Of a DNA stretch of 64,000 bases, positions 1 through 64,000 are shown piece after piece (within the stretch, counting starts at the first letter, position 1; every line of letters begins with the position of its first letter). Under the pieces are notes generated by a model. The model was not told the DNA's origin, searched no databases, and saw only the letters and a program-made list of their open reading frames with translations. The DNA comes from Verrucomicrobiia bacterium. Its GTDB lineage: Bacteria > Verrucomicrobiota > Verrucomicrobiia > Verrucomicrobiales > DEV007. Where the stretch lies: contig JAUIAH010000002.1 of assembly GCA_030425385.1 (NCBI GenBank), forward strand, positions 124,001-188,000. The letters run 5' to 3'. Made by a program: the position numbers and the translations under genes.

Positions 1-1
1 C

Positions 2-3000
2 ACAGGCGCCCTCATGATTCGCCGCGAGAATACGTCTGGAGCCGACGCGTATCTCAGTGCCTGGATCGATTGGGATGGCGATGGCGTCCTCGGAGAGACG
101 ATCGATGGGATTCCCGATCAGGTCGTGAGCAACGTGGTGATTCCCTCTGGCACTTCGGGAGATCAATCTTACACGTTCCCCATTCCTGGCACGATCCCTG
201 CGGGGACGGTGCATGCGCGCCTACGCCTCACTTCCACGGCCAATCCCAGCCTCTCCGGCGACGCGGGCGAAGGCGAGGTAGAGGATCATGAAGTCACCAT
301 CGGCGCGGGGGCCTCCGTTAGTGTGAATGATGTGAATGTGAGTGAATCGGGTGGCTCTGCAACGGTGAGTGTGAAACTGGCATCTCCGGTGGCCTGGCCG
401 GTCACCGTCGACTACGCGACCAGTGATGGGGGCGCCACCGCTGGAAGCGACTACAGCGCCGTCTCTGGCACTGCCACCATTTCGGCAGGATCCAACAAGG
501 TCGATATCACAATTCCCATCCTCGAGGATGGTCTGGTCGAGGGTCCCGAGAAATTCCACTTCACTCTGAGCAATCCCGGATCTGCATCGATCAGTGATAG
601 TGACGCAACCATTACGATCAACGATAACGATTCCACCTCGCTCTCCATCGGCAACGCGATTGTGACGGAGGGGGAGGCCACGGCAGAGGTGGTGGTCTCG
701 CTCACAGCGGCCAGTGCTACCGCGATCCAATTCGACTTTGCCACGGCGGATGGCAGTGCCCTCGCCGGCTCGGACTACACCGCGACGACGGGAAGCGGAA
801 CGATCCCAGCCGGATCCACCTCGATCACCCTATCCATCCCGCTTCTCGATGATGGGACTGCCGAGGGCACGGAAACCTTTGCCGTCACCCTCTCCAATCC
901 CACAGGCGCTCCCATTGCCGATGGTCTAGGGACGGTCACCTTAAACGACAATGATCTGGCCGCCTTGACCGTGGACGATGTCCATGTGTCCGAAAGCGCC
1001 ACGATGGTCGATGTGACCGTTCATCTTTCTCATCCATCTGTCGTGGATACCACCTTTGACTATGACACCGTGGATGGCACCGCCAGCGAAGGGACGGACT
1101 ACACGCAATTGCAAGGGAGTGCGACAATCGCCGCGGGGAACACGAGCACGGTGTTCACGGTCTCTCTCATGGATGACAACCTCGTGGAAGGTGATGAAAC
1201 CGTTCGCTTCGTCATCACTGATGCGATTGGGGCATCAATCGACGATCAAGAAGGGATCATCACCATCGGCGATGACGACCACGCCTCCTTGAGCATTGCC
1301 GACCTCACGGCGTCTGAAGGTGCGGGCACAGCCGACGTGATGATTGTCATGACGCATCCAAGCACCACGGATGTCACCGTGGACTTCACCACTGCCAATG
1401 GGTCGGCAACGGGTGGGTCTGATTTCGTCGCGGTATCTGGAACAGCCACTATCAGTGCCGGAACGACCACGGAAAGCGTGCCCGTCACCGTGATTGACGA
1501 TGCTCTCTTTGAACGCAATGAAGATTTCACCTTCCATTTGAGCAATGCGGCAGGCGCTAGCCTTAGCAGCACCACCGCTACAGTGACGCTTGTGGATAAT
1601 GAATGCGATGAGCGCACGTTCGTCACCGAAGGTGGAAGCGCCGATCTCTATGAGATCGATTTCTTCACCGCATCCTTCAATTCCCTCGCCTCCAATATCG
1701 CGAGCGATCGGATCAATGGCGTGGGCTACAATCCCACAGATCACTACATTTGGGGACTCAAACAGGAAGCTCCGTGGGATACCATCGTGCGGATCAACGC
1801 GGACCATTCCGTGTCAGAATTTGTCATTGCCGGCCTCCACGCCCCCGACTACGAAGCGGGTGATATTGACGATCACGGCATTCTTCATCTGGGCAAGCAA
1901 GATTCGGAAACAGTGATTCGCATTGATGTCAATCCAACGTCACCCAATTACCTCTTACTCCTGCCTGAACTCACCCTATCCCAATCTCGGGACTGGGCGG
2001 ACTGGGCATTCCATCCTTTAGACGGCCATCTCTACACGATCGACCGCGGCGAAGTCATCTTCCGCATCAATACGACGACTGGCAAGGTCACTAAACTAGG
2101 CGGCTTGAAACGCATCCTCGGTGATGGCCTCTTTGGAGCGGTCTTCTCCGACAAGACGGGAGCTCTATATGCCGTCCGGGATGATACAGGTATCATTTAT
2201 CGAATCGCGGACGTGCATCTCCTGACAGGTGGCGTGGCTCCGGTGCGCGAATATTTCTCCCATGCCGTGCCAGGCAATCACCGTGATGCCGCCCGCTGCC
2301 GTCGCGCTGGGGCACCCGCTCCTCCGCTTCGACTGAATATCGAAGATGTGATCGTCACCGAGGCTGATGGCATGGCCACTCTCACCGTTTCCCTCACGAG
2401 CAGCACTGGATCCCCCGTGACAGTCGATTACACCACATTTCCAAATACCGCTAGTGCAGGAAGCGACTACACCGCCGTTTCTGGAAACCTGACCATTCCC
2501 GCGGGATCCACCAGTCGAACCATCGACGTGCCCATCCTTCAGGACGCCCTCCCAGAAGGGCAGGAAAGCTTCTTTGTCTCCTTGACGAACCCTACGGGAG
2601 GCAACGCGATCCTCGCAGATGATGTTGGCATTGTGTCGATCACAGATGACGATGCGCAGGATACGGATCAAGACGGCGCCCCCGATATCGATGATGTGGA
2701 TGATGACGATGATGGCATCCTCGATGTCGATGAAGCCCTGGTGAATGCCAGTTGCCCAAACAATGTTGAAGTCATTCTGCTAATGGACAATTCGGGAAGT
2801 ATTAGTTCTTCCGAATGGGACGATTTCTCGGCATTCACACGCAATGTGATCGATGAACTCGGCGCTTCTGGAACAGTCCGCATGGCCGTGGCTCACTATT
2901 GGTCCGACTGGTCAGGGACGACACCCTATCTTTATGTGGAAAGCGATTTCACCACTGATCCCACCGCCGCAAAGACCTTCGAGCGGCGTGGCACCGGCCA

Positions 3001-5416
3001 AGACCAACTCGAACGCACCATTCCCCTGCTAAGAAACGCTCTTAATGGCTCGGGAACCGGTGTATCTGGCGACTCTTCCACACTCACACATTTACCAGGA
3101 TCGCGCCTACACGTGCTCTTCATGACCGATGCGGTGCGTGACATCGCAGGTGAAAGTACTCTAGTGGACCCTAGCAAACCGGCTGATCCCTTTCATTTCA
3201 TGAACGATTTCAAGACCCAATTCGACGCGACGGTGACGTCCATCCGCTTTGATGTGGGCATTGCCTCGTATGATTCTCAGGCAAATGCTGCTGCCGCCGC
3301 GCTCGCATCGGTAGGTGGCGTCTATACAGGTAATATTGAAGGCAACGCCACCGATCCAGATGGTTCCGGTGCCACACCTCGGCGTTTCTACAATGTGAAT
3401 AACTTCGGAGGCATCCCAGGAACGCTCGCCGCCGAATTGGCCGATCTTACCTGCGAATCGACTCAAGACTTCGATGGGGATGGGGTGCCTGATCACCTCG
3501 ATATCGATTCCGATAACGATGGCATCCCCGACAATATTGAGGCCCAATCCACCGAGGGCTATCGAGAGCCAAACGGCGATGCCGGTCCTGCCAACCAAGG
3601 ATTAGACTCTGCCTACACGGGTGGCCTCACGCCAGTCGACAGCGACCAAGACGGGATCGTCGATGTGTATGATCTCAACTCAGATAACGACGAATTGGAG
3701 GACATCGCCGAGAATGGTGATAGTGATCATGCCATCACTGGCAATGATAGCGACGGTGACGGCTTGGATGATGCGTTTGACACCAATCATGTCACGTGGG
3801 ATCCCAGTGATCGTATTGATGATCCTAATCCCACGACTCTGGGTGATATCGACAATGACCTTGCTGCTGATGGCGACAACGCGACGGCGATGATCCGAGA
3901 TGTCGATTTCCGCGATCCAGGCAAAGAAGACAGCTATAGCAAATGGCAATCTCTCTATGGGTCCGTGTTAGGAGCTGCTTTCGCTCCCGAAGACAATCCC
4001 GATGGCGATCTCTATGACAATCTGATGGAATATGCCATCTGCCTGCATCCCGGAACAGGGATTCCCGGGCCTGGCGGATTCTTTGTCGACCATGACGGCG
4101 GTGGAGGCATCCACCTGCGCTTCTATCGCCCGAAGGGCGGCTTGAGTGATGTCACCTATCACATTCATGCTTTGGAGCAACTTCCGGTCCTCGATACCGA
4201 GGTCTGGTCTGCCATCTACCACATTCCTGGCCAGGGCGCGCCGCCTTCAGGCGTGACCATCACCGACCTTGGGAATGCGCTAGAAGAGGTGCGAATCGAT
4301 CATCTTGAAACAACCACTCCTCTTACAGAAGCCTCCGGTTTCGTTCGCCTCGCGGTGGTGCGCGGTGGCCACACCAGTTATGGGCCCGTTTGGGGGTGGA
4401 CGGAAACGATCATTGAAGCAGGGCAGACAGAATCATATTCCGTTCCCTTCATGAAACCCGAGTCTCTCTCGGGCACCGTCACGGCCACGGTGGGCACTCA
4501 TGGCATCGATGTCAGTGTTGCCACCGGCGGTGTACCCTTGGAAACCGAGGTGCAAACTTTGGAGCATGCTTATTATATCGAGATCACCGAAGGCGATCTC
4601 GAGGGGCACCGGTTCGACGTTGCGTCCGTCACAGGCAGCACCATCACGCTGGCTACGGATACCGATGTCTATTCTGGCCCACCCTACAATACCATCCTCA
4701 CTCCTGTTACTGTTCCCACGACGATTGCGGGAGATCATTTCGTGCTCCGTGAGCACTTCACCATGAATGATTATTTCCCACCCGAGAATGGAGAATTCAC
4801 CCCACAGAATCACACATTTGTGCCCGGCCATCCCGCCGATCAAGTCTTTCTCTACAAGAATGATTGGGAGCCCTACTGGCTTTACACGAATCCGAGTGGC
4901 GCGGGACCCTACTGGGATCTGGATGGTGACTCCATCTTTGTGGACGCCGGAAATACAGCGATTCCCCCAGGCCAAGGCGTCTTCGTGCTTCCGCAAGAGC
5001 GCGATGTCTCGCTACGTCCTGTTGGTATCGTGCGAAAGAACCCTTTCGCCATGCCCTTGCCGAAGGGATGGTCGCTGCAAGCGAGCGCTTTTCCCATGGA
5101 TCAAAGCCCGGCCGAACGTGCCATGAGCGAAGATAGCTTCGACGGCTCGGAAGATCCGGCGACTGCTGACAACGTGTGTTTCTGGCTGGGGAATGGGGAA
5201 AGCTATCAACCGGAGTTCCGGTGCGCCTTCCTCTTCGTATCCTCTGGCGATGAAACGCCGCGCTGGCTCTACGCGGATGACGAATTCCTCACGCCTCGAG
5301 ATTTCGAAACATCGATCTTTCCGCGAGATCGCAGCAGCTTCTATTTCCGCATCAATGCCGCCAAGCCTGACTACGTGATTCCGTTAGCCTGGTGTGTGGA
5401 TCTCGTGGGCGAGTAG
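2..5416 (+). CDS. Giant multidomain surface/secreted protein, 5'-truncated (GEVED, Calx-beta, TSP3, VWA)
   Basis: The frame is open to the window edge, so the N-terminus is missing. Numbering from the Met codon at 14: residues 1-95 look like a GEVED domain (ends GEGEVEDHEV). Four Calx-beta repeats follow (about 100-527), each with a 'GSDY...SGTATI' core and an 'EGxExFxxxLSNP' stretch. Next come a beta-propeller-like segment (about 530-770), a fifth Calx-beta (about 778-878), Asp-rich thrombospondin type 3 calcium repeats, a VWA domain with MIDAS-like DNSGS near residue 925, more type 3 repeats near 1150-1330, and a C-terminal region I do not recognise. The likely role is a calcium-stabilised adhesin or surface protein. 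No transmembrane anchor or sorting signal is obvious at the C-terminus. It ends 15 bases from the convergent helicase gene. Confidence 0.88.
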   Translation, partial: TGALMIRRENTSGADAYLSAWIDWDGDGVLGETIDGIPDQVVSNVVIPSGTSGDQSYTFPIPGTIPAGTVHARLRLTSTANPSLSGDAGEGEVEDHEVTIGAGASVSVNDVNVSESGGSATVSVKLASPVAWPVTVDYATSDGGATAGSDYSAVSGTATISAGSNKVDITIPILEDGLVEGPEKFHFTLSNPGSASISDSDATITINDNDSTSLSIGNAIVTEGEATAEVVVSLTAASATAIQFDFATADGSALAGSDYTATTGSGTIPAGSTSITLSIPLLDDGTAEGTETFAVTLSNPTGAPIADGLGTVTLNDNDLAALTVDDVHVSESATMVDVTVHLSHPSVVDTTFDYDTVDGTASEGTDYTQLQGSATIAAGNTSTVFTVSLMDDNLVEGDETVRFVITDAIGASIDDQEGIITIGDDDHASLSIADLTASEGAGTADVMIVMTHPSTTDVTVDFTTANGSATGGSDFVAVSGTATISAGTTTESVPVTVIDDALFERNEDFTFHLSNAAGASLSSTTATVTLVDNECDERTFVTEGGSADLYEIDFFTASFNSLASNIASDRINGVGYNPTDHYIWGLKQEAPWDTIVRINADHSVSEFVIAGLHAPDYEAGDIDDHGILHLGKQDSETVIRIDVNPTSPNYLLLLPELTLSQSRDWADWAFHPLDGHLYTIDRGEVIFRINTTTGKVTKLGGLKRILGDGLFGAVFSDKTGALYAVRDDTGIIYRIADVHLLTGGVAPVREYFSHAVPGNHRDAARCRRAGAPAPPLRLNIEDVIVTEADGMATLTVSLTSSTGSPVTVDYTTFPNTASAGSDYTAVSGNLTIPAGSTSRTIDVPILQDALPEGQESFFVSLTNPTGGNAILADDVGIVSITDDDAQDTDQDGAPDIDDVDDDDDGILDVDEALVNASCPNNVEVILLMDNSGSISSSEWDDFSAFTRNVIDELGASGTVRMAVAHYWSDWSGTTPYLYVESDFTTDPTAAKTFERRGTGQDQLERTIPLLRNALNGSGTGVSGDSSTLTHLPGSRLHVLFMTDAVRDIAGESTLVDPSKPADPFHFMNDFKTQFDATVTSIRFDVGIASYDSQANAAAAALASVGGVYTGNIEGNATDPDGSGATPRRFYNVNNFGGIPGTLAAELADLTCESTQDFDGDGVPDHLDIDSDNDGIPDNIEAQSTEGYREPNGDAGPANQGLDSAYTGGLTPVDSDQDGIVDVYDLNSDNDELEDIAENGDSDHAITGNDSDGDGLDDAFDTNHVTWDPSDRIDDPNPTTLGDIDNDLAADGDNATAMIRDVDFRDPGKEDSYSKWQSLYGSVLGAAFAPEDNPDGDLYDNLMEYAICLHPGTGIPGPGGFFVDHDGGGGIHLRFYRPKGGLSDVTYHIHALEQLPVLDTEVWSAIYHIPGQGAPPSGVTITDLGNALEEVRIDHLETTTPLTEASGFVRLAVVRGGHTSYGPVWGWTETIIEAGQTESYSVPFMKPESLSGTVTATVGTHGIDVSVATGGVPLETEVQTLEHAYYIEITEGDLEGHRFDVASVTGSTITLATDTDVYSGPPYNTILTPVTVPTTIAGDHFVLREHFTMNDYFPPENGEFTPQNHTFVPGHPADQVFLYKNDWEPYWLYTNPSGAGPYWDLDGDSIFVDAGNTAIPPGQGVFVLPQERDVSLRPVGIVRKNPFAMPLPKGWSLQASAFPMDQSPAERAMSEDSFDGSEDPATADNVCFWLGNGESYQPEFRCAFLFVSSGDETPRWLYADDEFLTPRDFETSIFPRDRSSFYFRINAAKPDYVIPLAWCVDLVGE

Positions 5417-5431
5417 CCTCTCGAGCGGGGG

Positions 5432-8029
5432 TCAGTCGACCAAAGACCCCAGGCGCTCTAACGTGACCACAGGATGCCCTGTCGCGTCGGTTGCAGCCAT
5501 ATCCACCCACACGCGTATCTGCCAATCGTTCATCTCCTCCTGATCGACCAGCACTTGGTCAAAGCGCCAGTGTTTGGGATCGCTATCGTCAAGGTACCCG
5601 TGCTTGTGATTCCGCGCTTCGGGGTCCAATCGCGGCTGTCCCCGCGCCTCAAGGTAGTCTTGGTAGATTGCCTCCAATCGTGAAGACGTCCAGGGCTCCC
5701 CTTCTCTATCATTCGTTTCGATCAGTGCCATGGCGTCATCCCATCGCTTCGACCGCATCGCGCTGATGAAATCAAAGATTCGTCTGCGTAGCACGCGCAG
5801 AAGCAACGGCTTCTGACGAGAGAGCGTGGGGACTCGGCGAGCATTCATTTCTCGACGCTTCTCGCGATCAGCCACCGGTTGCAGGGCGGCCTCGGGATCT
5901 CGAAGCCGCTCCCATTCTTCGATCAAGCTCGCATCAACCCCTCTCACCATGTCTTCCAAATAAGCTTCTGCCTCTTCCAACTCCTCTGTCTTGGCAGCAG
6001 GTGGCACGGTTTGCGCCAAGACCTTGTAGACTTCTGTCAGGTGACGCAAGAGCACAGCCTCACTCCGTTGCAGGCCGTAGGCCTGGATATAGTCTTCGAA
6101 TGATTGATAGTTCTCCAAGATTTCTCTGGCAATCGCCTTGGGACGCACAGGATACTCACGCACCCAGGGATGCCGTTCGGCGAAACGATTGAAAGAATCA
6201 TAGAGAAACGCTTTGTTAGGCTTAGGATACTCCACCTCATCCAGCCGGAGCATGCGCTCTTCGTAGTCGACCCCTTCCTGCTTCATCGCGGCGACCAGTT
6301 CCGCTTTCACCTTATCCTCTTGTTTGCGTAGCACCACGACAGGATTCTCCAAGATCGCCTCGACAAGTGTGACCACATCAAAGGCGAAACTCGGTGATTC
6401 GCGATCCAGTTCGCCCAAGGTATCGATCAAATAGAGGCCAAGGCTCTGATTCAAACTGAAGTCTTCCTGAAGATCGACGTGAAGTTGGACTTTGCTAGGG
6501 CCCGTGCGGTCGGCTGGCGGAATAATGGTGAGGATTTCTCCCTGCACCAAGCTGCGGAAGAGCTCAAAGGCACGTTTCTTCAACGCGTGCTTCTGCCCTT
6601 CCGACTCGTGACAGGAAGTGATGAGGGCTTTCAGGGCGGCGCATCCGTCTTCTTCCGAGCGACTGAGAATATTCAGAAGAATGTTATGCGTCATCGCAAA
6701 GCTCGATTGCAAACGCTCCGGCGGGGCCTCGATGAGGCGACGGAAGGTGCCCTCATCCCACCCAACAAAGCCTTTCTCTGGAGGCTTTCGCTTCACAATC
6801 TTGCGGCGTTTCTTTGGATTACCACCCGCCTTGGCCTCAAGGCGCCTATTCTCAATCACATGCTCGGGCGCCTGCGCCACCACATGGCCGATGGAGTCGA
6901 AACCACGCCTCCCAGCGCGGCCGCAGATCTGCTTGAAATCACGCACGCTCAGGATGCGCGTCCCCTGCCCGTCATACTTACACAATTGCGTGAAGAGCAC
7001 GGTGCGGATGGGAACATTCACTCCCACGCCCAGCGTGTCCGTGCCACAGATCACTTTTAAAAGTCCCTGCTGAGCTAACTTCTCAACCAGCACCCGATAC
7101 TTGGGGAGGAGCCCGGCGTGATGGATTCCAATCCCATGCCTTAGCAGTTTACTCACCTCCTTGCCGTAAGGACTGCGAAAGCCCGCATCGACCAAGGCCT
7201 CGGCAATGGTGCGTTTCTCCTCACGTGTGCAGAAGTTCGTCGACAACAGATTCTGCGCCGTGCGCGCGCAGGCCAACTGCGTGAAGTGCACGAGGTAGAC
7301 GGGGGCTTTATCCGCTTCCACCAACTCTGCCACTTTCTCCTCTAACGTATCCTCACTATAGGTGAACTCAAGCGGCACCGGACGTTCGTCTGACTGCACG
7401 AGGATGGCGGGCGTCGCGGTCAATGCTTCCAGTTCTCCTAGAAAGAATTGGGTATCGCCCAAGGTCGCTGACATGAGCAGGAACCGGGCGCGACTCAGAA
7501 TCAGAAGGGGAATCTGCCAAGCGGCTCCGCGACTGTGGTCTGAGTAGTAGTGAAACTCATCCATGATGATCTCATCCACCGCCGCAGCCTCGCCTTTACG
7601 GAGGGCAAGGTTAGCCAGGATCTCCGCGGTGCAGCAAATGATCGGCGCTGACGCATTGACGGTCGCATCTCCGGTGATCATGCCGACACGTTCCGCTCCG
7701 AATGCCTGACAGAGCGCCAAGAATTTCTCATTGGCGAGTGCCTTGATCGGCACGGTGTAGTAGGAGCGCTTACCCTGACAAAGCGCCCGAAATTGCCACG
7801 CCATGGCTACGAGAGATTTCCCAGAGCCCGTCGGTGTATTGAGGATCACATTCTTGCCGGCATAGAGCTCAAGGATGGCCTCTTCCTGGTGGTCGTAGGG
7901 CTCGATCCCCTCTTGGATCAGGTAGTCGAGAAAACACTCCAAGACATCATCAGACGAACTCGGGTCACGGACCGCAGCGGGATCAAGGGGCATTGGGCCG
8001 ACCCTTGCCCATGATCGGGTCGCCGTCAC
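5432..8029 (-). CDS. Ski2-like DEAD/DEAH-box RNA helicase with DUF3516-type C-terminus
   Basis: This is a superfamily 2 ATP-dependent helicase of the Ski2/Mtr4-like class. Visible motifs are Walker [10 protein letters not shown] (residues about 64-72), the DEFHYY box, SATLGD (motif III), [22 protein letters not shown] and the motif VI-like [12 protein letters not shown]. The last roughly 400 residues are helical and fit the DUF3516 extension of bacterial members. RNA unwinding is expected from the family and is not shown here. The first codon at 8029 is GTG. An in-frame ATG at 7993 (MPLDPAAV) would give 853 residues and is a real alternative; neither has a strong ribosome binding site. It is divergent from lipA. 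Confidence 0.9.
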
Positions 8030-8105
8030 GTGGGGAAGCGGACAAAGGTCTTAACCTTGCAAGCGCTCCTCGCGCAGAAGGCGAGTGAAAGGCCTCGAAA
8101 ACCGC

Positions 8106-8133
8106 TTGTTGGTGGGATGAGCTTCTCTAGGGT
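8106..8133 (+). promoter_or_regulatory. Sigma70-like promoter of lipA, apparently leaderless
   Basis: TTGTTG, a 16-base spacer and TAGGGT end five bases before the lipA ATG at 8139, so the predicted transcription start falls at or next to the A of the start codon. No Shine-Dalgarno sequence precedes the ATG. Confidence 0.5.
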
Positions 8134-8138
8134 TTGCC

Positions 8139-9038
8139 ATGGCCTGTAAGATTGATCCCCAACTGCACCGCGAGCAAAAGCCGCCTTGGATCAAGGTGCG
8201 TCTGCCCAATAATCCTGTCTTCTGGTCTACCAAGGCCCTCGTTTCCGACCTCCGATTGCACACGGTTTGCGAAGAAGCAGAGTGCCCGAATCGTTGGGAA
8301 TGCTGGGGCCAAGGGACCGCCACGTTCATGATCGCTGGGGATCGCTGCACGCGCGCCTGTGGATTCTGCGCCGTGAAGACGGCCAAGCCTTTCGCCTTGG
8401 AGACCGATGAACCTGAGCGTGTGGCCGAAGCCACGAAACGGATGAAACTCAATCATGTCGTCATCACCGCAGTCGCGCGCGACGACGTGGCCGATGGCGG
8501 TGCCGAGCACTTCGCCAAGACCATCGAGGCGGTCCGCCGCGTCAATCCTGGCATCATCATCGAGATCCTGGTCCCCGATTTCAATGGGAAGGATGACGCC
8601 ATTGCCATGGTGATGGACGCCAAGCCTCACATCTTCAACCACAATCTGGAAACGATCGAGCGCCTCACGCCCCTCGTGCGCTCGCGCGCACGCTATCAAC
8701 GCTCGCTCGACGTGTTGCAGAAGGCCAAGGACCTGGGGGGCAATCGCGTGGCGACCAAGAGTGGCCTAATGTTAGGATTAGGCGAGACAGAACCGGAACT
8801 TTTCCAAGCCATGGATGACCTGCGCGATCATGGGGTCACGGTTCTGACATTGGGACAATACTTACGCCCCTCGGCGAAGCACCTTCCCGTGGTGGAGTAT
8901 GTCCATCCTGACACCTTTGCGAATTACAAAGAGATCGGTGAGAAGAAGGGTTTCCGGCACGTGGCTTCAGGTCCGCTCGTCCGCAGTTCGTATCACGCCG
9001 CCGATTTCAAACCCGAGCTGGACCTCGATCCTTCCTGA
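8139..9038 (+). CDS. lipA: Lipoyl synthase
   Basis: A radical-SAM enzyme that inserts two sulfurs into the octanoyl group on lipoyl-dependent proteins. Both iron-sulfur sites are present: the auxiliary cluster cysteines C44, C49 and C55 (CEEAECPNRWEC) and the radical-SAM motif C70-x3-C74-x2-C77 (CTRACGFC). The C-terminal RSSYHA segment supplies the conserved serine ligand. The 299-residue length is normal for the family. No lipB is adjacent. The start at 8139 sits five bases after a -10-like hexamer. The ECF sigma gene begins 16 bases after the stop, so co-transcription is possible. Confidence 0.97.
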   Translation: MACKIDPQLHREQKPPWIKVRLPNNPVFWSTKALVSDLRLHTVCEEAECPNRWECWGQGTATFMIAGDRCTRACGFCAVKTAKPFALETDEPERVAEATKRMKLNHVVITAVARDDVADGGAEHFAKTIEAVRRVNPGIIIEILVPDFNGKDDAIAMVMDAKPHIFNHNLETIERLTPLVRSRARYQRSLDVLQKAKDLGGNRVATKSGLMLGLGETEPELFQAMDDLRDHGVTVLTLGQYLRPSAKHLPVVEYVHPDTFANYKEIGEKKGFRHVASGPLVRSSYHAADFKPELDLDPS

Positions 9039-9054
9039 CTCGCATTTCATCCCT

Positions 9055-9624
9055 ATGAATGCTGACTTCACGCGCATCCTCAACCAGATGGAACAGGGTG
9101 AGGTGCGTGCGGAGACCCTCCTGCCGATGGTCTACGACGAACTCCGTCGCCTGGCATCGTCGCGGATGGCCCGTGAGGCCAAGGGGCACACCTTGCAGGC
9201 CACGGCACTGGTCCACGAAGCGTGGATGCGCCTGGCTGGTCCCAACGGGGAGACGCGCGATTGGAAGAATCGCAACCATTTCTTCAGCGCGGCGGGAGAA
9301 GCCATGCGACGCATCCTCGTGGATCACGCCCGCAAGAAGAAGAGCGCCAAACGCGGCGGCGGCACGCCTCACGAGCCCATTGATGAAGCCACCATTCAAC
9401 TCACCGCGCCTCCCGATGAACTACTCGCCGTGCACGAGGCCCTGGAACGGTTAGCGCTAGAGGATCCGCAAGCCGCTGATCTGGTGAAACTGCGTTACTT
9501 TGTGGGCATGACCATGGATGAGGCGGCGGAGGCTCTCGAGATGAAGAAGCGCTCGGCTGAAGCGCTTTGGACCTATTCCAAGGCCTGGCTTCACCGTGCC
9601 ATTCGTCAGGCACACGCTTCCTGA
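9055..9624 (+). CDS. ECF-family sigma factor (Rhodopirellula/Verrucomicrobium type)
   Basis: A 189-residue sigma70-family factor. The N-terminal half has a sigma-2-like region (YDELRRLASSRMAREA, then LVHEAWMRL and a segment rich in DHARKKK). The C-terminal half has a sigma-4 helix-turn-helix (KLRYFVGMTMDEAAEALEM). This fits the PVC-specific ECF-like group, whose members often act with serine/threonine kinases; none is next to it here. The frame is open further upstream inside lipA, but the ATG at 9055 gives the standard N-terminus (MNADFTRIL). No anti-sigma gene is visible. Confidence 0.9.
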   Translation: MNADFTRILNQMEQGEVRAETLLPMVYDELRRLASSRMAREAKGHTLQATALVHEAWMRLAGPNGETRDWKNRNHFFSAAGEAMRRILVDHARKKKSAKRGGGTPHEPIDEATIQLTAPPDELLAVHEALERLALEDPQAADLVKLRYFVGMTMDEAAEALEMKKRSAEALWTYSKAWLHRAIRQAHAS

Positions 9625-9636
9625 CCGGTGCGCCCC

Positions 9637-9664
9637 TTGCCACGGAAACGCCTCTCGCTAGATT
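9637..9664 (+). promoter_or_regulatory. Sigma70-like promoter next to the start of the 9671 gene
   Basis: TTGCCA, a 16-base spacer and TAGATT are followed by six bases and then the ATG at 9671. This is one of the cleanest leaderless-type arrangements in the window. Confidence 0.5.
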
Positions 9665-9670
9665 CCTGAC

Positions 9671-11020
9671 ATGCGGCGATTCTTCGGTTGGGCACTGATT
9701 CTGTTAGGTCTCGTTGGCTTTCTCTATCCGGGATGTTTCATCGCCTACTACTTGGCGACTGATGTGGGTTTGCGAGAGCCCCGCCCCTCGACCTTGGCAT
9801 TCCGTTGGCACCGCCAGCTGCACCAGCGTTATGCGACTTACTGTGAGAGACGCATCGCTTCAGGAATTGCCGCCACCCTCAAGGTGAACCAACTTGAGGA
9901 GACCGAATGGCCACTCTTTGGAAGCTGCTTCTTTCTCTGGGCGACGGAGAATCTGCAAGAGGCGTGGGAAGCCGACCCCAGCCTCGCGCCCGAGGCACCT
10001 GCCACTTATGCCAAAGAGGCCATCGAGGCGGCGACGGCGTTGGTGATCGACCCCAACCACGCACACTGGGTGCGCGATCACTGGGGCAACGACTATCTCG
10101 TTCACGAGAATGCGTTCTATCGGATGCTCTACCTCTCGGCCCTGTGCTCGCATCATCGACTCACGGGAGCGCCGACGCATCTTGCCGCCATCCGTCGTGT
10201 CGCTGATGCCCTCCGTGAGGACATCTCTCAGGCTCCCAGTGGTTTGTTAGAAGACTATCCGGGTGAATGCTATCCGGCCGATGTTGTGGCGGCCTTGGTT
10301 GCACTGAAACGGGCTTACGCCATTCTCGAAGAGGACCACCAGGCATGGCTGGCCTCCATGGAAACGCATTATATTGGAACGTTAGACCGCGGTCTCGGAT
10401 TGCCCGCCTACTTCGCCGATGCTGTCACGGGCATGGGGGACGACGCCTCGCGCGGATGCGCCAATGCCTACCTCACGACCTTCAGCCCCACTCTTTGGCC
10501 TGATCGAGCCAACACATGGTTCCAGGCATTCGAAGACTATTTCTGGCAAGAACGCGCTTATGGCGTGGGCTTCCGCGAGTATCCCCGAGGTCGACCGCAG
10601 GGCCTGCCCAACCTCGATTCTGGGCCGCTCATTGATGGCTTTGGAGTGGCTGCGAGCGCCTTTGGCATCAGTGCTTGTCGCGCCAATGGTCGCTTCGACA
10701 TGGCCTACCCGCTCACGGCCGAATTGCTGGTCGCCTCTTGGCCGATTCCCTTCAAGGGTCTGCTCACACCGCGCCTCCTCTCAAATCCGCACGCGCCGTT
10801 GTTAGGCGAGGCATCCATTGTCTTCCAACTCAGTCTCTTGCCTCAGCCGAAGACCGCTGTCGTGACTAGCAAACCCACGCGGCTCCCGCTCTGCGTCCTC
10901 TCTGCGCTACTCCTCTACTTTGTGGGCGGCAGTGCGATGGTGTGGTTTGGGAAACGCCAGCTGCGGAACGCAAAGAGGCGCGGCTGGAATCGCCGCGCCT
11001 CACACAAGACTATCCAATAG
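9671..11020 (+). CDS. Unrecognised membrane-anchored protein with two TM segments
   Basis: I do not recognise this 449-residue protein with certainty. A hydrophobic helix at residues 5-27 and another at about 405-427 flank a large helical, aromatic-rich, presumably extracytoplasmic domain. It has many Trp and His residues, HWGNDYLVHEN and GPLIDGFGVAASAFGI. The texture resembles an alpha/alpha-barrel such as linalool dehydratase/isomerase-like or glycoside-hydrolase-like proteins, but I see no decisive catalytic motif. The last codons, after the second TM helix, encode a short basic tail that coincides with a strong hairpin (10975-11001). The start is supported by a promoter ending at 9664. 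Confidence 0.75.
   Translation: MRRFFGWALILLGLVGFLYPGCFIAYYLATDVGLREPRPSTLAFRWHRQLHQRYATYCERRIASGIAATLKVNQLEETEWPLFGSCFFLWATENLQEAWEADPSLAPEAPATYAKEAIEAATALVIDPNHAHWVRDHWGNDYLVHENAFYRMLYLSALCSHHRLTGAPTHLAAIRRVADALREDISQAPSGLLEDYPGECYPADVVAALVALKRAYAILEEDHQAWLASMETHYIGTLDRGLGLPAYFADAVTGMGDDASRGCANAYLTTFSPTLWPDRANTWFQAFEDYFWQERAYGVGFREYPRGRPQGLPNLDSGPLIDGFGVAASAFGISACRANGRFDMAYPLTAELLVASWPIPFKGLLTPRLLSNPHAPLLGEASIVFQLSLLPQPKTAVVTSKPTRLPLCVLSALLLYFVGGSAMVWFGKRQLRNAKRRGWNRRASHKTIQ
10975..11001 (-). terminator. Perfect 10-bp hairpin in the 3' end of the 9671 gene
   Basis: GAGGCGCGGC (10975-10984) and GCCGCGCCTC (10992-11001) pair perfectly around a 7-base loop. Read on the minus strand, the stem is followed by TTTGCGTT, so it could end transcription coming from the convergent carbonic anhydrase gene. 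Read on the plus strand no T-run follows. Confidence 0.45.
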
Positions 11021-11042
11021 GGCTAGAAAGGACTATCACTGT

Positions 11043-11768
11043 CTAATCTAACAAGGTCACTTTACCATCACTGAGCGAATAGAGAGCTCCGACGATCATG
11101 ATCTCTCCCGCCTTCTCCATGGCAGCCAGCACCTCACTGCGTTCGCGGATGTCCTTCACCGTCTGTCGAACATTGGCTTCCACCACGCGCTCGACAAACG
11201 CTGGGTTCTTGGAGGTGCGATCCTTCTTCTCAAATCCGTCCACCGCCTCTACAGCGGGCTGGATCTTTTCGAGAAGGTCTGTCAAATTCCCCATTTCCAC
11301 ATGATCACAGGCTCCCTTCACGGCTCCGCAGGCTTCATGGCCCAAGACCATCACGAGTTTCACGCCTGCAACCTTCGTGGCAAACTCCATGGAGCCTAAC
11401 TGATCCACATTCTCAACGTTCCCCGCGACACGACCGACGAAGATATCACCAATCCCCTGATCAAAGATCATCTCCACCGGGACGCGGGAGTCGAGGCACG
11501 ATAGAATGGTTGCTTTCGGGTACTGACCTTTCGATGAGGCTTGGATGCGGGCCTTCACGTTGGGTTCCGTGACTTTCCCGGCCACATAACGCTGATTACC
11601 CGCCATGAGATCCTCCAAGACCTCTTTCGGTTTCAAGGCACCCTGCTCTTCGGCCGTAGTGGGTAAGTTAGTCGTAGCAGCAGAAGCAGGGATACAAAGG
11701 ACTGCTAGGGCAGATGTCGCCAGGGTCCAGATCTTCTTAGGGATGTCGTGGTTCTTCGTTCGTTTCAT
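11043..11768 (-). CDS. Exported beta-class carbonic anhydrase
   Basis: It interconverts CO2 and bicarbonate. The zinc and active-site residues of the beta class are visible: C91-x-D93-x-R95 (CLDSR), H144 and C147 (GHEACGAVKGA). Unlike the cytosolic housekeeping enzyme, it begins with a basic stretch and a hydrophobic signal segment (residues about 12-31, ending PASAAT). It is therefore probably periplasmic. The start ATG at 11768 lies seven bases after a TATTAA hexamer on the minus strand, though I see no convincing -35 box. No partner gene such as a bicarbonate transporter is adjacent. Confidence 0.93.
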   Translation of the reverse strand: MKRTKNHDIPKKIWTLATSALAVLCIPASAATTNLPTTAEEQGALKPKEVLEDLMAGNQRYVAGKVTEPNVKARIQASSKGQYPKATILSCLDSRVPVEMIFDQGIGDIFVGRVAGNVENVDQLGSMEFATKVAGVKLVMVLGHEACGAVKGACDHVEMGNLTDLLEKIQPAVEAVDGFEKKDRTSKNPAFVERVVEANVRQTVKDIRERSEVLAAMEKAGEIMIVGALYSLSDGKVTLLD

Positions 11769-11902
11769 TGGGTTTTTAATAGGTGGGCGATCGCATCGCG
11801 CGTTTCGTGATGCCTCATCGCCCCACCAGACTACCCAGCCCCGTTAAACATGCAAATTATTTCATGTTTTATTTCACACAACGTTTGAATCACGATTCTG
11901 TT

Positions 11903-12151
11903 TCACTGTTTCAAACCTCGCCTTTGCTCGTTCTTGGACGATGAGAATCTCTGCGGAGAGGCTATCTGAGGCCGATCGACGAAGGGGCCGCGATCTCGCA
12001 TGGATTGCGATTGCGAATAGGAATCTTGTGGATCGGGCTCCAGATGGGCAAGGGCAACGGCGATGATCGCCACACCACTCAGCCAGACAGCTGTCTCAAG
12101 CATGTGAACACTCTTCATGCCGGTGTCTGACGGCACGAAGACTGGATGCAT
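11903..12151 (-). CDS. Small single-TM hypothetical protein, coupled to the PfpI gene
   Basis: A possible 82-residue protein whose ATG at 12151 follows the stop codon of the DJ-1/PfpI gene directly. One hydrophobic helix (AVWLSGVAIIAVALAHL) precedes a polar, Ser/Arg/Gln-rich tail. An in-frame ATG at 12118 (MKSVHMLE) would give a neater membrane protein of 71 residues. I do not recognise a family and there is no clear ribosome binding site, so translation would rely on coupling. It may be spurious, but position, TM helix and orientation favour a real gene. Confidence 0.4.
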   Translation of the reverse strand: MHPVFVPSDTGMKSVHMLETAVWLSGVAIIAVALAHLEPDPQDSYSQSQSMRDRGPFVDRPQIASPQRFSSSKNEQRRGLKQ

Positions 12152-12700
12152 TCACGTTTGTGACAAGGCCGCGGCAAAAGCTTTCATCCACGGAGCACAT
12201 TCCCGCTTGAAGCGGCAACAGTAGAGGGATCCATCGATGACGAGCCCTTCCTCCACATAGATCGCTCCGGCAAATTCGGCGTCCAGACGACACCTGGGAA
12301 TCGTCGTGACGCGACGCCCGCGAATGACATCCGCCGCGGCCAGGATCTCGATGCCGTGACAAATCGAGGCCACTGGCTTGCCATTCTCAATGAAATGGCG
12401 CGTGAGCTCTAACAGATCCTGATCGTATCGGAGAAACTCGGGGGCACGACCTCCCGGCAGCACAAGCGCCTGGTAGTCCTCTGGAGACACATCACGAAAG
12501 GCGATGTCCGAGTCGAGCTTGTATCCTGGTGTCTCCACCGTGATATCCCACCCTTCCTCATGGTGATGCTGGACGAGATGGTAGGTCCGTTTCTCCGGCC
12601 CTGCTTTCACCACTTTATGGTCTTCTGCCAAACGATACAGCGGGATCATCGTATCGATGACTTCGGCCCCATCACCGATCACGAGAAGAACGTTGCCCAT
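12152..12700 (-). CDS. DJ-1/PfpI family protein
   Basis: This family includes glyoxalases, deglycases and proteases; substrate specificity cannot be read from sequence. The fold hallmarks are the N-terminal LLVIGDGAEVIDTM strand-loop, the LVLPGG loop and the nucleophile elbow with cysteine in SICHGIEIL. The ATG at 12700 (MGNVLLVIGDG) is chosen over an upstream in-frame TTG at 12706, giving 182 residues. It begins nine bases after the stop of the four-repeat protein gene and so looks like the second gene of that operon. Confidence 0.9.
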   Translation of the reverse strand: MGNVLLVIGDGAEVIDTMIPLYRLAEDHKVVKAGPEKRTYHLVQHHHEEGWDITVETPGYKLDSDIAFRDVSPEDYQALVLPGGRAPEFLRYDQDLLELTRHFIENGKPVASICHGIEILAAADVIRGRRVTTIPRCRLDAEFAGAIYVEEGLVIDGSLYCCRFKRECAPWMKAFAAALSQT

Positions 12701-12709
12701 CTGCAAGCG

Positions 12710-14380
12710 TTAGAATAGATCACCAATCCCGCGAATGCCCCGCCCCAGTCTCCACGGCACGCCACGCCGTTGCTCTTGACGTCTGAACGAGAGACTGAAA
12801 GCGCCTCGTTGACGCGAACTTCCTGACACTTGCACTGCCATGACGTCATCACCCCGATACTGCACCGTCCCGGTGCCTTGCACGGCGATGCGTCCCTGCA
12901 AACGGCTCACCTCGATGCTCGCCACACCTTCTTTCACATGACGCCACGTCCCGGCGAAACAGAAAGTGTCGCGTCCCGTGAACGACAGGCTAGCGGTGCC
13001 ATCGTTTCTCAGAAGGACACTCGCGCGATTCACTGCCGCATCCGTACCGCGTGATTGATACCGACCCGCACCTGCCGCATCTGCCTTGATCTCTCGGATG
13101 ACTGCGCGCTGGCGACTTCCCCGCTCCTCGTAATCGCGACGATCCCGCATCCCGCGACGCGAGTCACGATCATTCCCTAAACGATAGCGGACGCTGAAAT
13201 CCCCACCGGTCGCGTCTGCTCGCCCTTCGCACTCGATTCCGACCACTCGATTGCCATCGAGGAATAATTTGCCGGTCCCCGTCGCTAGGAGGTTATTCAT
13301 GCGATCGATCTCCAATTCAAGCGTGCCCGTATCCTGACATCCGAACCAGGTAGCCTGGAGATCATACTGCCGCTCTCCCTGCAGTTGGATGCGTGCGTTG
13401 CCGTTCTCATAGAGGGTGACCGCTGCGCGATCCAATGAACGATTCGGGCCGCGCATCCCAAGGGTGCCCCGTCCGGGCACATCAGCGCGGGCGCCACGCC
13501 AGGCATATCGACGGTCCACGTGTTGGCGGGAACTCGCATCGAAGGACATGCGCACTCGACCGCCGAGCGATGGCGAGTCTCCCAAGATTTCGATCTTGGA
13601 GAATGTCCGATTGCCTTGCGCCAAGGTGATCGATCCCGTGGCATCCATCCGCCGTCCATCGGGACCACGATTGATTCGTAGGTCGATCACATTGGCACTG
13701 CGGGCGGTCCAAGAACCCACACACTCATACGTATCATCTCCATAGAAGGTGATGCGGGCGTCGCCGTCCTGTTGCAAGCGAACCCGAGCTTGGCTGAGGC
13801 GTCTGTTAGGTCCCGCCATCCCAATCGATCCTCGGCCACGCTGCACGGATTCCATGCTGAAGCGGTTGCGATCCCGATCACGGTGAGCCCGCGTTTCAAA
13901 GCGTGCATGATAGTCTCCCTGTAAAGCCTGACAGTTTCCTTCAATATCGATTCGAGTGAAGGTGTCCCCTTGCAAATACACCACACCCGTGCCCGTGGCA
14001 GGTGTCCGATGGAAGGCATGCGTGATCGTGATCAAGGCTTGATTGGCTCGCCCGCGTCGCCACGTGCCACGGAAGCGATGATCGCGTTCGCCTGAGAAGA
14101 TCACCTCACAACGCCCATCCCGCGTCAGGGAGACCCTAGCGCCCGTCAATTTCCGATTGGGACCTCGCATGCCCAACGTTCCCTCTCCTCGTTCCGCAGC
14201 ATTCACTTCATAGGCGGTCGCTCGAACGGTGTTCCGATCTCGATCGCGATCAAAGGGGCGGGCGGGTTCGTCTCTTCGGAGCAACTCGCGAAAGAGACTT
14301 TCGAGGGGATTCTGCCCGGAACTGGAAGCCACTGGCAGAAGAACAAGAATAAGCAGCGTGAGGGGAAGGAACGTGCGCAT
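12710..14380 (-). CDS. Secreted protein of four tandem approx. 100-residue repeats, unknown function
   Basis: The ATG at 14380 gives a 556-residue protein with a clean signal peptide ([20 protein letters not shown]). The longer frame would overlap the divergent gene's leader. The mature protein holds four repeats at about residues 64-162, 181-281, 302-401 and 436-533. Each begins near a 'GMxGPNRxLxxA' motif (the fourth is degenerate), followed by 'VxLxxDGxAxIxFxG...GTW' and ending in a beta strand such as GDFSVRYR. Arg/Asp-rich linkers separate them. The pattern suggests all-beta modules. I do not recognise the family. DJ-1/PfpI and a small membrane ORF follow in the same operon. Confidence 0.82.
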
Positions 14381-14386
14381 GGGGCG

Positions 14387-14415
14387 ACTAAAGCGGACCT
14401 GACCAGAGCTGTCAG
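14387..14415 (-). promoter_or_regulatory. Sigma70-like promoter of the four-repeat protein operon
   Basis: On the minus strand CTGACA, a 17-base spacer and TTTAGT are followed by six bases and the ATG at 14380. The position independently supports that start codon and suggests a leaderless mRNA. Confidence 0.45.
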
Positions 14416-14509
14416 CAGGAATCGGAGCCCGCAACATTTGAGGAGGCTTGATGTTCAAGCCCTTGGCTCTGTACGCTGGGGCGCCTCAAACCCACCACCC
14501 ACTGTCACC

Positions 14510-15850
14510 ATGCTCACGATTCAAGCGGACGCCCAGGAGCGTTTCTGTGACGGCGTGTCCCGCCGCTCCTTTCTTCGTATCGGCTCCCTCGGTCTGGGAG
14601 GCGTCGCCATGCCCCAACTCCTTCAGGCTGAGGCACAAGCAAGCACGGGCAAGACTCAGAAATCTGTCATCATGATCTTCCTGGCTGGGGGGCCTCCCCA
14701 CCAGGATATGTTCGATCTGAAGATGGATGCTCCCGCGGAGATCCGGGGGGAATTCCAGCCGATCAAGACGAACGTTCCCGGGATTGAGATCTGTGAGCTG
14801 TTTCCCCAATTGGCCAAGATCTCGGACAAATTGACCTATGTCCGATCGATCGTGGGCGCGCATGGCGGCCACGATGCGCAGCAGTGTTTCACGGGGCGCT
14901 CGCCGCGAAAGGCTCCCCCTGGAGGCTGGCCATCCATGGGAGCCGTCCTCAACCATCTGCAGGGAAATGCTCAAGTAGGCATCCCCTCCTTTGTCGGCCT
15001 CTCGCCCAAGACGCGGCACAAGCCTTGGGGCGACCCTGGTCAACCTGGATTTCTGGGCCCTGCCTGCGCCCCCTTCCAACCGAGCGGCACGGGCTCGGAG
15101 GACATGATCTTAAATGGCATCTCCATCGAGCGCCTCCAGGATCGGCAAGGATTGCTAACGAGCTTCGACCAATTCCGTCGCCAGGCCGATGCCTCGGGGA
15201 TGATGGCGGGGATGGACAGCTTCACCCAAGAAGCTTTCGGCGTGCTTACCTCTAGCAGATTAGCGCAAGCCTTGAATCTCGACGATGAAGATCCCAAGCT
15301 ACGCGAGCGCTATGGGAAAGGGACAGAGAAGCCGACCGCAGATGGGCCGTGGAAACGGCTCGACCAGTTTCTCATGGCACGGCGCCTGGTTGAAGCCGGT
15401 GTGCGTTGCGTGACTCTAGCATTCAGCCGGTGGGATTGGCATGGCAATACCTTCGGACGCTCACGCACGGATTTCCCCATGTTGGACCAAGGCTTGAGTG
15501 CGCTGGTCGAGGATCTTCACCAGCGTGGACTAGACAAAGATGTCAGTGTCGTGGTGTGGGGAGAATTTGGGCGCACCCCTCAGATCAATCCGAGCGGCGG
15601 TCGCGATCACTGGCCCCGCGTCTCGTGCGCCTTGTTAGCCGGGGGCGGCATGAATCACGGCCAAGTGATCGGTGCGACGGATCGCCTGGGTGGCGAGGCT
15701 GTGGATCGACCGGTAGATTTCCAAGAGGTCTTTGCCACGCTCTATCATCAGGCAGGCATCGATGTGAAATCGGCCACCATCGACGATCTCACCGGTCGCC
15801 CACGCTTTCTTGTGGATCAAGAATTCAATCCGATGCCAGAACTGGTCTAG
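14510..15850 (+). CDS. DUF1501 protein (Tat-exported, sulfatase-like fold)
   Basis: A 446-residue DUF1501 protein, a family abundant in planctomycetes and verrucomicrobia and distantly related to sulfatases and phosphatases. A twin-arginine signal (RRSFLRIG, residues 18-25) and a short hydrophobic stretch indicate Tat export. Typical segments are [51 protein letters not shown] and the C-terminal [11 protein letters not shown]. The ATG at 14510 is preferred because it starts just before the Tat motif. The PSCyt/DUF1553 gene begins 13 bases downstream, the usual genomic partner. The biochemical role is unproven. Confidence 0.93.
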
Positions 15851-15863
15851 CACTATCCTTCTC

Positions 15864-18329
15864 ATGTCTCGCTTTCTTGCTCTTATTCTCTTTCTCTTCG
15901 TCGCTGGTTTCACCCAGGCGGCGCGCTATCAGGAACTTTCCATCCACACTGGCCGGGAAGCCCTTCTCTTGGGGCCTGATGCCACCCAACAATTGATCGT
16001 GACGGCAGTGGACGCCAATGGTGAGGTGGTCGATGTGACCCGCGAGGTGACGTTGGAAGCGCTTCCCAATGGCATTGTCGATCTGGATCGGGTCGGGGAA
16101 GTGAGGCCGCAGTCGAACGGCGAAGCTGTCGTGACTGCGCGTCTGCAAGGATTGGAAGCTACCACCGAGATTGCCGTCAAGGAGGTGGAAACCATTCAGC
16201 CTATCAATTTCGCCAATGAAGTGGTGCCACTCTTTACCAAATACGGTTGCAATGGCGGCGGATGTCACGGGAAGTCAGGCGGCCAGAATGGCTTTCGCCT
16301 ATCCTTGTTAGGATTTGAACCTACGGAAGATTTCGATTATCTCACCAAGGAGGCCAGAGGACGGCGGATCTTTCCCGCCTCACCCGAGCACAGTTTGTTG
16401 TTATTGAAGGGCACCGGCGACCTTCCGCATGGAGGTGGCGGTCCTTTGAAGAAAGATTCGGCGGAATACAAGACTCTCATCCGCTGGATCGAGCAGGGCA
16501 TGCCCTACGGTGACGCCTCCGATCCCATCGTGGAATCCATCGCGGTGTATCCGCAGGAACGCATCGTCCGTCCAGGGGCAGAGCAGCAATTGCAAGTCAC
16601 TGCGACCTACAGCGATGGATCCACGCGCGATATCACTCGTGTGGTGCAATACGAGTCCAATCAGAAAGACATGGCCGAGGTCAGCGAAAGTGGGTTGGTG
16701 ACCATGGGCGAGCAGACAGGCGACATCGCCATCATGATCCGATTCCAAGAACTCGTCGATGTGTTTCGCGCCACCATTCCGCTAGGAGCGCCAGTGGAGT
16801 CACTTCCTCCCGTGCAGAACTTCGTCGATGAGCACATCTACGCGAAACTCAAAACGTTAGGATTGCCACCATCGGAACCGTGCGATGATCGCACCTTCCT
16901 GCGCCGTGTCACCGTGGACATCGCCGGGCGCTTGCCCACCCCAGAGGAGGCCAGCGCTTTCTTGACGAGCACTGCCCCGCATAAACGCGCTTTATGGATC
17001 GATGATCTGTTAGAGAGCACTGATTACGCGGACTACTTTGCCAATAAGTGGAATGCCATTCTCCGCAACAAACGGCAACGCGCCTCAGACAAGCGCGGCA
17101 ACTACGCTTTCCATGCCTGGGTGCGTCAGAGCCTCCACGCGAATGTGCCATTCAACGAGTTTGTGACCGAACTTGTCGCTGCCACGGGAGAAATCGGACA
17201 CAACCCCGCGGTGGCCTGGTTTCGCGCTGTAGATCAACGTGAGGAACAGTTGCAAGACATCGCCCAGGTCTTTCTTGGCGTGCGTTTGCAATGTGCCCAG
17301 TGCCACCACCATCCCTACGAGAAATGGAGCGAGAAAGACTACTATGGCTTCTCCGCCTTCTTTTCACAGGTTGGCAAGAAAGCCGGTGAGCAACCAGGCG
17401 AACAGGTCATCGTGCATCGCCCTGGCCAAGCCAGCGCCGAGCATCCCAAGACGAAGGAGAAAGTGATGCCAACGCCTCTGGGAGCGCCTATGTTAGAACT
17501 GGAGGCAGAAAGTGATCCCCGCCACGCTTTGGCCAAATGGATGTCGAGCGATGAGAATCCGTTCCTCGCACGCATGCTCGTGAATCGCTACTGGAAACAC
17601 TTCTTTGGACGTGCCCTCGTCGAACCCGAGGATGACATGCGCGTGACCAATCCCGCGACCAATCCGGAATTGCTCGACGCCCTCGCCGAACACTTTATCG
17701 CGAATGGCTTTGATTTGAAAGATTTGGTGCGGACCCTGACCAACTCACAGACCTACCAACTGAGCGCCCTTCCCAATGCGCACAATGCGAACGATAAGCA
17801 GAATTTCTCCCGGTTCTATCCCCGTCGTTTGACGGCGGAAGTCCTCCTAGATGCCATCGATCACCTGACAAAAGTGCCCACGGCTTTCCCTGGACAACCC
17901 ATTTCCACGCGGGCCGTGCAGTTGCCCGACGATAGCTTCAATGCTAGCTCCTACTTCCTCACTGTCTTCGGCAGACCGGAAATGGATAGCGCCTGTGAAT
18001 GCGAACGCACTCAAGATGCGAACCTCGCTCAGAGCCTCCATTTGCTCAACAGCAAGGGCATTCAGGAAAAGCTCGCCCACACGGAAGGACGCGCCGCGCT
18101 CCTCGTACGCGACAGCACGCGCAGCATGGAAGAGAAGATTGCCGAACTGTACCTGCGCGCCTTCTCACGTGAACCCAATCCCAACGAACTCGAAATCGCG
18201 ACGCGCTATGTGAGGGAGAAAGAAGCGAAGGCGAATGATGACGCGTCACGCTCCCAAGCCACGCAGGAAGCCTTTGAAGACATGCTCTGGGCATTGATCA
18301 ATACCAAAGAGTTTCTCTTCAATCACTAG
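15864..18329 (+). CDS. Exported DUF1549/DUF1553 protein with Ig-like domains and haem-like motifs
   Basis: An 821-residue protein with a signal peptide (MSRFLALILFLFVAGFTQA). Two bacterial Ig-like (BIG2-type) modules flank a cytochrome-like region containing C-x4-C-H (CNGGGCH). They are followed by DUF1549 (PSCyt2), with C-x2-C-H in QCAQCHHHPYEKW, and DUF1553 (PSD1), with the typical CECERTQDANLAQSLHLLNS. Such proteins are paired with DUF1501 proteins in the PVC group and may bind haem and take part in periplasmic polysaccharide metabolism, which is an inference. The ATG at 15864 gives the clean signal peptide; the frame is open further upstream inside the DUF1501 gene. Confidence 0.93.
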   Translation: MSRFLALILFLFVAGFTQAARYQELSIHTGREALLLGPDATQQLIVTAVDANGEVVDVTREVTLEALPNGIVDLDRVGEVRPQSNGEAVVTARLQGLEATTEIAVKEVETIQPINFANEVVPLFTKYGCNGGGCHGKSGGQNGFRLSLLGFEPTEDFDYLTKEARGRRIFPASPEHSLLLLKGTGDLPHGGGGPLKKDSAEYKTLIRWIEQGMPYGDASDPIVESIAVYPQERIVRPGAEQQLQVTATYSDGSTRDITRVVQYESNQKDMAEVSESGLVTMGEQTGDIAIMIRFQELVDVFRATIPLGAPVESLPPVQNFVDEHIYAKLKTLGLPPSEPCDDRTFLRRVTVDIAGRLPTPEEASAFLTSTAPHKRALWIDDLLESTDYADYFANKWNAILRNKRQRASDKRGNYAFHAWVRQSLHANVPFNEFVTELVAATGEIGHNPAVAWFRAVDQREEQLQDIAQVFLGVRLQCAQCHHHPYEKWSEKDYYGFSAFFSQVGKKAGEQPGEQVIVHRPGQASAEHPKTKEKVMPTPLGAPMLELEAESDPRHALAKWMSSDENPFLARMLVNRYWKHFFGRALVEPEDDMRVTNPATNPELLDALAEHFIANGFDLKDLVRTLTNSQTYQLSALPNAHNANDKQNFSRFYPRRLTAEVLLDAIDHLTKVPTAFPGQPISTRAVQLPDDSFNASSYFLTVFGRPEMDSACECERTQDANLAQSLHLLNSKGIQEKLAHTEGRAALLVRDSTRSMEEKIAELYLRAFSREPNPNELEIATRYVREKEAKANDDASRSQATQEAFEDMLWALINTKEFLFNH

Positions 18330-18342
18330 GCAAGCACTCCAT

Positions 18343-19239
18343 TCATCCTCGATGAAGGATCACTATCCCTAACAGGATTCCGGCAACGCACCATGCCTTG
18401 GGCCTGACATTCTTCTCCTTTAGCCAGAAGATGCCTGCCAGGAAAGTGATGATGACCCCACTCCGTCGGATGGGCGTGATCACGGAAATGAGCGCCTCGG
18501 GATCGCGCACCGCTGCAAAGTAGACGAAATCAGCAATCAGGAGAGCGAGTCCCACCAAGGGAATGCTCCACCGCCACTCAAAGCGATGCCGCGCCCATCC
18601 CGCCCAGCGGTGCAGCAACGCGAAGGGGCCCAGAATCACCAAGAGATAGATGGAGAACCAGGCCTGCACCGTGGGCACCGTGAATCCCACCGTTTGAAGA
18701 AGGTATTTATCATAGACTGAGCTCAGCGCTCCTAACATCGTCCCAACGATCATGTAGCCTACCCATTTATCTCGGTGAAAGTGGATGCCCTCTAACTTTC
18801 CTGCTAACGAAAAGGCATAGAAGGACAGAAGGATGATCCCTATTCCAATCCACTGATAGGGCGTGGGCCGCTCCTGGAAGAGGATTAACGCGAAGGAGAT
18901 GGTCCACAAAGGACTGGTTGAACGAATTGGGCCCGCGATCGAAAGCGGCAGGTGTTTGAGCGCGAAGTAACCAAAGATCCAGGATGCGGACACGAGCGCC
19001 GCTTTGGCAAAGAGAAGAGCGTGCTCCTGCCGATCCACGGGATCCACGTAGAGGCCAGACGAGATGCTGTTAGGATCCATCCAAGACCACACGAGCAATG
19101 GTCCCCAGAACACAGCCCCCGCTAGATTGCTGAAGAACAGCACGGGCACCACCGCGTTGTCCCTCACCGAGAGCTTCTTAAGAAGATCGTAGACCCCTAA
19201 GAACCCGGCGGAAAGCAGTGACAACAGGATCCACGTCAA
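18343..19239 (-). CDS. EamA/DMT-family transporter
   Basis: A 298-residue inner-membrane protein with about ten hydrophobic helices and the internal duplication of the drug/metabolite transporter superfamily. Examples are the first-half WILLSLLSAGFLGVYDLLKK and the second-half PIRRSGVIITFLAGIFWLKEK. The substrate is unknown. The start codon is TTG at 19239; a stop codon lies two codons upstream and there is no nearby alternative Met. It converges on the DUF1553 gene, 13 bases away. The opposite flank is a 212-bp intergenic region. Confidence 0.9.
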   Translation of the reverse strand: MTWILLSLLSAGFLGVYDLLKKLSVRDNAVVPVLFFSNLAGAVFWGPLLVWSWMDPNSISSGLYVDPVDRQEHALLFAKAALVSASWIFGYFALKHLPLSIAGPIRSTSPLWTISFALILFQERPTPYQWIGIGIILLSFYAFSLAGKLEGIHFHRDKWVGYMIVGTMLGALSSVYDKYLLQTVGFTVPTVQAWFSIYLLVILGPFALLHRWAGWARHRFEWRWSIPLVGLALLIADFVYFAAVRDPEALISVITPIRRSGVIITFLAGIFWLKEKNVRPKAWCVAGILLGIVILHRG

Positions 19240-19451
19240 TGCCTACTCCCCATTGCGCTACGGAGGCGCTTCCAAATTTCGTAAGTCGACCGCCGCGGCA
19301 TGGAGCATCCTACGCTACTCCCCTGACCGCGCCACCTCAGAATGGATGGCGCAGGCAATCCGGCGCGGTCGCCTATGAAAGGGTCAGAATTGCCTTCCCA
19401 AAGCGGCCGAGATGTTAGAGGACTGAAGGTCATCACCGTCTCCATCATTCC
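19240..19451. other. Intergenic region between divergent genes, with an inverted repeat
   Basis: This 212-bp stretch separates the EamA gene from the ThuA gene. It contains a perfect 9-bp inverted repeat, GACCGCGCC (19325-19333) and GGCGCGGTC (19362-19370), with a 28-base loop. I see no convincing promoter or gene in it. Confidence 0.4.
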
Positions 19452-20387
19452 ATGAACCCGACTCGTCTCCTCAAACGTTTTCTCCCGCTCGTGCTCGCCC
19501 TTATCCCCGCCATGGCTTTTCTGATCCATGCGGCGGCCCCTGGAGAACCAGCCAAGATCAAGGCCATGCTCCTCACCGGGCAAATGAACCCTTACCACGA
19601 TTGGAAAGTCACGAGCGCCCGGATCGAGGCACTTCTTGAGGCAACTGGACGTTTTGACGTCACGCAGGTGGTGAGCCCTGCCAAAGGCGAAGACATGAGC
19701 ACCTTCAACCCTGACTTTGCGAGCTACGATGTCGTCATCTTGGACTACGATGGGGACTCCTGGTCAGCAGCAACGAAGAAACGCTTTGAAAACTATGTCA
19801 GTGGCGGCGGTGGTTTCGTCGTTCACCACTCCTCAGACAATGCGTTCACGGACTGGCCAGCTTTCAACGAGATGATTGGTGTCGGCGGCTGGGGTGGTCG
19901 CGACAAAGCCTTCGGTCCTATTCTGAGATGGCGTGATGGCCAGCAGATCCATGATTACGCGACTGATGGCGGCGCCATCCATCCCAAGAAACACGACTTC
20001 ACCATCACGCTCCGCGACACCACCCACCCCATCACCCGCGGCATGCCTCGCGAATGGATGCATGCTCATGACGAGATCTATAGCCGCCTGCGAGGCCCTA
20101 TCGGTAGCACTAGGATCCTCGCCACCGCCACCGCCGATCCCAGCATGCGCAATGGAACGGGCGAACACGAACCCATGCTCATGACCAACTACTTTGGGCA
20201 AGGCCGTATCTTTCACACAACGTTAGGCCATGTCGGCATCAATGAACCTCAGCCGATCCGACAAACCCAATGCGTGGGCTACACGGTTAGTCTCCAGCGA
20301 GGTGCCGAATGGGCCGCCACTGGCAGCGTCACCATTCCTATCCCTCACCATTTCCCCACGGCTGACAAGGCATCTATCGAAGACTAA
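19452..20387 (+). CDS. Exported ThuA-domain protein
   Basis: A 311-residue protein with an N-terminal signal segment (LLKRFLPLVLALIPAMAFLIHAAA) followed by a ThuA (trehalose-utilisation-like) domain with a class I glutamine-amidotransferase-like fold. Supporting features are MLLTGQMNPYHDW, VVILDYDGDSW, GGGFVVHHSSDN, HPITRGMPREWMHAHDEIY and FHTTLGHV. Secreted ThuA proteins are frequent in the PVC group and are often predicted to work in sugar metabolism; the substrate here is unknown. It stands alone, with birA convergent about 40 bp downstream. Confidence 0.93.
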   Translation: MNPTRLLKRFLPLVLALIPAMAFLIHAAAPGEPAKIKAMLLTGQMNPYHDWKVTSARIEALLEATGRFDVTQVVSPAKGEDMSTFNPDFASYDVVILDYDGDSWSAATKKRFENYVSGGGGFVVHHSSDNAFTDWPAFNEMIGVGGWGGRDKAFGPILRWRDGQQIHDYATDGGAIHPKKHDFTITLRDTTHPITRGMPREWMHAHDEIYSRLRGPIGSTRILATATADPSMRNGTGEHEPMLMTNYFGQGRIFHTTLGHVGINEPQPIRQTQCVGYTVSLQRGAEWAATGSVTIPIPHHFPTADKASIED

Positions 20388-20430
20388 CAGAACTTCAGCA
20401 TCTTCTCACGGCCTCAGCCTGACGAAAACG

Positions 20431-21210
20431 CTATTCCGCAAGCCGGATTTCCTCACAACTGGTCAGGGCTTCACGACGACCGGATTCGTCTTCGATCACC
20501 AGCTCGCCCTCGGCAGCCAATGCGACGGCCATGCCGGTGAGCACACGTGAGCCCACCCGGGCGCGCACGGCCCTCCCCAGCAGGTAGTGGGCATCGGTGA
20601 TCTCCTCCAGAATGGCAGGAAAGGTCTCTAACGGACAGCGTAACACCTCGGTGAGTTGGTCCAGGATTCCCGCCGCGAGCGCTTCGCGATCGATCCAGGC
20701 CTGGGTGACTGCTCTGAGTGAGGTCGCGGTCGCGGCAATGTCAGAGGGAAAGGCGTCTGACGCCGCATTCACATTCAGACCGATGCCGATCACCGCTTGG
20801 CCACTGCCCTGACAGAACTCTGTCTCCACGAGAATCCCTGCCACCTTCTTTCCTCGGAGATAAAGGTCATTTGGCCACTTCACTTGGGGCACCGCCGGGG
20901 GATAATCCTCTAGCACCCGCTTCAGCGCCACCGCGGTGAGATGCGTCAGCCGCCCCCAATGCTGAGGTGGCCACGGTGGAGTCACGAGGCATGAGAACGC
21001 GAGATTCTCTCCGACGGCGCCACTGAACCACCGGTTTCCCCGCCGTCCACGACCGTCCGTCTGGATCTCAGCAAAGAAGACCGCGCCCTCCTCACCGCGT
21101 TCCTCTCCTGTGAGCACCGCATCATTGGTCGACCCTACCTGCTCCCTAGCTTCCAGGTGCCACGCCTCCGGCCATTTCAGACGTTCCGCGACTGCCTCGA
21201 CATCTAACAT
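20431..21210 (-). CDS. birA: Biotin-[acetyl-CoA-carboxylase] ligase
   Basis: A 259-residue enzyme that activates biotin with ATP and attaches it to biotin-dependent carboxylases. The catalytic core is clear: GRGRRGNRWFSG (biotinyl-AMP loop) and KWPNDLYLRGKKVAGILVETEF. A small C-terminal beta domain follows. No N-terminal helix-turn-helix is present, so it is a monofunctional ligase without the repressor function of E. coli BirA. It starts 12 bases after trpG on the same strand, so it is probably the last gene of a trpE-trpG-birA operon. bioB lies about 21 kb away. Confidence 0.95.
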   Translation of the reverse strand: MLDVEAVAERLKWPEAWHLEAREQVGSTNDAVLTGEERGEEGAVFFAEIQTDGRGRRGNRWFSGAVGENLAFSCLVTPPWPPQHWGRLTHLTAVALKRVLEDYPPAVPQVKWPNDLYLRGKKVAGILVETEFCQGSGQAVIGIGLNVNAASDAFPSDIAATATSLRAVTQAWIDREALAAGILDQLTEVLRCPLETFPAILEEITDAHYLLGRAVRARVGSRVLTGMAVALAAEGELVIEDESGRREALTSCEEIRLAE

Positions 21211-21222
21211 TCCATGAACGGG

Positions 21223-21789
21223 TCAGGGAAGATCGAGGAAATTCTGGAGGAGGTGTTTCCCTTGCTCAGTCAGAATCGACTCAGGATGAAATTGCACACC
21301 GTGAATGGGATACTCTCGATGCTGAAGACCCATGATCTCATGCTCCGCGGTTTCCGCCGTGATCTTGAGGACCTCGGGGAAGGTCTCTCGCTTCACGATG
21401 AGAGAATGATAGCGCGTAGCTTCGAAAGGTGTGGGCAGCCCCTTGAAGACACTTTCCCCTTCATGGAGAATCGGCGAAGTCTTGCCATGCATGAGCCGCT
21501 CCGCGCGGATCACATCCCCTCCAAATACGTGCCCGATGCACTGATGCCCAAGACACACGCCTAACAAAGGCGTCGATTCCCCGAACGCCTTGACGACGTC
21601 ACAGCTAATGCCGGCCTCGGCAGGCGTGCAGGGCCCTGGCGAAATGCAAATCCTCTCCGGTGCCAGCTCACGGATCTCATCAATGGAAATTTCGTCATTC
21701 CGGTAGACTTGAAGTTCAGCTCCTAACTCCCCGAAATACTGCACCAGATTGTAGGTGAACGAATCGTAGTTATCAATGACTAACAACAT
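21223..21789 (-). CDS. trpG: Anthranilate synthase component II (glutamine amidotransferase)
   Basis: The glutaminase subunit that feeds ammonia to TrpE in tryptophan synthesis; it could also serve aminodeoxychorismate synthase. Class I amidotransferase motifs are present: [18 protein letters not shown] at the N-terminus, the cysteine nucleophile in [23 protein letters not shown], and the His-Glu pair in [14 protein letters not shown]. The ATG at 21789 ([11 protein letters not shown]) gives 188 residues, the normal length; a longer frame would run into trpE. It follows trpE by 13 bases. Confidence 0.95.
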
Positions 21790-21802
21790 GGCGAATAGCG
21801 GA

Positions 21803-23317
21803 TCAACTCTCCTCGGCAAGCTTCTTGGCACGCTCGATCGCTCGGATCATCCCCCGTGCCTTGTTCACCGTCTCTTCATACTCGTTCTCTGGCACCGAGT
21901 CCGCCACCACCCCGGCCCCGGCTTGTACAAAGGCTTTGCCGTCCTTGAGGACACAGGTGCGTAGGGCGATGCAGGAATCATGGTTGCCATCGAAACCGAA
22001 GTATCCCACGGCTCCCGAGTAGGCGCAGCGTTTGTTCTTCTCAAGCTCGTTGATGATCTGCATGGCGCGCACCTTAGGAGATCCCGATACCGTCCCAGCG
22101 GGAAAGGTCGCCGCCATCACGTCGTAGGCACTTTTGTCAGGCTTGAGACGCCCTTCGACATTGGAAACAATGTGCATCACATGGCTGTAGCGCTCGATGA
22201 TCATCAAATCGGTCACCTTCACACTTTCGTATTCAGCAATGCGCCCCACATCATTCCGAGCCAGGTCCACCAGCATGATATGTTCCGCACACTCTTTGGG
22301 ATCGCCTAACAAGTCCTTCTCCAGAGCAAGGTCTTCTTCCTCCGATTGACCACGCCAGCGGGTCCCAGCAATCGGCCGGATCTCGATCTTCCCATTGATC
22401 GCTCGCACGTGCACTTCAGGAGAACTTCCCACCAAGGCGAAGTGCCCCGGAAACTGCAGGCAAAACATGTAGGGAGAAGGATTCACGTGGCGCAGGGCTC
22501 TGTAGAGGTGGATGGGCGATGCATCATAGTCCACCGCAAAGCGTTGCGATGGGACCACCTGGAAGATGTCACCGGCGCGAATATATTCCTTCGCCTGCTC
22601 GACCATCGCACAGTATTCCTCTTTCGTCGTATTGCTAGCAGGCTCCACCGGAACGGGCTCGGCATGAGTGATCACGGGCTTCGCATGGAGAGGCTGCGAC
22701 AATTTCCCGATCAGCCGATCGATGCGTTCCCGCGCACTGGCATACGCCGTTTCAGCGTTCTCGAAATCTGCCGTGATGACGTTCGCCACTACCAAGATCC
22801 GGCGGTGACGATGATCAAAGATGATCACTTCATCGGCAAACATGAAGAACATGTCAGGAACCCCAAGCGCATCCTCCGGCGGTTCAGGAACGGTGGGTTC
22901 GAAGTAGCGCACGGCGTCGTAGGCAAGGTAACCTACCGCCCCACCATAGAAGACGGGCAAGCCATTCGCATCGACTGGCTGATAGGCCGCCATAAGCGTC
23001 TCCAACTCCCGCAGAGGACTTCCTTCCACCACCGTCACCGTCTCCTTGCCTGTTCGCAAATCCGTTAGCGTGATCTCCTGACCGCGGGCGGCAAATGTGA
23101 GGCGCGGCGCACTGCCCAGAAACGAGTAGCGTCCCGCATCCTCACGAGACTCGGCCGACTCCAGGAGAAAAGCATGCTCTCCGTCATTGATCTTTTGAAA
23201 GGCGGAAAGAGGCGTTTCATAATCGGCCGCCAACTCCGTGTACGTGGGAATGAGCCCACCCTTCGCGAATTGGGTGGCGAAGGTGGCGTCATCAGGAATG
23301 AGAGGCGTCGTCGACAC
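21803..23317 (-). CDS. trpE: Anthranilate synthase component I
   Basis: It converts chorismate and ammonia to anthranilate. The chorismate-binding domain is typical: [88 protein letters not shown] and [12 protein letters not shown]. The frame is open to 23443, but residues before the GTG at 23317 are Arg-rich and unlike the family. That GTG ([13 protein letters not shown]) gives 504 residues, has an AGG a few bases upstream and leaves 67 bp to the divergent rhomboid gene. No trp leader peptide or attenuator is visible. Confidence 0.95.
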
Positions 23318-23384
23318 GGGCCTGCAGTTTGGCGGGCGAATGCCGATCTGCAAGCAGTCACTTGGCAATCTTCGTCTCCGCCGT

Positions 23385-24260
23385 ATGGTCCTCCCGGTGC
23401 CCGATTCAGAAACAGAAGCGGAGGAACTCCTTCCGGCTAACATTGCCCTCGCCGCGCGCTGCCCTTCCGCGCGGGACGCGCTCGACTATGGCCTCGTCAT
23501 TCTCGCCATGAATCTGCCCTATTGGCATGTGCGCCAAACGGATCATCACGAACTCTACGTGGAAACGGCCTCCCTTGCCCGTGTCCGTGAGGAGTTGGCT
23601 ACCTTTCGCCATGAACAATCCCATTGGAATGCCTCGCCCCTGGATCATGGGTTGGCCGAGCATCCCCCTAGCTTCTACGTGCCCTATGTGATCGCCTTAG
23701 TCATGATCGCCTCGTTCATCCTGCAGAACGCCTACGCGCCCGCCTATGGCGTGTCCGGAAGGATGGATGCCGTTGGGCTCATCACCCGCGGCGAATGGCA
23801 TCGCCCATTCACGGCTCTCTTTCTTCACGCGGACATCGCCCACCTTGCCAGCAATCTCGTCATTGGGCTCTGGTATGGCTTTCTTGTCAATCGCGGCTTT
23901 GGCACGATGATAGGATGGATGCTTATTCTCGGCACCGGTGTCTTAGGGAATATGACAGTCGCCTTCTTGCACTATCCTGAATCCCATCTTTCCATCGGGG
24001 CATCGACGGCTGTCTTCGGAGCCCTCGGCTTGCTCGTGGCAGAGGGCTTGGCCCATCGCTGGCACTGGCGTTTCACCCAACGGCTTGGTGCCATTCTCGT
24101 CCCCTTAGTCGCTGGCGGCATCGTTCTCGGGTGGACAGGAGGCTTTGGCGATCCCCAAGTCGATAGCTTGGCACATGTGATGGGCTTTGTCTCTGGCGTG
24201 ACGTTAGGGCTCATCGCCCTCTGGATGCCCCCACGAAAGAAAGCTGTGATTAGTCGATGA
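23385..24260 (+). CDS. Rhomboid-family intramembrane serine protease
   Basis: A 291-residue protein with an approx. 100-residue soluble N-terminal region, somewhat like the GlpG cytoplasmic domain, followed by about six TM helices. The catalytic serine is in IGASTAVFG, the catalytic histidine in HVMGFVSGVTLG, and HLASN supplies the conserved HxxxN of helix 2. It cleaves membrane-embedded substrates; its target is unknown. The ATG at 23385 is chosen because further upstream Met codons lie in or against the divergent trpE start region. The MYG1 gene follows 30 bp downstream. Confidence 0.92.
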   Translation: MVLPVPDSETEAEELLPANIALAARCPSARDALDYGLVILAMNLPYWHVRQTDHHELYVETASLARVREELATFRHEQSHWNASPLDHGLAEHPPSFYVPYVIALVMIASFILQNAYAPAYGVSGRMDAVGLITRGEWHRPFTALFLHADIAHLASNLVIGLWYGFLVNRGFGTMIGWMLILGTGVLGNMTVAFLHYPESHLSIGASTAVFGALGLLVAEGLAHRWHWRFTQRLGAILVPLVAGGIVLGWTGGFGDPQVDSLAHVMGFVSGVTLGLIALWMPPRKKAVISR

Positions 24261-24290
24261 CGGGAGGCGGGGTCTCCCCCATTGTAACGG

Positions 24291-25157
24291 ATGGTCCGTC
24301 AAATTGTCACTCATCCAGGGGGCGCCCACAAGGACGACTTCCTCGCTTGCAGCGTGCTCGTCTCCCTCTATCAGGTTCCCATACATCGCAGGGAGCCCAC
24401 CCCTGAAGATCTCGCCGACCCTTCCACCTGCGTGGTGGATGTGGGAGGAGAACACGATCCAGAGAAGAAGAACTTTGATCATCACCAGTTTCCCCAAGAT
24501 CAACCACCCATCTGTGCGCTTTCGTTAGTGCTACAGGATCTTGGGCTCTACGAAGACGCTCAGCAATTCTGTGAGTGGCTTGAGCCGGCCGAATGGCTGG
24601 ACTGCCTCGGTCCAAATGAGACCGCAGCCAAGCTCGGTGCCCCTCGCGAAGTCATCAATCAACTCCTCTCGCCGATCGATGTCACTCTCCTGAAGCGCTT
24701 TGCCGGAGGGAAACAATGGACACTCAATGAACCCATCTGGCAGGTCATGCGGATGATCGGTGAGGACCTTCTCGCGTATCTTCGCAGTTTGCGCAAACGC
24801 CTCGACCTCATCGCCACCCGGGCGGAATGGTGGCAGTTGGAAACCCCGCGCGGGGCGTTCGAGGCCCTCTTCATGCCACGGATCGAACCTGTGGTCGGAG
24901 AGCCATCCTTTGGGCTCAATCGCTATATTGAGGAATGCGGCAAAGAGAACACCATCATTGCGCTCATCTACCCTGATCGCCGTGGCAGCGGCTATGGATT
25001 GGGCCGCTTCAATGACCACCCAGCGGTGGACTTCACACGCGTCGAAGCCGAACCCGATGTCCACTTCGCCCACGGGCGCGGTTTCGTCGCCAAGACGAGT
25101 GCCACGAATCCCGATCGCTTGCGAGAGCTTCTCACCAAAGCCTACGTCCCCGCCTAA
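24291..25157 (+). CDS. MYG1-family protein (DHH-like phosphoesterase/nuclease)
   Basis: A 288-residue homologue of the MYG1/UPF0160 family. Diagnostic motifs are THPGGAHKDDFLA at the N-terminus, VVDVGGEHDPEKKNFDHHQF (DHH-type metal centre) and the C-terminal VHFAHGRGFVAKT. The eukaryotic relative is a 3'-5' RNA exonuclease in nucleus and mitochondria; the bacterial role is not established. Length and motif order are normal for the family. It follows the rhomboid gene in the same direction but no functional link is known. Confidence 0.93.
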   Translation: MVRQIVTHPGGAHKDDFLACSVLVSLYQVPIHRREPTPEDLADPSTCVVDVGGEHDPEKKNFDHHQFPQDQPPICALSLVLQDLGLYEDAQQFCEWLEPAEWLDCLGPNETAAKLGAPREVINQLLSPIDVTLLKRFAGGKQWTLNEPIWQVMRMIGEDLLAYLRSLRKRLDLIATRAEWWQLETPRGAFEALFMPRIEPVVGEPSFGLNRYIEECGKENTIIALIYPDRRGSGYGLGRFNDHPAVDFTRVEAEPDVHFAHGRGFVAKTSATNPDRLRELLTKAYVPA

Positions 25158-25174
25158 GAAGGCTGGAACCGTCG

Positions 25175-25693
25175 TCAATCAGACCTGAAAGGAACTGTGA
25201 AATAGTCAACCAAGCCGTCTTCGTCAACTTTCTCTTTATCCGTAAGATAGAGACCAGCAGCTCCTGTTCCGAGCGGTGCCCCAGTGGTATTGAACACCTG
25301 ACTCCCGTCATCGAGAATCAGAAACCCTTCGAAGGGATAGTACATTTCGAACTCGCGATCATACCGACAGCAGACTCCTGCAATCGTCCTCGCCTTGATG
25401 CGCTTCACGATATCAACCACAATTGGAGCTTCCTCATCAAGAGTTTGAAAGAGACCAAAGACCTTTCTCACCACTTTGAAAGAAGGAATCTTCTCCACGT
25501 CTTCCAGCCGATCAGCGTTCTCAGGAATATCACAAGTTTCCCACGGCTCTTCAGCAAAGGGCATCGCGAAACTAAAGCCGCGATCAACAGTGAAATAGGA
25601 AATCACAATATCGATAGCGTCTTCAATCTCCCTTGATTGAAAGACGTCCACAATGTGAGCGCCCAGAATCATCTCTGGTGAAATGGTCGCCAT
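25175..25693 (-). CDS. Hypothetical 172-residue soluble protein, paired with the pentapeptide-repeat gene
   Basis: I do not recognise this protein. It is acidic, with no signal peptide or membrane helix, an alternation of predicted strands and helices, two adjacent cysteines (GVCCRYDREFEMYYPF) and a Gly-rich loop (TTGAPLGTGAAGLYLTDK). The ATG at 25693 (MATISPEM) is preferred over a TTG three codons upstream; GGAGG lies just before it but closer than usual. It starts about 20 bases after the pentapeptide gene's stop, so the two are probably co-transcribed. Base composition is visibly more AT-rich than its neighbours, which hints at transfer or a different history. Confidence 0.72.
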   Translation of the reverse strand: MATISPEMILGAHIVDVFQSREIEDAIDIVISYFTVDRGFSFAMPFAEEPWETCDIPENADRLEDVEKIPSFKVVRKVFGLFQTLDEEAPIVVDIVKRIKARTIAGVCCRYDREFEMYYPFEGFLILDDGSQVFNTTGAPLGTGAAGLYLTDKEKVDEDGLVDYFTVPFRSD

Positions 25694-25713
25694 GCCCTCC
25701 AAGACCTTCTATG

Positions 25714-26178
25714 TCAAAGTCCCTGCGTGTCTCGCAGAATGGCGTCGGTGAGGTCCAGCCCTTCTCTTTGAGATCCTGACAGGTTTGCCGCGATGAGGTC
25801 CGTGCCTACACACTTGGCACCTGAAAGATTGGCGTCTATCAACGTCGCCCCCGATAAATCGGCACCGCTCAAGTCCGCTTCGCTGAGATTCACACGATCC
25901 AACGTCACGCCCCCGAGATCCGCGCCGGTGAAGTCGACTTGACTCAAATTCGCCCCGGTAAACGTCGCGCCGCTGAAATCGGCTCCGGAGAAATTGACCC
26001 CCACCAAGATGGCGTCAGAGAAATTTGTGCCAATGAAATGGGCTTTGGACAGATTCGCCCCTGAGAAATCCTGCCCGCTCAAATCCATCCCTGTCTTCTC
26101 TAACATCGCCCCCTCTTGACCCCCAGTAGAAAGCCAGTTCGCATGCGCATCCAGTTCGTCCGAAGTGATCGTAGCCAT
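25714..26178 (-). CDS. Pentapeptide-repeat protein
   Basis: A 154-residue protein with a short helical cap (SDELDAHANWLSTGG). It is followed by about twenty A(D/N)LxG-type pentapeptides from about residue 32 to the end, for example SGANLSKAHF and SEADLSGADLSGATL. These fold as a right-handed quadrilateral beta-helix. Some relatives mimic DNA and protect gyrase, but most have no known role and nothing here points to one. The first gene of a probable two-gene operon, it has a promoter ending seven bases before the ATG. Confidence 0.92.
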   Translation of the reverse strand: MATITSDELDAHANWLSTGGQEGAMLEKTGMDLSGQDFSGANLSKAHFIGTNFSDAILVGVNFSGADFSGATFTGANLSQVDFTGADLGGVTLDRVNLSEADLSGADLSGATLIDANLSGAKCVGTDLIAANLSGSQREGLDLTDAILRDTQGL

Positions 26179-26185
26179 GTGATGA

Positions 26186-26213
26186 ATCCTAATTGGAAAT
26201 GCTCGCGCGGCAA
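26186..26213 (-). promoter_or_regulatory. Sigma70-like promoter of the pentapeptide-repeat operon
   Basis: On the minus strand TTGCCG, a 16-base spacer and TAGGAT are followed by seven bases and the ATG at 26178. No Shine-Dalgarno sequence is present. Confidence 0.5.
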
Positions 26214-26238
26214 GTATGTTCGAAAACCATTAAAACCA

Positions 26239-28089
26239 TTAGAGAATGATACTGAGCAGGAAAGCCAGCGCGAAGCCGACGATAGAGATCACCGTGGTGA
26301 CGATCGTCCAGGTTTGCAGCGTTTGTTTCTCTGTCATGCCGAAGTAGCGATTGACGATCCAGAAGCCACTATCATTCACATGTGAGAGGATCGTGGAACC
26401 TGCCGCAATGGCGATCACAACCAGGGCTTTGTGCATATCATCTAGATTGTATGTGGCCACTACTGGGGCGATGAGACTGGAGGCGGCGATCATTGACACG
26501 GTAGCGGATCCTTGAGTGACCCGCACGATGACTGCGAAGATATAGGCGAGAATGACAGGGCTGAGTTTCGAACTGGCGAGAAGATTGGCAAGGGTTTCGC
26601 CCACTCCGCTATCGCCTAGCATTTGCTTAAAGACACCACCTGCTCCCGTGACCAGAATGATGATGCCTGCAGGAGCGAGCGAGGCAGTGCTCAGCTCCAT
26701 GAGCTTCTCCCGACTCACACCGCGTCGCGTGCCGAGCAAGTAGAGGGAAATGAGCGTGGAGAGAATCAAGGCGATGATAGGATGCCCGAGAAAGATGCAA
26801 ATGTCAGTGAACGTGCCACTAGCAATACGGCCATTGTCCACCAGGAGTTCCAGGATGGTGCTAGCCAAGATCATAAGGATGGGGAGCCCGATGATGAGAA
26901 GCACCATGCCCAGGCTCGGAAGTTTCATGGCCGTGCCTTCGCGTTGATCTTCGATTCCAAGATCAGCGGGATCAGGCACGGCGATGAAATGCTTCTCGGC
27001 TAGTCGACACCCCAGCCAAGGGCCTGCAATGACGGCCGTGGGAAACCCCACGATCACTCCAAAGAGAATCACCCAGCCAAGCCCCACTTCGAGATTCTCC
27101 GCCACCAGAATGGGGCCAGGGGTTGGCGGAATGAAGGCGTGGGTCGTCGCCATGCCAGCCACTAACGGAAGACCGAAGAATAGAACGGACTTCTTGGTGT
27201 CGCGTGCCATGGCATAGATGATCGAAATGAGAATGACGAGACCGACATCGAAGAAGACTGGGATAGAAATGAGGAATCCCGTCACAACCATGGCCCACGG
27301 AGCGCGCTTCTCTCCAAAGGCCTTGATCAACGACCGAGCGAGGCTTTCCGCGCCTCCCGAAAACTCCAACACTTTCCCCAGTATGGCTCCCAGGCCAATA
27401 ATCGTCGCAATGAACCCGAGGCTGCCTCCCATGCCATCGATCACACTTTGCACCACATCCATCAAGGGCATGCCAGCCCCAATGCCGACAATGATCGCCG
27501 CTAACAAGAGCGCGATGAAGGCCTGCATTTTAAAGACGAGAATAAGGACCAAGAGAAAGATGATGGAAACGAGGAGCACCGTCACGAGCCACGCCACTGA
27601 GGGCCCGTCCAGGGCATCCAATTTGTGGAGCTGGGACTTGTTCTTCTTCAGCCAAGCGATGCGCGCAGCTTCATCGAAGCGTTGGGACTCGGAGCGGAGC
27701 TTGATTTGAAAGCGATCCCCCACAAGCACATTGGTCTCGTTGCCGAGATTCGTGGCCGAGTTTCCAGGATACCCGCCGATACTCACGTCTCCCCTGCGGA
27801 AGGCTTCCAGTTTGGTGGGATCCCCTGCCAAGTCGGTGATCACGACGGCTCCCAAGAGGACGCCATCCTCGTCTTTCAAAGCGGCCTCTAGATAGCCATC
27901 CTCGGCGATGCCTATCGCATCGATCTGAGGCCAACTCGACACGAGGGCATCGAGCGTCTCCTTGGGAACGAGGCCTGAGGGCGCATCCGCTTCCTCGGCT
28001 GATCGTCCCACGCCGAGCATGAGACCTAACAAGATCGCGATAAGAAGAGGGATTTCCGTTAGTTTCCGATGACAAGTTGGCAATACCAT
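26239..28089 (-). CDS. GntP-family sugar-acid permease with an exported N-terminal domain
   Basis: A 616-residue protein. Residues from about 165 onward are a normal GntP (gluconate:H+ symporter family) transporter with many TM helices; hallmarks include [15 protein letters not shown] and HVNDSGFW. The first approx. 165 residues are an addition: a hydrophobic signal-like helix ([14 protein letters not shown]), then a soluble domain of about 130 residues that ordinary 440-residue GntP permeases lack. It is divergent from a fumarylacetoacetate-hydrolase-family gene 48 bp away, so the pair probably handles a sugar acid. The substrate is unknown. Confidence 0.9.
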
Positions 28090-28100
28090 GGTGCTTGGGG

Positions 28101-28129
28101 TTGCGTTGCGGGGGCTGGCTTACTAGAAT
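28101..28129 (+). promoter_or_regulatory. Sigma70-like promoter of the FAA-hydrolase gene
   Basis: TTGCGT, a 17-base spacer and TAGAAT are followed by eight bases, mostly C, and the ATG at 28138. It lies in the 48-bp gap to the divergent GntP gene. Confidence 0.5.
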
Positions 28130-28137
28130 CCCCCCCT

Positions 28138-28974
28138 ATGATCAAGGTCTATCGTCGTCAGGACAGCGTGGTGATTGTTTCAGGTGGTCAATGCTACAGC
28201 CACGAGGGCTTCTCATTTGACCGTCTCTTTCAAGCAGAAGATCCCGCTGCCTTTCTCCAAGAAGCCATCCGCGAAGCCACCCCGACCGCGGAGGCCGCAG
28301 CCATGCAAGACACGTGGGAAGCGCCTCTGGAATCTCAGGAAGTGTGGGCCTCTGGGGTCACCTATTACCGCAGTCGTGAAGCACGCATGGAGGAGTCGGA
28401 GCAATCTGGCGGCGATGTCTTCTACGACAAGGTTTACGAAGCCGAACGCCCTGAACTCTTCTTCAAAGCCACCTCTTCACGCGCGCGCGGGCACGGGGCG
28501 GAGGTGTGCATTCGCAAGGATTCGAGTTGGGATGTGCCAGAGCCTGAGCTGACGATTGCGATCAATGCCCATGGGAAGGTGTTCGGCTACACCGTCGGCA
28601 ATGACATGAGTTCGCGATCGATCGAAGGCGAGAATCCGCTCTATCTGCCACAAGCGAAAGTCTATCGGGGATCATGTGCGATGGGGCCCGCCCTGTGCGT
28701 GGGCGACCCGCTTCCCAAGGAAAGCAAGATCACTCTGGAGATCACCCGTGACGGAAACCCTGCCTTCACGGGTGAGACAGCCCTCACACAACTCAAACGG
28801 ACGCTCGACGAACTCGCTTCCTACCTCTTCCGCGACAACGAATTTCCCTTTGGCGCATGGCTCATGACGGGCACGGGAGTGGTTCCCTCCACCGATTTCA
28901 CTCTCCAAGTTGGTGATGTCGTCAGGATCTCTATCGAAGGCTTGGGGACATTGGAGAACCGGGTCGGAAGTTAG
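28138..28974 (+). CDS. Fumarylacetoacetate-hydrolase-family protein
   Basis: A 278-residue member of the FAH superfamily, whose members hydrolyse or decarboxylate 2-keto acids with a divalent metal. Family features are [44 protein letters not shown] (metal-binding acidic cluster), the downstream [11 protein letters not shown] and [21 protein letters not shown] near the C-terminus. The ATG at 28138 fits both the family N-terminus and a promoter ending at 28129. Next to a GntP permease, it may act on a 3-deoxy-2-keto sugar acid, which is an inference from context. Confidence 0.92.
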
Positions 28975-29089
28975 ACTACCAACGATCCATGCAGGGCTTC
29001 CCAAGCCACTCGTAGGAATTGGTCCGCACTGGTTGCTCGACGCATTCTCGCTGCATGGCTTCAAAGCGTTCGCAGATCACCATCTCGAA

Positions 29090-31228
29090 TCAGTCCGCCA
29101 GCCAGCGAAGCACTTCTTCGCCATCGAACGTCTCTCGTATCACCAGTGCCGGATTGACTGAGGTGGCGGTTTCCCAACCGCTCTTATCATCGACCACGAA
29201 CAAGGGCTGTTCTCCGCAGCGTGCGGCCAGGGCGCTGACATCGCCATATTTCACTGCCCCCGGCATGAAGGCGTCGTCTTTCCAAGAGGTCACGTGATCA
29301 AATCGCCAGCCATCCAGCTTGGCCATCGCCTTGCCCAGCTTCGGGTCATCGATCTGTCCGCACGCCGCCAGGACAATCGCCCCTCCAAGGGCATCCATCC
29401 CAGCGAGATGCACCTGTTGCACGTCCCAATCAGGCGTCGTCACGATGAATCCCACCGTGGTGAGAATGTCATGCACGCGTTTGGCAAAGACCGGATAGTT
29501 GTATCCGAAAGTGTAACCGGCAAAGCGCTCATCATTGATCACAGCACCTTCCCGCGCCGCTTCACCCACTCCATGGGGATCAAGGGCGGCCACCGCATAG
29601 CCGAGTTCCACCAATGCGAGAGGGCCTTCTGCTAGATCCCCCTCCTGTGTGAGGACAGAACTTTTGCCCTCCTCACCGTGGACCCATACCACCACCTCCC
29701 CATTCCAATCATCCCCGGGATGGAGAAAGAGCGCAGCCACTTCCTCGTCGTGCCCCTCAGCCCGCAAGGTGCCTGTCATTCGCAATCCGACCGAGCCTTC
29801 CTCTTTCGCCGTCAACGTGTAGATGACTTCACCCACGTCGCCTAACCGACGTCCCAAGAGAGTGTCCCACGCCCCGCCAATGACCTCCTCGTAGGCTGAC
29901 CGGGCACCGGCATCATTGGGCAAGCGTGCCTCGATCGCAGCGATCTGTGTGACACTATCATGTTCCCACCACTTCAAGAGCGCCCCCTCATGAGCCGCGC
30001 CACGTCCACGAGGAGCCGGGTGCGTTTCCGTCCACACGGAAAGTTCATCTTCACTCAGAGGCTCAAAGTCGCGCTCCCGCACAGGCTCAGGATGGCCTAG
30101 ATTAAAGTGTTTGTTCACAAAGCCAGCCATGGCCTCCCGGGAGACCGCGTTGAAGTTATGCCCAAACTGCAGGTAGGGGAAAACTTCGACACGCCCCTCG
30201 CAGCCGTGCATCCCATACAAATGCGCCAAGTCCGGCATGCCCTTTGTCTCAATCTCCACCGTCCAATCGTCCGCTCCCGTCAAGCCTAACGGACGCGGCA
30301 GAGCGAGAGCTGCAAGGTCCACGTTGCCCGCACCGATACGGAGATAACTCGCATTCTCACAAACACATCCTCCCTGCATGCCCGTGGAAACCATGACGGC
30401 AGGAAAGAGCAAGTCAGGCCGATCATCGATGGCTCCAAGGATGAATGTCTGCGTGCCCCCGCCACTTGCACCCGTGACACCGATCCGATCCTGATCGATC
30501 TCCGGCAACGATTCGATGAAGTCGAGCGCACGAACAGAATTGAAGGTTTGGATTCCCATCATATTCTGCAGGCGCAGCTCTGCCCGCGTGCTGAAGAGTC
30601 CATCAGCAGCCATGCTGCTTTGGCGATGGTCTAACTGCACGCTGTCTGCATAGCCTACCATGTCATAATGAAAGACCACGCATCCCATCCGCGCCAACTG
30701 CACGCATCGCGCCTGTAGAGGATGCCGCCCTGAGGCAAAGCGCTCGGCACCACTCTCGATTTCTTTCTTCCCATTCGCTTCCCCATGATCGTGAAAGCGG
30801 CCATGCGTCCAGTGCCCATGAGGGCTGAGGATACCTGGAACCTTCTGCCCCCGCTTAAGAGACTTTGGCCGATACAGACTGCCACTCACATAGTGCCCAG
30901 GAAAGGATTCGAAATAGACTTTGGAGACGGTGTAATCTTCCCGAGTCACCGTGCCGTGCTCCACCACATTCAAGTTTCCTTTCGTCGGCATGGGCCACAA
31001 ACCCGTCGCCACCAGCACCTGCCGCCGCAGCGATACCGCCCGCGTTTCCCAGGCCTCTCGCGTCGCTACTTTATGAAAAGGGTGATCGTCATTGAGCGTC
31101 CGCAGATCTCCCAACCGATGATCCTGAGGGCGTTCACCAGCCGCATAGGCATGGGGAAAGGTCTGTGCGGAAAGAGGCATGACACCGGGCAACAACGTTA
31201 GCAGAAAGATAGGTAGCAGACGTATCAT
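29090..31228 (-). CDS. Exported two-domain alpha/beta hydrolase (acetyl-xylan-esterase-like)
   Basis: A 712-residue protein with a signal peptide (IRLLPIFLLTLLPGVMPLSAQ). The first domain (about residues 60-400) is a complete alpha/beta hydrolase with nucleophile elbow GASGGG and an HG loop (SPHGHW), like bacterial acetyl-xylan-esterase-type enzymes. A second hydrolase-like half (about 450-712) has VWVHGEEG and DPHGVGEA, but the expected nucleophile serine position reads GMDALGG, with Asp. The substrate is unknown; an esterified polysaccharide is plausible. The promoter ends five bases before the ATG. Confidence 0.88.
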   Translation of the reverse strand: MIRLLPIFLLTLLPGVMPLSAQTFPHAYAAGERPQDHRLGDLRTLNDDHPFHKVATREAWETRAVSLRRQVLVATGLWPMPTKGNLNVVEHGTVTREDYTVSKVYFESFPGHYVSGSLYRPKSLKRGQKVPGILSPHGHWTHGRFHDHGEANGKKEIESGAERFASGRHPLQARCVQLARMGCVVFHYDMVGYADSVQLDHRQSSMAADGLFSTRAELRLQNMMGIQTFNSVRALDFIESLPEIDQDRIGVTGASGGGTQTFILGAIDDRPDLLFPAVMVSTGMQGGCVCENASYLRIGAGNVDLAALALPRPLGLTGADDWTVEIETKGMPDLAHLYGMHGCEGRVEVFPYLQFGHNFNAVSREAMAGFVNKHFNLGHPEPVRERDFEPLSEDELSVWTETHPAPRGRGAAHEGALLKWWEHDSVTQIAAIEARLPNDAGARSAYEEVIGGAWDTLLGRRLGDVGEVIYTLTAKEEGSVGLRMTGTLRAEGHDEEVAALFLHPGDDWNGEVVVWVHGEEGKSSVLTQEGDLAEGPLALVELGYAVAALDPHGVGEAAREGAVINDERFAGYTFGYNYPVFAKRVHDILTTVGFIVTTPDWDVQQVHLAGMDALGGAIVLAACGQIDDPKLGKAMAKLDGWRFDHVTSWKDDAFMPGAVKYGDVSALAARCGEQPLFVVDDKSGWETATSVNPALVIRETFDGEEVLRWLAD

Positions 31229-31233
31229 GCCCT

Positions 31234-31262
31234 CTTCTAGGAGAAATCGTCGCCCCTGTCAA
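31234..31262 (-). promoter_or_regulatory. Strong sigma70-like promoter of the 29090-31228 gene
   Basis: On the minus strand a perfect TTGACA, a 17-base spacer and TAGAAG are followed by only five bases and the ATG at 31228. An AGGG lies inside those bases but is too close to the ATG for a normal ribosome binding site. Confidence 0.5.
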
Positions 31263-31275
31263 AACCGGCGTCCCA

Positions 31276-31307
31276 GCGCTCTACATCCCTTGCGGGATGT
31301 AGAGCGC
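31276..31307 (-). terminator. Perfect 14-bp hairpin spanning the stop codon of the 31281 gene
   Basis: GCGCTCTACATCCC (31276-31289) and GGGATGTAGAGCGC (31294-31307) pair perfectly around a TTGC loop. The stem covers the last codons and stop of the minus-strand gene. No T-run follows immediately; the next T-rich stretch is about 11 bases on, just before the next gene's promoter. It may end or stabilise the upstream transcript. Confidence 0.5.
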
Positions 31308-32504
31308 GATCTCGGAGCAGAACATCAATTCAGGATCACCCCGCTCTTCTAACGTCTTTACCAAGCACTGCCATTCACGTTTCACACGTCCCTCGAAGAT
31401 CTTGATCCCGTTCGCCTCCACCGTCACCGGCTGATCCAGATCCACCAGAGAATCGTCGAGCCGAACCGTGAGCCGCGTCACGCGCGTCGTCTCCAATTGG
31501 ATCCGATTCCCCTCGATCCGTGCCTCGATCTCCTGACCGGGAGCCGGCTCATCATTGGCTAACCAATAGAACTGCCGCACGCGCGTGTTGCTAGGTTTCC
31601 ATGAGACCGTGTGAGGACGCGCTTTCCGTTCGAACTGGCCTAACCACGAGGCACACGCTTGGTCATCGATCTGATGCCCGCGGTTCTCGTGCTCAATAAA
31701 CGTGAACTGGAAGTGCTCGCGAAACTGGCGCTGCATGCCTGTGAGGATGTGCTGGTATTCACGGCAGCTCTTCACGCGGCCATAAGCGATGTCTTGTTCG
31801 CCAATCTCAAAGCGCAAGGGCAAGTGCCGCCAATGCTCGACCGGGGTTTGATGGGGCGTGGGAGCCGCCGCCGACGCGGCGACCGCGGCAAAGCGATCCG
31901 CAAGATTAGCGCCCATACTCATGGACCCATACCCTCCCGCAGAGTAGCCCATGAGATAGACTCTGTTCGGATCTGCCTCTTCATGAGCGAGGACATCGCG
32001 CATCAACGCCTCCATCAGCGGATAGACGTGTTCGGCATGCCACTGATTCCACGTATCGCGCGGGGCACGAGGACACACATAGATGCCAGGCGCATCTGGA
32101 TAACGCTGCTGCTGGGCCTGCCATTGTCGATCATTCTGCTCTTTAGGAATGGCACCTCCTCCATGGAGAGAAATCGTCACGGGTAACTTCCCCGATCCTC
32201 TCCGGACCAAGGTGAACGGCATGCGATCCTCTCCAAGAACGATCTCACGCTGCTCAAACGCTGCGCCCGCTTTGCGGTGATTCAGACGATAGGATTCCCA
32301 GATTTCCGGCCGGAGCATCTCGATGTCCTCTCCCGTGAGGGCGGTGTGTTTCTTCCAGGAATCAGATTCCTGCATCTTGGCAGTGATCAGCGGCGCGCTG
32401 AAGTAGAGATTGGCCAATCCCAAGGCGACGTCGCGACGCGGGGCGGCCCCTGCTGAAAGCCCCATCACCACCGTCACGAAAAGCAAGATTCTCGAAATTG
32501 TCAT
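31281..32504 (-). CDS. Exported alpha/beta hydrolase (PHB-depolymerase/esterase-like)
   Basis: A 407-residue protein with a signal peptide (ISRILLFVTVVMGLSAGAA). The hydrolase core includes SLHGGG (oxyanion loop), YVCPRAPRDTWNQWH, the serine nucleophile in GYSAGGYGSMSMG, LRFEIGEQD, and the histidine in HENRGHQIDD. A C-terminal beta-rich region of about 130 residues follows. The substrate is unknown. The frame runs further upstream, but the ATG at 32504 gives the signal peptide and lies next to an AT-rich control region. The gene's last codons form a strong hairpin. Confidence 0.88.
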   Translation of the reverse strand: MTISRILLFVTVVMGLSAGAAPRRDVALGLANLYFSAPLITAKMQESDSWKKHTALTGEDIEMLRPEIWESYRLNHRKAGAAFEQREIVLGEDRMPFTLVRRGSGKLPVTISLHGGGAIPKEQNDRQWQAQQQRYPDAPGIYVCPRAPRDTWNQWHAEHVYPLMEALMRDVLAHEEADPNRVYLMGYSAGGYGSMSMGANLADRFAAVAASAAAPTPHQTPVEHWRHLPLRFEIGEQDIAYGRVKSCREYQHILTGMQRQFREHFQFTFIEHENRGHQIDDQACASWLGQFERKARPHTVSWKPSNTRVRQFYWLANDEPAPGQEIEARIEGNRIQLETTRVTRLTVRLDDSLVDLDQPVTVEANGIKIFEGRVKREWQCLVKTLEERGDPELMFCSEIALYIPQGM

Positions 32505-32509
32505 CGCTG

Positions 32510-32534
32510 TTACAATTACAATAATCAATTGTAA
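32510..32534. promoter_or_regulatory. AT-rich palindrome next to the esterase start, probable operator
   Basis: TTACAATT (32510-32517) and AATTGTAA (32527-32534) form a perfect 8-bp inverted repeat with a 9-base spacer, six bases upstream of the ATG at 32504. The surrounding AT-rich block also supplies TTGTTT and TAAT-like promoter hexamers on the minus strand. A regulator bound here would block transcription. Confidence 0.45.
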
Positions 32535-32563
32535 TAAACAACTGCGCCGTGCAAATCTAAGAC

Positions 32564-33217
32564 CTAGAGGCGCACTTTCTCGCATCCCTGCGAAGATTCC
32601 CTCTGCCACGCTTCCGCAACCACGAAGGCGCGCCGCCACAATCCAAGTCGCTTTGAACGCCAGCCAGTTTCCTCCAACAGGCGGCGATAGTCCGGAAAAC
32701 GGGCCGCCTCCGTCTCCGTAAAGCCATGAAAGAACCGATACATCGCCCACAGCAGGGCTCGCTGCCACCAACGGCTCGCAGAGAATTCGCTGATGAACCA
32801 CATCCCTTGGGGTGCGAGGCGTTCCTCTATCAACGGCAGCAAGGCTACGAGCCGCGCCTCAGGGAAACAATCGAGCACAAAGTGACTGACAATCACCTCA
32901 AAGGCCTCTGCTTCCAGAGATGCGAGACCGTCGTGCAGATCCGCCTGAACGAAGCGCACGCGATTGCCCAACCCTCTCGCCCGTCGCGCCGCACACGCCA
33001 GCATTCTTCCACTTTGGTCAATGCTCACGAAACGCGCTTCCTTCCAAGTCGCTAACGCTTGCTCGAGAAACCGCCCATCACCGTCGCCTAGCAATAGCAC
33101 GTTCTTCGGTTGCCGACCATGAGTCTGTAGCGGTGCCACCCGAGCCGCTTGCAAGGCGCGCCCAAAGGTGAGGCGCTCCAGCGACTCGTAGAAAGGCGCA
33201 AGGGCATCGTAGCTCAT
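32564..33217 (-). CDS. Class I SAM-dependent methyltransferase
   Basis: A 217-residue cytosolic enzyme. Motif I is LLLGDGDGRF, the acidic end of strand 2 is in FVSIDQSGRM, motif II-like is FEVIVSHFVLDCFPE, and LLPLIEERLAPQGMWFISEF follows. The C-terminal part is Trp/Arg-rich. The methyl acceptor cannot be told from sequence. It begins four bases after the stop of the UbiA-like gene, so the two form an operon. Confidence 0.9.
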   Translation of the reverse strand: MSYDALAPFYESLERLTFGRALQAARVAPLQTHGRQPKNVLLLGDGDGRFLEQALATWKEARFVSIDQSGRMLACAARRARGLGNRVRFVQADLHDGLASLEAEAFEVIVSHFVLDCFPEARLVALLPLIEERLAPQGMWFISEFSASRWWQRALLWAMYRFFHGFTETEAARFPDYRRLLEETGWRSKRLGLWRRAFVVAEAWQRESSQGCEKVRL

Positions 33218-33220
33218 CTG

Positions 33221-33973
33221 TTAAGAGCCTAACCAAGGTCCAAGAACAAGCGGCGTGAGCAAGCACCCATCCGCCAGCACGCGCTTCCATTCCGCTGACC
33301 ACGAGCTCCGATGCAGAACCCACAAGAGGAGTGCTGCGAGCGCCCAAGCCGCGCCCAACCCCGTCCCCTCACTTCCTCCCCACAATGCCAAGCCCCCCAA
33401 GAAGGGGCCTAACCAGCGCTCGATCTCAGGCCATCGTTGCGGCCAAGCTGAACGATCATGTTCGGCATCCAGCGCTCGCTCTCCACAGGCAATGACAAGA
33501 CAGTTCGCCGCACACACGGACCCAAAGGCGAGCACTTCCTGCCAGGGGAAAGGTTCAAGCAAGAGTGCACCCACTGTTCCCAACGCAAACAACACCCCGC
33601 AGGCCAACTCCTTCGGCACCCACTTTCTCACATTCCCATGCACGCGCCATCCATACAAACCCGCCAGGCCCACCATTCCCAAGCCGAAGCGCCAGAGTGC
33701 AGCAGTTGCTTGCAAGAGCAGGATGGCACCGACGCTTGCGGCGATCCCTAAGCCCACCACAAACAGGCGCGCATGTCTGGCATGAAAGCGATGGCGAGCA
33801 CTGGAAATCGCGGAACGAGATCGACGCGCGTCTAACAAACGATCCGTGACATAGATCATCCAGACCGCAAGGCCTAACAATCCCGCGACTGACATGTCCA
33901 CCTTTGTCCCGTAAGCTCTTGCAAAGGCCCAGTGCCAGACAAGCGCCACCACTGGGGCATCAAGGCTCAGCAC
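33221..33973 (-). CDS. UbiA-like polytopic membrane protein, true start probably upstream
   Basis: About eight hydrophobic helices; an early YVTDRLLDARRS loop resembles the first Asp-rich motif of UbiA prenyltransferases, but the second motif is not clear. The GTG at 33973 gives 250 residues. In-frame codons just upstream (33974-33997) read LRWWQWPN and join smoothly to VLSLDAPVVAL, so the protein probably starts earlier. Between an in-frame stop at about 34052 and 33973 there is no ATG, GTG or TTG that would include this segment; a CTG at 34018 behind a GAGG sequence is the best candidate. It is in an operon with the methyltransferase. Confidence 0.78.
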   Translation of the reverse strand: MLSLDAPVVALVWHWAFARAYGTKVDMSVAGLLGLAVWMIYVTDRLLDARRSRSAISSARHRFHARHARLFVVGLGIAASVGAILLLQATAALWRFGLGMVGLAGLYGWRVHGNVRKWVPKELACGVLFALGTVGALLLEPFPWQEVLAFGSVCAANCLVIACGERALDAEHDRSAWPQRWPEIERWLGPFLGGLALWGGSEGTGLGAAWALAALLLWVLHRSSWSAEWKRVLADGCLLTPLVLGPWLGS

Positions 33974-34094
33974 GTTCGGCCATTGCCACCAGCGCAGGGA
34001 GAATTCGCGATCGTCCAGAATGCCCTCACTTTGTGAGCTTTCCCCGCAAGTTCAATGATCGACTTCCCTTCGGAAGCGGCTCAGACTGCGTCTG

Positions 34095-35681
34095 ATGTTC
34101 CGATTTCTCCGACGCCATCCCATTCTCACCACCTTGCTCCTGATCGTTCTCGCCTGTGCCATCTTCGTCCGGATCCGCATGCAAGGCCCTCATCGCAGCT
34201 ACCGCGTGGCCGAATCTTGGATTTCGCAGGGCCCTCCTGATGGTCCACTCCTCGTCGGCGCCGCCATGCGCGAGATCACCCCTGATCTGGACGCCTACGA
34301 TGGGTGGACGGATGCCGACAAGAACTCGAAATTTGAGCCCAAGAAGGGCGATCACTACGAGGATCGCAACGGGAACGGAGACTTCGATCTCGTTTGGCTC
34401 GGAGGCTTCAGCTCCAATCGTCCGGCCCAAGGAGTGAATGATCCCCTCTGGTCACGCAGCCTTGCCCTGCGGCACGGGGATCGCACCCTTGTCCTCGTGA
34501 CGATCGATTCGGTCGGCATGACTCATGAGCGTTTCATCGAGATCCGCAAAGCGATCGATCACGAAAAGCATGGGATTGATCACATCCTCTTCACGACCAC
34601 ACACACTCACAACGGCCCCGATACGATGGGCATCTGGAGCTACCGCCGTCTCCCCTTTCGATTCGACAATGCCTACATGGACATGGTGCTAGAACGCACC
34701 CGCGAGGCCATTCTTGAATCCGTGGCAACACTGGAGCAAGCCAGTGGGCAGTATGCCTCCACTCAGGTGGAGCCCAACGGATTTGTCCGCGATTCTCGCA
34801 AGCCCGAAGTCTATGACCGTCTGTTAGGCGCTGTTCGCTTCACCAAGGAAGGTACGGATGACACCATTGCCACCATGGTCAGTTGGGGAAATCACCCGGA
34901 AGCCATGGGGAGCAAGAATCCGCTGGTGAGTTCCGATTTCGCTCACTACTGGCGGGAGGGCGTCGAGAAAGGCCTGCCAGGCCCTAACGGCTGCGAAGGC
35001 TTCGGCGGCATGTGCCTCTTCTATCAAGGCTGCGTGGGCGGATTGATGACTCCGTTAGGCATTGATGTACCTGATCGTGACGGGACCACGATCCACGAAG
35101 AAGATGGTATTGAGAAGACCCGCGCTCTTGGCGAGAATCTCGCCCTCCTCACCGTTGACCTCCTTCGTTCCCGAGCAAAGCCCCTTCAGGATCACCGTCT
35201 TGCCTGCGTCGCCAAGACGCTCTTTGTTCCCATCGATGGCACTTACAAATACCCCATCATGCTCGGCATCATTCACCCTGGCTGGTATGACGGCAAGGCC
35301 AAGACAGAGATTGACGCTCTCCGCCTAGGACCCATTGAAATGTTAGGGATTCCCGGCGAGATCTATCCCGAAATCATCGATGGCGGCGTGGAATCTCCAG
35401 AGGGTGCCGATTTCCCAGGAGAACCAGTCGAATCTCCGCCGGTGCGTCCACAAATGGGCGGCGAACTCAAACTCGTCTTCAATCTGGCAAACGACGAGAT
35501 TGGCTATATCCTCCCCAAGACTCAATGGGATGTGAAAGCACCTTACACCTATGGTCGGGACAAGGCTCCTTACGGAGAAATCGTCTCCGGCGGCCACGAA
35601 GTGGGCCCTTCCATCTATCACGCCAGTCTAGAGGCCCTCGCGGAACTACGAACCCTCTGGGAATCAGCGCCGCAGCCTTAA
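34095..35681 (+). CDS. Membrane-anchored neutral/alkaline ceramidase-like hydrolase
   Basis: A 528-residue protein with an N-terminal membrane anchor or uncleaved signal (LTTLLLIVLACAIFVRI). It resembles the neutral/alkaline non-lysosomal ceramidase family: LLVGAAMREITPD, the zinc motif region TTTHTHNGPD, VSWGNHPEAMG, and NLANDEIGYILP near the C-terminus. Asp/Asn-rich segments at residues about 70-100 may bind calcium. A ceramidase-like amidase activity is only suggested; many PVC proteins of this family have unknown substrates. It is divergent from the UbiA-like gene. Confidence 0.87.
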   Translation: MFRFLRRHPILTTLLLIVLACAIFVRIRMQGPHRSYRVAESWISQGPPDGPLLVGAAMREITPDLDAYDGWTDADKNSKFEPKKGDHYEDRNGNGDFDLVWLGGFSSNRPAQGVNDPLWSRSLALRHGDRTLVLVTIDSVGMTHERFIEIRKAIDHEKHGIDHILFTTTHTHNGPDTMGIWSYRRLPFRFDNAYMDMVLERTREAILESVATLEQASGQYASTQVEPNGFVRDSRKPEVYDRLLGAVRFTKEGTDDTIATMVSWGNHPEAMGSKNPLVSSDFAHYWREGVEKGLPGPNGCEGFGGMCLFYQGCVGGLMTPLGIDVPDRDGTTIHEEDGIEKTRALGENLALLTVDLLRSRAKPLQDHRLACVAKTLFVPIDGTYKYPIMLGIIHPGWYDGKAKTEIDALRLGPIEMLGIPGEIYPEIIDGGVESPEGADFPGEPVESPPVRPQMGGELKLVFNLANDEIGYILPKTQWDVKAPYTYGRDKAPYGEIVSGGHEVGPSIYHASLEALAELRTLWESAPQP

Positions 35682-35726
35682 CCAATCCACAAAGAACAAG
35701 ATAAGCCGCGGCATTGGGCAGCTGGT

Positions 35727-36083
35727 CTACGATCGCCGAAATCGAAAGGGCAGCCAGAATGCCAGTGCGGTGCCCACCGCCATCATGGCCAACCCAACCG
35801 GCTTCAATTGATGCACATGTGTGAGGAAATAGGCCAGGCTCTTGTCCGTCACGAAAGGTCGAAAGCGCCATTCCGTTAGAAGACTGACCACCAGCGCCAG
35901 CACCGCACAAAAGATCGGCAGCGCCAGATGCTGACAGCGAGCAACGCTCGCACCGAACCCGATCAATGCCCCTGGGAGAATCATGGCGTAGAATCCTTGT
36001 CTCAAGGCCCAGCCAAAGACGAAGTGACCGAGGACCGCTCCCAGGAGAGCTCCCACGATTCCGAAGATGAATTGCTTAGTCAT
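35727..36083 (-). CDS. Small polytopic membrane protein, unknown function
   Basis: A 118-residue protein with about four hydrophobic segments (FIFGIVGALLGAVLGHFVFG, GFYAMILPGALIGFGASVA, LALPIFCAVLALVVSLL and the C-terminal LAMMAVGTALAFWLPF). I do not recognise the family. The ATG at 36083 (MTKQFIFG) is preferred; GGGG lies upstream at suitable spacing. It begins 18 bases after the DUF1501 stop, so it may be the third gene of the PSD1-DUF1501 operon. Confidence 0.8.
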   Translation of the reverse strand: MTKQFIFGIVGALLGAVLGHFVFGWALRQGFYAMILPGALIGFGASVARCQHLALPIFCAVLALVVSLLTEWRFRPFVTDKSLAYFLTHVHQLKPVGLAMMAVGTALAFWLPFRFRRS

Positions 36084-36100
36084 GATAATGTTCCCCGCCG

Positions 36101-37525
36101 TCACGCGATGATCTCGGTGATCGGATGCCCATGATCGATCTCCAAGCGCTTCCTTCCCGGAATCTCAAGAGCGCGGGAATCCAGGCCTAACTGGTGGAGA
36201 ATGGTCGCATGGATGTCCGTGACGTAGTGGCGATTCTCGACGGCATGAAAGCCAATCTCATCCGTGGCGCCATGAACCACGCCCCCTTTGAGCCCGCCAC
36301 CAGCCATCCACGCGCTGAAGCCGAAGATGTGGTGATCACGTCCATCGCCATTCTGCGATCCTGGCGTACGCCCAAACTCCGAAGCAAAGACAACGAGTGT
36401 CTCTTCTAACAAGCCGCATTGCTCGAGATCCTCTAGCAATGCCGCGATAGGTTGATCCACCTTGCTAGCATTCTGTGAGTGATTCTTCTGTAGCCCGCTG
36501 TGGGCATCCCAGGCACCAGCACCGCCGCCGCCGTGTTGCACTTGAACGAATCGCACGCCGCGCTCCACCAGACGGCGAGCCGCCAGCAATTGCTGGCCAA
36601 AGTCGGCTGTCTCTTTCTGCTCCAAGCCATAGCGCGCACGTGTGGCCGCGCTTTCCCCCGCAAAGTCCATCACTTCCGGCACCGAAGTCTGCATGCGGAA
36701 CGCCAGCTCGTACGAGGCCACACGTGCCTCCATCGCGGCGTCATCAGGATGGCGAGCCACGTGGGAAACATGTAGATCGCGCAAGAGATCACGCCCGATA
36801 GCGCGAGAGGTTTCAGAAACAGGCATCGCTGGAGAGGCGAAATCGAGCGGTTTGTGAGGATCGACTCGCAAAGGCACCGCATCGTAGGCAGGCCCCAGAT
36901 AATGGCCGTCTCGCTTGTTCCAATACTCACGTTTTCCCAAAGAAATGAACTGCGGCAGGTTCTCATTCAGTGATCCCAAACCGTAGTTGACCCATGCGCC
37001 CAGGGTGGGGAAGTCACCATCATTGCGATGGCGCCCAGAATGAAACTGCGTTTGCGCCCCGTGATTGCTATCCGTCGTCCAGAGTGATCGGATCACCGCC
37101 AGCTTGTCCGCGTGCTTGGCCAAGTGTGGAAACCAATCGCTGATCTCCAATCCACTCTGTCCATGCTTGCGAAAACCTACCTGTAGAGGAAAGAGCTTGT
37201 TCCGCTGATTCCCGTTGGCGTCAGGCACGACCAACCGCTCTAGCGCTAATTTGTCAGGATCCTGTACGTGCGCAAAGGGCGTCTCCGCGATCGTCTTGCC
37301 CGCATAACGATTGAGCATGGGCTTGGGATCAAAGCTCTCCATGTGACTCACTCCGCCATTCATGAACAACCAAATCACCTTCTTCGCCTTGGGACTATTG
37401 TGAGGCCGCCCCGTAGGTGCGAGGCCCGCACACGCCTCCTGGCGGAGCATGGCATCCAAGGCAAAGCTGCCGAAACCCAAGCTCGCCTGAGAAAGGAATG
37501 CGCGACGATTGGCGGGCCTCATCAT
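36101..37525 (-). CDS. DUF1501 protein (second copy)
   Basis: A 474-residue DUF1501 protein, family as for the copy at 14.5 kb. The Tat-like N-terminus is [21 protein letters not shown]. Other segments are [52 protein letters not shown] (split across the conserved region), [30 protein letters not shown] and TILHQLGLD. Its start overlaps the stop of the upstream DUF1553 gene as ATGATGA, so translation is coupled; either ATG (37525 or 37522) could be used. Gene order is the reverse of the first module. Confidence 0.93.
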
Positions 37526-40023
37526 CTCAGCGTGACAAAGTCGTTGTGATTGATCAAGGTCCAAACGAGCTGCGCGCGGGCGTCGAGGATCGAATTCCCA
37601 ACGCCTTTCCAGGCTTGGAGCGCCGCAAGGCTCCGAGCCCTGTCATCGCCGCTCACGGCAAGCCCTAACAACTGAAGAAACGCCACGCTCACAAATTCAT
37701 CATCCGAACAAGCTCCTCCACCCAGTTGACCCACGATTGCGGGAAGCGCCTCCTCTACCAGACGGCTATTTGAAAGCGCAAGCGCTTGCTGAGGCACGAT
37801 ACTCTGCTCTCTTTGATAACATTCTTTCACGGCCGCCTCATCAAACAATGTTAGAAACGCATTGCGATCATTGTTGGAGTGGAAGAAATAGAGACTTCGG
37901 CGATGAGAGTCATCCTGCGCTGCCCCAGGCACAGAAGGGCCACCCATCTGGTTATCGAGCGTCCCTGCCAAGGCAAGAACGGCGTCGCGCACCACCTGCG
38001 ATTCCAAGCGTATCGGTTCGCGACGCCACCATAGGGCATTGTCAGGATCACGCGCCAAAGCAACCTCTGCCCCGAGTGAAGACGACGCTCTTCGATAGGC
38101 TTCCGATTGCATGAGTAGGCGATGCATCGGCTTCATGTGCCAATCTCTGGCAATCAATTCCGCCGCTAACCAATCGATCAATTTCCGTTGCACCGGCTCA
38201 GGCTCCTTGCGACCGAAGTCGAAGACACTGCGCACGAGCGGCTTGCCAAAGTGCCTGGTCCAAAGGTGATTCACCGCCACCCGAGCCGTGAGTGGGTTTC
38301 GCGCATCGGTGATCCACGCTGCCAGGGCACGCCGTCTCCCCGTGCTCGTGGAAGGAAAGCCCAAGGCAGGATCGTCCTTGGTCGAATCGAGGAAACGCGT
38401 GGCCACCCACTGAGCCCCTTTGAACGGCGTGAAGCTTTCCGCATCATCCACGGGCTTCACCAGCGCTTTCTTGGCTTCAGTCACTGCTTCTCGCGCTTTC
38501 GCCTGTTTGTCAGCATCCTCTCCGGCAACTCTAAGCGCCTCCTCGGCACGCGCGACCGCCAAGCGACGCTCGGCGACGATGGCTTCCCGACGCTCGGCAA
38601 TCGCGTCGCCCTTCCAAGCGGCTCTCGTAGCCACCACACGCGCCTGAACGCTTTCCCATTCCAACTGTCGTATGCGATTGTCAGGATTCTCTTCCAGGGC
38701 TTGTCTTGCCGCTCGCTCGTGCGCGCGCAACACCCAGGGACGTCGCACTGGTTGCCAAGCAGCCGTCGGTAGCGAGACCGGCTCAATGGCAAGATCATCA
38801 AAGGCGAGAAGCTCAGGCACTCCAGGCACCATCACTTCCGAGGTATCGGGCTGGCTTTCCTCACCGCGGATGAAGCGGTAGGTTGCTTCATCTAACAAGG
38901 CATCAAAGACGCGCGGCACCCCCGCTTGTGAAAGATCAGTCTCTCCCGGCGGCAAGTCTTGACGCACATGATAGGGCTCAAAGAAGGCTCGCAAACGGAA
39001 ATAGTCCCGCTGGTCAATGGGATCGTATTTGTGATCATGACACTTGGCGCAATTCATGGTGATCCCAAGGAAACCCTTGCTCACGTGTTCGACCACCTCA
39101 TCCATCCATTGCGTGCGATTGAAGAGGAAGAAATTGCGTGCGAGGAATCCCGTGGCGCGAAGCTTGGAGAGATCCTCCGGATAGAGCTCATCAGCTGCGA
39201 GCATGAGACGGATCATCTCATCGTAGGGGAGGTCTGCATTGAGAGATTCCACGATCCAGTCGCGCCAATGCCAGAGCCGCTCTTGACTATTGCGGCGCTG
39301 TTCTCCCAGTCCCCACCAATCACTGTAGCGCCAGATATCCATCCAATGCCGCGCCCACCGCTCACCGTGACGGGGATCATCCAACAGTTGATCGACCAGG
39401 CGCTCGTAGCGCTGCGGTGACCACTCGCCTAACCATGCTCCCCAATCGCTCTCTTTCGGTGGCAACCCTATCAAATCCAGAAAGGCTCGCCGAATCAGCG
39501 TTTCTGGCGAGGCCTCCCCTGCGGGCGCGAGCCCTTGTGATCGCCATTGCTCCTCCAGAAAGGCATCAATGGGATGGCTGGCCGCAGAGCCTTCCGGCAA
39601 CGGAGGGCGCACAATGGGTTGGTAAGCCCAGTGGGCCTCAGGAGGCGCTTCCGGCAATTCATCCAGGGGTGCCGGAGCACCCTCCACAAGCCAGGCTTCC
39701 AAAAGCCCTAACATCGCCGTATCCAAAGCTTCGCCTTCGTGAGGTGGCGGCATCCGCTCTTCGGGATCGGCGGCGGCGGTGCGCTGAAGGAGCACACTCT
39801 CTTTCGGGTGCTGCCGATTGATCACCTGACCGGCATGCATGGCCGCAACCGTATCCAGACGCAGATCCCCCTTCTGCTTGAGGGCCCCATGACAGGCGTA
39901 GCAACGCTCGCGGAAGAGCGGCTTCAGGGTCTCTTCATAACCGCCACCCAGCACCACTCCCTGCCAGAGGAGTAGTGCTAGTGCCATCCATCCGGGACGC
40001 GTTTGCCAAGAGATTGCCGTCAT
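37522..40023 (-). CDS. Exported PSCyt1-DUF1549-DUF1553 protein (second copy)
   Basis: An 833-residue protein with a signal peptide ([16 protein letters not shown]), then a planctomycete cytochrome c-like domain with C-x2-C-H ([17 protein letters not shown]). DUF1549 follows, with another C-x2-C-H-like motif in [14 protein letters not shown] coiled, Ala/Glu-rich insert comes next (about residues 430-530), then DUF1553 ([37 protein letters not shown]). Unlike the first module it lacks Ig-like domains. Haem binding is expected from the motifs. It is the first gene of the unit with DUF1501. Confidence 0.93.
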
Positions 40024-40078
40024 GCACTCGGGACGAAACTACGCCTTTCTCAGGATGGTGTCGAGCCACGGGATTTCC

Positions 40079-40107
40079 TTGTTTCGAGACCAGATTTCGG
40101 GTATCTT
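40079..40107 (+). promoter_or_regulatory. Sigma70-like promoter of the small Trp-rich ORF
   Basis: TTGTTT, a 17-base spacer and TATCTT are followed by nine bases and the ATG at 40117. The spacing matches the leaderless-type promoters elsewhere in the window. Confidence 0.5.
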
Positions 40108-40116
40108 CTAGGCGCG

Positions 40117-40266
40117 ATGGTTCAAACCCCTTCAGACAAGTACGATCGCATCGTCTGGCATTGGTATTGCCCGTGCAAGGATTGGAAAGAAATGCGTTTC
40201 CATCTGCGCGGCATCTTGCGTGAATTCCGCCCGCGTGGGCTCTGGCAACGCAGGCCGAAGCGCTAG
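40117..40266 (+). CDS. Small Trp/Arg-rich basic protein (49 residues)
   Basis: The ATG at 40117 opens a 49-residue basic protein with three Trp in the middle, a CPC pair (HWYCPCKDWKEMRF) and a basic C-terminus ending RRPKR. The reading frame is also open upstream, inside the divergent DUF1553 leader. The tight promoter at 40079-40107 favours the short form. I do not recognise a family. Cys-x-Cys plus His could bind a metal, and the positive charge could bind nucleic acid; both are speculation. Confidence 0.5.
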   Translation: MVQTPSDKYDRIVWHWYCPCKDWKEMRFHLRGILREFRPRGLWQRRPKR

Positions 40267-40562
40267 ACGATCCGATTTCTCATCAACCAGCCCTTCTGAT
40301 TGCGAATCTCTCTTGCAGAATCACTGGTCTGCGGTGAGCCAGCGATGACAGCAATAGCCTACGTCCTCACGCGATCCGGCGTCCAAGCCCAGGCGAGAGT
40401 CAGGTCGATGATCTGGATGAGACCCCTTGGCAGAATAGGCACTTGCCAAACTTGAAAAGGTTGTGCTGAAATCCGTGGCAAATTTCCATTTGCCGACTAT
40501 AGAACCGCGGAAATCCACCTCAAATTTAAGAAGCTGATCGAGAAGGAGCATCACCTAGCGTT
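40267..40562. other. 296-bp intergenic region upstream of the TPR gene
   Basis: No convincing gene. It contains a near-repeat of GAAATCCxxxxCAAATTT at 40469-40486 and 40510-40527 and a small palindrome GGCAAAT-TTCC-ATTTGCC (40477-40494). AAGGAG lies 14 bases before the TPR start, further than usual. It probably holds the control region of the TPR gene. Confidence 0.4.
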
Positions 40563-41945
40563 ATGACAGAAAACGAATTGCCGTCCAACCTGAAGGGCCT
40601 TTGGGACAAAGCTAAGAAATCGCTGCAAATGAAGAACTACGACTATGTCGAGCAGCTTCTGAGCCCCATTGTGAAAGAGTGTCCCGAGTTCCTCGATGCT
40701 CGCAAGGCGCTCCGCAAAGCCCAGCTCACGGTGGCTACTGGCAAGAAGAAGAGTCTCCTCGGCGGCGCAGGCGCCATGAAGGCCGGGATGAAGATCAAAC
40801 CCCTCATCCAATCAGATCCCAAAGCCGCCATGGCTGCGCTGGAGGATGAGCTTTCCAAAGATCCTGGCAGCAAGGGCCTGAACGAACTCCTCTACGAGGC
40901 CGCCATGGCCGCGCAATTGCCTCAAGTGGGTCTCCTGGCCCTGGATTCCGTCAAGCAAGCCAACCCCAAGGATACTGGCGTCCTTGTGAAGATCGCCAAG
41001 CACCACGAGAGCCAGAAGGATTGGCAAGCAGCCCTCGATGCGTGGAATGCAGTCACCGCTCTTGATCCCGCGAACTTGGAAGCGGTGAACGGCAGCATGA
41101 AAGCCGCCACCAACAAGTCCATGGCGGACAACGAATTGGAGAAAGGCGGCAAGAAGCGCGATGAGGACGAAGCGAAAGATCTAGAACTCTTGGACAAGGA
41201 GGTCGCCACGCTGACGCCCGATCAGCGCGAGCGTCTCTTGGAGCGCCTTCTCGCCGACTACGCCGAGAACAACGAGAACATCATCGTGGTGAAGAAGATC
41301 GCCAACGTCTATGAGCACGGCAACGATCTCGAATCCGCCCTCTCCTACTACGAGTGGGCGCTGCACCTGTCTCCTGGAGACAGCGCCATGCAGACGAAGA
41401 TCACCAGCTTGAAGGACAAGCAACGCGACAGTGAATTTGCCCAAATGGAGAAAGAGCTGGCCGAGAATCCAGATGCGCCCGACGCCGCCGAGAAGCGGGC
41501 GCGCCTGGAAGAGCTCAAGAAAGAGCGTCTCCTCCAGAAGGTTGCTTTCTTTAAGAACGAGGTGGAGCGCAATCCTACCGATCCCCAGCTCCGCTATTCC
41601 CTCGCCGAGTATCTCTTCTCCACGGACCAAGCGACTGAGGCCATCCCCGAATTGCAGCGTGCCAAGAGCAATCCGCATGTGCGGATCAAAGCGCTGCTCC
41701 TTCTCGGGAAATGTTTCTCCAAGAAGAACATGGTGGACCTGGCGATCAATCAGCTGCAGGAAGCCGAGAAAGAGCTCACCGGCATGGATGATACCAAGAA
41801 AGAGGTCGTCTATGAGCGTGCGCTGCTGCACGAACGCCGCGAGGAGAAGGACGAGTATCTCACCGCCCTCAAGCAGATCTACGAAGTGGACTACGGCTAC
41901 CGCGATGTGGCTCAGCGAGTCGAATCCTCCTACGGCGAAGGTTGA
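40563..41945 (+). CDS. Cytosolic tetratricopeptide-repeat protein
   Basis: A 460-residue, strongly charged (Lys/Glu-rich) all-helical protein with several TPR-like hairpins, for example ALDAWNAVTALDPANLEAV, ALSYYEWALHLSPGDSAM and AIPELQRAKSNPHVRIKALLLLGKCF. A coiled-coil-prone stretch lies around residues 285-330. There is no signal peptide or TM segment, so it is probably a cytoplasmic scaffold; the partner is unknown. Codon use is strongly biased to a few GC-ending codons and no TTA codon was noticed, which suggests high expression. A clear terminator follows. Confidence 0.9.
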   Translation: MTENELPSNLKGLWDKAKKSLQMKNYDYVEQLLSPIVKECPEFLDARKALRKAQLTVATGKKKSLLGGAGAMKAGMKIKPLIQSDPKAAMAALEDELSKDPGSKGLNELLYEAAMAAQLPQVGLLALDSVKQANPKDTGVLVKIAKHHESQKDWQAALDAWNAVTALDPANLEAVNGSMKAATNKSMADNELEKGGKKRDEDEAKDLELLDKEVATLTPDQRERLLERLLADYAENNENIIVVKKIANVYEHGNDLESALSYYEWALHLSPGDSAMQTKITSLKDKQRDSEFAQMEKELAENPDAPDAAEKRARLEELKKERLLQKVAFFKNEVERNPTDPQLRYSLAEYLFSTDQATEAIPELQRAKSNPHVRIKALLLLGKCFSKKNMVDLAINQLQEAEKELTGMDDTKKEVVYERALLHERREEKDEYLTALKQIYEVDYGYRDVAQRVESSYGEG

Positions 41946-41976
41946 TCCTGCACGACCACTAACACTTTTGATGAAT

Positions 41977-42010
41977 GCCGCCATCTTGGAAACAGGATGG
42001 CGGCTTCTTT
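41977..42010 (+). terminator. Rho-independent terminator after the TPR gene
   Basis: GCCGCCATC (41977-41985) pairs with GATGGCGGC (41996-42004) around a 10-base loop and is followed by TTCTTT. It lies between the TPR stop and bioB. Confidence 0.75.
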
Positions 42011-42029
42011 ATCCTAGCATCCGTCTATC

Positions 42030-43019
42030 ATGAACCTCACTGAACTCGAGTCCCTTTCCCAGCGGCCTTTCTTTGAATTGCTCCAACAAGCTCGCGCCGT
42101 CCACGAAGCGCATTGGCCCAAGCAAGAAGTCCAGCTGTGCACCTTGCTCAGCATCAAGACGGGTGGTTGCAGCGAAGACTGTTCTTACTGCGCTCAAAGC
42201 GCGCGCTACAGCACGGGCGTGGACGCCGAACGCCTCCTGAGCAAAGAAGCCGTGCTGACCAATGCGCGCGCCGCCAAAGCCAATGGCTCCACACGCTTCT
42301 GCATGGGAGCCGCCTGGAAAGGGGTGCGGAAAGGTACGAAACGCTTTGACGACGTTCTCGATATCATCCGCGGCGTCAGTGAACTCGACATGGAAGTCTG
42401 TGTCACGCTGGGAGAACTCGGCGCGGAAGAGGCGCAGCAACTGCGCGACGCCGGCGTGACCGCCTACAACCATAACATCGACACCTCTCCCGAACACTAC
42501 CCTAACATCGTCAGCACGCATACATTCGACGATCGGCTCAACACGTTAAAGCATGTCCAGGACGCTGGCATGGCCGTGTGCTGCGGCGGCATCCTCGGGC
42601 TCGGCGAACAAGCGGGCGATCGTCTACGCATGTTAGAAATTCTTTCCAATCTCTCCCCTCACCCCGAGAGTGTGCCTATCAATGTCCTCATGCCCATGCC
42701 AGGCACGCCTTTGGCTGACGCCGATCCTGTCGACAGCTTCGATGTCGTCCGCATGATCGCTCTCGCACGCATCGCGATGCCTCGCGCCAAGGTACGCCTC
42801 TCCGCCGGACGCACGGAAATGAGCAAGGAAGCGCAAGCGCTCGCATTCTTCGCCGGAGCCAATTCCATCTTCTACGGCGAGAAACTCCTTACCGCAGAGA
42901 ACCCATCGGTGCAACGCGATCTGGCTCTGTTAGAGAAATTAGATCTCACCCCCCAAGCACCGTTCACGGATGTTCCCCCACCCTGCCGACAAGCCGAACT
43001 AGCAGAGGCACTCACCTAG
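42030..43019 (+). CDS. bioB: Biotin synthase
   Basis: A radical-SAM enzyme that inserts sulfur into dethiobiotin. The [4Fe-4S] motif C47-x3-C51-x2-C54 (CSEDCSYC) is present, along with YNHNIDTSPEHYPNI, CCGGILGLGE and the C-terminal RLSAGRTEM with the arginine ligand of the [2Fe-2S] cluster. The 329-residue length is standard. No other bio gene is adjacent; birA is about 21 kb away. Its TAG stop overlaps the stop of the convergent HAD gene in a shared CTAG. Confidence 0.97.
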   Translation: MNLTELESLSQRPFFELLQQARAVHEAHWPKQEVQLCTLLSIKTGGCSEDCSYCAQSARYSTGVDAERLLSKEAVLTNARAAKANGSTRFCMGAAWKGVRKGTKRFDDVLDIIRGVSELDMEVCVTLGELGAEEAQQLRDAGVTAYNHNIDTSPEHYPNIVSTHTFDDRLNTLKHVQDAGMAVCCGGILGLGEQAGDRLRMLEILSNLSPHPESVPINVLMPMPGTPLADADPVDSFDVVRMIALARIAMPRAKVRLSAGRTEMSKEAQALAFFAGANSIFYGEKLLTAENPSVQRDLALLEKLDLTPQAPFTDVPPPCRQAELAEALT

Positions 43020-43558
43020 CCTGTGAAGAGCGTTCTGATCACCGTCGCAAGTTCATCTACTGTCCTTGCTTCATGATCACTCGACACGGTGACGGCCTTC
43101 TCGCCCACGACGCGAATGGTTCCCGTCCCTGCCGCTTTTCCCGCACGCATGTCGTTGTCGTGATCCCCAATCATCCATGATTGGGCCAGCGTGATCCCAA
43201 GGTCCGACGCGGCTTCATGGAGCATCTGAGGACTTGGCTTCCGCCGATGGTCGACTTCAGCAAGCCCCGTAGCGGCGTAGATGCGGTCGAATGCGGCGCC
43301 GTGCTCAGCAAGTTCCGCTTGCATGGCCCGATGCAACTCCGCCAAGTCCTCCGCGCTCATGAGCCCCTTCCCCACTCCCTGCTGATTCGTGATCAGCACC
43401 ATGAGATATCCCGCCGCCTTCACCTCAGCTAGCAGCGCGGGCATGCCCTCAATGAAATGGAAGTCTTCCCAACGCCGGAGATAACGCATGGCTGGGGGTG
43501 GCGGCTGATTGACCACGCCATCGCGGTCGAAGAAGAAGGCTGGACGATACGGTTTCAT
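43016..43558 (-). CDS. HAD-superfamily phosphatase, GmhB/histidinol-phosphatase-like
   Basis: A 180-residue HAD subclass III phosphatase: motif I is FFDRDGVVN, motif II LITNQQGVGKG, motif III RRKPSPQMLHEA and motif IV MIGDHDNDMRAGKAAG. This layout is that of D-glycero-D-manno-heptose-1,7-bisphosphate 7-phosphatase. The zinc-binding loop, which in GmhB carries several cysteines before the RKP motif, reads GLAEVDHRRKP here without cysteine. The substrate is therefore uncertain. The ATG overlaps the ribD stop (ATGA), so it is translationally coupled to riboflavin synthesis; it might be the missing riboflavin-pathway phosphatase, which is speculation. Confidence 0.88.
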   Translation of the reverse strand: MKPYRPAFFFDRDGVVNQPPPPAMRYLRRWEDFHFIEGMPALLAEVKAAGYLMVLITNQQGVGKGLMSAEDLAELHRAMQAELAEHGAAFDRIYAATGLAEVDHRRKPSPQMLHEAASDLGITLAQSWMIGDHDNDMRAGKAAGTGTIRVVGEKAVTVSSDHEARTVDELATVIRTLFTG

Positions 43559-44616
43559 GATGGAGCATATTGAAGTCTTCCCACGATCCTGACATCATCG
43601 CCTAGCCGCGTGACCTGCGGGTTCTCCAACTGGACGTCAATTCCCAACGCTTCAACAAGGAAGCGCTCCGATGTTCCAGACAATCGCGGAGCCACGTAGA
43701 GGTGCAATTCATCCACAGCTCGAGCACGTAGCGCTTCTGTGAGGGTTTTCCCACCTCCTTCTATCAGAATACTCGAAATCCCAGCGCACGTTGCACTCTC
43801 CAACCACTCTGGCCAGGAGGCATTCTCAATGATAGTGGTGTGCGCGGCCAAGGCATCGGTGAAGACTCTGGCATCTTTCGGCAGCGTGCCTGAACGCGTG
43901 AGAATCATCCGTTTCAGCGGTGGCTTGATTCCAGGCGTCCAAGGATGGCGCACGGTGAGGGAGGGATCATCCTGCCGAATGGTCTCGGCTCCTACCAAGA
44001 TCGCATCTACCAAGATACGCAGGTGCTGCGCATCGCGTCGAGAACTTGCCGAGGTGAGCCAGTTCGATTCGCCTGGAGGCCGCGTGAGGCATCCGTCCAC
44101 ACTGATGCCGGCCTTAGCGATGATGTAAGGACGTTGATACTCGATCCAATGGCGAAAGATCCGGATCAGATGATCGGCCTCGGCTTGGCGAACGCCACTC
44201 ACCACCTCGATCCCCGCTTCCTGGAGGATGGTCACTCCCCGCCCAGCATGCGCGGGATTCGGATCGACCGATCCCACGACGACGCGCGCGATCCCATGAT
44301 CGATGATGGCCTGACAACAAGGCGGCGTGCGCCCATGAGTCGAGCACGGTTCCAGAGTGACATAGAGAGTGGCGCCTCTCACCTCATGATCACGAGAGGC
44401 TGCCGCAAGCGCCCTCACTTCCGCATGCGGGCCGCCCGGTGGCGCCGTGTGACCAGCTCCCATCCTGACGGAATCCTTGACGATGACGGCCCCCACGCAG
44501 GGGTTGGGCGAGGTCGTCCCTATCCCGCGCTGGGCAGTCGCCAAGGCGCGCGCCATCCAATAGGCATCTTCTGCATCTCCGGGAGGACCGGCATACTGTT
44601 GCGTGATTTCCGACAT
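43555..44616 (-). CDS. ribD: Bifunctional riboflavin biosynthesis deaminase/reductase
   Basis: It catalyses the second and third steps of riboflavin synthesis. The N-terminal deaminase has the zinc motif in PHAEVRAL and the paired cysteines in LEPCSTHGRTPPCCQAI. The C-terminal reductase domain begins after IIAKAGISVDGCLT and includes SSILIEGGGKTLTEAL. At 353 residues it is full length. It is first in an operon with the HAD phosphatase, and its promoter lies just before the ATG. No other rib gene and no FMN riboswitch are visible. Confidence 0.95.
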   Translation of the reverse strand: MSEITQQYAGPPGDAEDAYWMARALATAQRGIGTTSPNPCVGAVIVKDSVRMGAGHTAPPGGPHAEVRALAAASRDHEVRGATLYVTLEPCSTHGRTPPCCQAIIDHGIARVVVGSVDPNPAHAGRGVTILQEAGIEVVSGVRQAEADHLIRIFRHWIEYQRPYIIAKAGISVDGCLTRPPGESNWLTSASSRRDAQHLRILVDAILVGAETIRQDDPSLTVRHPWTPGIKPPLKRMILTRSGTLPKDARVFTDALAAHTTIIENASWPEWLESATCAGISSILIEGGGKTLTEALRARAVDELHLYVAPRLSGTSERFLVEALGIDVQLENPQVTRLGDDVRIVGRLQYAPS

Positions 44617-44624
44617 TCGCAGGC

Positions 44625-44652
44625 ATCTTAGACTTGATTATCTAGTTGTCAC
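44625..44652 (-). promoter_or_regulatory. Sigma70-like promoter of the ribD operon
   Basis: On the minus strand GTGACA, a 16-base spacer and TAAGAT are followed by eight bases and the ATG at 44616. Confidence 0.4.
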
Positions 44653-44678
44653 GGCGACTCGCCCGGAGACATTTCAGG

Positions 44679-45680
44679 ATGCGGTTTGAAGCCAAGGACA
44701 AGGCGCAACTTTACCACGAGCTGACCAAGTTGTTGCAGGCGGGTTTCTCCATGGAGAAATCGTTGGAAACGTTAGACCACCACCCTCTCTCGGATGGCAG
44801 TCTGCATGTCGTCCGGTCCGTGGCACAGCATCTACGCGAGGGCACCTCCATCCGCGATGCTTTCCAGAATATCGACGACATCGCCTTGACAGGAGTCGAA
44901 GAGAATCTGATCGAAGCGGGAGAACGTGGAGGCTTGTTAGAAGATGTGTTTCGACATCTGGCAGACTATTACGAGCGGGTCCACGAAGCACGGCGGGCCG
45001 TCATTCGCAGCCTTGTTTATCCAGCCGTTCTTCTCCATGTGGCCGCCTTCCTCCCTGCCCTCCCCAAACTCGTTCGTGGTGATGGAGCCAGCGCCCTGTG
45101 GTCTTCCCTTGGACTCCTCGCCATCTTCTATGTGATCGCTGCGTGCGTGATCGCTGGCTATCTCTTTCTCCAACGACAGTCCACAACGAGCACTGGTATC
45201 GATCGCTTTCTCTCCAAGATCCCCATTCTTGGGAAGCTGCGACGCATGCTCGCCATGGAGCGCTTCGCTGAGGTGTGCCGGATCTATCTCCTCAGCGCCT
45301 TCAAGCCATCGGAAGCGGTCGCCGCCGCGGGACGCGCCTCACAAAGTGGTCATTTGAGAGAGCAGTCTGCAAGTGTCAGCCAAGACCTTGCGTCAGGGCA
45401 AGCCATGGGGCCCGCACTCCTCGCTCGGCGAGCATTTCCCAGAGATTTCGCCGCCGGGATGTCGACCGCGGAAGAATCAGGCACCCTTGACCAGGAACTG
45501 CAACGCTGGGCCAATCTGTATGCCTCGCGGGTTCGCGAGAGCTTTGCCCAGGTCGAGGTTTGGCTCCCGAAAGCCGTCTTTCTCATCATCGGACTCTTCG
45601 TGGCCTGGCAGATCGTCCAGGTCTACTTCGGCTATTTGAATGTCTACGATCAATTGATGGAGGACTTGGCAGGCCATTGA
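44679..45680 (+). CDS. Orphan type II secretion/type IV pilus inner-membrane protein (GspF/PilC family)
   Basis: A 333-residue GspF-like platform protein with the family's repeated helical domain (LYHELTKLLQAGFSMEKSLETL in the first half, RFAEVCRIYLLSAFKPSEAV in the second). About three TM helices are visible, including the C-terminal AVFLIIGLFVAWQIVQVYF. It is separate from the main pilus locus and shorter than the PilC there (418 residues), so it may serve another pseudopilus or secretion machine. The ATG at 44679 is preferred over a TTG at 44646. guaA follows 30 bp downstream. Confidence 0.88.
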   Translation: MRFEAKDKAQLYHELTKLLQAGFSMEKSLETLDHHPLSDGSLHVVRSVAQHLREGTSIRDAFQNIDDIALTGVEENLIEAGERGGLLEDVFRHLADYYERVHEARRAVIRSLVYPAVLLHVAAFLPALPKLVRGDGASALWSSLGLLAIFYVIAACVIAGYLFLQRQSTTSTGIDRFLSKIPILGKLRRMLAMERFAEVCRIYLLSAFKPSEAVAAAGRASQSGHLREQSASVSQDLASGQAMGPALLARRAFPRDFAAGMSTAEESGTLDQELQRWANLYASRVRESFAQVEVWLPKAVFLIIGLFVAWQIVQVYFGYLNVYDQLMEDLAGH

Positions 45681-45710
45681 CACCTTCTTTGTCTTCGGGC
45701 AAAGGGAATC

Positions 45711-47225
45711 ATGCAGGTTCAGATCGCCGTCATCGACTTCGGCTCTCAGTATTCTCAGCTCATCGTCCGCCGCGTGCGGGAACTGGGCTACTTCGCCAAA
45801 CTCTTTCTTCCTCAGCAACTCCGCGAGACGGGGCAGCCCGCGGCGGTGATCTTGTCAGGAGGACCGCGCAGTGTTTCAGAGCCCGATGCGCCAGATATTG
45901 ATTTCACGTATCTCAAGGAGCTTGGCGTCCCAGTCCTGGGCATCTGTTATGGCATGCAACTGCTCAACATCAAGCATGGCGGCCAGGTGGCGCCCAGCCA
46001 TTCGCGCGAGTATGGTCCCGCAGAGCTGCGTCCTTGCGTGCACGACGAACTCTTCGCGCACCTGTCAGACAGTTCTCAGATCTGGATGAGCCATTCGGAC
46101 ACCGTGAGCGCGCTTCCTGAAAGGGCGACCGTGCTGGCCAAGAATCAGCACGACACGCCGGTGGCCTTGAAATGGCGCGACGGCTGGTTTGGAATTCAGT
46201 TTCACCCCGAGGTGACGCACAGTCACGAAGGCACACAGGTATTGAAGAATTTCCTCGATCTCGTACCAGAGGCGCCCGGGTTTCAGATCCAGTCGTTCCG
46301 CGACGAAACCATCGCTGCCTTGAAAGCGCGCATCGGTGATGAGGAGGTGATCTGCGGCGTATCGGGAGGGGTCGATTCGACCGTTCTCGCCGTTCTGTTA
46401 GCTCGCGCTGGCGCCCGCGTGCGCCCGATCTTCGTCGATCACGGTCTCCTGAGGAAGGACGAAGGCGATGACGTGGTGGCCAGCTTCGAAGATCTCGGAA
46501 TCACCATTGAACGCGTCAATGTGAAGGAGCAGTTCCTGGAGAAACTACGCGGCATTGACGATCCCGAAGAGAAGCGCCGCCGCATTGGCGATCTCTTCAT
46601 TGATGTCTTCTGGAACACGGCCAAAGACGTTCATCTGTTAGCTCAGGGCACCCTTTATCCCGACGTGATCGAAAGTGCCACCAGCGGCTCCGACGCCTCG
46701 CGGATCAAGACACATCACAATCGCGTCGATCGTATTCTGGAGTTGCAACGGGAGGGCCGAGTGTTAGAGCCGCTCGCAGAACTCTTCAAAGATGAAGTGC
46801 GCGCCCTCGGCAAGAGCTTGGACATTCCTGACAAGATGCTCTACCGCCATCCGTTTCCCGGGCCAGGCTTGGCCGTTCGTATCCCTGGTGAAATCACGGA
46901 AGAGAGACTCACCATTGTACAAGAAGCCGACGCGATCTTCATTGGCAATCTTCACAAGCATGGCTGGTATGACAAGGTCTGGCAGGCTTACGCAGCTCTG
47001 CTCCCCGTCCGCACTGTCGGCGTGAAAGGCGATGAACGTTCCTACGAATGTGCCATCGCCCTTCGGGCTGTGATCAGCGAGGATGCCATGACCGCTGATT
47101 GGGTAGAATTGCCGCATGCGCTGCTCCGGGAGACGTCTCACACTATCCTCAACCATGTCCCAGGAGTGAATCGCGTCTTCTACGACATCTCCACCAAACC
47201 ACCTGCGAGCATCGAGCTCGAATGA
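45711..47225 (+). CDS. guaA: GMP synthase (glutamine-hydrolysing)
   Basis: It converts XMP to GMP. The N-terminal amidotransferase domain has VIDFGSQYSQLIVRRVRELG, the cysteine nucleophile in GICYGMQLL and FHPEVTHSHEG. The ATP-pyrophosphatase domain has the P-loop GVSGGVDSTV, followed by FVDHGLLRKDEGD and the dimerisation domain with HPFPGPGLAVRIPGE. At 504 residues it is complete. AAAGGGA precedes the ATG at good spacing, one of the few clear ribosome binding sites here. Its stop overlaps pyrD as ATGA. Confidence 0.97.
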   Translation: MQVQIAVIDFGSQYSQLIVRRVRELGYFAKLFLPQQLRETGQPAAVILSGGPRSVSEPDAPDIDFTYLKELGVPVLGICYGMQLLNIKHGGQVAPSHSREYGPAELRPCVHDELFAHLSDSSQIWMSHSDTVSALPERATVLAKNQHDTPVALKWRDGWFGIQFHPEVTHSHEGTQVLKNFLDLVPEAPGFQIQSFRDETIAALKARIGDEEVICGVSGGVDSTVLAVLLARAGARVRPIFVDHGLLRKDEGDDVVASFEDLGITIERVNVKEQFLEKLRGIDDPEEKRRRIGDLFIDVFWNTAKDVHLLAQGTLYPDVIESATSGSDASRIKTHHNRVDRILELQREGRVLEPLAELFKDEVRALGKSLDIPDKMLYRHPFPGPGLAVRIPGEITEERLTIVQEADAIFIGNLHKHGWYDKVWQAYAALLPVRTVGVKGDERSYECAIALRAVISEDAMTADWVELPHALLRETSHTILNHVPGVNRVFYDISTKPPASIELE

Positions 47226-48277
47226 CCATGCGCACGAACACCTACCGATCTCTCCTCGCGGCGTTCTATCCTTCCGCACGACTCGGGCTGTTTGCCCTGG
47301 ATCCAGAGAGAGCCCATCATCTTTCTCTCAAAGCTCTGCAGTGGCTGCAGGATGCGCCCCTAGCAGAATTCCACAGTGGAACGTTCGCGCCTGGAGCACC
47401 GGTAGACGTCATGGGACTCCGATTTCCCAACCGCCTTGGGCTAGCCGCGGGTCTCGATAAGGGCGCCCATTGCGTGGATGGTCTGGGCGCCATGGGCTTT
47501 GGTCATGTCGAAGTTGGGACCCTCACTCCACGTCCACAACCAGGCAATCCTAAGCCACGGCTCTTTCGATTGAAGCCAGCCCAAGCGATCATCAACCGGA
47601 TGGGATTCAACAATCCGGGCATCCAAGATGCCGTGTTTCGGTTAGAGAAACGCGCTTACCCTGGAATCTTGGGCGTGAACCTCGGCAAGAATTTCGATAC
47701 GCCCAATGCCGATGCCGTGAGCGACTACCTTTCTGGGATGCGTGCGGCCTACCAAGTCGCTGACTATTTCGCGATCAATCTATCCTCGCCGAACACCAAG
47801 AACCTGCGAGACCTGCAGATGGTCGATCACTGCCGCCCCCTTCTGGGCGCCTTGTTAGAGCAGCGAGACAGGCTTTCACAGGAACACGAACACGGGGTTC
47901 CCATTGCGATCAAGATCGCTCCCGATCTGGAAGACGACCACCTGCGCCAACTCGCCGATCTCTTTGTCGACATGGGGATGGACGCGGTCATCGCGACCAA
48001 CACCACCATCTCCCGCAAAGGCGTCAACGGCATGCACCATGCTGGAGAAACGGGTGGTCTTAGTGGCCCCCCCGTCCGCGAGCGCGCCACCGAGGTCATA
48101 TCCCTCCTCCATCGTCATCTCGACGACCGATTGCCAATTATTGGTGTTGGCGGCATCCTGTCTGGTGCCGATGCGTTGGAGAAGCGCGAAGCGGGAGCCT
48201 CACTCGTGCAAATCTACACGGGATTCGTCTATCGTGGAGCCACCCTGGTCCAGGAGATCTTGGAAGCGATCCAATGA
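47222..48277 (+). CDS. pyrD: Dihydroorotate dehydrogenase, quinone-dependent (class 2)
   Basis: The membrane-associated flavoenzyme that oxidises dihydroorotate in pyrimidine synthesis. Class 2 features are the N-terminal amphipathic helical region (FYPSARLGLFALDPERAHHLSLKALQWL), the FMN site NRLGLAAGLDKGAHCVDGLG and VGTLTPRPQPGNPKPRLFRL. The substrate loop NLSSPNTKNLRDLQ and the C-terminal IGVGGILSGADALEK are also present. The ATG at 47222 overlaps the guaA stop, so the two nucleotide genes are coupled. It ends directly against the convergent pilB-like stop. Confidence 0.96.
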   Translation: MTMRTNTYRSLLAAFYPSARLGLFALDPERAHHLSLKALQWLQDAPLAEFHSGTFAPGAPVDVMGLRFPNRLGLAAGLDKGAHCVDGLGAMGFGHVEVGTLTPRPQPGNPKPRLFRLKPAQAIINRMGFNNPGIQDAVFRLEKRAYPGILGVNLGKNFDTPNADAVSDYLSGMRAAYQVADYFAINLSSPNTKNLRDLQMVDHCRPLLGALLEQRDRLSQEHEHGVPIAIKIAPDLEDDHLRQLADLFVDMGMDAVIATNTTISRKGVNGMHHAGETGGLSGPPVRERATEVISLLHRHLDDRLPIIGVGGILSGADALEKREAGASLVQIYTGFVYRGATLVQEILEAIQ

Positions 48278-50455
48278 TCAATCGCCTTCCATCTGCGACG
48301 TGTAACTCAACGGACTGATCTCCTTCAAGGTGGTGGTTCCTTCCATCACTTCATTGAGACCTTCCTGATAGAGACTAAGCACGCCATTCTGCGCAGCGAC
48401 AGCGCGCATCTCACTTTGAGGAGCATTCCGCGCAATCATGTCCTGAAGCTTATCGCCGACGAGACACATTTCCATCAACGCCACCCGACCATGGAAACCT
48501 GATCCATTGCATTCTGGGCAACCGTTTCCTTCATAAATGGGATTGGTGATTGGCGCTTGAATCAAGCCCTGCTTGGCAAGAATCTTTTGAAAGGAACTGG
48601 ATGCCGCCACGGGGCGTTTGCAATAATTGCACAAACGGCGAACCAAACGTTGCGCCTGACTCATGGCCAAGGAATCTGCTAGCAAATAAGGTGGCACCCC
48701 CATGGATAGCAAACGAGTCACCGCTCGGACGCAATCGTTCGCGTGCAGAGTGGTCAACACCAAGTGACCTGTCAGCGCCGCATTCACCGCTGCCTGCGCC
48801 GTCTCCTTATCACGCGATTCCCCAATCAGAATCACATCGGGGTCTGCACGTAGAAGCGCTCGCAAACCTATCGCGAAGTCGAGACCATGTACGACATCCG
48901 TCTGCGTCTGATTGATCCCTTCAATCTCATACTCAATCGGGTCCTCAATCGTATGAATATTCTTCTCATCAGAATTCACACTATTGATCAACGCATAAAG
49001 CGTCGTCGTCTTACCACTACCTGTTGGACCCGTCACCAGGATTAACCCTTGATCACGCCCCATCACGTCTGACACGATCGTCGATTGGCGTTCGGATAAA
49101 CTGAGGTCGGAAAGTGATTTAAGACCATCCTGTTTATCGAGGAAACGCATGACAAGCTTCTGCGCTTCCTTACGACAAGGCACCGCCGCCACACGCACGT
49201 CCACTCGACGCTTTCCGATCGCCATGGCAAAGCGACCATCTTGCGCTTCCTGCCGGGTCTGCGGCATATTCGAGTAGTTCTTGATCAACGCCACAAAGCG
49301 TTGGAGATTCTCATCGCTTCCCGAATAGATGACTCGGAGCTTGCCATCGATACGTGCCCGGAATCGGCACATATTGTAGTAGCGTTCCAAGTGAAGGTCA
49401 CTTGCTCGATTCAAGATCGAGCGATAAAGCACCCAATGGATCACCTCCTCGGCCGTGATATTGATATTTGCCGGATTGATCTGCTCCATATCGGCAGGCT
49501 CAATCTCCACCATATTCGCGTTATCCGCGAAATGGAGTTCACCTACCTGCTGTGGCTGCCCATCGCTCTCTGAAGATTCTCGTGAGCGGTGGCGACTGAT
49601 CGTCTTCTTGATGACATCGCCATCAGCAACGACCATGGAAATGGGCAAGGGCTCGTTTCCCGCGGAAAGCCACTCATCTTCGAATGAGTAATTCGAGGGA
49701 TCCGATGAAAGAAGGTAGATACGGTCTTTGCCGCAGTGCAGAGGAAAGACATTGTGCTTCTCTAAAAGGGCATCTCCGAACATCGACTGTCCAGGTGCCT
49801 CCTCAGGATTGAAGACAAAGTCTCGTGTGGACATGCCATAGAGGGCCACCCCTAATTGACTTTCCACTTCATTGAATTGCTCTGGACGCTCCAACTCTTC
49901 TGGCTGCAATTTCCCAATCACTGTTGCCAGCCGATCCACATCGATCTTATCGAGCGGATAATTCTCCAAATACCAATGAAAGACGTCGATCAATGGTCCG
50001 CCTTGCGGAGGCGGCGTCATGAATTCATTAGCATTCTCGGGAGCTACAGGATTCAGCCTCAGACGCTGAATTAAATCGTCATAGATCTCCTGATATTTCT
50101 CTGGCGTGATCACCACGCGAATCACGAGAAACTCAGGCACTCCCCACATCTCGGTCACTGCCGGATTGTAGTGCCCCATGATGAGGAGCGGCCCGAGAGC
50201 TGATACGGGAATCCAAGGATGCTGCTCGCGAGGCACCCGCCCCAATTTGCGAATGAGCATTTCCCCATCGGTCGAACACGAAGTCCTGGCAGGCGCCCAT
50301 GGTAAAATGTTGTAACGCTCAGCAATGCCTTCTAGCGCCTGAGACGATTCGTGCGGGGCGTTCTGACCACTCGCCCCTTGATCTTGAGGCGAGAGGACAG
50401 CATCGTCCTGCTGCCCGCGCTGGGAGTTAAGAGTCGTTTCCCTTGTGGAATCCAT
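48278..50455 (-). CDS. Type IV pilus/type II secretion assembly ATPase (PilB/GspE family)
   Basis: A 725-residue ATPase that powers pilin polymerisation. The C-terminal motor has Walker A GPTGSGKTTTLYAL (about residue 475), an Asp box, Walker B in LLRADPDVILIGESRD and His box LTTLHANDC. A four-cysteine zinc site follows (CNYCKRP ... CPECNGSG). The N-terminal half is longer than usual and begins with a polar Gln/Ser-rich stretch; two GspE-N-like segments follow. It is the last gene on the minus side of the pilus locus, 45 bp after a pseudopilin. Confidence 0.93.
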   Translation of the reverse strand: MDSTRETTLNSQRGQQDDAVLSPQDQGASGQNAPHESSQALEGIAERYNILPWAPARTSCSTDGEMLIRKLGRVPREQHPWIPVSALGPLLIMGHYNPAVTEMWGVPEFLVIRVVITPEKYQEIYDDLIQRLRLNPVAPENANEFMTPPPQGGPLIDVFHWYLENYPLDKIDVDRLATVIGKLQPEELERPEQFNEVESQLGVALYGMSTRDFVFNPEEAPGQSMFGDALLEKHNVFPLHCGKDRIYLLSSDPSNYSFEDEWLSAGNEPLPISMVVADGDVIKKTISRHRSRESSESDGQPQQVGELHFADNANMVEIEPADMEQINPANINITAEEVIHWVLYRSILNRASDLHLERYYNMCRFRARIDGKLRVIYSGSDENLQRFVALIKNYSNMPQTRQEAQDGRFAMAIGKRRVDVRVAAVPCRKEAQKLVMRFLDKQDGLKSLSDLSLSERQSTIVSDVMGRDQGLILVTGPTGSGKTTTLYALINSVNSDEKNIHTIEDPIEYEIEGINQTQTDVVHGLDFAIGLRALLRADPDVILIGESRDKETAQAAVNAALTGHLVLTTLHANDCVRAVTRLLSMGVPPYLLADSLAMSQAQRLVRRLCNYCKRPVAASSSFQKILAKQGLIQAPITNPIYEGNGCPECNGSGFHGRVALMEMCLVGDKLQDMIARNAPQSEMRAVAAQNGVLSLYQEGLNEVMEGTTTLKEISPLSYTSQMEGD

Positions 50456-50500
50456 GTGGAGTGGAGTGATGGATATTGGGTAGGATGTAAGTGAGAAGAT

Positions 50501-50998
50501 TCAGGAACTGGGAAGTATAGGCACGCCGTTCGGGACCGTGTAAGAGGTGTTGTATTCCAAGCCTTCGCTGTCGATAAGATAGCCTTTCCCATCGACGCCT
50601 GGAGCGATCAGCTCGAAGTTCAGGCCATTCCACCGAACCCTCGGAACACTATTATCGTCAGTTGTCGATGGATTCCAGTCCTGCCGGAAATAGGGCGATC
50701 CAAACAAATCGATGGCTTTGTGCTGCAAGGTCCGAAGGACCTTCTCTTCCTCCGCCGTGCTTGAATCATCGGCGACAACCGATAGTTCCCAAGCTCCCTG
50801 CTCAAACTCCTTCAGAGCGTTGTTCAGTTGCTCGACAAAGTCCCCAGCTAGCGCAACTTCGGATCGCTGCACAACGCCTTTGTATTGAACAATAGCCACA
50901 CTAGAAAGGATGCCAATGACCGAGATCGTGATGAGCATTTCAACCATGCTGATCCCAGCACATCTGCCCCGCCGTGGAGTGAAATTCGGAAGATGCAT
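50501..50998 (-). CDS. Type IV pilin-like (pseudopilin) protein
   Basis: A 165-residue prepilin-like protein. The class III signal is RRGRCAG before ISMVEMLITISVIGILSSVAIVQYKG, with Glu at +5; +1 is Ile rather than Phe. The remainder is a polar globular head. An upstream in-frame TTG at 51013 overlaps the previous gene's stop as TTGA and would add five residues; the ATG at 50998 is the conservative choice. It is part of a run of small pilin-like genes. Confidence 0.85.
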   Translation of the reverse strand: MHLPNFTPRRGRCAGISMVEMLITISVIGILSSVAIVQYKGVVQRSEVALAGDFVEQLNNALKEFEQGAWELSVVADDSSTAEEEKVLRTLQHKAIDLFGSPYFRQDWNPSTTDDNSVPRVRWNGLNFELIAPGVDGKGYLIDSEGLEYNTSYTVPNGVPILPSS

Positions 50999-51009
50999 TG
51001 GCGGCGAGA

Positions 51010-51402
51010 TCAATACTGAATCTGTGTGGTACCCTCGAAGAGACCAACTTTCATTTGATTGCCCAACGTGGCCGGGAAGACGAGGCTATAGCCGGGCAAG
51101 AAGTTCCCGATCGAGGTGGGCGCATACTGAAGATAGGGCTGCACTTTTGCATAGCGCTGCTGATTATTGAGACCATTCCAATCCAACTGTGCCTGGACAC
51201 GGCCACGAGCTTGCATGAAGGAGGCCATCCCCATGTTGAGCGCCTCTGCTCGGGCCTTGGCCAAGTTCAGCTCACTGTCAGCTTTCACTTGAACGATGTT
51301 GGGGATCGCCAGGAATAAGATGATGCCCACGATTCCAACGGCCGTGATCATTTCGACCAGGGAGAATCCTCTCCTCTTCTTTGATTCGATAGATGACTTC
51401 AT
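51010..51402 (-). CDS. Type IV pilin-like (pseudopilin) protein
   Basis: A 130-residue prepilin: a basic leader (KKRRG) before FSLVEMITAVGIVGIILFLAIP, with Phe +1 and Glu +5. Then comes a short head of about 85 residues. A role as a minor pilin or pseudopilin is inferred from size and context. It begins about 25 bases after the preceding pseudopilin gene and abuts the next. Confidence 0.88.
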   Translation of the reverse strand: MKSSIESKKRRGFSLVEMITAVGIVGIILFLAIPNIVQVKADSELNLAKARAEALNMGMASFMQARGRVQAQLDWNGLNNQQRYAKVQPYLQYAPTSIGNFLPGYSLVFPATLGNQMKVGLFEGTTQIQY

Positions 51403-51427
51403 AAAATGATGTTGATTGAGAAGGCGC

Positions 51428-51892
51428 CTAGCTGCCTGATGCCTTCATGTGCACTTGGGGATAGGTCGTCGCCCCGGTCGTGGAAATCTGCCAATCCGCG
51501 AGTTGGAGAAATTGCTCCGTTTTGATAAGAGCAGCACTTTTGACAGCATCTGTCCCCGCAGGCGAATATCCTAGGAAGTGGGCATAGGTCCGATCGTCCA
51601 AGTAATCCTTGATTTGAGCCAAACGCGCCGGGCTATCTGATAGGCCATTGTAAGCCGTTCGGATCTGCGAAATGGATTTCGTCGTGGATTGCGCCGTGAT
51701 CCAACTATTCAAAGCGTTCTGAACCGCCGCCTGCTGCTGCTTGGCAACCACGTCGCGGCTGTCCTGGGCCACGTTGCGGTATACGGTGACCACGAGTGAA
51801 CTCATGATTCCGATGATGGCGATGACCACCAAGACCTCGATGAGCGTGAAACCACGTTTCTTGAATGACTTTGCTACTATCATAATCTTCAA
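51428..51892 (-). CDS. Type IV pilin-like (pseudopilin) protein
   Basis: A 154-residue prepilin: leader ending KKRG, then FTLIEVLVVIAIIGIMSSLVVTVYRN with Phe +1 and Glu +5, then a helical, Gln/Ala-rich head. Its ATG overlaps the stop of the upstream pseudopilin gene by four bases, so translation is coupled. Confidence 0.9.
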   Translation of the reverse strand: MKIMIVAKSFKKRGFTLIEVLVVIAIIGIMSSLVVTVYRNVAQDSRDVVAKQQQAAVQNALNSWITAQSTTKSISQIRTAYNGLSDSPARLAQIKDYLDDRTYAHFLGYSPAGTDAVKSAALIKTEQFLQLADWQISTTGATTYPQVHMKASGS

Positions 51893-52269
51893 TCGTCTTC
51901 TGAACTAGGCATGTAGACCAGGCGGCCAGCCTTGATTTCTAAATGGGTCAGCGCCTCATCCCGTTGCGGCTGAGGGAGATTGGGAAGTCCAATGTAGTGG
52001 GTGAAGCCACCCACGGAAACGGTCGTTCCCGTGACCACCTTGTTCACGACGTCGGAGGTCTCGGACTCGCCCTCTCCGAAGTCATGGCCAACGGCCAAGC
52101 CCGCCGAGTAGGTGGTCGCCAGGTTCTGGGCGTTGCGCTTGGCCCGATTCTTGGCCGCGTTCGTTTGAAAGTAGTGCATCATGGGGATCGCGATGCCGGT
52201 GATGATACCCATGATCGAGATCACGATCAGGAGTTCGGGGAGGCTGAATGCGGCAGAGCGTAGTTTCAT
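51889..52269 (-). CDS. Pilin-like protein, paralogue of the probable major pilin, with atypical cleavage site
   Basis: A 126-residue prepilin. The hydrophobic helix is FSLPELLIVISIMGIITGIAIP with Glu +5, but the residue before the predicted cleavage site is Ala (RSAA) rather than Gly, and Pro replaces Val or Ile at +4. The head shares KRNAQNL, GHDF, VVTGTTVSVGGF and a GLPN-like motif with the 52413-52802 protein, so the two are paralogues. It has its own promoter (52291-52319) and heads the downstream pseudopilin run. Confidence 0.88.
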   Translation of the reverse strand: MKLRSAAFSLPELLIVISIMGIITGIAIPMMHYFQTNAAKNRAKRNAQNLATTYSAGLAVGHDFGEGESETSDVVNKVVTGTTVSVGGFTHYIGLPNLPQPQRDEALTHLEIKAGRLVYMPSSEDD

Positions 52270-52290
52270 GGAAATCGGCAGATCTTAACC

Positions 52291-52319
52291 AATATAGTTG
52301 ATATAATTTCTATAATCAA
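52291..52319 (-). promoter_or_regulatory. Sigma70-like promoter of the pseudopilin run
   Basis: On the minus strand TTGATT, a 17-base spacer and TATATT lie about 21 bases upstream of the ATG at 52269 in a very AT-rich stretch. Confidence 0.5.
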
Positions 52320-52358
52320 TGGCAAATTTCAACTGTTCTCGGTGCTCAAACGAAGAAA

Positions 52359-52383
52359 GCGGTGGCCGTAATACGGCCACCGC
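52359..52383 (-). terminator. Rho-independent terminator after the major-pilin-like gene
   Basis: GCGGTGGCCGT (52359-52369) and ACGGCCACCGC (52373-52383) form a perfect 11-bp stem with a 3-base loop. On the minus strand it is followed by TTTCTTCGTTT. It separates the pilin gene from the next promoter. Confidence 0.8.
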
Positions 52384-52412
52384 TCGAAGATTCCTTAAAC
52401 TAGCAAGGAGAT

Positions 52413-52802
52413 TTAGTCAGTCCCGTCAGGGTCGTAGGCCAAGGTGCCATTCTTAATGTCGAGATACTTCACAGCACCTGTCTGTTCGGCAGAGTCCATG
52501 TTGGGCACACCAAAGTATTCACCGGCGAAAGAACCCTCAGAAACCGTCGATCCAGTCACGATCAAGCCAATCACCGTGGCAATATCAGTCTCCGTTCCCA
52601 CGAAGTCGTGGCCAGCAGCCTGAGCGGCCGAAGCCACGGAGGACAGGTTCTGCGCGTTGCGCTTGTCTTTGTTCGTCTTGGCAGACTCGGTAAAGTCACT
52701 GATTTGAGGCACGGCAATCGCTGCGATGACACCGATGATCGCGATGACGACGAGCATCTCAACGAGGCTGAATCCCTTGGCGGCAAGTTTGTTAACTTTC
52801 AT
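52413..52802 (-). CDS. Probable major type IV pilin
   Basis: A 129-residue prepilin with a canonical signal: a short basic leader ending AAKG, then FSLVEMLVVIAIIGVIAAIAVP with Phe +1 and Glu +5. The head carries KRNAQNLSSVASAAQAAGHDF, VTGSTVSEGSFAG and an acidic C-terminus (DPDGTD). It stands alone between an AT-rich leader and a strong terminator, the arrangement expected for an abundant pilin subunit. The major status is inferred from this isolation and from the leader, not shown. Confidence 0.88.
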   Translation of the reverse strand: MKVNKLAAKGFSLVEMLVVIAIIGVIAAIAVPQISDFTESAKTNKDKRNAQNLSSVASAAQAAGHDFVGTETDIATVIGLIVTGSTVSEGSFAGEYFGVPNMDSAEQTGAVKYLDIKNGTLAYDPDGTD

Positions 52803-52916
52803 AGTTTGATGGAGCTTAGTAGGTTGTTGTCTTAGTAGTATTTGTTGTTGTTGTTTGGAGCGGACATCTGGAGATTATAGTAATTATACATAATTGCAAG
52901 CTGTTTTATAGAAATT
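52803..52916 (-). promoter_or_regulatory. AT-rich promoter and CAA-repeat leader of the pilin gene
   Basis: On the minus strand two TATAAT hexamers (52883-52888 and 52874-52879) lie about 70-85 bases before the pilin ATG, with TTGCAA at 52894-52899 but at short spacing. The transcribed leader is nearly free of G and has a run of CAA triplets (52841-52857) plus another CAACAA near 52824. Such a leader should stay unstructured. Confidence 0.5.
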
Positions 52917-54173
52917 TTAAGAGCTGACTTCGGCAGCGGCTTCTTTGTCGGCACCGGGAAGGATCAGTTTCCCGAGGCTGAAGATCGGGGAGTAGATGGC
53001 GTAGATGAGGAACGCCACCATCCCACCGAGGAAGATAATAGTGAGGGGCTCCAGAATCTTGTCGATCTGAGCAGCCATGTTATCGAGCTCCTCCTCATAA
53101 TCGTCTGCCACCTCATTCAGCATGTCCGTGGCCGATCCTGTCTCCGCGGCAATTTCCATGATCCCGCAGATCCGACGACCATCGAGGCCCAGCCAATGCG
53201 ATTCTCGCATGAAGCTCTCGGCAAGACCGTCTCCCGCCGCGATGTGTTCCCGAAGTTTGGTGAAGAACTCGCGGTGATAGATGTGGGGAGACGTATCCGC
53301 AGCGATACTCACTGCGGTGTTCATACGCACGTTGGACTCCACAAGCATCGCGAACGTCCGGAAAGCAACCGCAGCCGACGATTTCCTGACGATATCCCCC
53401 ACCACCGGAATTCGGATGAAGAGCTTCTGCATGGTCGGGTTGGCAGCGATCTTGCCCCAGTTCTTAAAGATCATCCCCAGGATGAAGAATGGTACCAATG
53501 CCAGATAGGGATACTTCAAGAGTATCTTGGAGAAATTCATGATCGCCACCGTCGCAAATGGCAGCTTGGCTCCCATGGACCCATAAAGATTCGAAAGCGC
53601 CGGCACCAAGGTGAAGCTCATCACAATGATCACCCCCACCGACATCACAACCACGATCGCCGGGTAGATCATCCCATTCTTGAGCTTCTTGACGATCTTG
53701 ACTGTCTTCTTCTGCCCCGTGCCGATCTGATGGCAAACTGCGGGCAACTGACCCGCCTCCTCACCGGCACGGACCAACGCCACGGACTCAGGTCCGAACA
53801 GATTCGGATAGAGTTCCATCGCCGAGCTGATCTTTTCCCCGGCCGAAATCTGATCGCAGATCTCAGCGATGGCCCCGCGATAGATCGGGGTCTTCATTCG
53901 GTTGGCCTGAAGTTCGAAGCTCTTCCTGGTCGAAATATTGCGTTCCAAACAGCGCGCCACTCCAGAAAAGAGGGCCGCACGATCCTCCATTGACTGTTTT
54001 GGCATGCTGAGGCGATGAATCGTCTCATCCACACCGACAATGTCCGAAACTTGAGCGACCTCATTGGGAGCTTTCCCAGCCCCAATGATCGCCTTCTCGT
54101 TGTCGTCCGTATCAACAACTGCGGTGACCGTCTTGCCCGTGTAGGAGTTTACCAGTGCAACTTTCTTTAACAT
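52917..54173 (-). CDS. pilC: Pilus inner-membrane platform protein (PilC/GspF family)
   Basis: A 418-residue platform protein. The two family repeats are visible (LFSGVARCLERNISTRKSFEL and FRTFAMLVESNVRMNTAVSIA), with three main TM helices including YPAIVVVMSVGVIIVMSFTL and the C-terminal PLTIIFLGGMVAFLIYAIY. An approx. 50-residue N-terminal extension precedes the first repeat. It sits between the minor pseudopilins and the pilin gene. The orphan homologue at 44.7 kb lacks this extension. Confidence 0.93.
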   Translation of the reverse strand: MLKKVALVNSYTGKTVTAVVDTDDNEKAIIGAGKAPNEVAQVSDIVGVDETIHRLSMPKQSMEDRAALFSGVARCLERNISTRKSFELQANRMKTPIYRGAIAEICDQISAGEKISSAMELYPNLFGPESVALVRAGEEAGQLPAVCHQIGTGQKKTVKIVKKLKNGMIYPAIVVVMSVGVIIVMSFTLVPALSNLYGSMGAKLPFATVAIMNFSKILLKYPYLALVPFFILGMIFKNWGKIAANPTMQKLFIRIPVVGDIVRKSSAAVAFRTFAMLVESNVRMNTAVSIAADTSPHIYHREFFTKLREHIAAGDGLAESFMRESHWLGLDGRRICGIMEIAAETGSATDMLNEVADDYEEELDNMAAQIDKILEPLTIIFLGGMVAFLIYAIYSPIFSLGKLILPGADKEAAAEVSS

Positions 54174-54193
54174 GTTATCAACTAAAGGTTTCG

Positions 54194-54601
54194 TTAGTAG
54201 CGTACCGCTTTCATCGAGTTCGACCGGCTCACCGTGCCCTCGACATTACTCTTGTAGGTCAACGTTAGCGTGGTGACGTCGACCGCATTGTTGCCAGCAG
54301 GCAAGGCCGAGAATGTCTCCGATGCCGTGCTCGCCGTGAGGCTCGTCACTTGCGGCAGCCCCGGCATCAACGCGACAATTGCCGCAGGATCATCGGGATC
54401 TCCGATTCCCATTTGATAGAGGCGCACCGCATTCTCATGCCAATTCACCGCACGCGCACCGCGCGCATTCAATTCTTCTTGGTTGGCCATGGTCATCGAC
54501 AATGAGGCCGCTGCCGCCACCGCCATGAGAAGAATGGACACGGCAACCATCGCTTCAACGATAGTGTACCCGCTATTCCGATGAGAGAAAGAAGTCTTCA
54601 T
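54194..54601 (-). CDS. Minor pseudopilin (PilV/GspI-like)
   Basis: A 135-residue prepilin: leader ending RNSG, then YTIVEAMVAVSILLMAVAAAASLSM with Tyr +1 and Glu +5. The VEAMVAV style is that of PilV/GspI minor subunits. Its start overlaps the stop of the PilX-like gene by four bases. With its two neighbours it forms a three-gene minor-pilin set. Confidence 0.88.
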   Translation of the reverse strand: MKTSFSHRNSGYTIVEAMVAVSILLMAVAAAASLSMTMANQEELNARGARAVNWHENAVRLYQMGIGDPDDPAAIVALMPGLPQVTSLTASTASETFSALPAGNNAVDVTTLTLTYKSNVEGTVSRSNSMKAVRY

Positions 54602-55998
54602 GATCCGTAGACTTCAATCCATGCTTCCCGAGGATCGATCAGCCCCAGCTGCTCAGGAGACGGTTCACGATTCAGGATCAATGTCCCGTTGGGCACACTG
54701 AGCCGCGAGTCTGTCCGAATACCACCTTGCAACGTAAACGTCGCACCGGAAGCCATGTTGAAATTCAAGCCAGCACCTTCCACCGTCAAAAGGATCCGCC
54801 AATTCCCTGAGGTCGCAGTGGTCGCCATGGGATAAAGTTCGACCGGCTCATAGTCTCCACGAATCCCCAAGACCAACCGCCTGAAATTGTTATTCTCGAA
54901 AGTAATGGTCTCCAGATCATTCGAACGCACGAGGATAAAGCCCGCAGGTTCATTGTCCGCATTCGCGCTGTCAGTATATCCGAGCACGCGGAGATGATGG
55001 ACACCATCGTTCACAATCACCGGCGAAACCCCTGGGTTATTGAGATTCACACTGATCCGTCTCTCCTTGCTTCCAGTCCCGTCATCGTCATCAATCTCAT
55101 CGCCAGCGACACCACCAATATCTGACTGGTAAGCCCCATCTACATATAGTGGCGAGGCATAAGTCACCATCTTATGATACAAGGTATTCGCGGCGATGGT
55201 GGGATCCGAGCCGGTAGAGCTATCGTGATCGATCTCAAACATATTAAACGTTCCATCAACCACAGGAGCCCCCGAGCTTTCCGAGGTATCGTAACCAGTC
55301 GACCTCGCATAAAACGGAAAGTTGGTCGGCGGAATTTGCGTGTTATCGAGCCCCTTAATGCCGACAGCAATCTGATCAGGATGGTCATAACTCTTCACGA
55401 GGAAGTTCCCTACATCACCGTATAATTGATCGTCTTTCCAAAGCTGCACATTGCCGTTCACCTGAATGGAACCCTGAACGTCTGTCTCCACCCCAGTGAC
55501 CACTGTGGCAGGCTTATGCTGAACGAGCAACGTGCCCCCCAGTAGCGGCGACCGACTCTTAAGCATCACGCGAAAGTTTCGACTCGACTCACCAGTCCCA
55601 TAAGGGTCCGGTTGCCTAAAGGAGACGTCGACGTCTTGAGTGAATCCGCGCTCGCCACCGGGACTGAGGAAATTAATTAAACTAAACTCTTGCTGGCTCT
55701 CGAAAGGCGAATCCGTGGTCGACGGCACCACTAGCTTGCCCCATCCACTGAGATCAATGGTGCCACCATCATCGGAGTTCCCAATCCCCTGCCTCATAAA
55801 ATAATGATGCACCATCGCCCGATTGTTCTTGATGGCGATCCGTCGCTGACTCGACAGTTCCATATCCGTCACCAAGCGGCTCCTTCCAGCCAGCAAGGTA
55901 GTCATCGAGGCCATTCCCAGGGTCCCCACCACTACCAAAAGCAAGCCCACCACGAGCACGCTTCCTCTAGTTCTTTGTTGAGAGTTTTGTGTCTTCAT
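54598..55998 (-). CDS. Large minor pilin-like protein without Glu5 (PilX/GspK-like)
   Basis: A 466-residue protein with a basic leader (QQRTRG) followed by SVLVVGLLLVVVGTLGMASM. The position that is Glu in normal pilins is Val, as in tip subunits of the GspK type. A very large beta-rich head follows, with acidic and Thr-rich loops and a DPREAWIEVYGS C-terminus. It lies between PilW-like and PilV-like genes, as expected for a tip complex. The size is well above PilX (about 150-200 residues). Confidence 0.8.
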   Translation of the reverse strand: MKTQNSQQRTRGSVLVVGLLLVVVGTLGMASMTTLLAGRSRLVTDMELSSQRRIAIKNNRAMVHHYFMRQGIGNSDDGGTIDLSGWGKLVVPSTTDSPFESQQEFSLINFLSPGGERGFTQDVDVSFRQPDPYGTGESSRNFRVMLKSRSPLLGGTLLVQHKPATVVTGVETDVQGSIQVNGNVQLWKDDQLYGDVGNFLVKSYDHPDQIAVGIKGLDNTQIPPTNFPFYARSTGYDTSESSGAPVVDGTFNMFEIDHDSSTGSDPTIAANTLYHKMVTYASPLYVDGAYQSDIGGVAGDEIDDDDGTGSKERRISVNLNNPGVSPVIVNDGVHHLRVLGYTDSANADNEPAGFILVRSNDLETITFENNNFRRLVLGIRGDYEPVELYPMATTATSGNWRILLTVEGAGLNFNMASGATFTLQGGIRTDSRLSVPNGTLILNREPSPEQLGLIDPREAWIEVYGS

Positions 55999-56007
55999 AA
56001 GTTTCTC

Positions 56008-57012
56008 TTAGAACGGTGGAAAGAAGGGGACGACTCCCATCAATCCAGTCTTGGCTCCAAGCTTGAAATAGCTCGTTCTCACATCGCCCGTCGAAAGCGC
56101 TGTCCCATCGAGGTCATGGCCATCTTTCCCCAGCATGAAGGCGGGATCTGGCCAGAACATCATGAAGAAAGGCGCACGTGGGGCGACCTTATAGGAGTCG
56201 ATGGCTACTCCGTGGGAATCTGTACTCGTCTCCGGATAGACGAGACGCCCACTCTTCTCAAAGGCGACGAAGAAAGGACCGAAATCACTCACCTTCGCGT
56301 CCTCGTAAAAGACATCGTAGAAATCGGAAAGATCTCTATTGGAATTGTCGGGATTCTTCACATAGCGCCTGACGGATGCATAGACTCCTGATGGATTCGA
56401 CACACGCAATAGATCCAATTCGTAGGTGGCCCGAATGCCCAACTGATCCGCCACATTATATGGTTGCAGCACAAAGATCGTTCCTCCCTGGTGAAGCGGA
56501 TCACTCCCCGAAGGGACAGGCGACACATTCCGATAATCCGTGTAGATATCCGCCGCCGATGAATAACTCGGAATCAGCACATCAAAGAGGAAGGCCGTGT
56601 TGGTATCGATCTCCGAAGCAACCGCCCCAGCGGGAAACGTTACCGAATCCTCGCGGATAGTATTCAGCTTACCATTCCTACTCAGGCAGAACACTGCCGA
56701 CGATTTCTCAACATCCTCCCAGAAACGATCATAGAGAGTATGCGCAGCCGCGGCTCGGCCATAGGCGGGTGATCCATAGGCATTGATGCTCGTTTGCCCA
56801 TTGAGGTTCCAATAAAAATTTCCCATCATCCCATCGAGATCGCCCGTAGGGTTCACCGTCACGGGCACCAGCGCATGGTAGTGGTCGCGATTGTAGGCAA
56901 AGGCCTTGAATGTCAGGGCCGCTGCCGTGAAGAACGCAGCACTCATGGCCCCAGCGACCAAGAGTTCCACAATGGTAAAGCCAGAAGACCGAGATGGAGG
57001 GGAAACACGCAT
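56008..57012 (-). CDS. Minor pseudopilin (PilW/GspJ-like)
   Basis: A 334-residue prepilin: leader ending RSSG, then FTIVELLVAGAMSAAFFTAAALTF with Phe +1 and Glu +5, followed by a long, Tyr/Asp-rich head. Size and position before the PilX-like gene match PilW. It starts nine bases after the stop of the PilP-like gene. Confidence 0.87.
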   Translation of the reverse strand: MRVSPPSRSSGFTIVELLVAGAMSAAFFTAAALTFKAFAYNRDHYHALVPVTVNPTGDLDGMMGNFYWNLNGQTSINAYGSPAYGRAAAAHTLYDRFWEDVEKSSAVFCLSRNGKLNTIREDSVTFPAGAVASEIDTNTAFLFDVLIPSYSSAADIYTDYRNVSPVPSGSDPLHQGGTIFVLQPYNVADQLGIRATYELDLLRVSNPSGVYASVRRYVKNPDNSNRDLSDFYDVFYEDAKVSDFGPFFVAFEKSGRLVYPETSTDSHGVAIDSYKVAPRAPFFMMFWPDPAFMLGKDGHDLDGTALSTGDVRTSYFKLGAKTGLMGVVPFFPPF

Positions 57013-57020
57013 GATCTAAT

Positions 57021-57563
57021 CTAAAAATCGTCGTCTTCAGCACCTAAAGGCGGCCGAGCAATTCCCATTGGCGGCTTCGTCCCTTCTGGATGCCCTTTCA
57101 AGAGCACTCGGACTCTAGGCTTCAAATCAATCGCTATCGGCAACTGCCGAGCATTGGGGCGACGAAACTCCTCGATCCACTCGAGGAGAACCTGATCCTC
57201 TGTGATCTCCTTCACGAGAAGTTGCTCCCGCTGATTGGGGAGAACATCATCAACCAACTCTCCTTCTTCGAGGATAATATTCCCTAGAAGCACCTTCTTC
57301 CCATTCCCGATAACACCCGTCACAGGAAGGCTACTCAGAATCGATTTGATCTGATCCTCTTCACTGTATTGACGCTTGGTTGCCGTTTGTTTCTTCTTCT
57401 TCTCATCGGGCAGTCCATAAGGGCTCGGCTTTCCAGGAGTCACGGGGGATCCCTGGCGGCGCTCAGGCAATTCCCCCACAAGACTCGGATCTACCTGGTC
57501 CTGAGCGGCCATCCATAGGCCACTGGCATAGAGAATGCCCAATACGTAAATTGATGGTTTCAT
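57021..57563 (-). CDS. PilP-position protein with signal peptide
   Basis: A 180-residue exported protein (signal SIYVLGILYASGLWMAAQ). A Pro/Lys-rich linker leads to a small beta domain (VTGVIGNGKKVLLGNIILEEGELV, then VKEITEDQVLLEWIEEF). That outline matches PilP or the GspC HR domain, which connects the inner-membrane PilNO pair to the secretin. Overall similarity is too weak to be certain; the assignment leans on its place after PilM, PilN and PilO. A TTG at 57590 overlapping the previous stop is an alternative start. Confidence 0.7.
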   Translation of the reverse strand: MKPSIYVLGILYASGLWMAAQDQVDPSLVGELPERRQGSPVTPGKPSPYGLPDEKKKKQTATKRQYSEEDQIKSILSSLPVTGVIGNGKKVLLGNIILEEGELVDDVLPNQREQLLVKEITEDQVLLEWIEEFRRPNARQLPIAIDLKPRVRVLLKGHPEGTKPPMGIARPPLGAEDDDF

Positions 57564-57586
57564 AACACTATTAAGTTCAGAGATTA

Positions 57587-58159
57587 TCAAGAAGCAGAGT
57601 CAGCTCCTTCACCTTCAGTGACGGCCAATACGGGCACGTCGACCGTGACCTCCATTTGAATATGCTCCGACTCTCCAGTCGACTTCTGTACCGCCAAGGA
57701 TGTCACACGGGCCGTCTTCAGATCTCCCTCGAGAAACGCGAGGAAGCTGAAGAGCTTCACATACTCATCGACCAGAACAAGATTGACTCGCTGAATCTGC
57801 GATATCACTCCAAACTTGTCCTTGTAGCCTACCGCAGCGATATCCTGTCTATACGGCTCAATGTTATCCTTCTTCATGAGGGCAGCGACCTTATCATAGA
57901 CGCCAGTACCCTCGCGAAATCCTTCAAAGTGAGGTCTCCACGCTTGGTAGTACGCCACTTCGGCTTTACTCTTCTTCTCAAGATCGGCAAAGTTGCTCGC
58001 GGCTACCATTCGTTGCCTACTGGTATTCTCTGCATCGGTCTTGGCAGTATCCGCTGCTTTCCGGGCATCCTGGAGCTTCGTCTGCATCTTCATGATTCCG
58101 AAGAAGCAGGCGAAGATCGCCATTCCTAAGATAAAACACGCAAATTGTTTCTCTTTCAT
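57587..58159 (-). CDS. PilO-like inner-membrane alignment-complex protein
   Basis: A 190-residue protein with one N-terminal TM helix (FACFILGMAIFACFFGIM), a coiled-coil stretch (about residues 27-70) and a small alpha/beta domain. This is the PilO/GspM layout. It would dimerise with the PilN-like protein in the periplasm. Its ATG overlaps the PilN-like stop, so translation is coupled. Sequence identity to known PilO is not obvious. Confidence 0.75.
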   Translation of the reverse strand: MKEKQFACFILGMAIFACFFGIMKMQTKLQDARKAADTAKTDAENTSRQRMVAASNFADLEKKSKAEVAYYQAWRPHFEGFREGTGVYDKVAALMKKDNIEPYRQDIAAVGYKDKFGVISQIQRVNLVLVDEYVKLFSFLAFLEGDLKTARVTSLAVQKSTGESEHIQMEVTVDVPVLAVTEGEGADSAS

Positions 58160-58719
58160 TGTTGAGCGACGCGGCTATTGTTCTGTTTCATGAGTGTGAC
58201 GCTATAGCTCACACCTGTTTCCTGCTGGACACGCCGTGGCGCGATCTTGCGGAAGTCGGGATCCAACACACCTATCGTGCGCTCAAGGATACCGTTCTCC
58301 ATTGTATTGAGCTGGAGATCGAGCTTGATCTGCCAGGGAATTTCCGAGTCCCGTGTGAGCGCGAGACGGTTGATATTCGCGAAGTTCACATCAACGCTGT
58401 CATTGATCTTCATCGCCAAAGGCTGCATCATTTCTGACCCTTTCACCCATTCGATCATAGACTTGGCTTTATTCAGATCGCTCTCCAATTCTTGATGGCG
58501 CATTTGGATCTGAGCAATCTTCCGCTTCTCCTCAGCCGTGACTCTCTCCTGAGCCACCCGCGAACGCTCAGCAGCTCCTTTCTGAATCATAAAATAGGCC
58601 GCAAAGAATGCACAACCTGCAATGGCAACATAGAAGAGGATTGGAACGACGCGCAAGCTGCTAGGCAGCGGAGGAGCGACGGGCTCCGTGGATAGTTTTA
58701 AATCGTGGCAGACTAACAT
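58156..58719 (-). CDS. PilN-like inner-membrane alignment-complex protein
   Basis: A 187-residue protein: a short Pro-rich cytoplasmic N-terminus, one TM helix (VVPILFYVAIAGCAFFAAYFMI), then a coiled coil rich in Glu/Lys/Gln and a C-terminal domain. This is the PilN layout, where the cytoplasmic peptide binds PilM. It lies between the PilM-like and PilO-like genes. The assignment is from topology and order. Confidence 0.75.
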   Translation of the reverse strand: MLVCHDLKLSTEPVAPPLPSSLRVVPILFYVAIAGCAFFAAYFMIQKGAAERSRVAQERVTAEEKRKIAQIQMRHQELESDLNKAKSMIEWVKGSEMMQPLAMKINDSVDVNFANINRLALTRDSEIPWQIKLDLQLNTMENGILERTIGVLDPDFRKIAPRRVQQETGVSYSVTLMKQNNSRVAQQ

Positions 58720-58737
58720 GGTAGGATTCGCATGGTT

Positions 58738-59622
58738 TTAGTTCTTTCCAATGATGTTCCACAAATGATCATCAGTGGATACGTCTGTGAGAGCGAAACC
58801 CGGCAGCATCTGGCGGATTTGATCGAGGCTATCCGGATCGTTGTCATCACTCACAAAGAGGGAAGGCCATTGAGGATCCCAATCATTCAACATTGGCTGC
58901 AGGATTTGCCGAATCGAGGAGAGATCGCCCGGTTCATAATAGGCCGAACGTGAACGCAGTTCCGTCCACTGATCTTCAACCTGCTTGATCACACATACGG
59001 AACCCTGACAAACAGCAATAAGCAGATAGTTCGATGGGACGGAATCGGCCTCTTCAGCTTCTGATGGGTCATGAAGGCGATAGAGCACGTCCGAAACCAT
59101 GGCAAACAATCCACAACTGATCCTGCCGACATTCAGATCGGCTTTCTTAAATGCATCCTGCGTCTCCTTGATCAAGGTCTCCTCGCAGGCTAGCAAGAGA
59201 CTGGAATTCGTCTCCGGGTGATGCCGCACCGCGTACACCTTGCCCCGCTCGAATTTGCTCCCGAGAACAGCCTTCGGATTGGTGCGCAGCATCTCCTCAT
59301 ACCCCTTCTTTCGAGAAAGATTACTCTCCAAAGACAAGATGAACCGGTTGTTGAGCGAGACGGAGCACCAGCCGTCGTCGACAAGGCCGCCCCATTCTTC
59401 TCCATAGAGTTCAAGGACATCGTTGAGAGACCCCTCTTCCGTCCCCGCATCACCCAGATTACCGCCCTTCAACATCACCTGCCAATCGACGGTATTGCGA
59501 TTCACATTGATGAGCAAAGTACGCTTGTTAGGGAAACGAGCGCTCCATGGAGCAGTCGGATCCGGTGGCTCGGGTCGGAAAGACGCGAAGGTTAGTAAGT
59601 TCTTAATATGTACGAACTGCAT
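58738..59622 (-). CDS. PilM-position cytoplasmic protein
   Basis: A 294-residue protein without TM helix or signal, located where pilM (actin-like scaffold) is expected. Segments such as LLINVNRNTVDWQVML and LLIAVCQGSVCVIKQVEDQW could be the two phosphate-binding strand-turns of an actin-like or GspL-type fold, but clear motifs are lacking. It is divergent from known PilM. It lies 18 bases after the pilT stop and just before the PilN-like gene. Confidence 0.65.
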   Translation of the reverse strand: MQFVHIKNLLTFASFRPEPPDPTAPWSARFPNKRTLLINVNRNTVDWQVMLKGGNLGDAGTEEGSLNDVLELYGEEWGGLVDDGWCSVSLNNRFILSLESNLSRKKGYEEMLRTNPKAVLGSKFERGKVYAVRHHPETNSSLLLACEETLIKETQDAFKKADLNVGRISCGLFAMVSDVLYRLHDPSEAEEADSVPSNYLLIAVCQGSVCVIKQVEDQWTELRSRSAYYEPGDLSSIRQILQPMLNDWDPQWPSLFVSDDNDPDSLDQIRQMLPGFALTDVSTDDHLWNIIGKN

Positions 59623-59640
59623 GAGAGTGGATCGATGGAG

Positions 59641-60702
59641 TTATTGGAGGATTTGCTGAGTCTCGAGATATTCGCGCACTTCGTATTCCGTATAGCCCGT
59701 GCCCGAGTTCTTGGTAGACCACCGCCAGCCTTCTTGGGCGCGCATGGCCAAACTGTGTTCGAAATTCGACATGCCGCGCTTCCAACCGACCTCGAGCTCT
59801 TGGTCGAGCTTCTTGAATTCCCCTCGGCGGATCAGGTTGGCGACGGAATCGTATTGGAGAAGGAGCTCGTGAATGGCGAAACGTTTCCCTTTCTCTTCGT
59901 CGAGCATGAGGCGCTGACAGAGGATCATCTTCATCACATCCGCGAAGGTGGACTGCGCACTTTCAAGGCGCTCCGATGGGATCAACTTGAGGAAACGAGC
60001 AACCGTCTGGGCTGCCGTGGACGTGTGCAGCGTGGCGACCACGACGTGCCCCGTCTCTGCAGCTTGCAGCGCGATTTCCGCCGTTTCCGCATCACGAATC
60101 TCACCAATGACAATCACGTCGGGCGCTTGTCGCAAGGCGGCTCTAAGAGACGAACCAAAGTCCAATTCATCCGTGCCCATTTCCCTCTGAGACATGAGTG
60201 AAGGCGTGTTGTCCGGATAGACATATTCGATCGGATCCTCAAACGTGACCACGTGCTCCCGGCGACGCTGTGCCCGATGCAAGATCATGGAGGCAATGGT
60301 CGTCGACTTACCACTACCTGTGGCACCACAGACGAGGAAGAGACCGTTCTTGGCTTCTAAGAAGGCCTTCACCGAGGGCGCCGGCACGCTCACCTGATCC
60401 GTGGTGGGGATCTGCACGGGGAGGAGACGCATGACCCAGCGCAACTTGCCGCGTGTGACGAGCTGGTTGACACGAAAGCGGTGCGGCCCGATGACCACCG
60501 CGTAGTCCGCGCATCCGGGAATGACTTCGAGGTTCTGCGACGGTGTGTAGATGAAAGAGTCATCGCGATGCAGTTCCCCATTCAGCTTGTAGGCGAGAGG
60601 CTCCCACGGCGTGATATAGAAGTCACTGATGCTTCCAGACTGCGCCAGCTGCATGATACGCTGGCCGATGGGGGTATCGTCTCTGAACTCGTGTTGTTGC
60701 AT
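59641..60702 (-). CDS. pilT: Pilus retraction ATPase (PilT/PilU family)
   Basis: A 353-residue hexameric motor that depolymerises pili. Walker A is GATGSGKSTTIASMI (about residue 122), Walker B is in ALRQAPDVIVIGEIRD, and the His box VVATLHTSTAAQTVARFLKLIP and the PilT-type AIHELLLQYDSVANLIRRGE are present. A retraction motor indicates dynamic pili rather than a pure secretion pseudopilus. It is first in the minus-strand pilT-pilMNOP unit, divergent from the secretin. Confidence 0.93.
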   Translation of the reverse strand: MQQHEFRDDTPIGQRIMQLAQSGSISDFYITPWEPLAYKLNGELHRDDSFIYTPSQNLEVIPGCADYAVVIGPHRFRVNQLVTRGKLRWVMRLLPVQIPTTDQVSVPAPSVKAFLEAKNGLFLVCGATGSGKSTTIASMILHRAQRRREHVVTFEDPIEYVYPDNTPSLMSQREMGTDELDFGSSLRAALRQAPDVIVIGEIRDAETAEIALQAAETGHVVVATLHTSTAAQTVARFLKLIPSERLESAQSTFADVMKMILCQRLMLDEEKGKRFAIHELLLQYDSVANLIRRGEFKKLDQELEVGWKRGMSNFEHSLAMRAQEGWRWSTKNSGTGYTEYEVREYLETQQILQ

Positions 60703-60904
60703 CGGAATGGTTGGAAATCAGGGAATCAGAATGACCTGTGATATTACAGATCTTGCGTTAAACTATGATATTTATATACTATCAGTCTCATTTCAAGGCT
60801 TATTTCCAAAAACCACGGCTTTCATAAATTTCTAGTTTTTATAGTTGATCTCTTGTTGTTTGATAATAATTATGGTAATTCAACAATCAACTTTCCTCAT
60901 TTCC
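60703..60904. promoter_or_regulatory. AT-rich divergent control region between pilT and the secretin gene
   Basis: This 202-bp stretch is strongly AT-rich. On the plus strand TTGCGT (60753-60758), a 16-base spacer and TATACT (60775-60780) form a good sigma70-like promoter for the secretin, giving a leader of about 115 bases. On the minus strand TTGAAA with weak AT-rich -10 candidates could serve pilT. Confidence 0.55.
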
Positions 60905-62797
60905 ATGTCTCTGCTCCGGATTCGTTCTCATACCATCGCGCTCTGCGCGGCTGTCCTTCTCCCGGGTACTCCCGCGTTTGGAGATGCCCATATCCGCAAC
61001 ACGGCCGTTTACGAGTCGGCCGCGTCCGCTCTCCGTAACGCGCCCTCCGAGAAATTTCAGTTTTCCGGCGCTCGTCTCTCTGATGTGCTCCGCATGCTGG
61101 CTGAACAGGCTGGGATCAATTTCATTTCGCTCCCAGGCGATGAGAATGATGCCTCGCGCCTGGTTACCTTCACTTTTGAGATGAGCCCCTTCTCGGCTCT
61201 CGAGACGCTCGCCCACGACAACGGCATCGCCCTGGTCTACAACAAAGGTGGCCTCTGGTCTCTAAAGCCCTCCAACAGCAGCGAGCTCATTGCCAAGAAC
61301 TATCACATTCGCTACAACACGCGCGAGAAGATCGAGGTGAGTGGCGGCGGAGGCGGTGGTGGCGGTAGCCGCGGCGTCGGCGGTGGCGCTGGCGGACAGG
61401 GCGGCGGCATTTCCACCGGCATCGACATCAGCACGGCCGAGCCGAAGTTTGAGGTGGAGCCGAGTCAGTTGATCGAAGACGTGAAGACGATCTTAGGGAT
61501 CAAGGCAGCCTCCGGTGCGATTCTGTCAGGCGATGCTTATCTTCAGGCGATCAGTGGTGGCATCGGCGGCGGTGGCGCCCTCACACCTCAGGTGACCAAC
61601 CTAGTCAACCCAGGGCCAGCGGAAGATTCCGCCAAAGTGATATGGAACGGCGATTCCAACTCTCTCTTTGTGGTGGCGACCTTACAACAGCACAAGATGG
61701 TTGCCGAGTATTTGAAGAGCGCCGATCGCCCTCAGAACTTGATTGCAGTCGAAGTGAAATTCTTCGAGACGACTAAGGATCCGAAGCGTCAGTTAGGCAT
61801 CGATTGGAGTGGCACCTTGGGAGACAACGGCATCGATCTGGGACTTTCTGGCCTCAGCACGGACGTGGATCTGAATTTCCTCAAGAACACTGTCGCCCCC
61901 CAAAGCGCTGTTCTTGATAGCACAGATGTGAATGCCACCGTGCGGGCGTTGGTTTCCGATTCAGAGACGACGCAGGTCTCGTATCCTCGTGTGCTCACTG
62001 TGAGCAATCGGGAAGTGGTCATTAACAGTGTGATCAACGAGCCCGTGCTTGCCGCGTCTTCGTCCACGACCCCAGGTGCCGGTGCCACGACGACTTCGGC
62101 CGTTCAATACCTCCCCATTGGGACGGTGATCAACATTCTCCCCCGCGAAATGGCGAATAATACGGTCGCTCTCGACGTGCAGCTCACCGTCTCCAGCATC
62201 ATCGGCGAACGGATCATTCAGGGCAACCCATACCCCGTGGCGAGTTCTCGGGTCTACGGCGCCCCACTCCGAGTGCAGTCAGGATACACGGTCGCCATCG
62301 CAGGCCTCGATGAAGCCGTGAATACCGATGGGAAAACCCGCGTGCCGGTGATGGGTCGCCTGCCTGTGGTTGGCAACCTCTTCCGGGACAGCTCTCGCCG
62401 CCATTCGCGGAAGAACCTCATGATGTTCATCACACCCACGCTATTGCGCACGAACACTCAGGGCGTCTCCGAGCGGCCCCACGCCGTCTTCACTGAAGAA
62501 GCAGACCGCATGCGTCATCGCTACGGATCAGGCAAGTTTGCCGACAACACCACGCTTCAGTGGGATCGCGAACTCTTCCTCCTCGAACGCAAAGTCGACG
62601 AGGGCATGGCTCGCAAGGAAGACAAGCTGCACATCGATGCCATCTACTCCGAGAGCGCAAGCCGCTTGGAAGTCACCAAAGCACTTTCGAAAACCCGAGC
62701 CATGTCGGCAAGCGACGCTCAAGCGCGCATGGCCGCGTTCCGTGCCATCAATGAACGCGCTGATCGCCTCCGCAAGCGTATCCGCTGGCGGTTCTAA
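60905..62797 (+). CDS. Outer-membrane secretin (PilQ/GspD family)
   Basis: A 630-residue pore through which the pilus exits. It has a signal peptide (IRSHTIALCAAVLLPGTPAFG) and an N0/STN-like domain (FSGARLSDVLRMLAEQAGINF). A long Gly-rich segment follows (about residues 145-170), then N-domain-like strands. The secretin core has VEVKFFETTKDPKRQLGIDW and the C-terminal VPVMGRLPVVGNLFRDS and MMFITPTLLRT. About 115 charged residues follow the core and may recruit a pilotin or peptidoglycan. The ATG at 60905 is chosen for the signal peptide. Confidence 0.92.
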   Translation: MSLLRIRSHTIALCAAVLLPGTPAFGDAHIRNTAVYESAASALRNAPSEKFQFSGARLSDVLRMLAEQAGINFISLPGDENDASRLVTFTFEMSPFSALETLAHDNGIALVYNKGGLWSLKPSNSSELIAKNYHIRYNTREKIEVSGGGGGGGGSRGVGGGAGGQGGGISTGIDISTAEPKFEVEPSQLIEDVKTILGIKAASGAILSGDAYLQAISGGIGGGGALTPQVTNLVNPGPAEDSAKVIWNGDSNSLFVVATLQQHKMVAEYLKSADRPQNLIAVEVKFFETTKDPKRQLGIDWSGTLGDNGIDLGLSGLSTDVDLNFLKNTVAPQSAVLDSTDVNATVRALVSDSETTQVSYPRVLTVSNREVVINSVINEPVLAASSSTTPGAGATTTSAVQYLPIGTVINILPREMANNTVALDVQLTVSSIIGERIIQGNPYPVASSRVYGAPLRVQSGYTVAIAGLDEAVNTDGKTRVPVMGRLPVVGNLFRDSSRRHSRKNLMMFITPTLLRTNTQGVSERPHAVFTEEADRMRHRYGSGKFADNTTLQWDRELFLLERKVDEGMARKEDKLHIDAIYSESASRLEVTKALSKTRAMSASDAQARMAAFRAINERADRLRKRIRWRF

Positions 62798-62825
62798 GAA
62801 GTTTCAATTGATCAAGGGCTGGCTG

Positions 62826-63083
62826 CTAGTAGCCGGCACCATAGCCATAGCCGGGCTGCGTGGGGATACTGCTTCCTCCGTAGCCCGGTTGCGCTTGATA
62901 GGCACCGCTGCCGCCCGATCCGTAACCCGCCGCATTGGGATCATGATTCGTCTGAAGCCGTCTCCCAGCCCGCTCCATATCCAAACCCAGGCCGTACATG
63001 GTATGCCCACAATTCGACGTGGAGAACGCCAACACCAGCACACCCAGGGCTTGAAAGCTTCTCTTGAGAATCAACCGTTTCAT
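62826..63083 (-). CDS. Entericidin-like small exported protein with Gly/Tyr-rich tail
   Basis: An 85-residue protein: a basic start and hydrophobic signal (FQALGVLVLAFSTSNC), then CGHTMYGLGLDMERAGRRLQ, which resembles the core of entericidin lipoproteins (C, Gly pair, D-E/Q-AG). The lipobox residue before Cys is Asn, which is unusual. The last approx. 35 residues are Gly/Tyr/Gln/Pro-rich with repeated PGYG units, not present in entericidins. The frame is open upstream, but the ATG at 63083 starts the signal. It converges on the secretin gene. Confidence 0.72.
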   Translation of the reverse strand: MKRLILKRSFQALGVLVLAFSTSNCGHTMYGLGLDMERAGRRLQTNHDPNAAGYGSGGSGAYQAQPGYGGSSIPTQPGYGYGAGY

Positions 63084-63214
63084 GTTTCTTAAATTTAAGG
63101 GTAAACGAAATAATGGCATGATGCCTTTCGCAGTCAAGACGCGTCTCCGCCCTTCCCTATTCATGAACGGTGCGCCCCTTAGCAATTTGTGGAGGCACGG
63201 GATCAGAACACTTC

Positions 63215-63220
63215 TATACT
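63215..63220 (+). promoter_or_regulatory. -10 hexamer next to the 63226 start
   Basis: TATACT ends five bases before the ATG at 63226. No good -35 at 16-18 bases was found (TTGTGG is 22 bases away). Confidence 0.35.
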
Positions 63221-63225
63221 GCGGC

Positions 63226-64000
63226 ATGCGTGGCCACCTCGTCATCGTCACCCTCTTCTGGAGCCTCCTGTCCCCCATCTGGGCGGAGTCAGACCCCGCT
63301 CCCTACGATCAAGCCCTCCGCGAACTCCAAAGCGATCACTTTGCGGTCCGCGAGGCCGCCACCAGACTGCTCTGGCAACATGCCGAACACGCGGAAACGC
63401 AGCTTCGCCAAGCGATGCAATCCGCTGACCCCGATGTACGCCAACGCTCCTTGCGGATCTGGGAGGCCTACCAACTTGGCATCTACCCGGACACACCGCG
63501 CGATGTCGCCGAGAAGATCTATCAGTTTCACGATGGCACCCTTGATGAGAAACGGACGATCATTCGCAACTTGGTCGTCTCAGACAATCTCAACGCCGCC
63601 TATCGCTTAATTCATGCGGTCGAAGAGGCTCACATCCGCACGAATCTCACTGACATTCTAGCCGCACAAGTACGCGCCAAGCTCCTACCGCTTCTGTTAG
63701 AGCAATCATGGGGAGAGGCCGAATCTCTCCTGGCACGCGCTGCCATTGGCGACATTGGCATGCGAGACTACGCCGTATTCGTCCACCTTCGCGGCGACCT
63801 GGAAGAGGCTCTCACACAAGCAGAGGATCGACCAAACGCTCCGGAATTGAAACGCTGGCTCCTCCGCGCTGCTGGCAGAATGGAGGAAGCTCTTGCTCTA
63901 GGTGCGAACGACCTTCAGGCCCAGCGCGAAGTGCGCGTGGCCAATGGTGACGCCCTCGCTTTCTGCGAATTTGAACTGGATCAACCCGTCATGGAGCCGC
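63226..64000 (+). CDS. Exported HEAT-like repeat protein, 3'-truncated by the window end
   Basis: The frame is open from the ATG at 63226 to the end of the window (258 codons, no stop). It has a signal peptide (MRGHLVIVTLFWSLLSPIWA). A HEAT-like pair follows (ALRELQSDHFAVREAATRLL and LRQAMQSADPDVRQRSLRIW), then helical, TPR/HEAT-like segments such as ESLLARAAIGDIGMRDYAVF and LKRWLLRAAGRMEEALALG. Secreted or periplasmic scaffolds of this kind are common in verrucomicrobia; the function is unknown. Shorter frames over the same bases are shadows. Confidence 0.82.
   Translation, partial: MRGHLVIVTLFWSLLSPIWAESDPAPYDQALRELQSDHFAVREAATRLLWQHAEHAETQLRQAMQSADPDVRQRSLRIWEAYQLGIYPDTPRDVAEKIYQFHDGTLDEKRTIIRNLVVSDNLNAAYRLIHAVEEAHIRTNLTDILAAQVRAKLLPLLLEQSWGEAESLLARAAIGDIGMRDYAVFVHLRGDLEEALTQAEDRPNAPELKRWLLRAAGRMEEALALGANDLQAQREVRVANGDALAFCEFELDQPVMEP

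Follow-up and report, generated by a model that had tools for sequence, protein, structure and literature searches.

A GntP-family permease joined to an exported domain in a verrucomicrobial genus

GntP permeases are normally bare membrane proteins. In the stretch of verrucomicrobial DNA analyzed here (64,000 nucleotides, hereafter the window), a gene of this family begins with a long segment that precedes the transporter in the same reading frame and looks as if it were exported. The locus thus raises the question of whether this front part is protein at all and, if so, what an exported domain could add to a GntP transporter.

The front part of the fusion gene

The gene lies on the minus strand (26239 to 28089) and forms an uninterrupted open reading frame of 616 amino acids, with its ATG at 28089 and its stop at 26239. 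The Pfam model GntP_permease (PF02447) covers only residues 168 to 615 (E = 7.6e-145; 483.4 bits against a cut-off of 22.5; model positions 2 to 440 of 440), and TIGR00791 also scores over its cut-off (437.6 against 292.75 bits). By these curated cut-offs, the predicted protein is a member of the GntP permease family, with a permease part at residues 168 to 616 (26242 to 27588, minus strand). When residues 1 to 166 were searched alone, no Pfam match appeared at E 1. The hydropathy profile has a signal-like helix at residues 10 to 28, the core of a segment resembling a signal peptide (residues 1 to 30; 28000 to 28089, minus strand), and no further helix before the first of the permease, TM1 (residues 168 to 186; 27532 to 27588, minus strand). 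The stretch between them (residues 29 to 167) carries 15 K/R and 23 D/E and contains what appears to be a soluble exported domain of about 125 residues (residues 40 to 163; 27601 to 27972, minus strand). A first-pass annotation of this DNA had described a typical GntP transporter behind extra residues, with a signal-like helix and a soluble part ahead of it, and the frame, the family models and the hydropathy profile bear this out.

A second species of the genus (genome G003) has the same arrangement, with 75% identity across residues 19 to 615. Between the two species, the domain (residues 39 to 160, 57% identity) shows a pN of 0.296 and a pS of 0.733 (dN 0.38, dS 2.8) and the permease part (82% identity) a pN of 0.108 and a pS of 0.657, ratios that are rough since synonymous change is near saturation. 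Judged by these substitution patterns, both parts are under purifying selection, and the front part is real protein. The first-pass annotation had named an internal start near residue 160, with the upstream part untranslated, as the finding that would undo the fusion. GTG and TTG codons are indeed available at positions 157 to 171, and plain GntP relatives begin close to TM1. We nevertheless regard such a start as very improbable: upstream, the codon-position pattern and pN/pS reveal constraint on the protein, homologs of the domain exist as separate genes, and none of the candidates (TTG157, GTG165, GTG169 and GTG171) has an SD-like motif. Inspected by eye, the ATG at codon 1 likewise has no such motif in the 30 bases upstream. 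The next ATG after the candidates is codon 188, adjoining TM1.

The early loops of the family suggest on which side of the membrane the domain would lie. Across 30 GntP rows, the TM1-TM2 loop has a mean of 1.1 K/R in 4 residues, and the TM2-TM3 loop has 0.6 K/R and 1.2 D/E in 13 residues; under the positive-inside rule, these charges place the N-terminus of TM1 outside. The domain would therefore be periplasmic, as the first-pass annotation had proposed and in agreement with a signal-led part ahead of TM1, although the alternation of loop charges fails from the fourth loop on, with 2.83 K/R in a loop expected outside and then 0.03 in one expected inside. We presume that this failure reflects re-entrant parts and our crude helix list.

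Searches of the domain against Pfam, NCBIfam, PADLOC and PDB sequences returned no convincing family. One match, to the CBS domain protein 6zz9 (hmmsearch E = 0.0041), spans profile positions 7 to 68 of 123, half the domain, and was not believed. AlphaFold2 run on four sequences gave a model of residues 31 to 165 with a pLDDT of 80.2 and a pTM of 0.77; the form of the domain encoded in genome G002, described below, gave 70.2 and 0.67. Both models consist of a helix, three strands, a low-confidence middle, more strands and two end helices. Foldseek comparisons of the domain model were not significant (best E = 0.09 among PDB structures and 0.023 among viral models). In VIA, the best row was 1vr8 (TM1622, which we take to have a Mog1/PsbP-like fold), with Z 6.4 and an rmsd of 3.7 over 100 aligned residues, followed by the C-terminal domain of RseB at Z 5.9 and then by many unrelated folds; the G002-form model drew other rows (best Z 5.3), and 1vr8 was absent among its 50. 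As all VIA rows fall below the Z 8 line and differ between the two models, we claim no fold name for the domain. Together with the homologs described next, the searches show that the domain belongs to an undescribed small family of predicted envelope proteins.

Distribution of the domain and its forms

A search with the full-length fusion protein found matches in 76 of 95 related genomes, yet the domain is joined to GntP only in the window genome (G000) and G003. Among the 29 other GntP loci (L002 to L030), only L002, that of G003, has a domain match; the remaining 28 (L003 to L030) have none, with L021 and L024 cut in front by a contig end. Whether the fusion is conserved among verrucomicrobial GntP proteins had been posed as a check, and it is not general: two of the four species of a single genus have it. 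Searched on its own at E < 1e-3 in 74 genomes of the bacterial family, the domain was found in eight: the four of the genus (G000 to G003) and, with single-sequence E-values, G023 (8.9e-10), G011 (1.9e-9), G109 (7.3e-8) and G006 (5.7e-5). Six weaker rows (E 0.02 to 0.04) were dropped before counting. A profile built from the eight rows, whose own profile E-values follow by construction because they built it, retrieved the same genomes, at least 8 of 386, across the order and at least 1 of 387, the window's own, in a sample of the phylum. In both cases scoring was limited to at most 11 candidates per genome, so distant copies could have escaped. The alignment of the eight rows, in which that of G001 begins after an in-frame stop, has 15 invariant residues, three of them arginines (R126, R132 and R143 of P0001). 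In viral contigs, no relative was confirmed for either the domain or the window GntP. A literature search of mostly open papers found nothing on point about a periplasmic domain on GntP, the topology of the GntP family, verrucomicrobial gluconate permeases or transporter fusions with gluconate.

Within the genus, the domain gene occupies one locus in two forms. In all four genomes, it is divergent from the same FAA-family gene, with a gap between the start codons of 48 bp in G000, 46 bp in G003 and 46 bp in G002. It runs on into GntP in G000 and G003. In G002, by contrast, it stops after a single membrane helix, giving a 219-residue protein without GntP, and G001 has a similar single-anchor form in which an in-frame stop interrupts the domain near its start. 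This stop, at about 8058 to 8060 of L069, could be decay, an assembly error or a real variant. Over 140 codons, the G001 and G002 copies differ by a dN of 0.071 against a dS of 1.01, so selection has acted on the single-anchor form as well. Elsewhere in G002 there is a GntP of the close type (C40, 56% identical), and the best GntP in G001 is 37% identical. The anchor of this form could derive from TM1 of GntP, but its alignment score of 23 is reached by 8 of 150 other helices. Two sister species thus have the domain, but not the importer, at the corresponding genomic position, and the domain is a separable part.

The four copies outside the genus, which come from further genera of its bacterial family, are free exported proteins of 145 to 200 residues. 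A lipobox has the pattern [LVI]-[ASTVI]-[GAS]-C at the end of the signal helix. Read by eye, the signals end in LVSC in G011 and G023 and in the irregular SASC in G006 and LDSC in G109, making two of the four lipoprotein-like; within the genus, a lipobox-like L-S-G-C is present in the signal helix of the G003 fusion, and the window protein and the G002 form have no such cysteine (by eye). Directly after the free gene in all four genomes comes a gene for a protein of 300 to 318 residues (L047:1887-2834, L048:8876-9832, L049:9048-9950 and L050:3700-4656), which occurs in exactly these 4 of the 74 family genomes searched and not in the window's genus; the G011 copy, when scanned, had no significant Pfam match. 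The upstream contexts are not uniform. A glucuronoyl esterase gene lies directly before the free domain gene on the same strand in G011 and G023 (L048:9874-11750 and L047:11-1833; Pfam GCE, 1e-34 and 2.3e-32, and for G011 also PDB 6ehn, 3.1e-114), an adjacency that may link the domain functionally to sugar acids. In G006, the domain gene stands behind ftsZ- and ftsA-like cell-division genes (L050:3700-9081), and the G109 copy has upstream of it genes for a sulfatase and for a small exported protein that matches no Pfam family. Because the four outgroup copies have no C-terminal anchor, loss of GntP from a fusion would be the simpler course for the two forms in the genus.

The neighboring FAA gene and the GntP lineages

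The FAA-family gene (28138 to 28974, plus strand; 278 amino acids) is separated from the fusion gene by a divergent intergenic region of 48 bp (28090 to 28137). By eye, this region contains TTGCGT (28101 to 28106) and TAGAAT (28124 to 28129), 17 bp apart and promoter-like for the FAA gene, and a stretch similar to this TTGCGT/TAGaaT-like region is readable in G001, G002 and G003 too. On the other side, directly downstream of the fusion gene, is a gene for a pentapeptide-repeat protein of 154 residues (25714 to 26178, minus strand). Farther along (29090 to 31228, minus strand), the window encodes a 712-residue protein whose first half matches acetyl-xylan-esterase-like hydrolases.

YjhF is, we assume, a GntP protein. 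In one study, D-xylonate uptake in Escherichia coli is assumed to proceed via yagG and yjhF (PMC13279387). The best PDB match of the FAA protein is 2q18 (E = 1.9e-60; next match, 2.6e-20). This Sulfolobus solfataricus enzyme (2q18/3bqb) and the FAA protein are alike, although the alignment takes in only residues 62 to 273 of 278 and leaves the first 61 outside. The metal-site acids and the Glu/Lys dyad of SsDPDHT are residues 114, 143, 145, 164 and 182 (PMC9795676). All five are identical in the FAA protein by phmmer alignment, with the numbering counted by hand; residue 164 is Glu in the text of that paper and Asp in the sequence. Based on the PDB match, these residues and gene linkage, we predict that the FAA gene encodes a probable 2-keto-3-deoxy-D-pentonate dehydratase, acting on 2-keto-3-deoxy-D-arabinonate (equivalent to 2-keto-3-deoxy-D-xylonate).

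The linkage comes from relatives. The FAA gene is present in 55 of the 74 family genomes, and in 24 of these 55 it adjoins a YjhG/YagF D-xylonate dehydratase gene. A GntP gene adjoins it in 12 of the 46 that were also in the 95-genome search; in G043 there is only a GntP fragment at a contig end, and in G018 the FAA gene lies beside both the YjhG/YagF dehydratase and GntP. The gene after it in G017 encodes an aldehyde dehydrogenase (best PDB match 1eyy, 4.7e-126), whose best NCBIfam model, 2,5-dioxovalerate dehydrogenase, scores 106 bits, far below the cut-off of 750, and the gene after GntP there is hydroxypyruvate-isomerase-like (112 bits, with a cut-off of 353). Relatives of the G017 dehydrogenase, 45 to 53% identical, are encoded elsewhere in all four genomes of the window's genus. 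The sugar-acid pathway that the first-pass annotation had suspected next door is thus supported by the structural match, the five residues and the D-xylonate dehydratase linkage. If the FAA protein is a pentonate dehydratase, the permease probably imports a pentonate, for example D-xylonate or D-arabinonate, as its gene neighborhood suggests. None of the four genus genomes has a YjhG D-xylonate dehydratase over the cut-off (matches of 236 to 247 bits against 808); hence, the pentonate in question may be one that a different dehydratase processes.

The two fused permeases group as a clade with support of 100/99 in a tree of 33 GntP rows, apart from the plain GntPs linked to FAA genes, with several long branches that make the exact place of the fused clade unsure. 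The FAA-linked plain GntPs fall at two other places, which puts FAA genes beside three GntP lineages. Either this neighborhood is old and its GntPs have been exchanged, or it has arisen several times.

Other GntP proteins also depart from the plain form. PF02447 was found at E 1e-60 in 34 of 288 phylum genomes. Of 43 GntP rows, four have frames of 560 residues or more (G000, G404, G147 and G592), a threshold that leaves out G510 (554), G582 (520) and shorter ones. G404 (899) and G147 (663) were rejected as fusions, since their frames overrun a gene on the opposite strand and look like artifacts; G592 (566) is no N-terminal fusion, as its insert sits between TM2 and TM3. Soluble inserts between TM2 and TM3 are seen at L023 (about 75 residues) and L121 (about 115) and in part at L021, L022 and L024. 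By the same topology argument, these inserts would be periplasmic and would represent a second way of adding a soluble part. Alignments to the GntP paralogs of G054, G055, G057, G022, G015, G008, G049, G024, G044, G034, G040 and G014 break near query positions 412 to 433, which suggests an insert there.

What the domain may contribute

Under our best reading, to which we give about an even chance, an envelope domain has been reused and tethered to a pentonate permease as an accessory. The gene product would be an inner-membrane importer of the GntP type, probably for a pentonate, whose first helix, judging by the loop charges, crosses from outside to inside, with the Sec-exported domain standing ahead of it. 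Tethered in the periplasm, the domain would contact the outer face of the permease or a partner in the envelope and would tune the stability, assembly or activity of the permease rather than catch substrate, this contact and tuning being the weakest step of the proposal.

The first-pass annotation had suggested instead a substrate-capture or sensing domain on a family that normally has none. Its premise stands, in that the domain is predicted to be exported and the other 28 GntP loci, two of them cut in front, give no domain match; the function fares less well. A capturing or sensing domain would bind sugar acids and then pass them to the permease or gate it, and the exported placement, the sugar-acid neighborhood in the genus and the three arginines invariant in eight of eight rows, which could hold a carboxylate, are all consistent with this. 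The free genes of G011 and G023, each immediately preceded by a same-strand glucuronoyl esterase gene, keep it a live rival. Yet the same arginines are invariant in G006 and G109, where no sugar-acid gene adjoins, neither Foldseek nor VIA gave a significant match to a binding-protein fold, and G001 and G002 hold the domain without a permease at the locus. Capture or sensing is therefore unlikely in our view. We prefer an accessory because two species have the domain without the permease and because two of the four free copies lie away from sugar-acid genes. The same two species also weigh against an accessory, in that the domain cannot serve GntP alone; one of them, G001, has the in-frame stop.

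These sister species could also be cited for a chance recombination in the genus that left the domain as a passenger, adding nothing to transport and doing its old envelope job from a new anchor. The 15 invariant residues are common to the free family members, and the domain evolves faster than the permease, as a passenger might. However, the fusion is held in two species with both parts constrained, and one may argue that a junction without a function would easily be lost from a membrane protein. We consider a passenger doubtful, if deserving of some weight, and retain the tethered accessory as the preferred reading. A broader interpretation, which we offer only tentatively, is that this undescribed family consists of small periplasmic modules acting as an interchangeable partner in sugar-acid handling. 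In one genus the module would be a free lipoprotein encoded just behind a glucuronoyl esterase; in two species it would sit on a single anchor, with a pentonate dehydratase as its neighbor; and in two more it would be built into a secondary sugar-acid permease, binding substrate or regulating the permease from outside. If so, the four sister species, with their one shared locus, would offer a natural experiment on the contribution of an accessory to GntP. In any case, with a fused member and with sister species whose locus has no permease, one can ask directly what a GntP transporter gains from a periplasmic accessory, and the finding connects a GntP permease and an FAH-type pentonate dehydratase with the use of pentonates in these Verrucomicrobiales.

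The free domain proteins of G011, G023, G006 and G109 are homologous to the domain of the fusion (single-sequence E-values of 8.9e-10 to 5.7e-5) but, unlike the fusion, have no transporter, begin with an exported or lipoprotein-like N-terminus and are followed by the 300- to 318-residue protein. Relative to the GntP family of gluconate:H+ symporters (PF02447, TIGR00791), the permease body is complete, and what the fusion adds is a signal-like helix and an exported domain before TM1.
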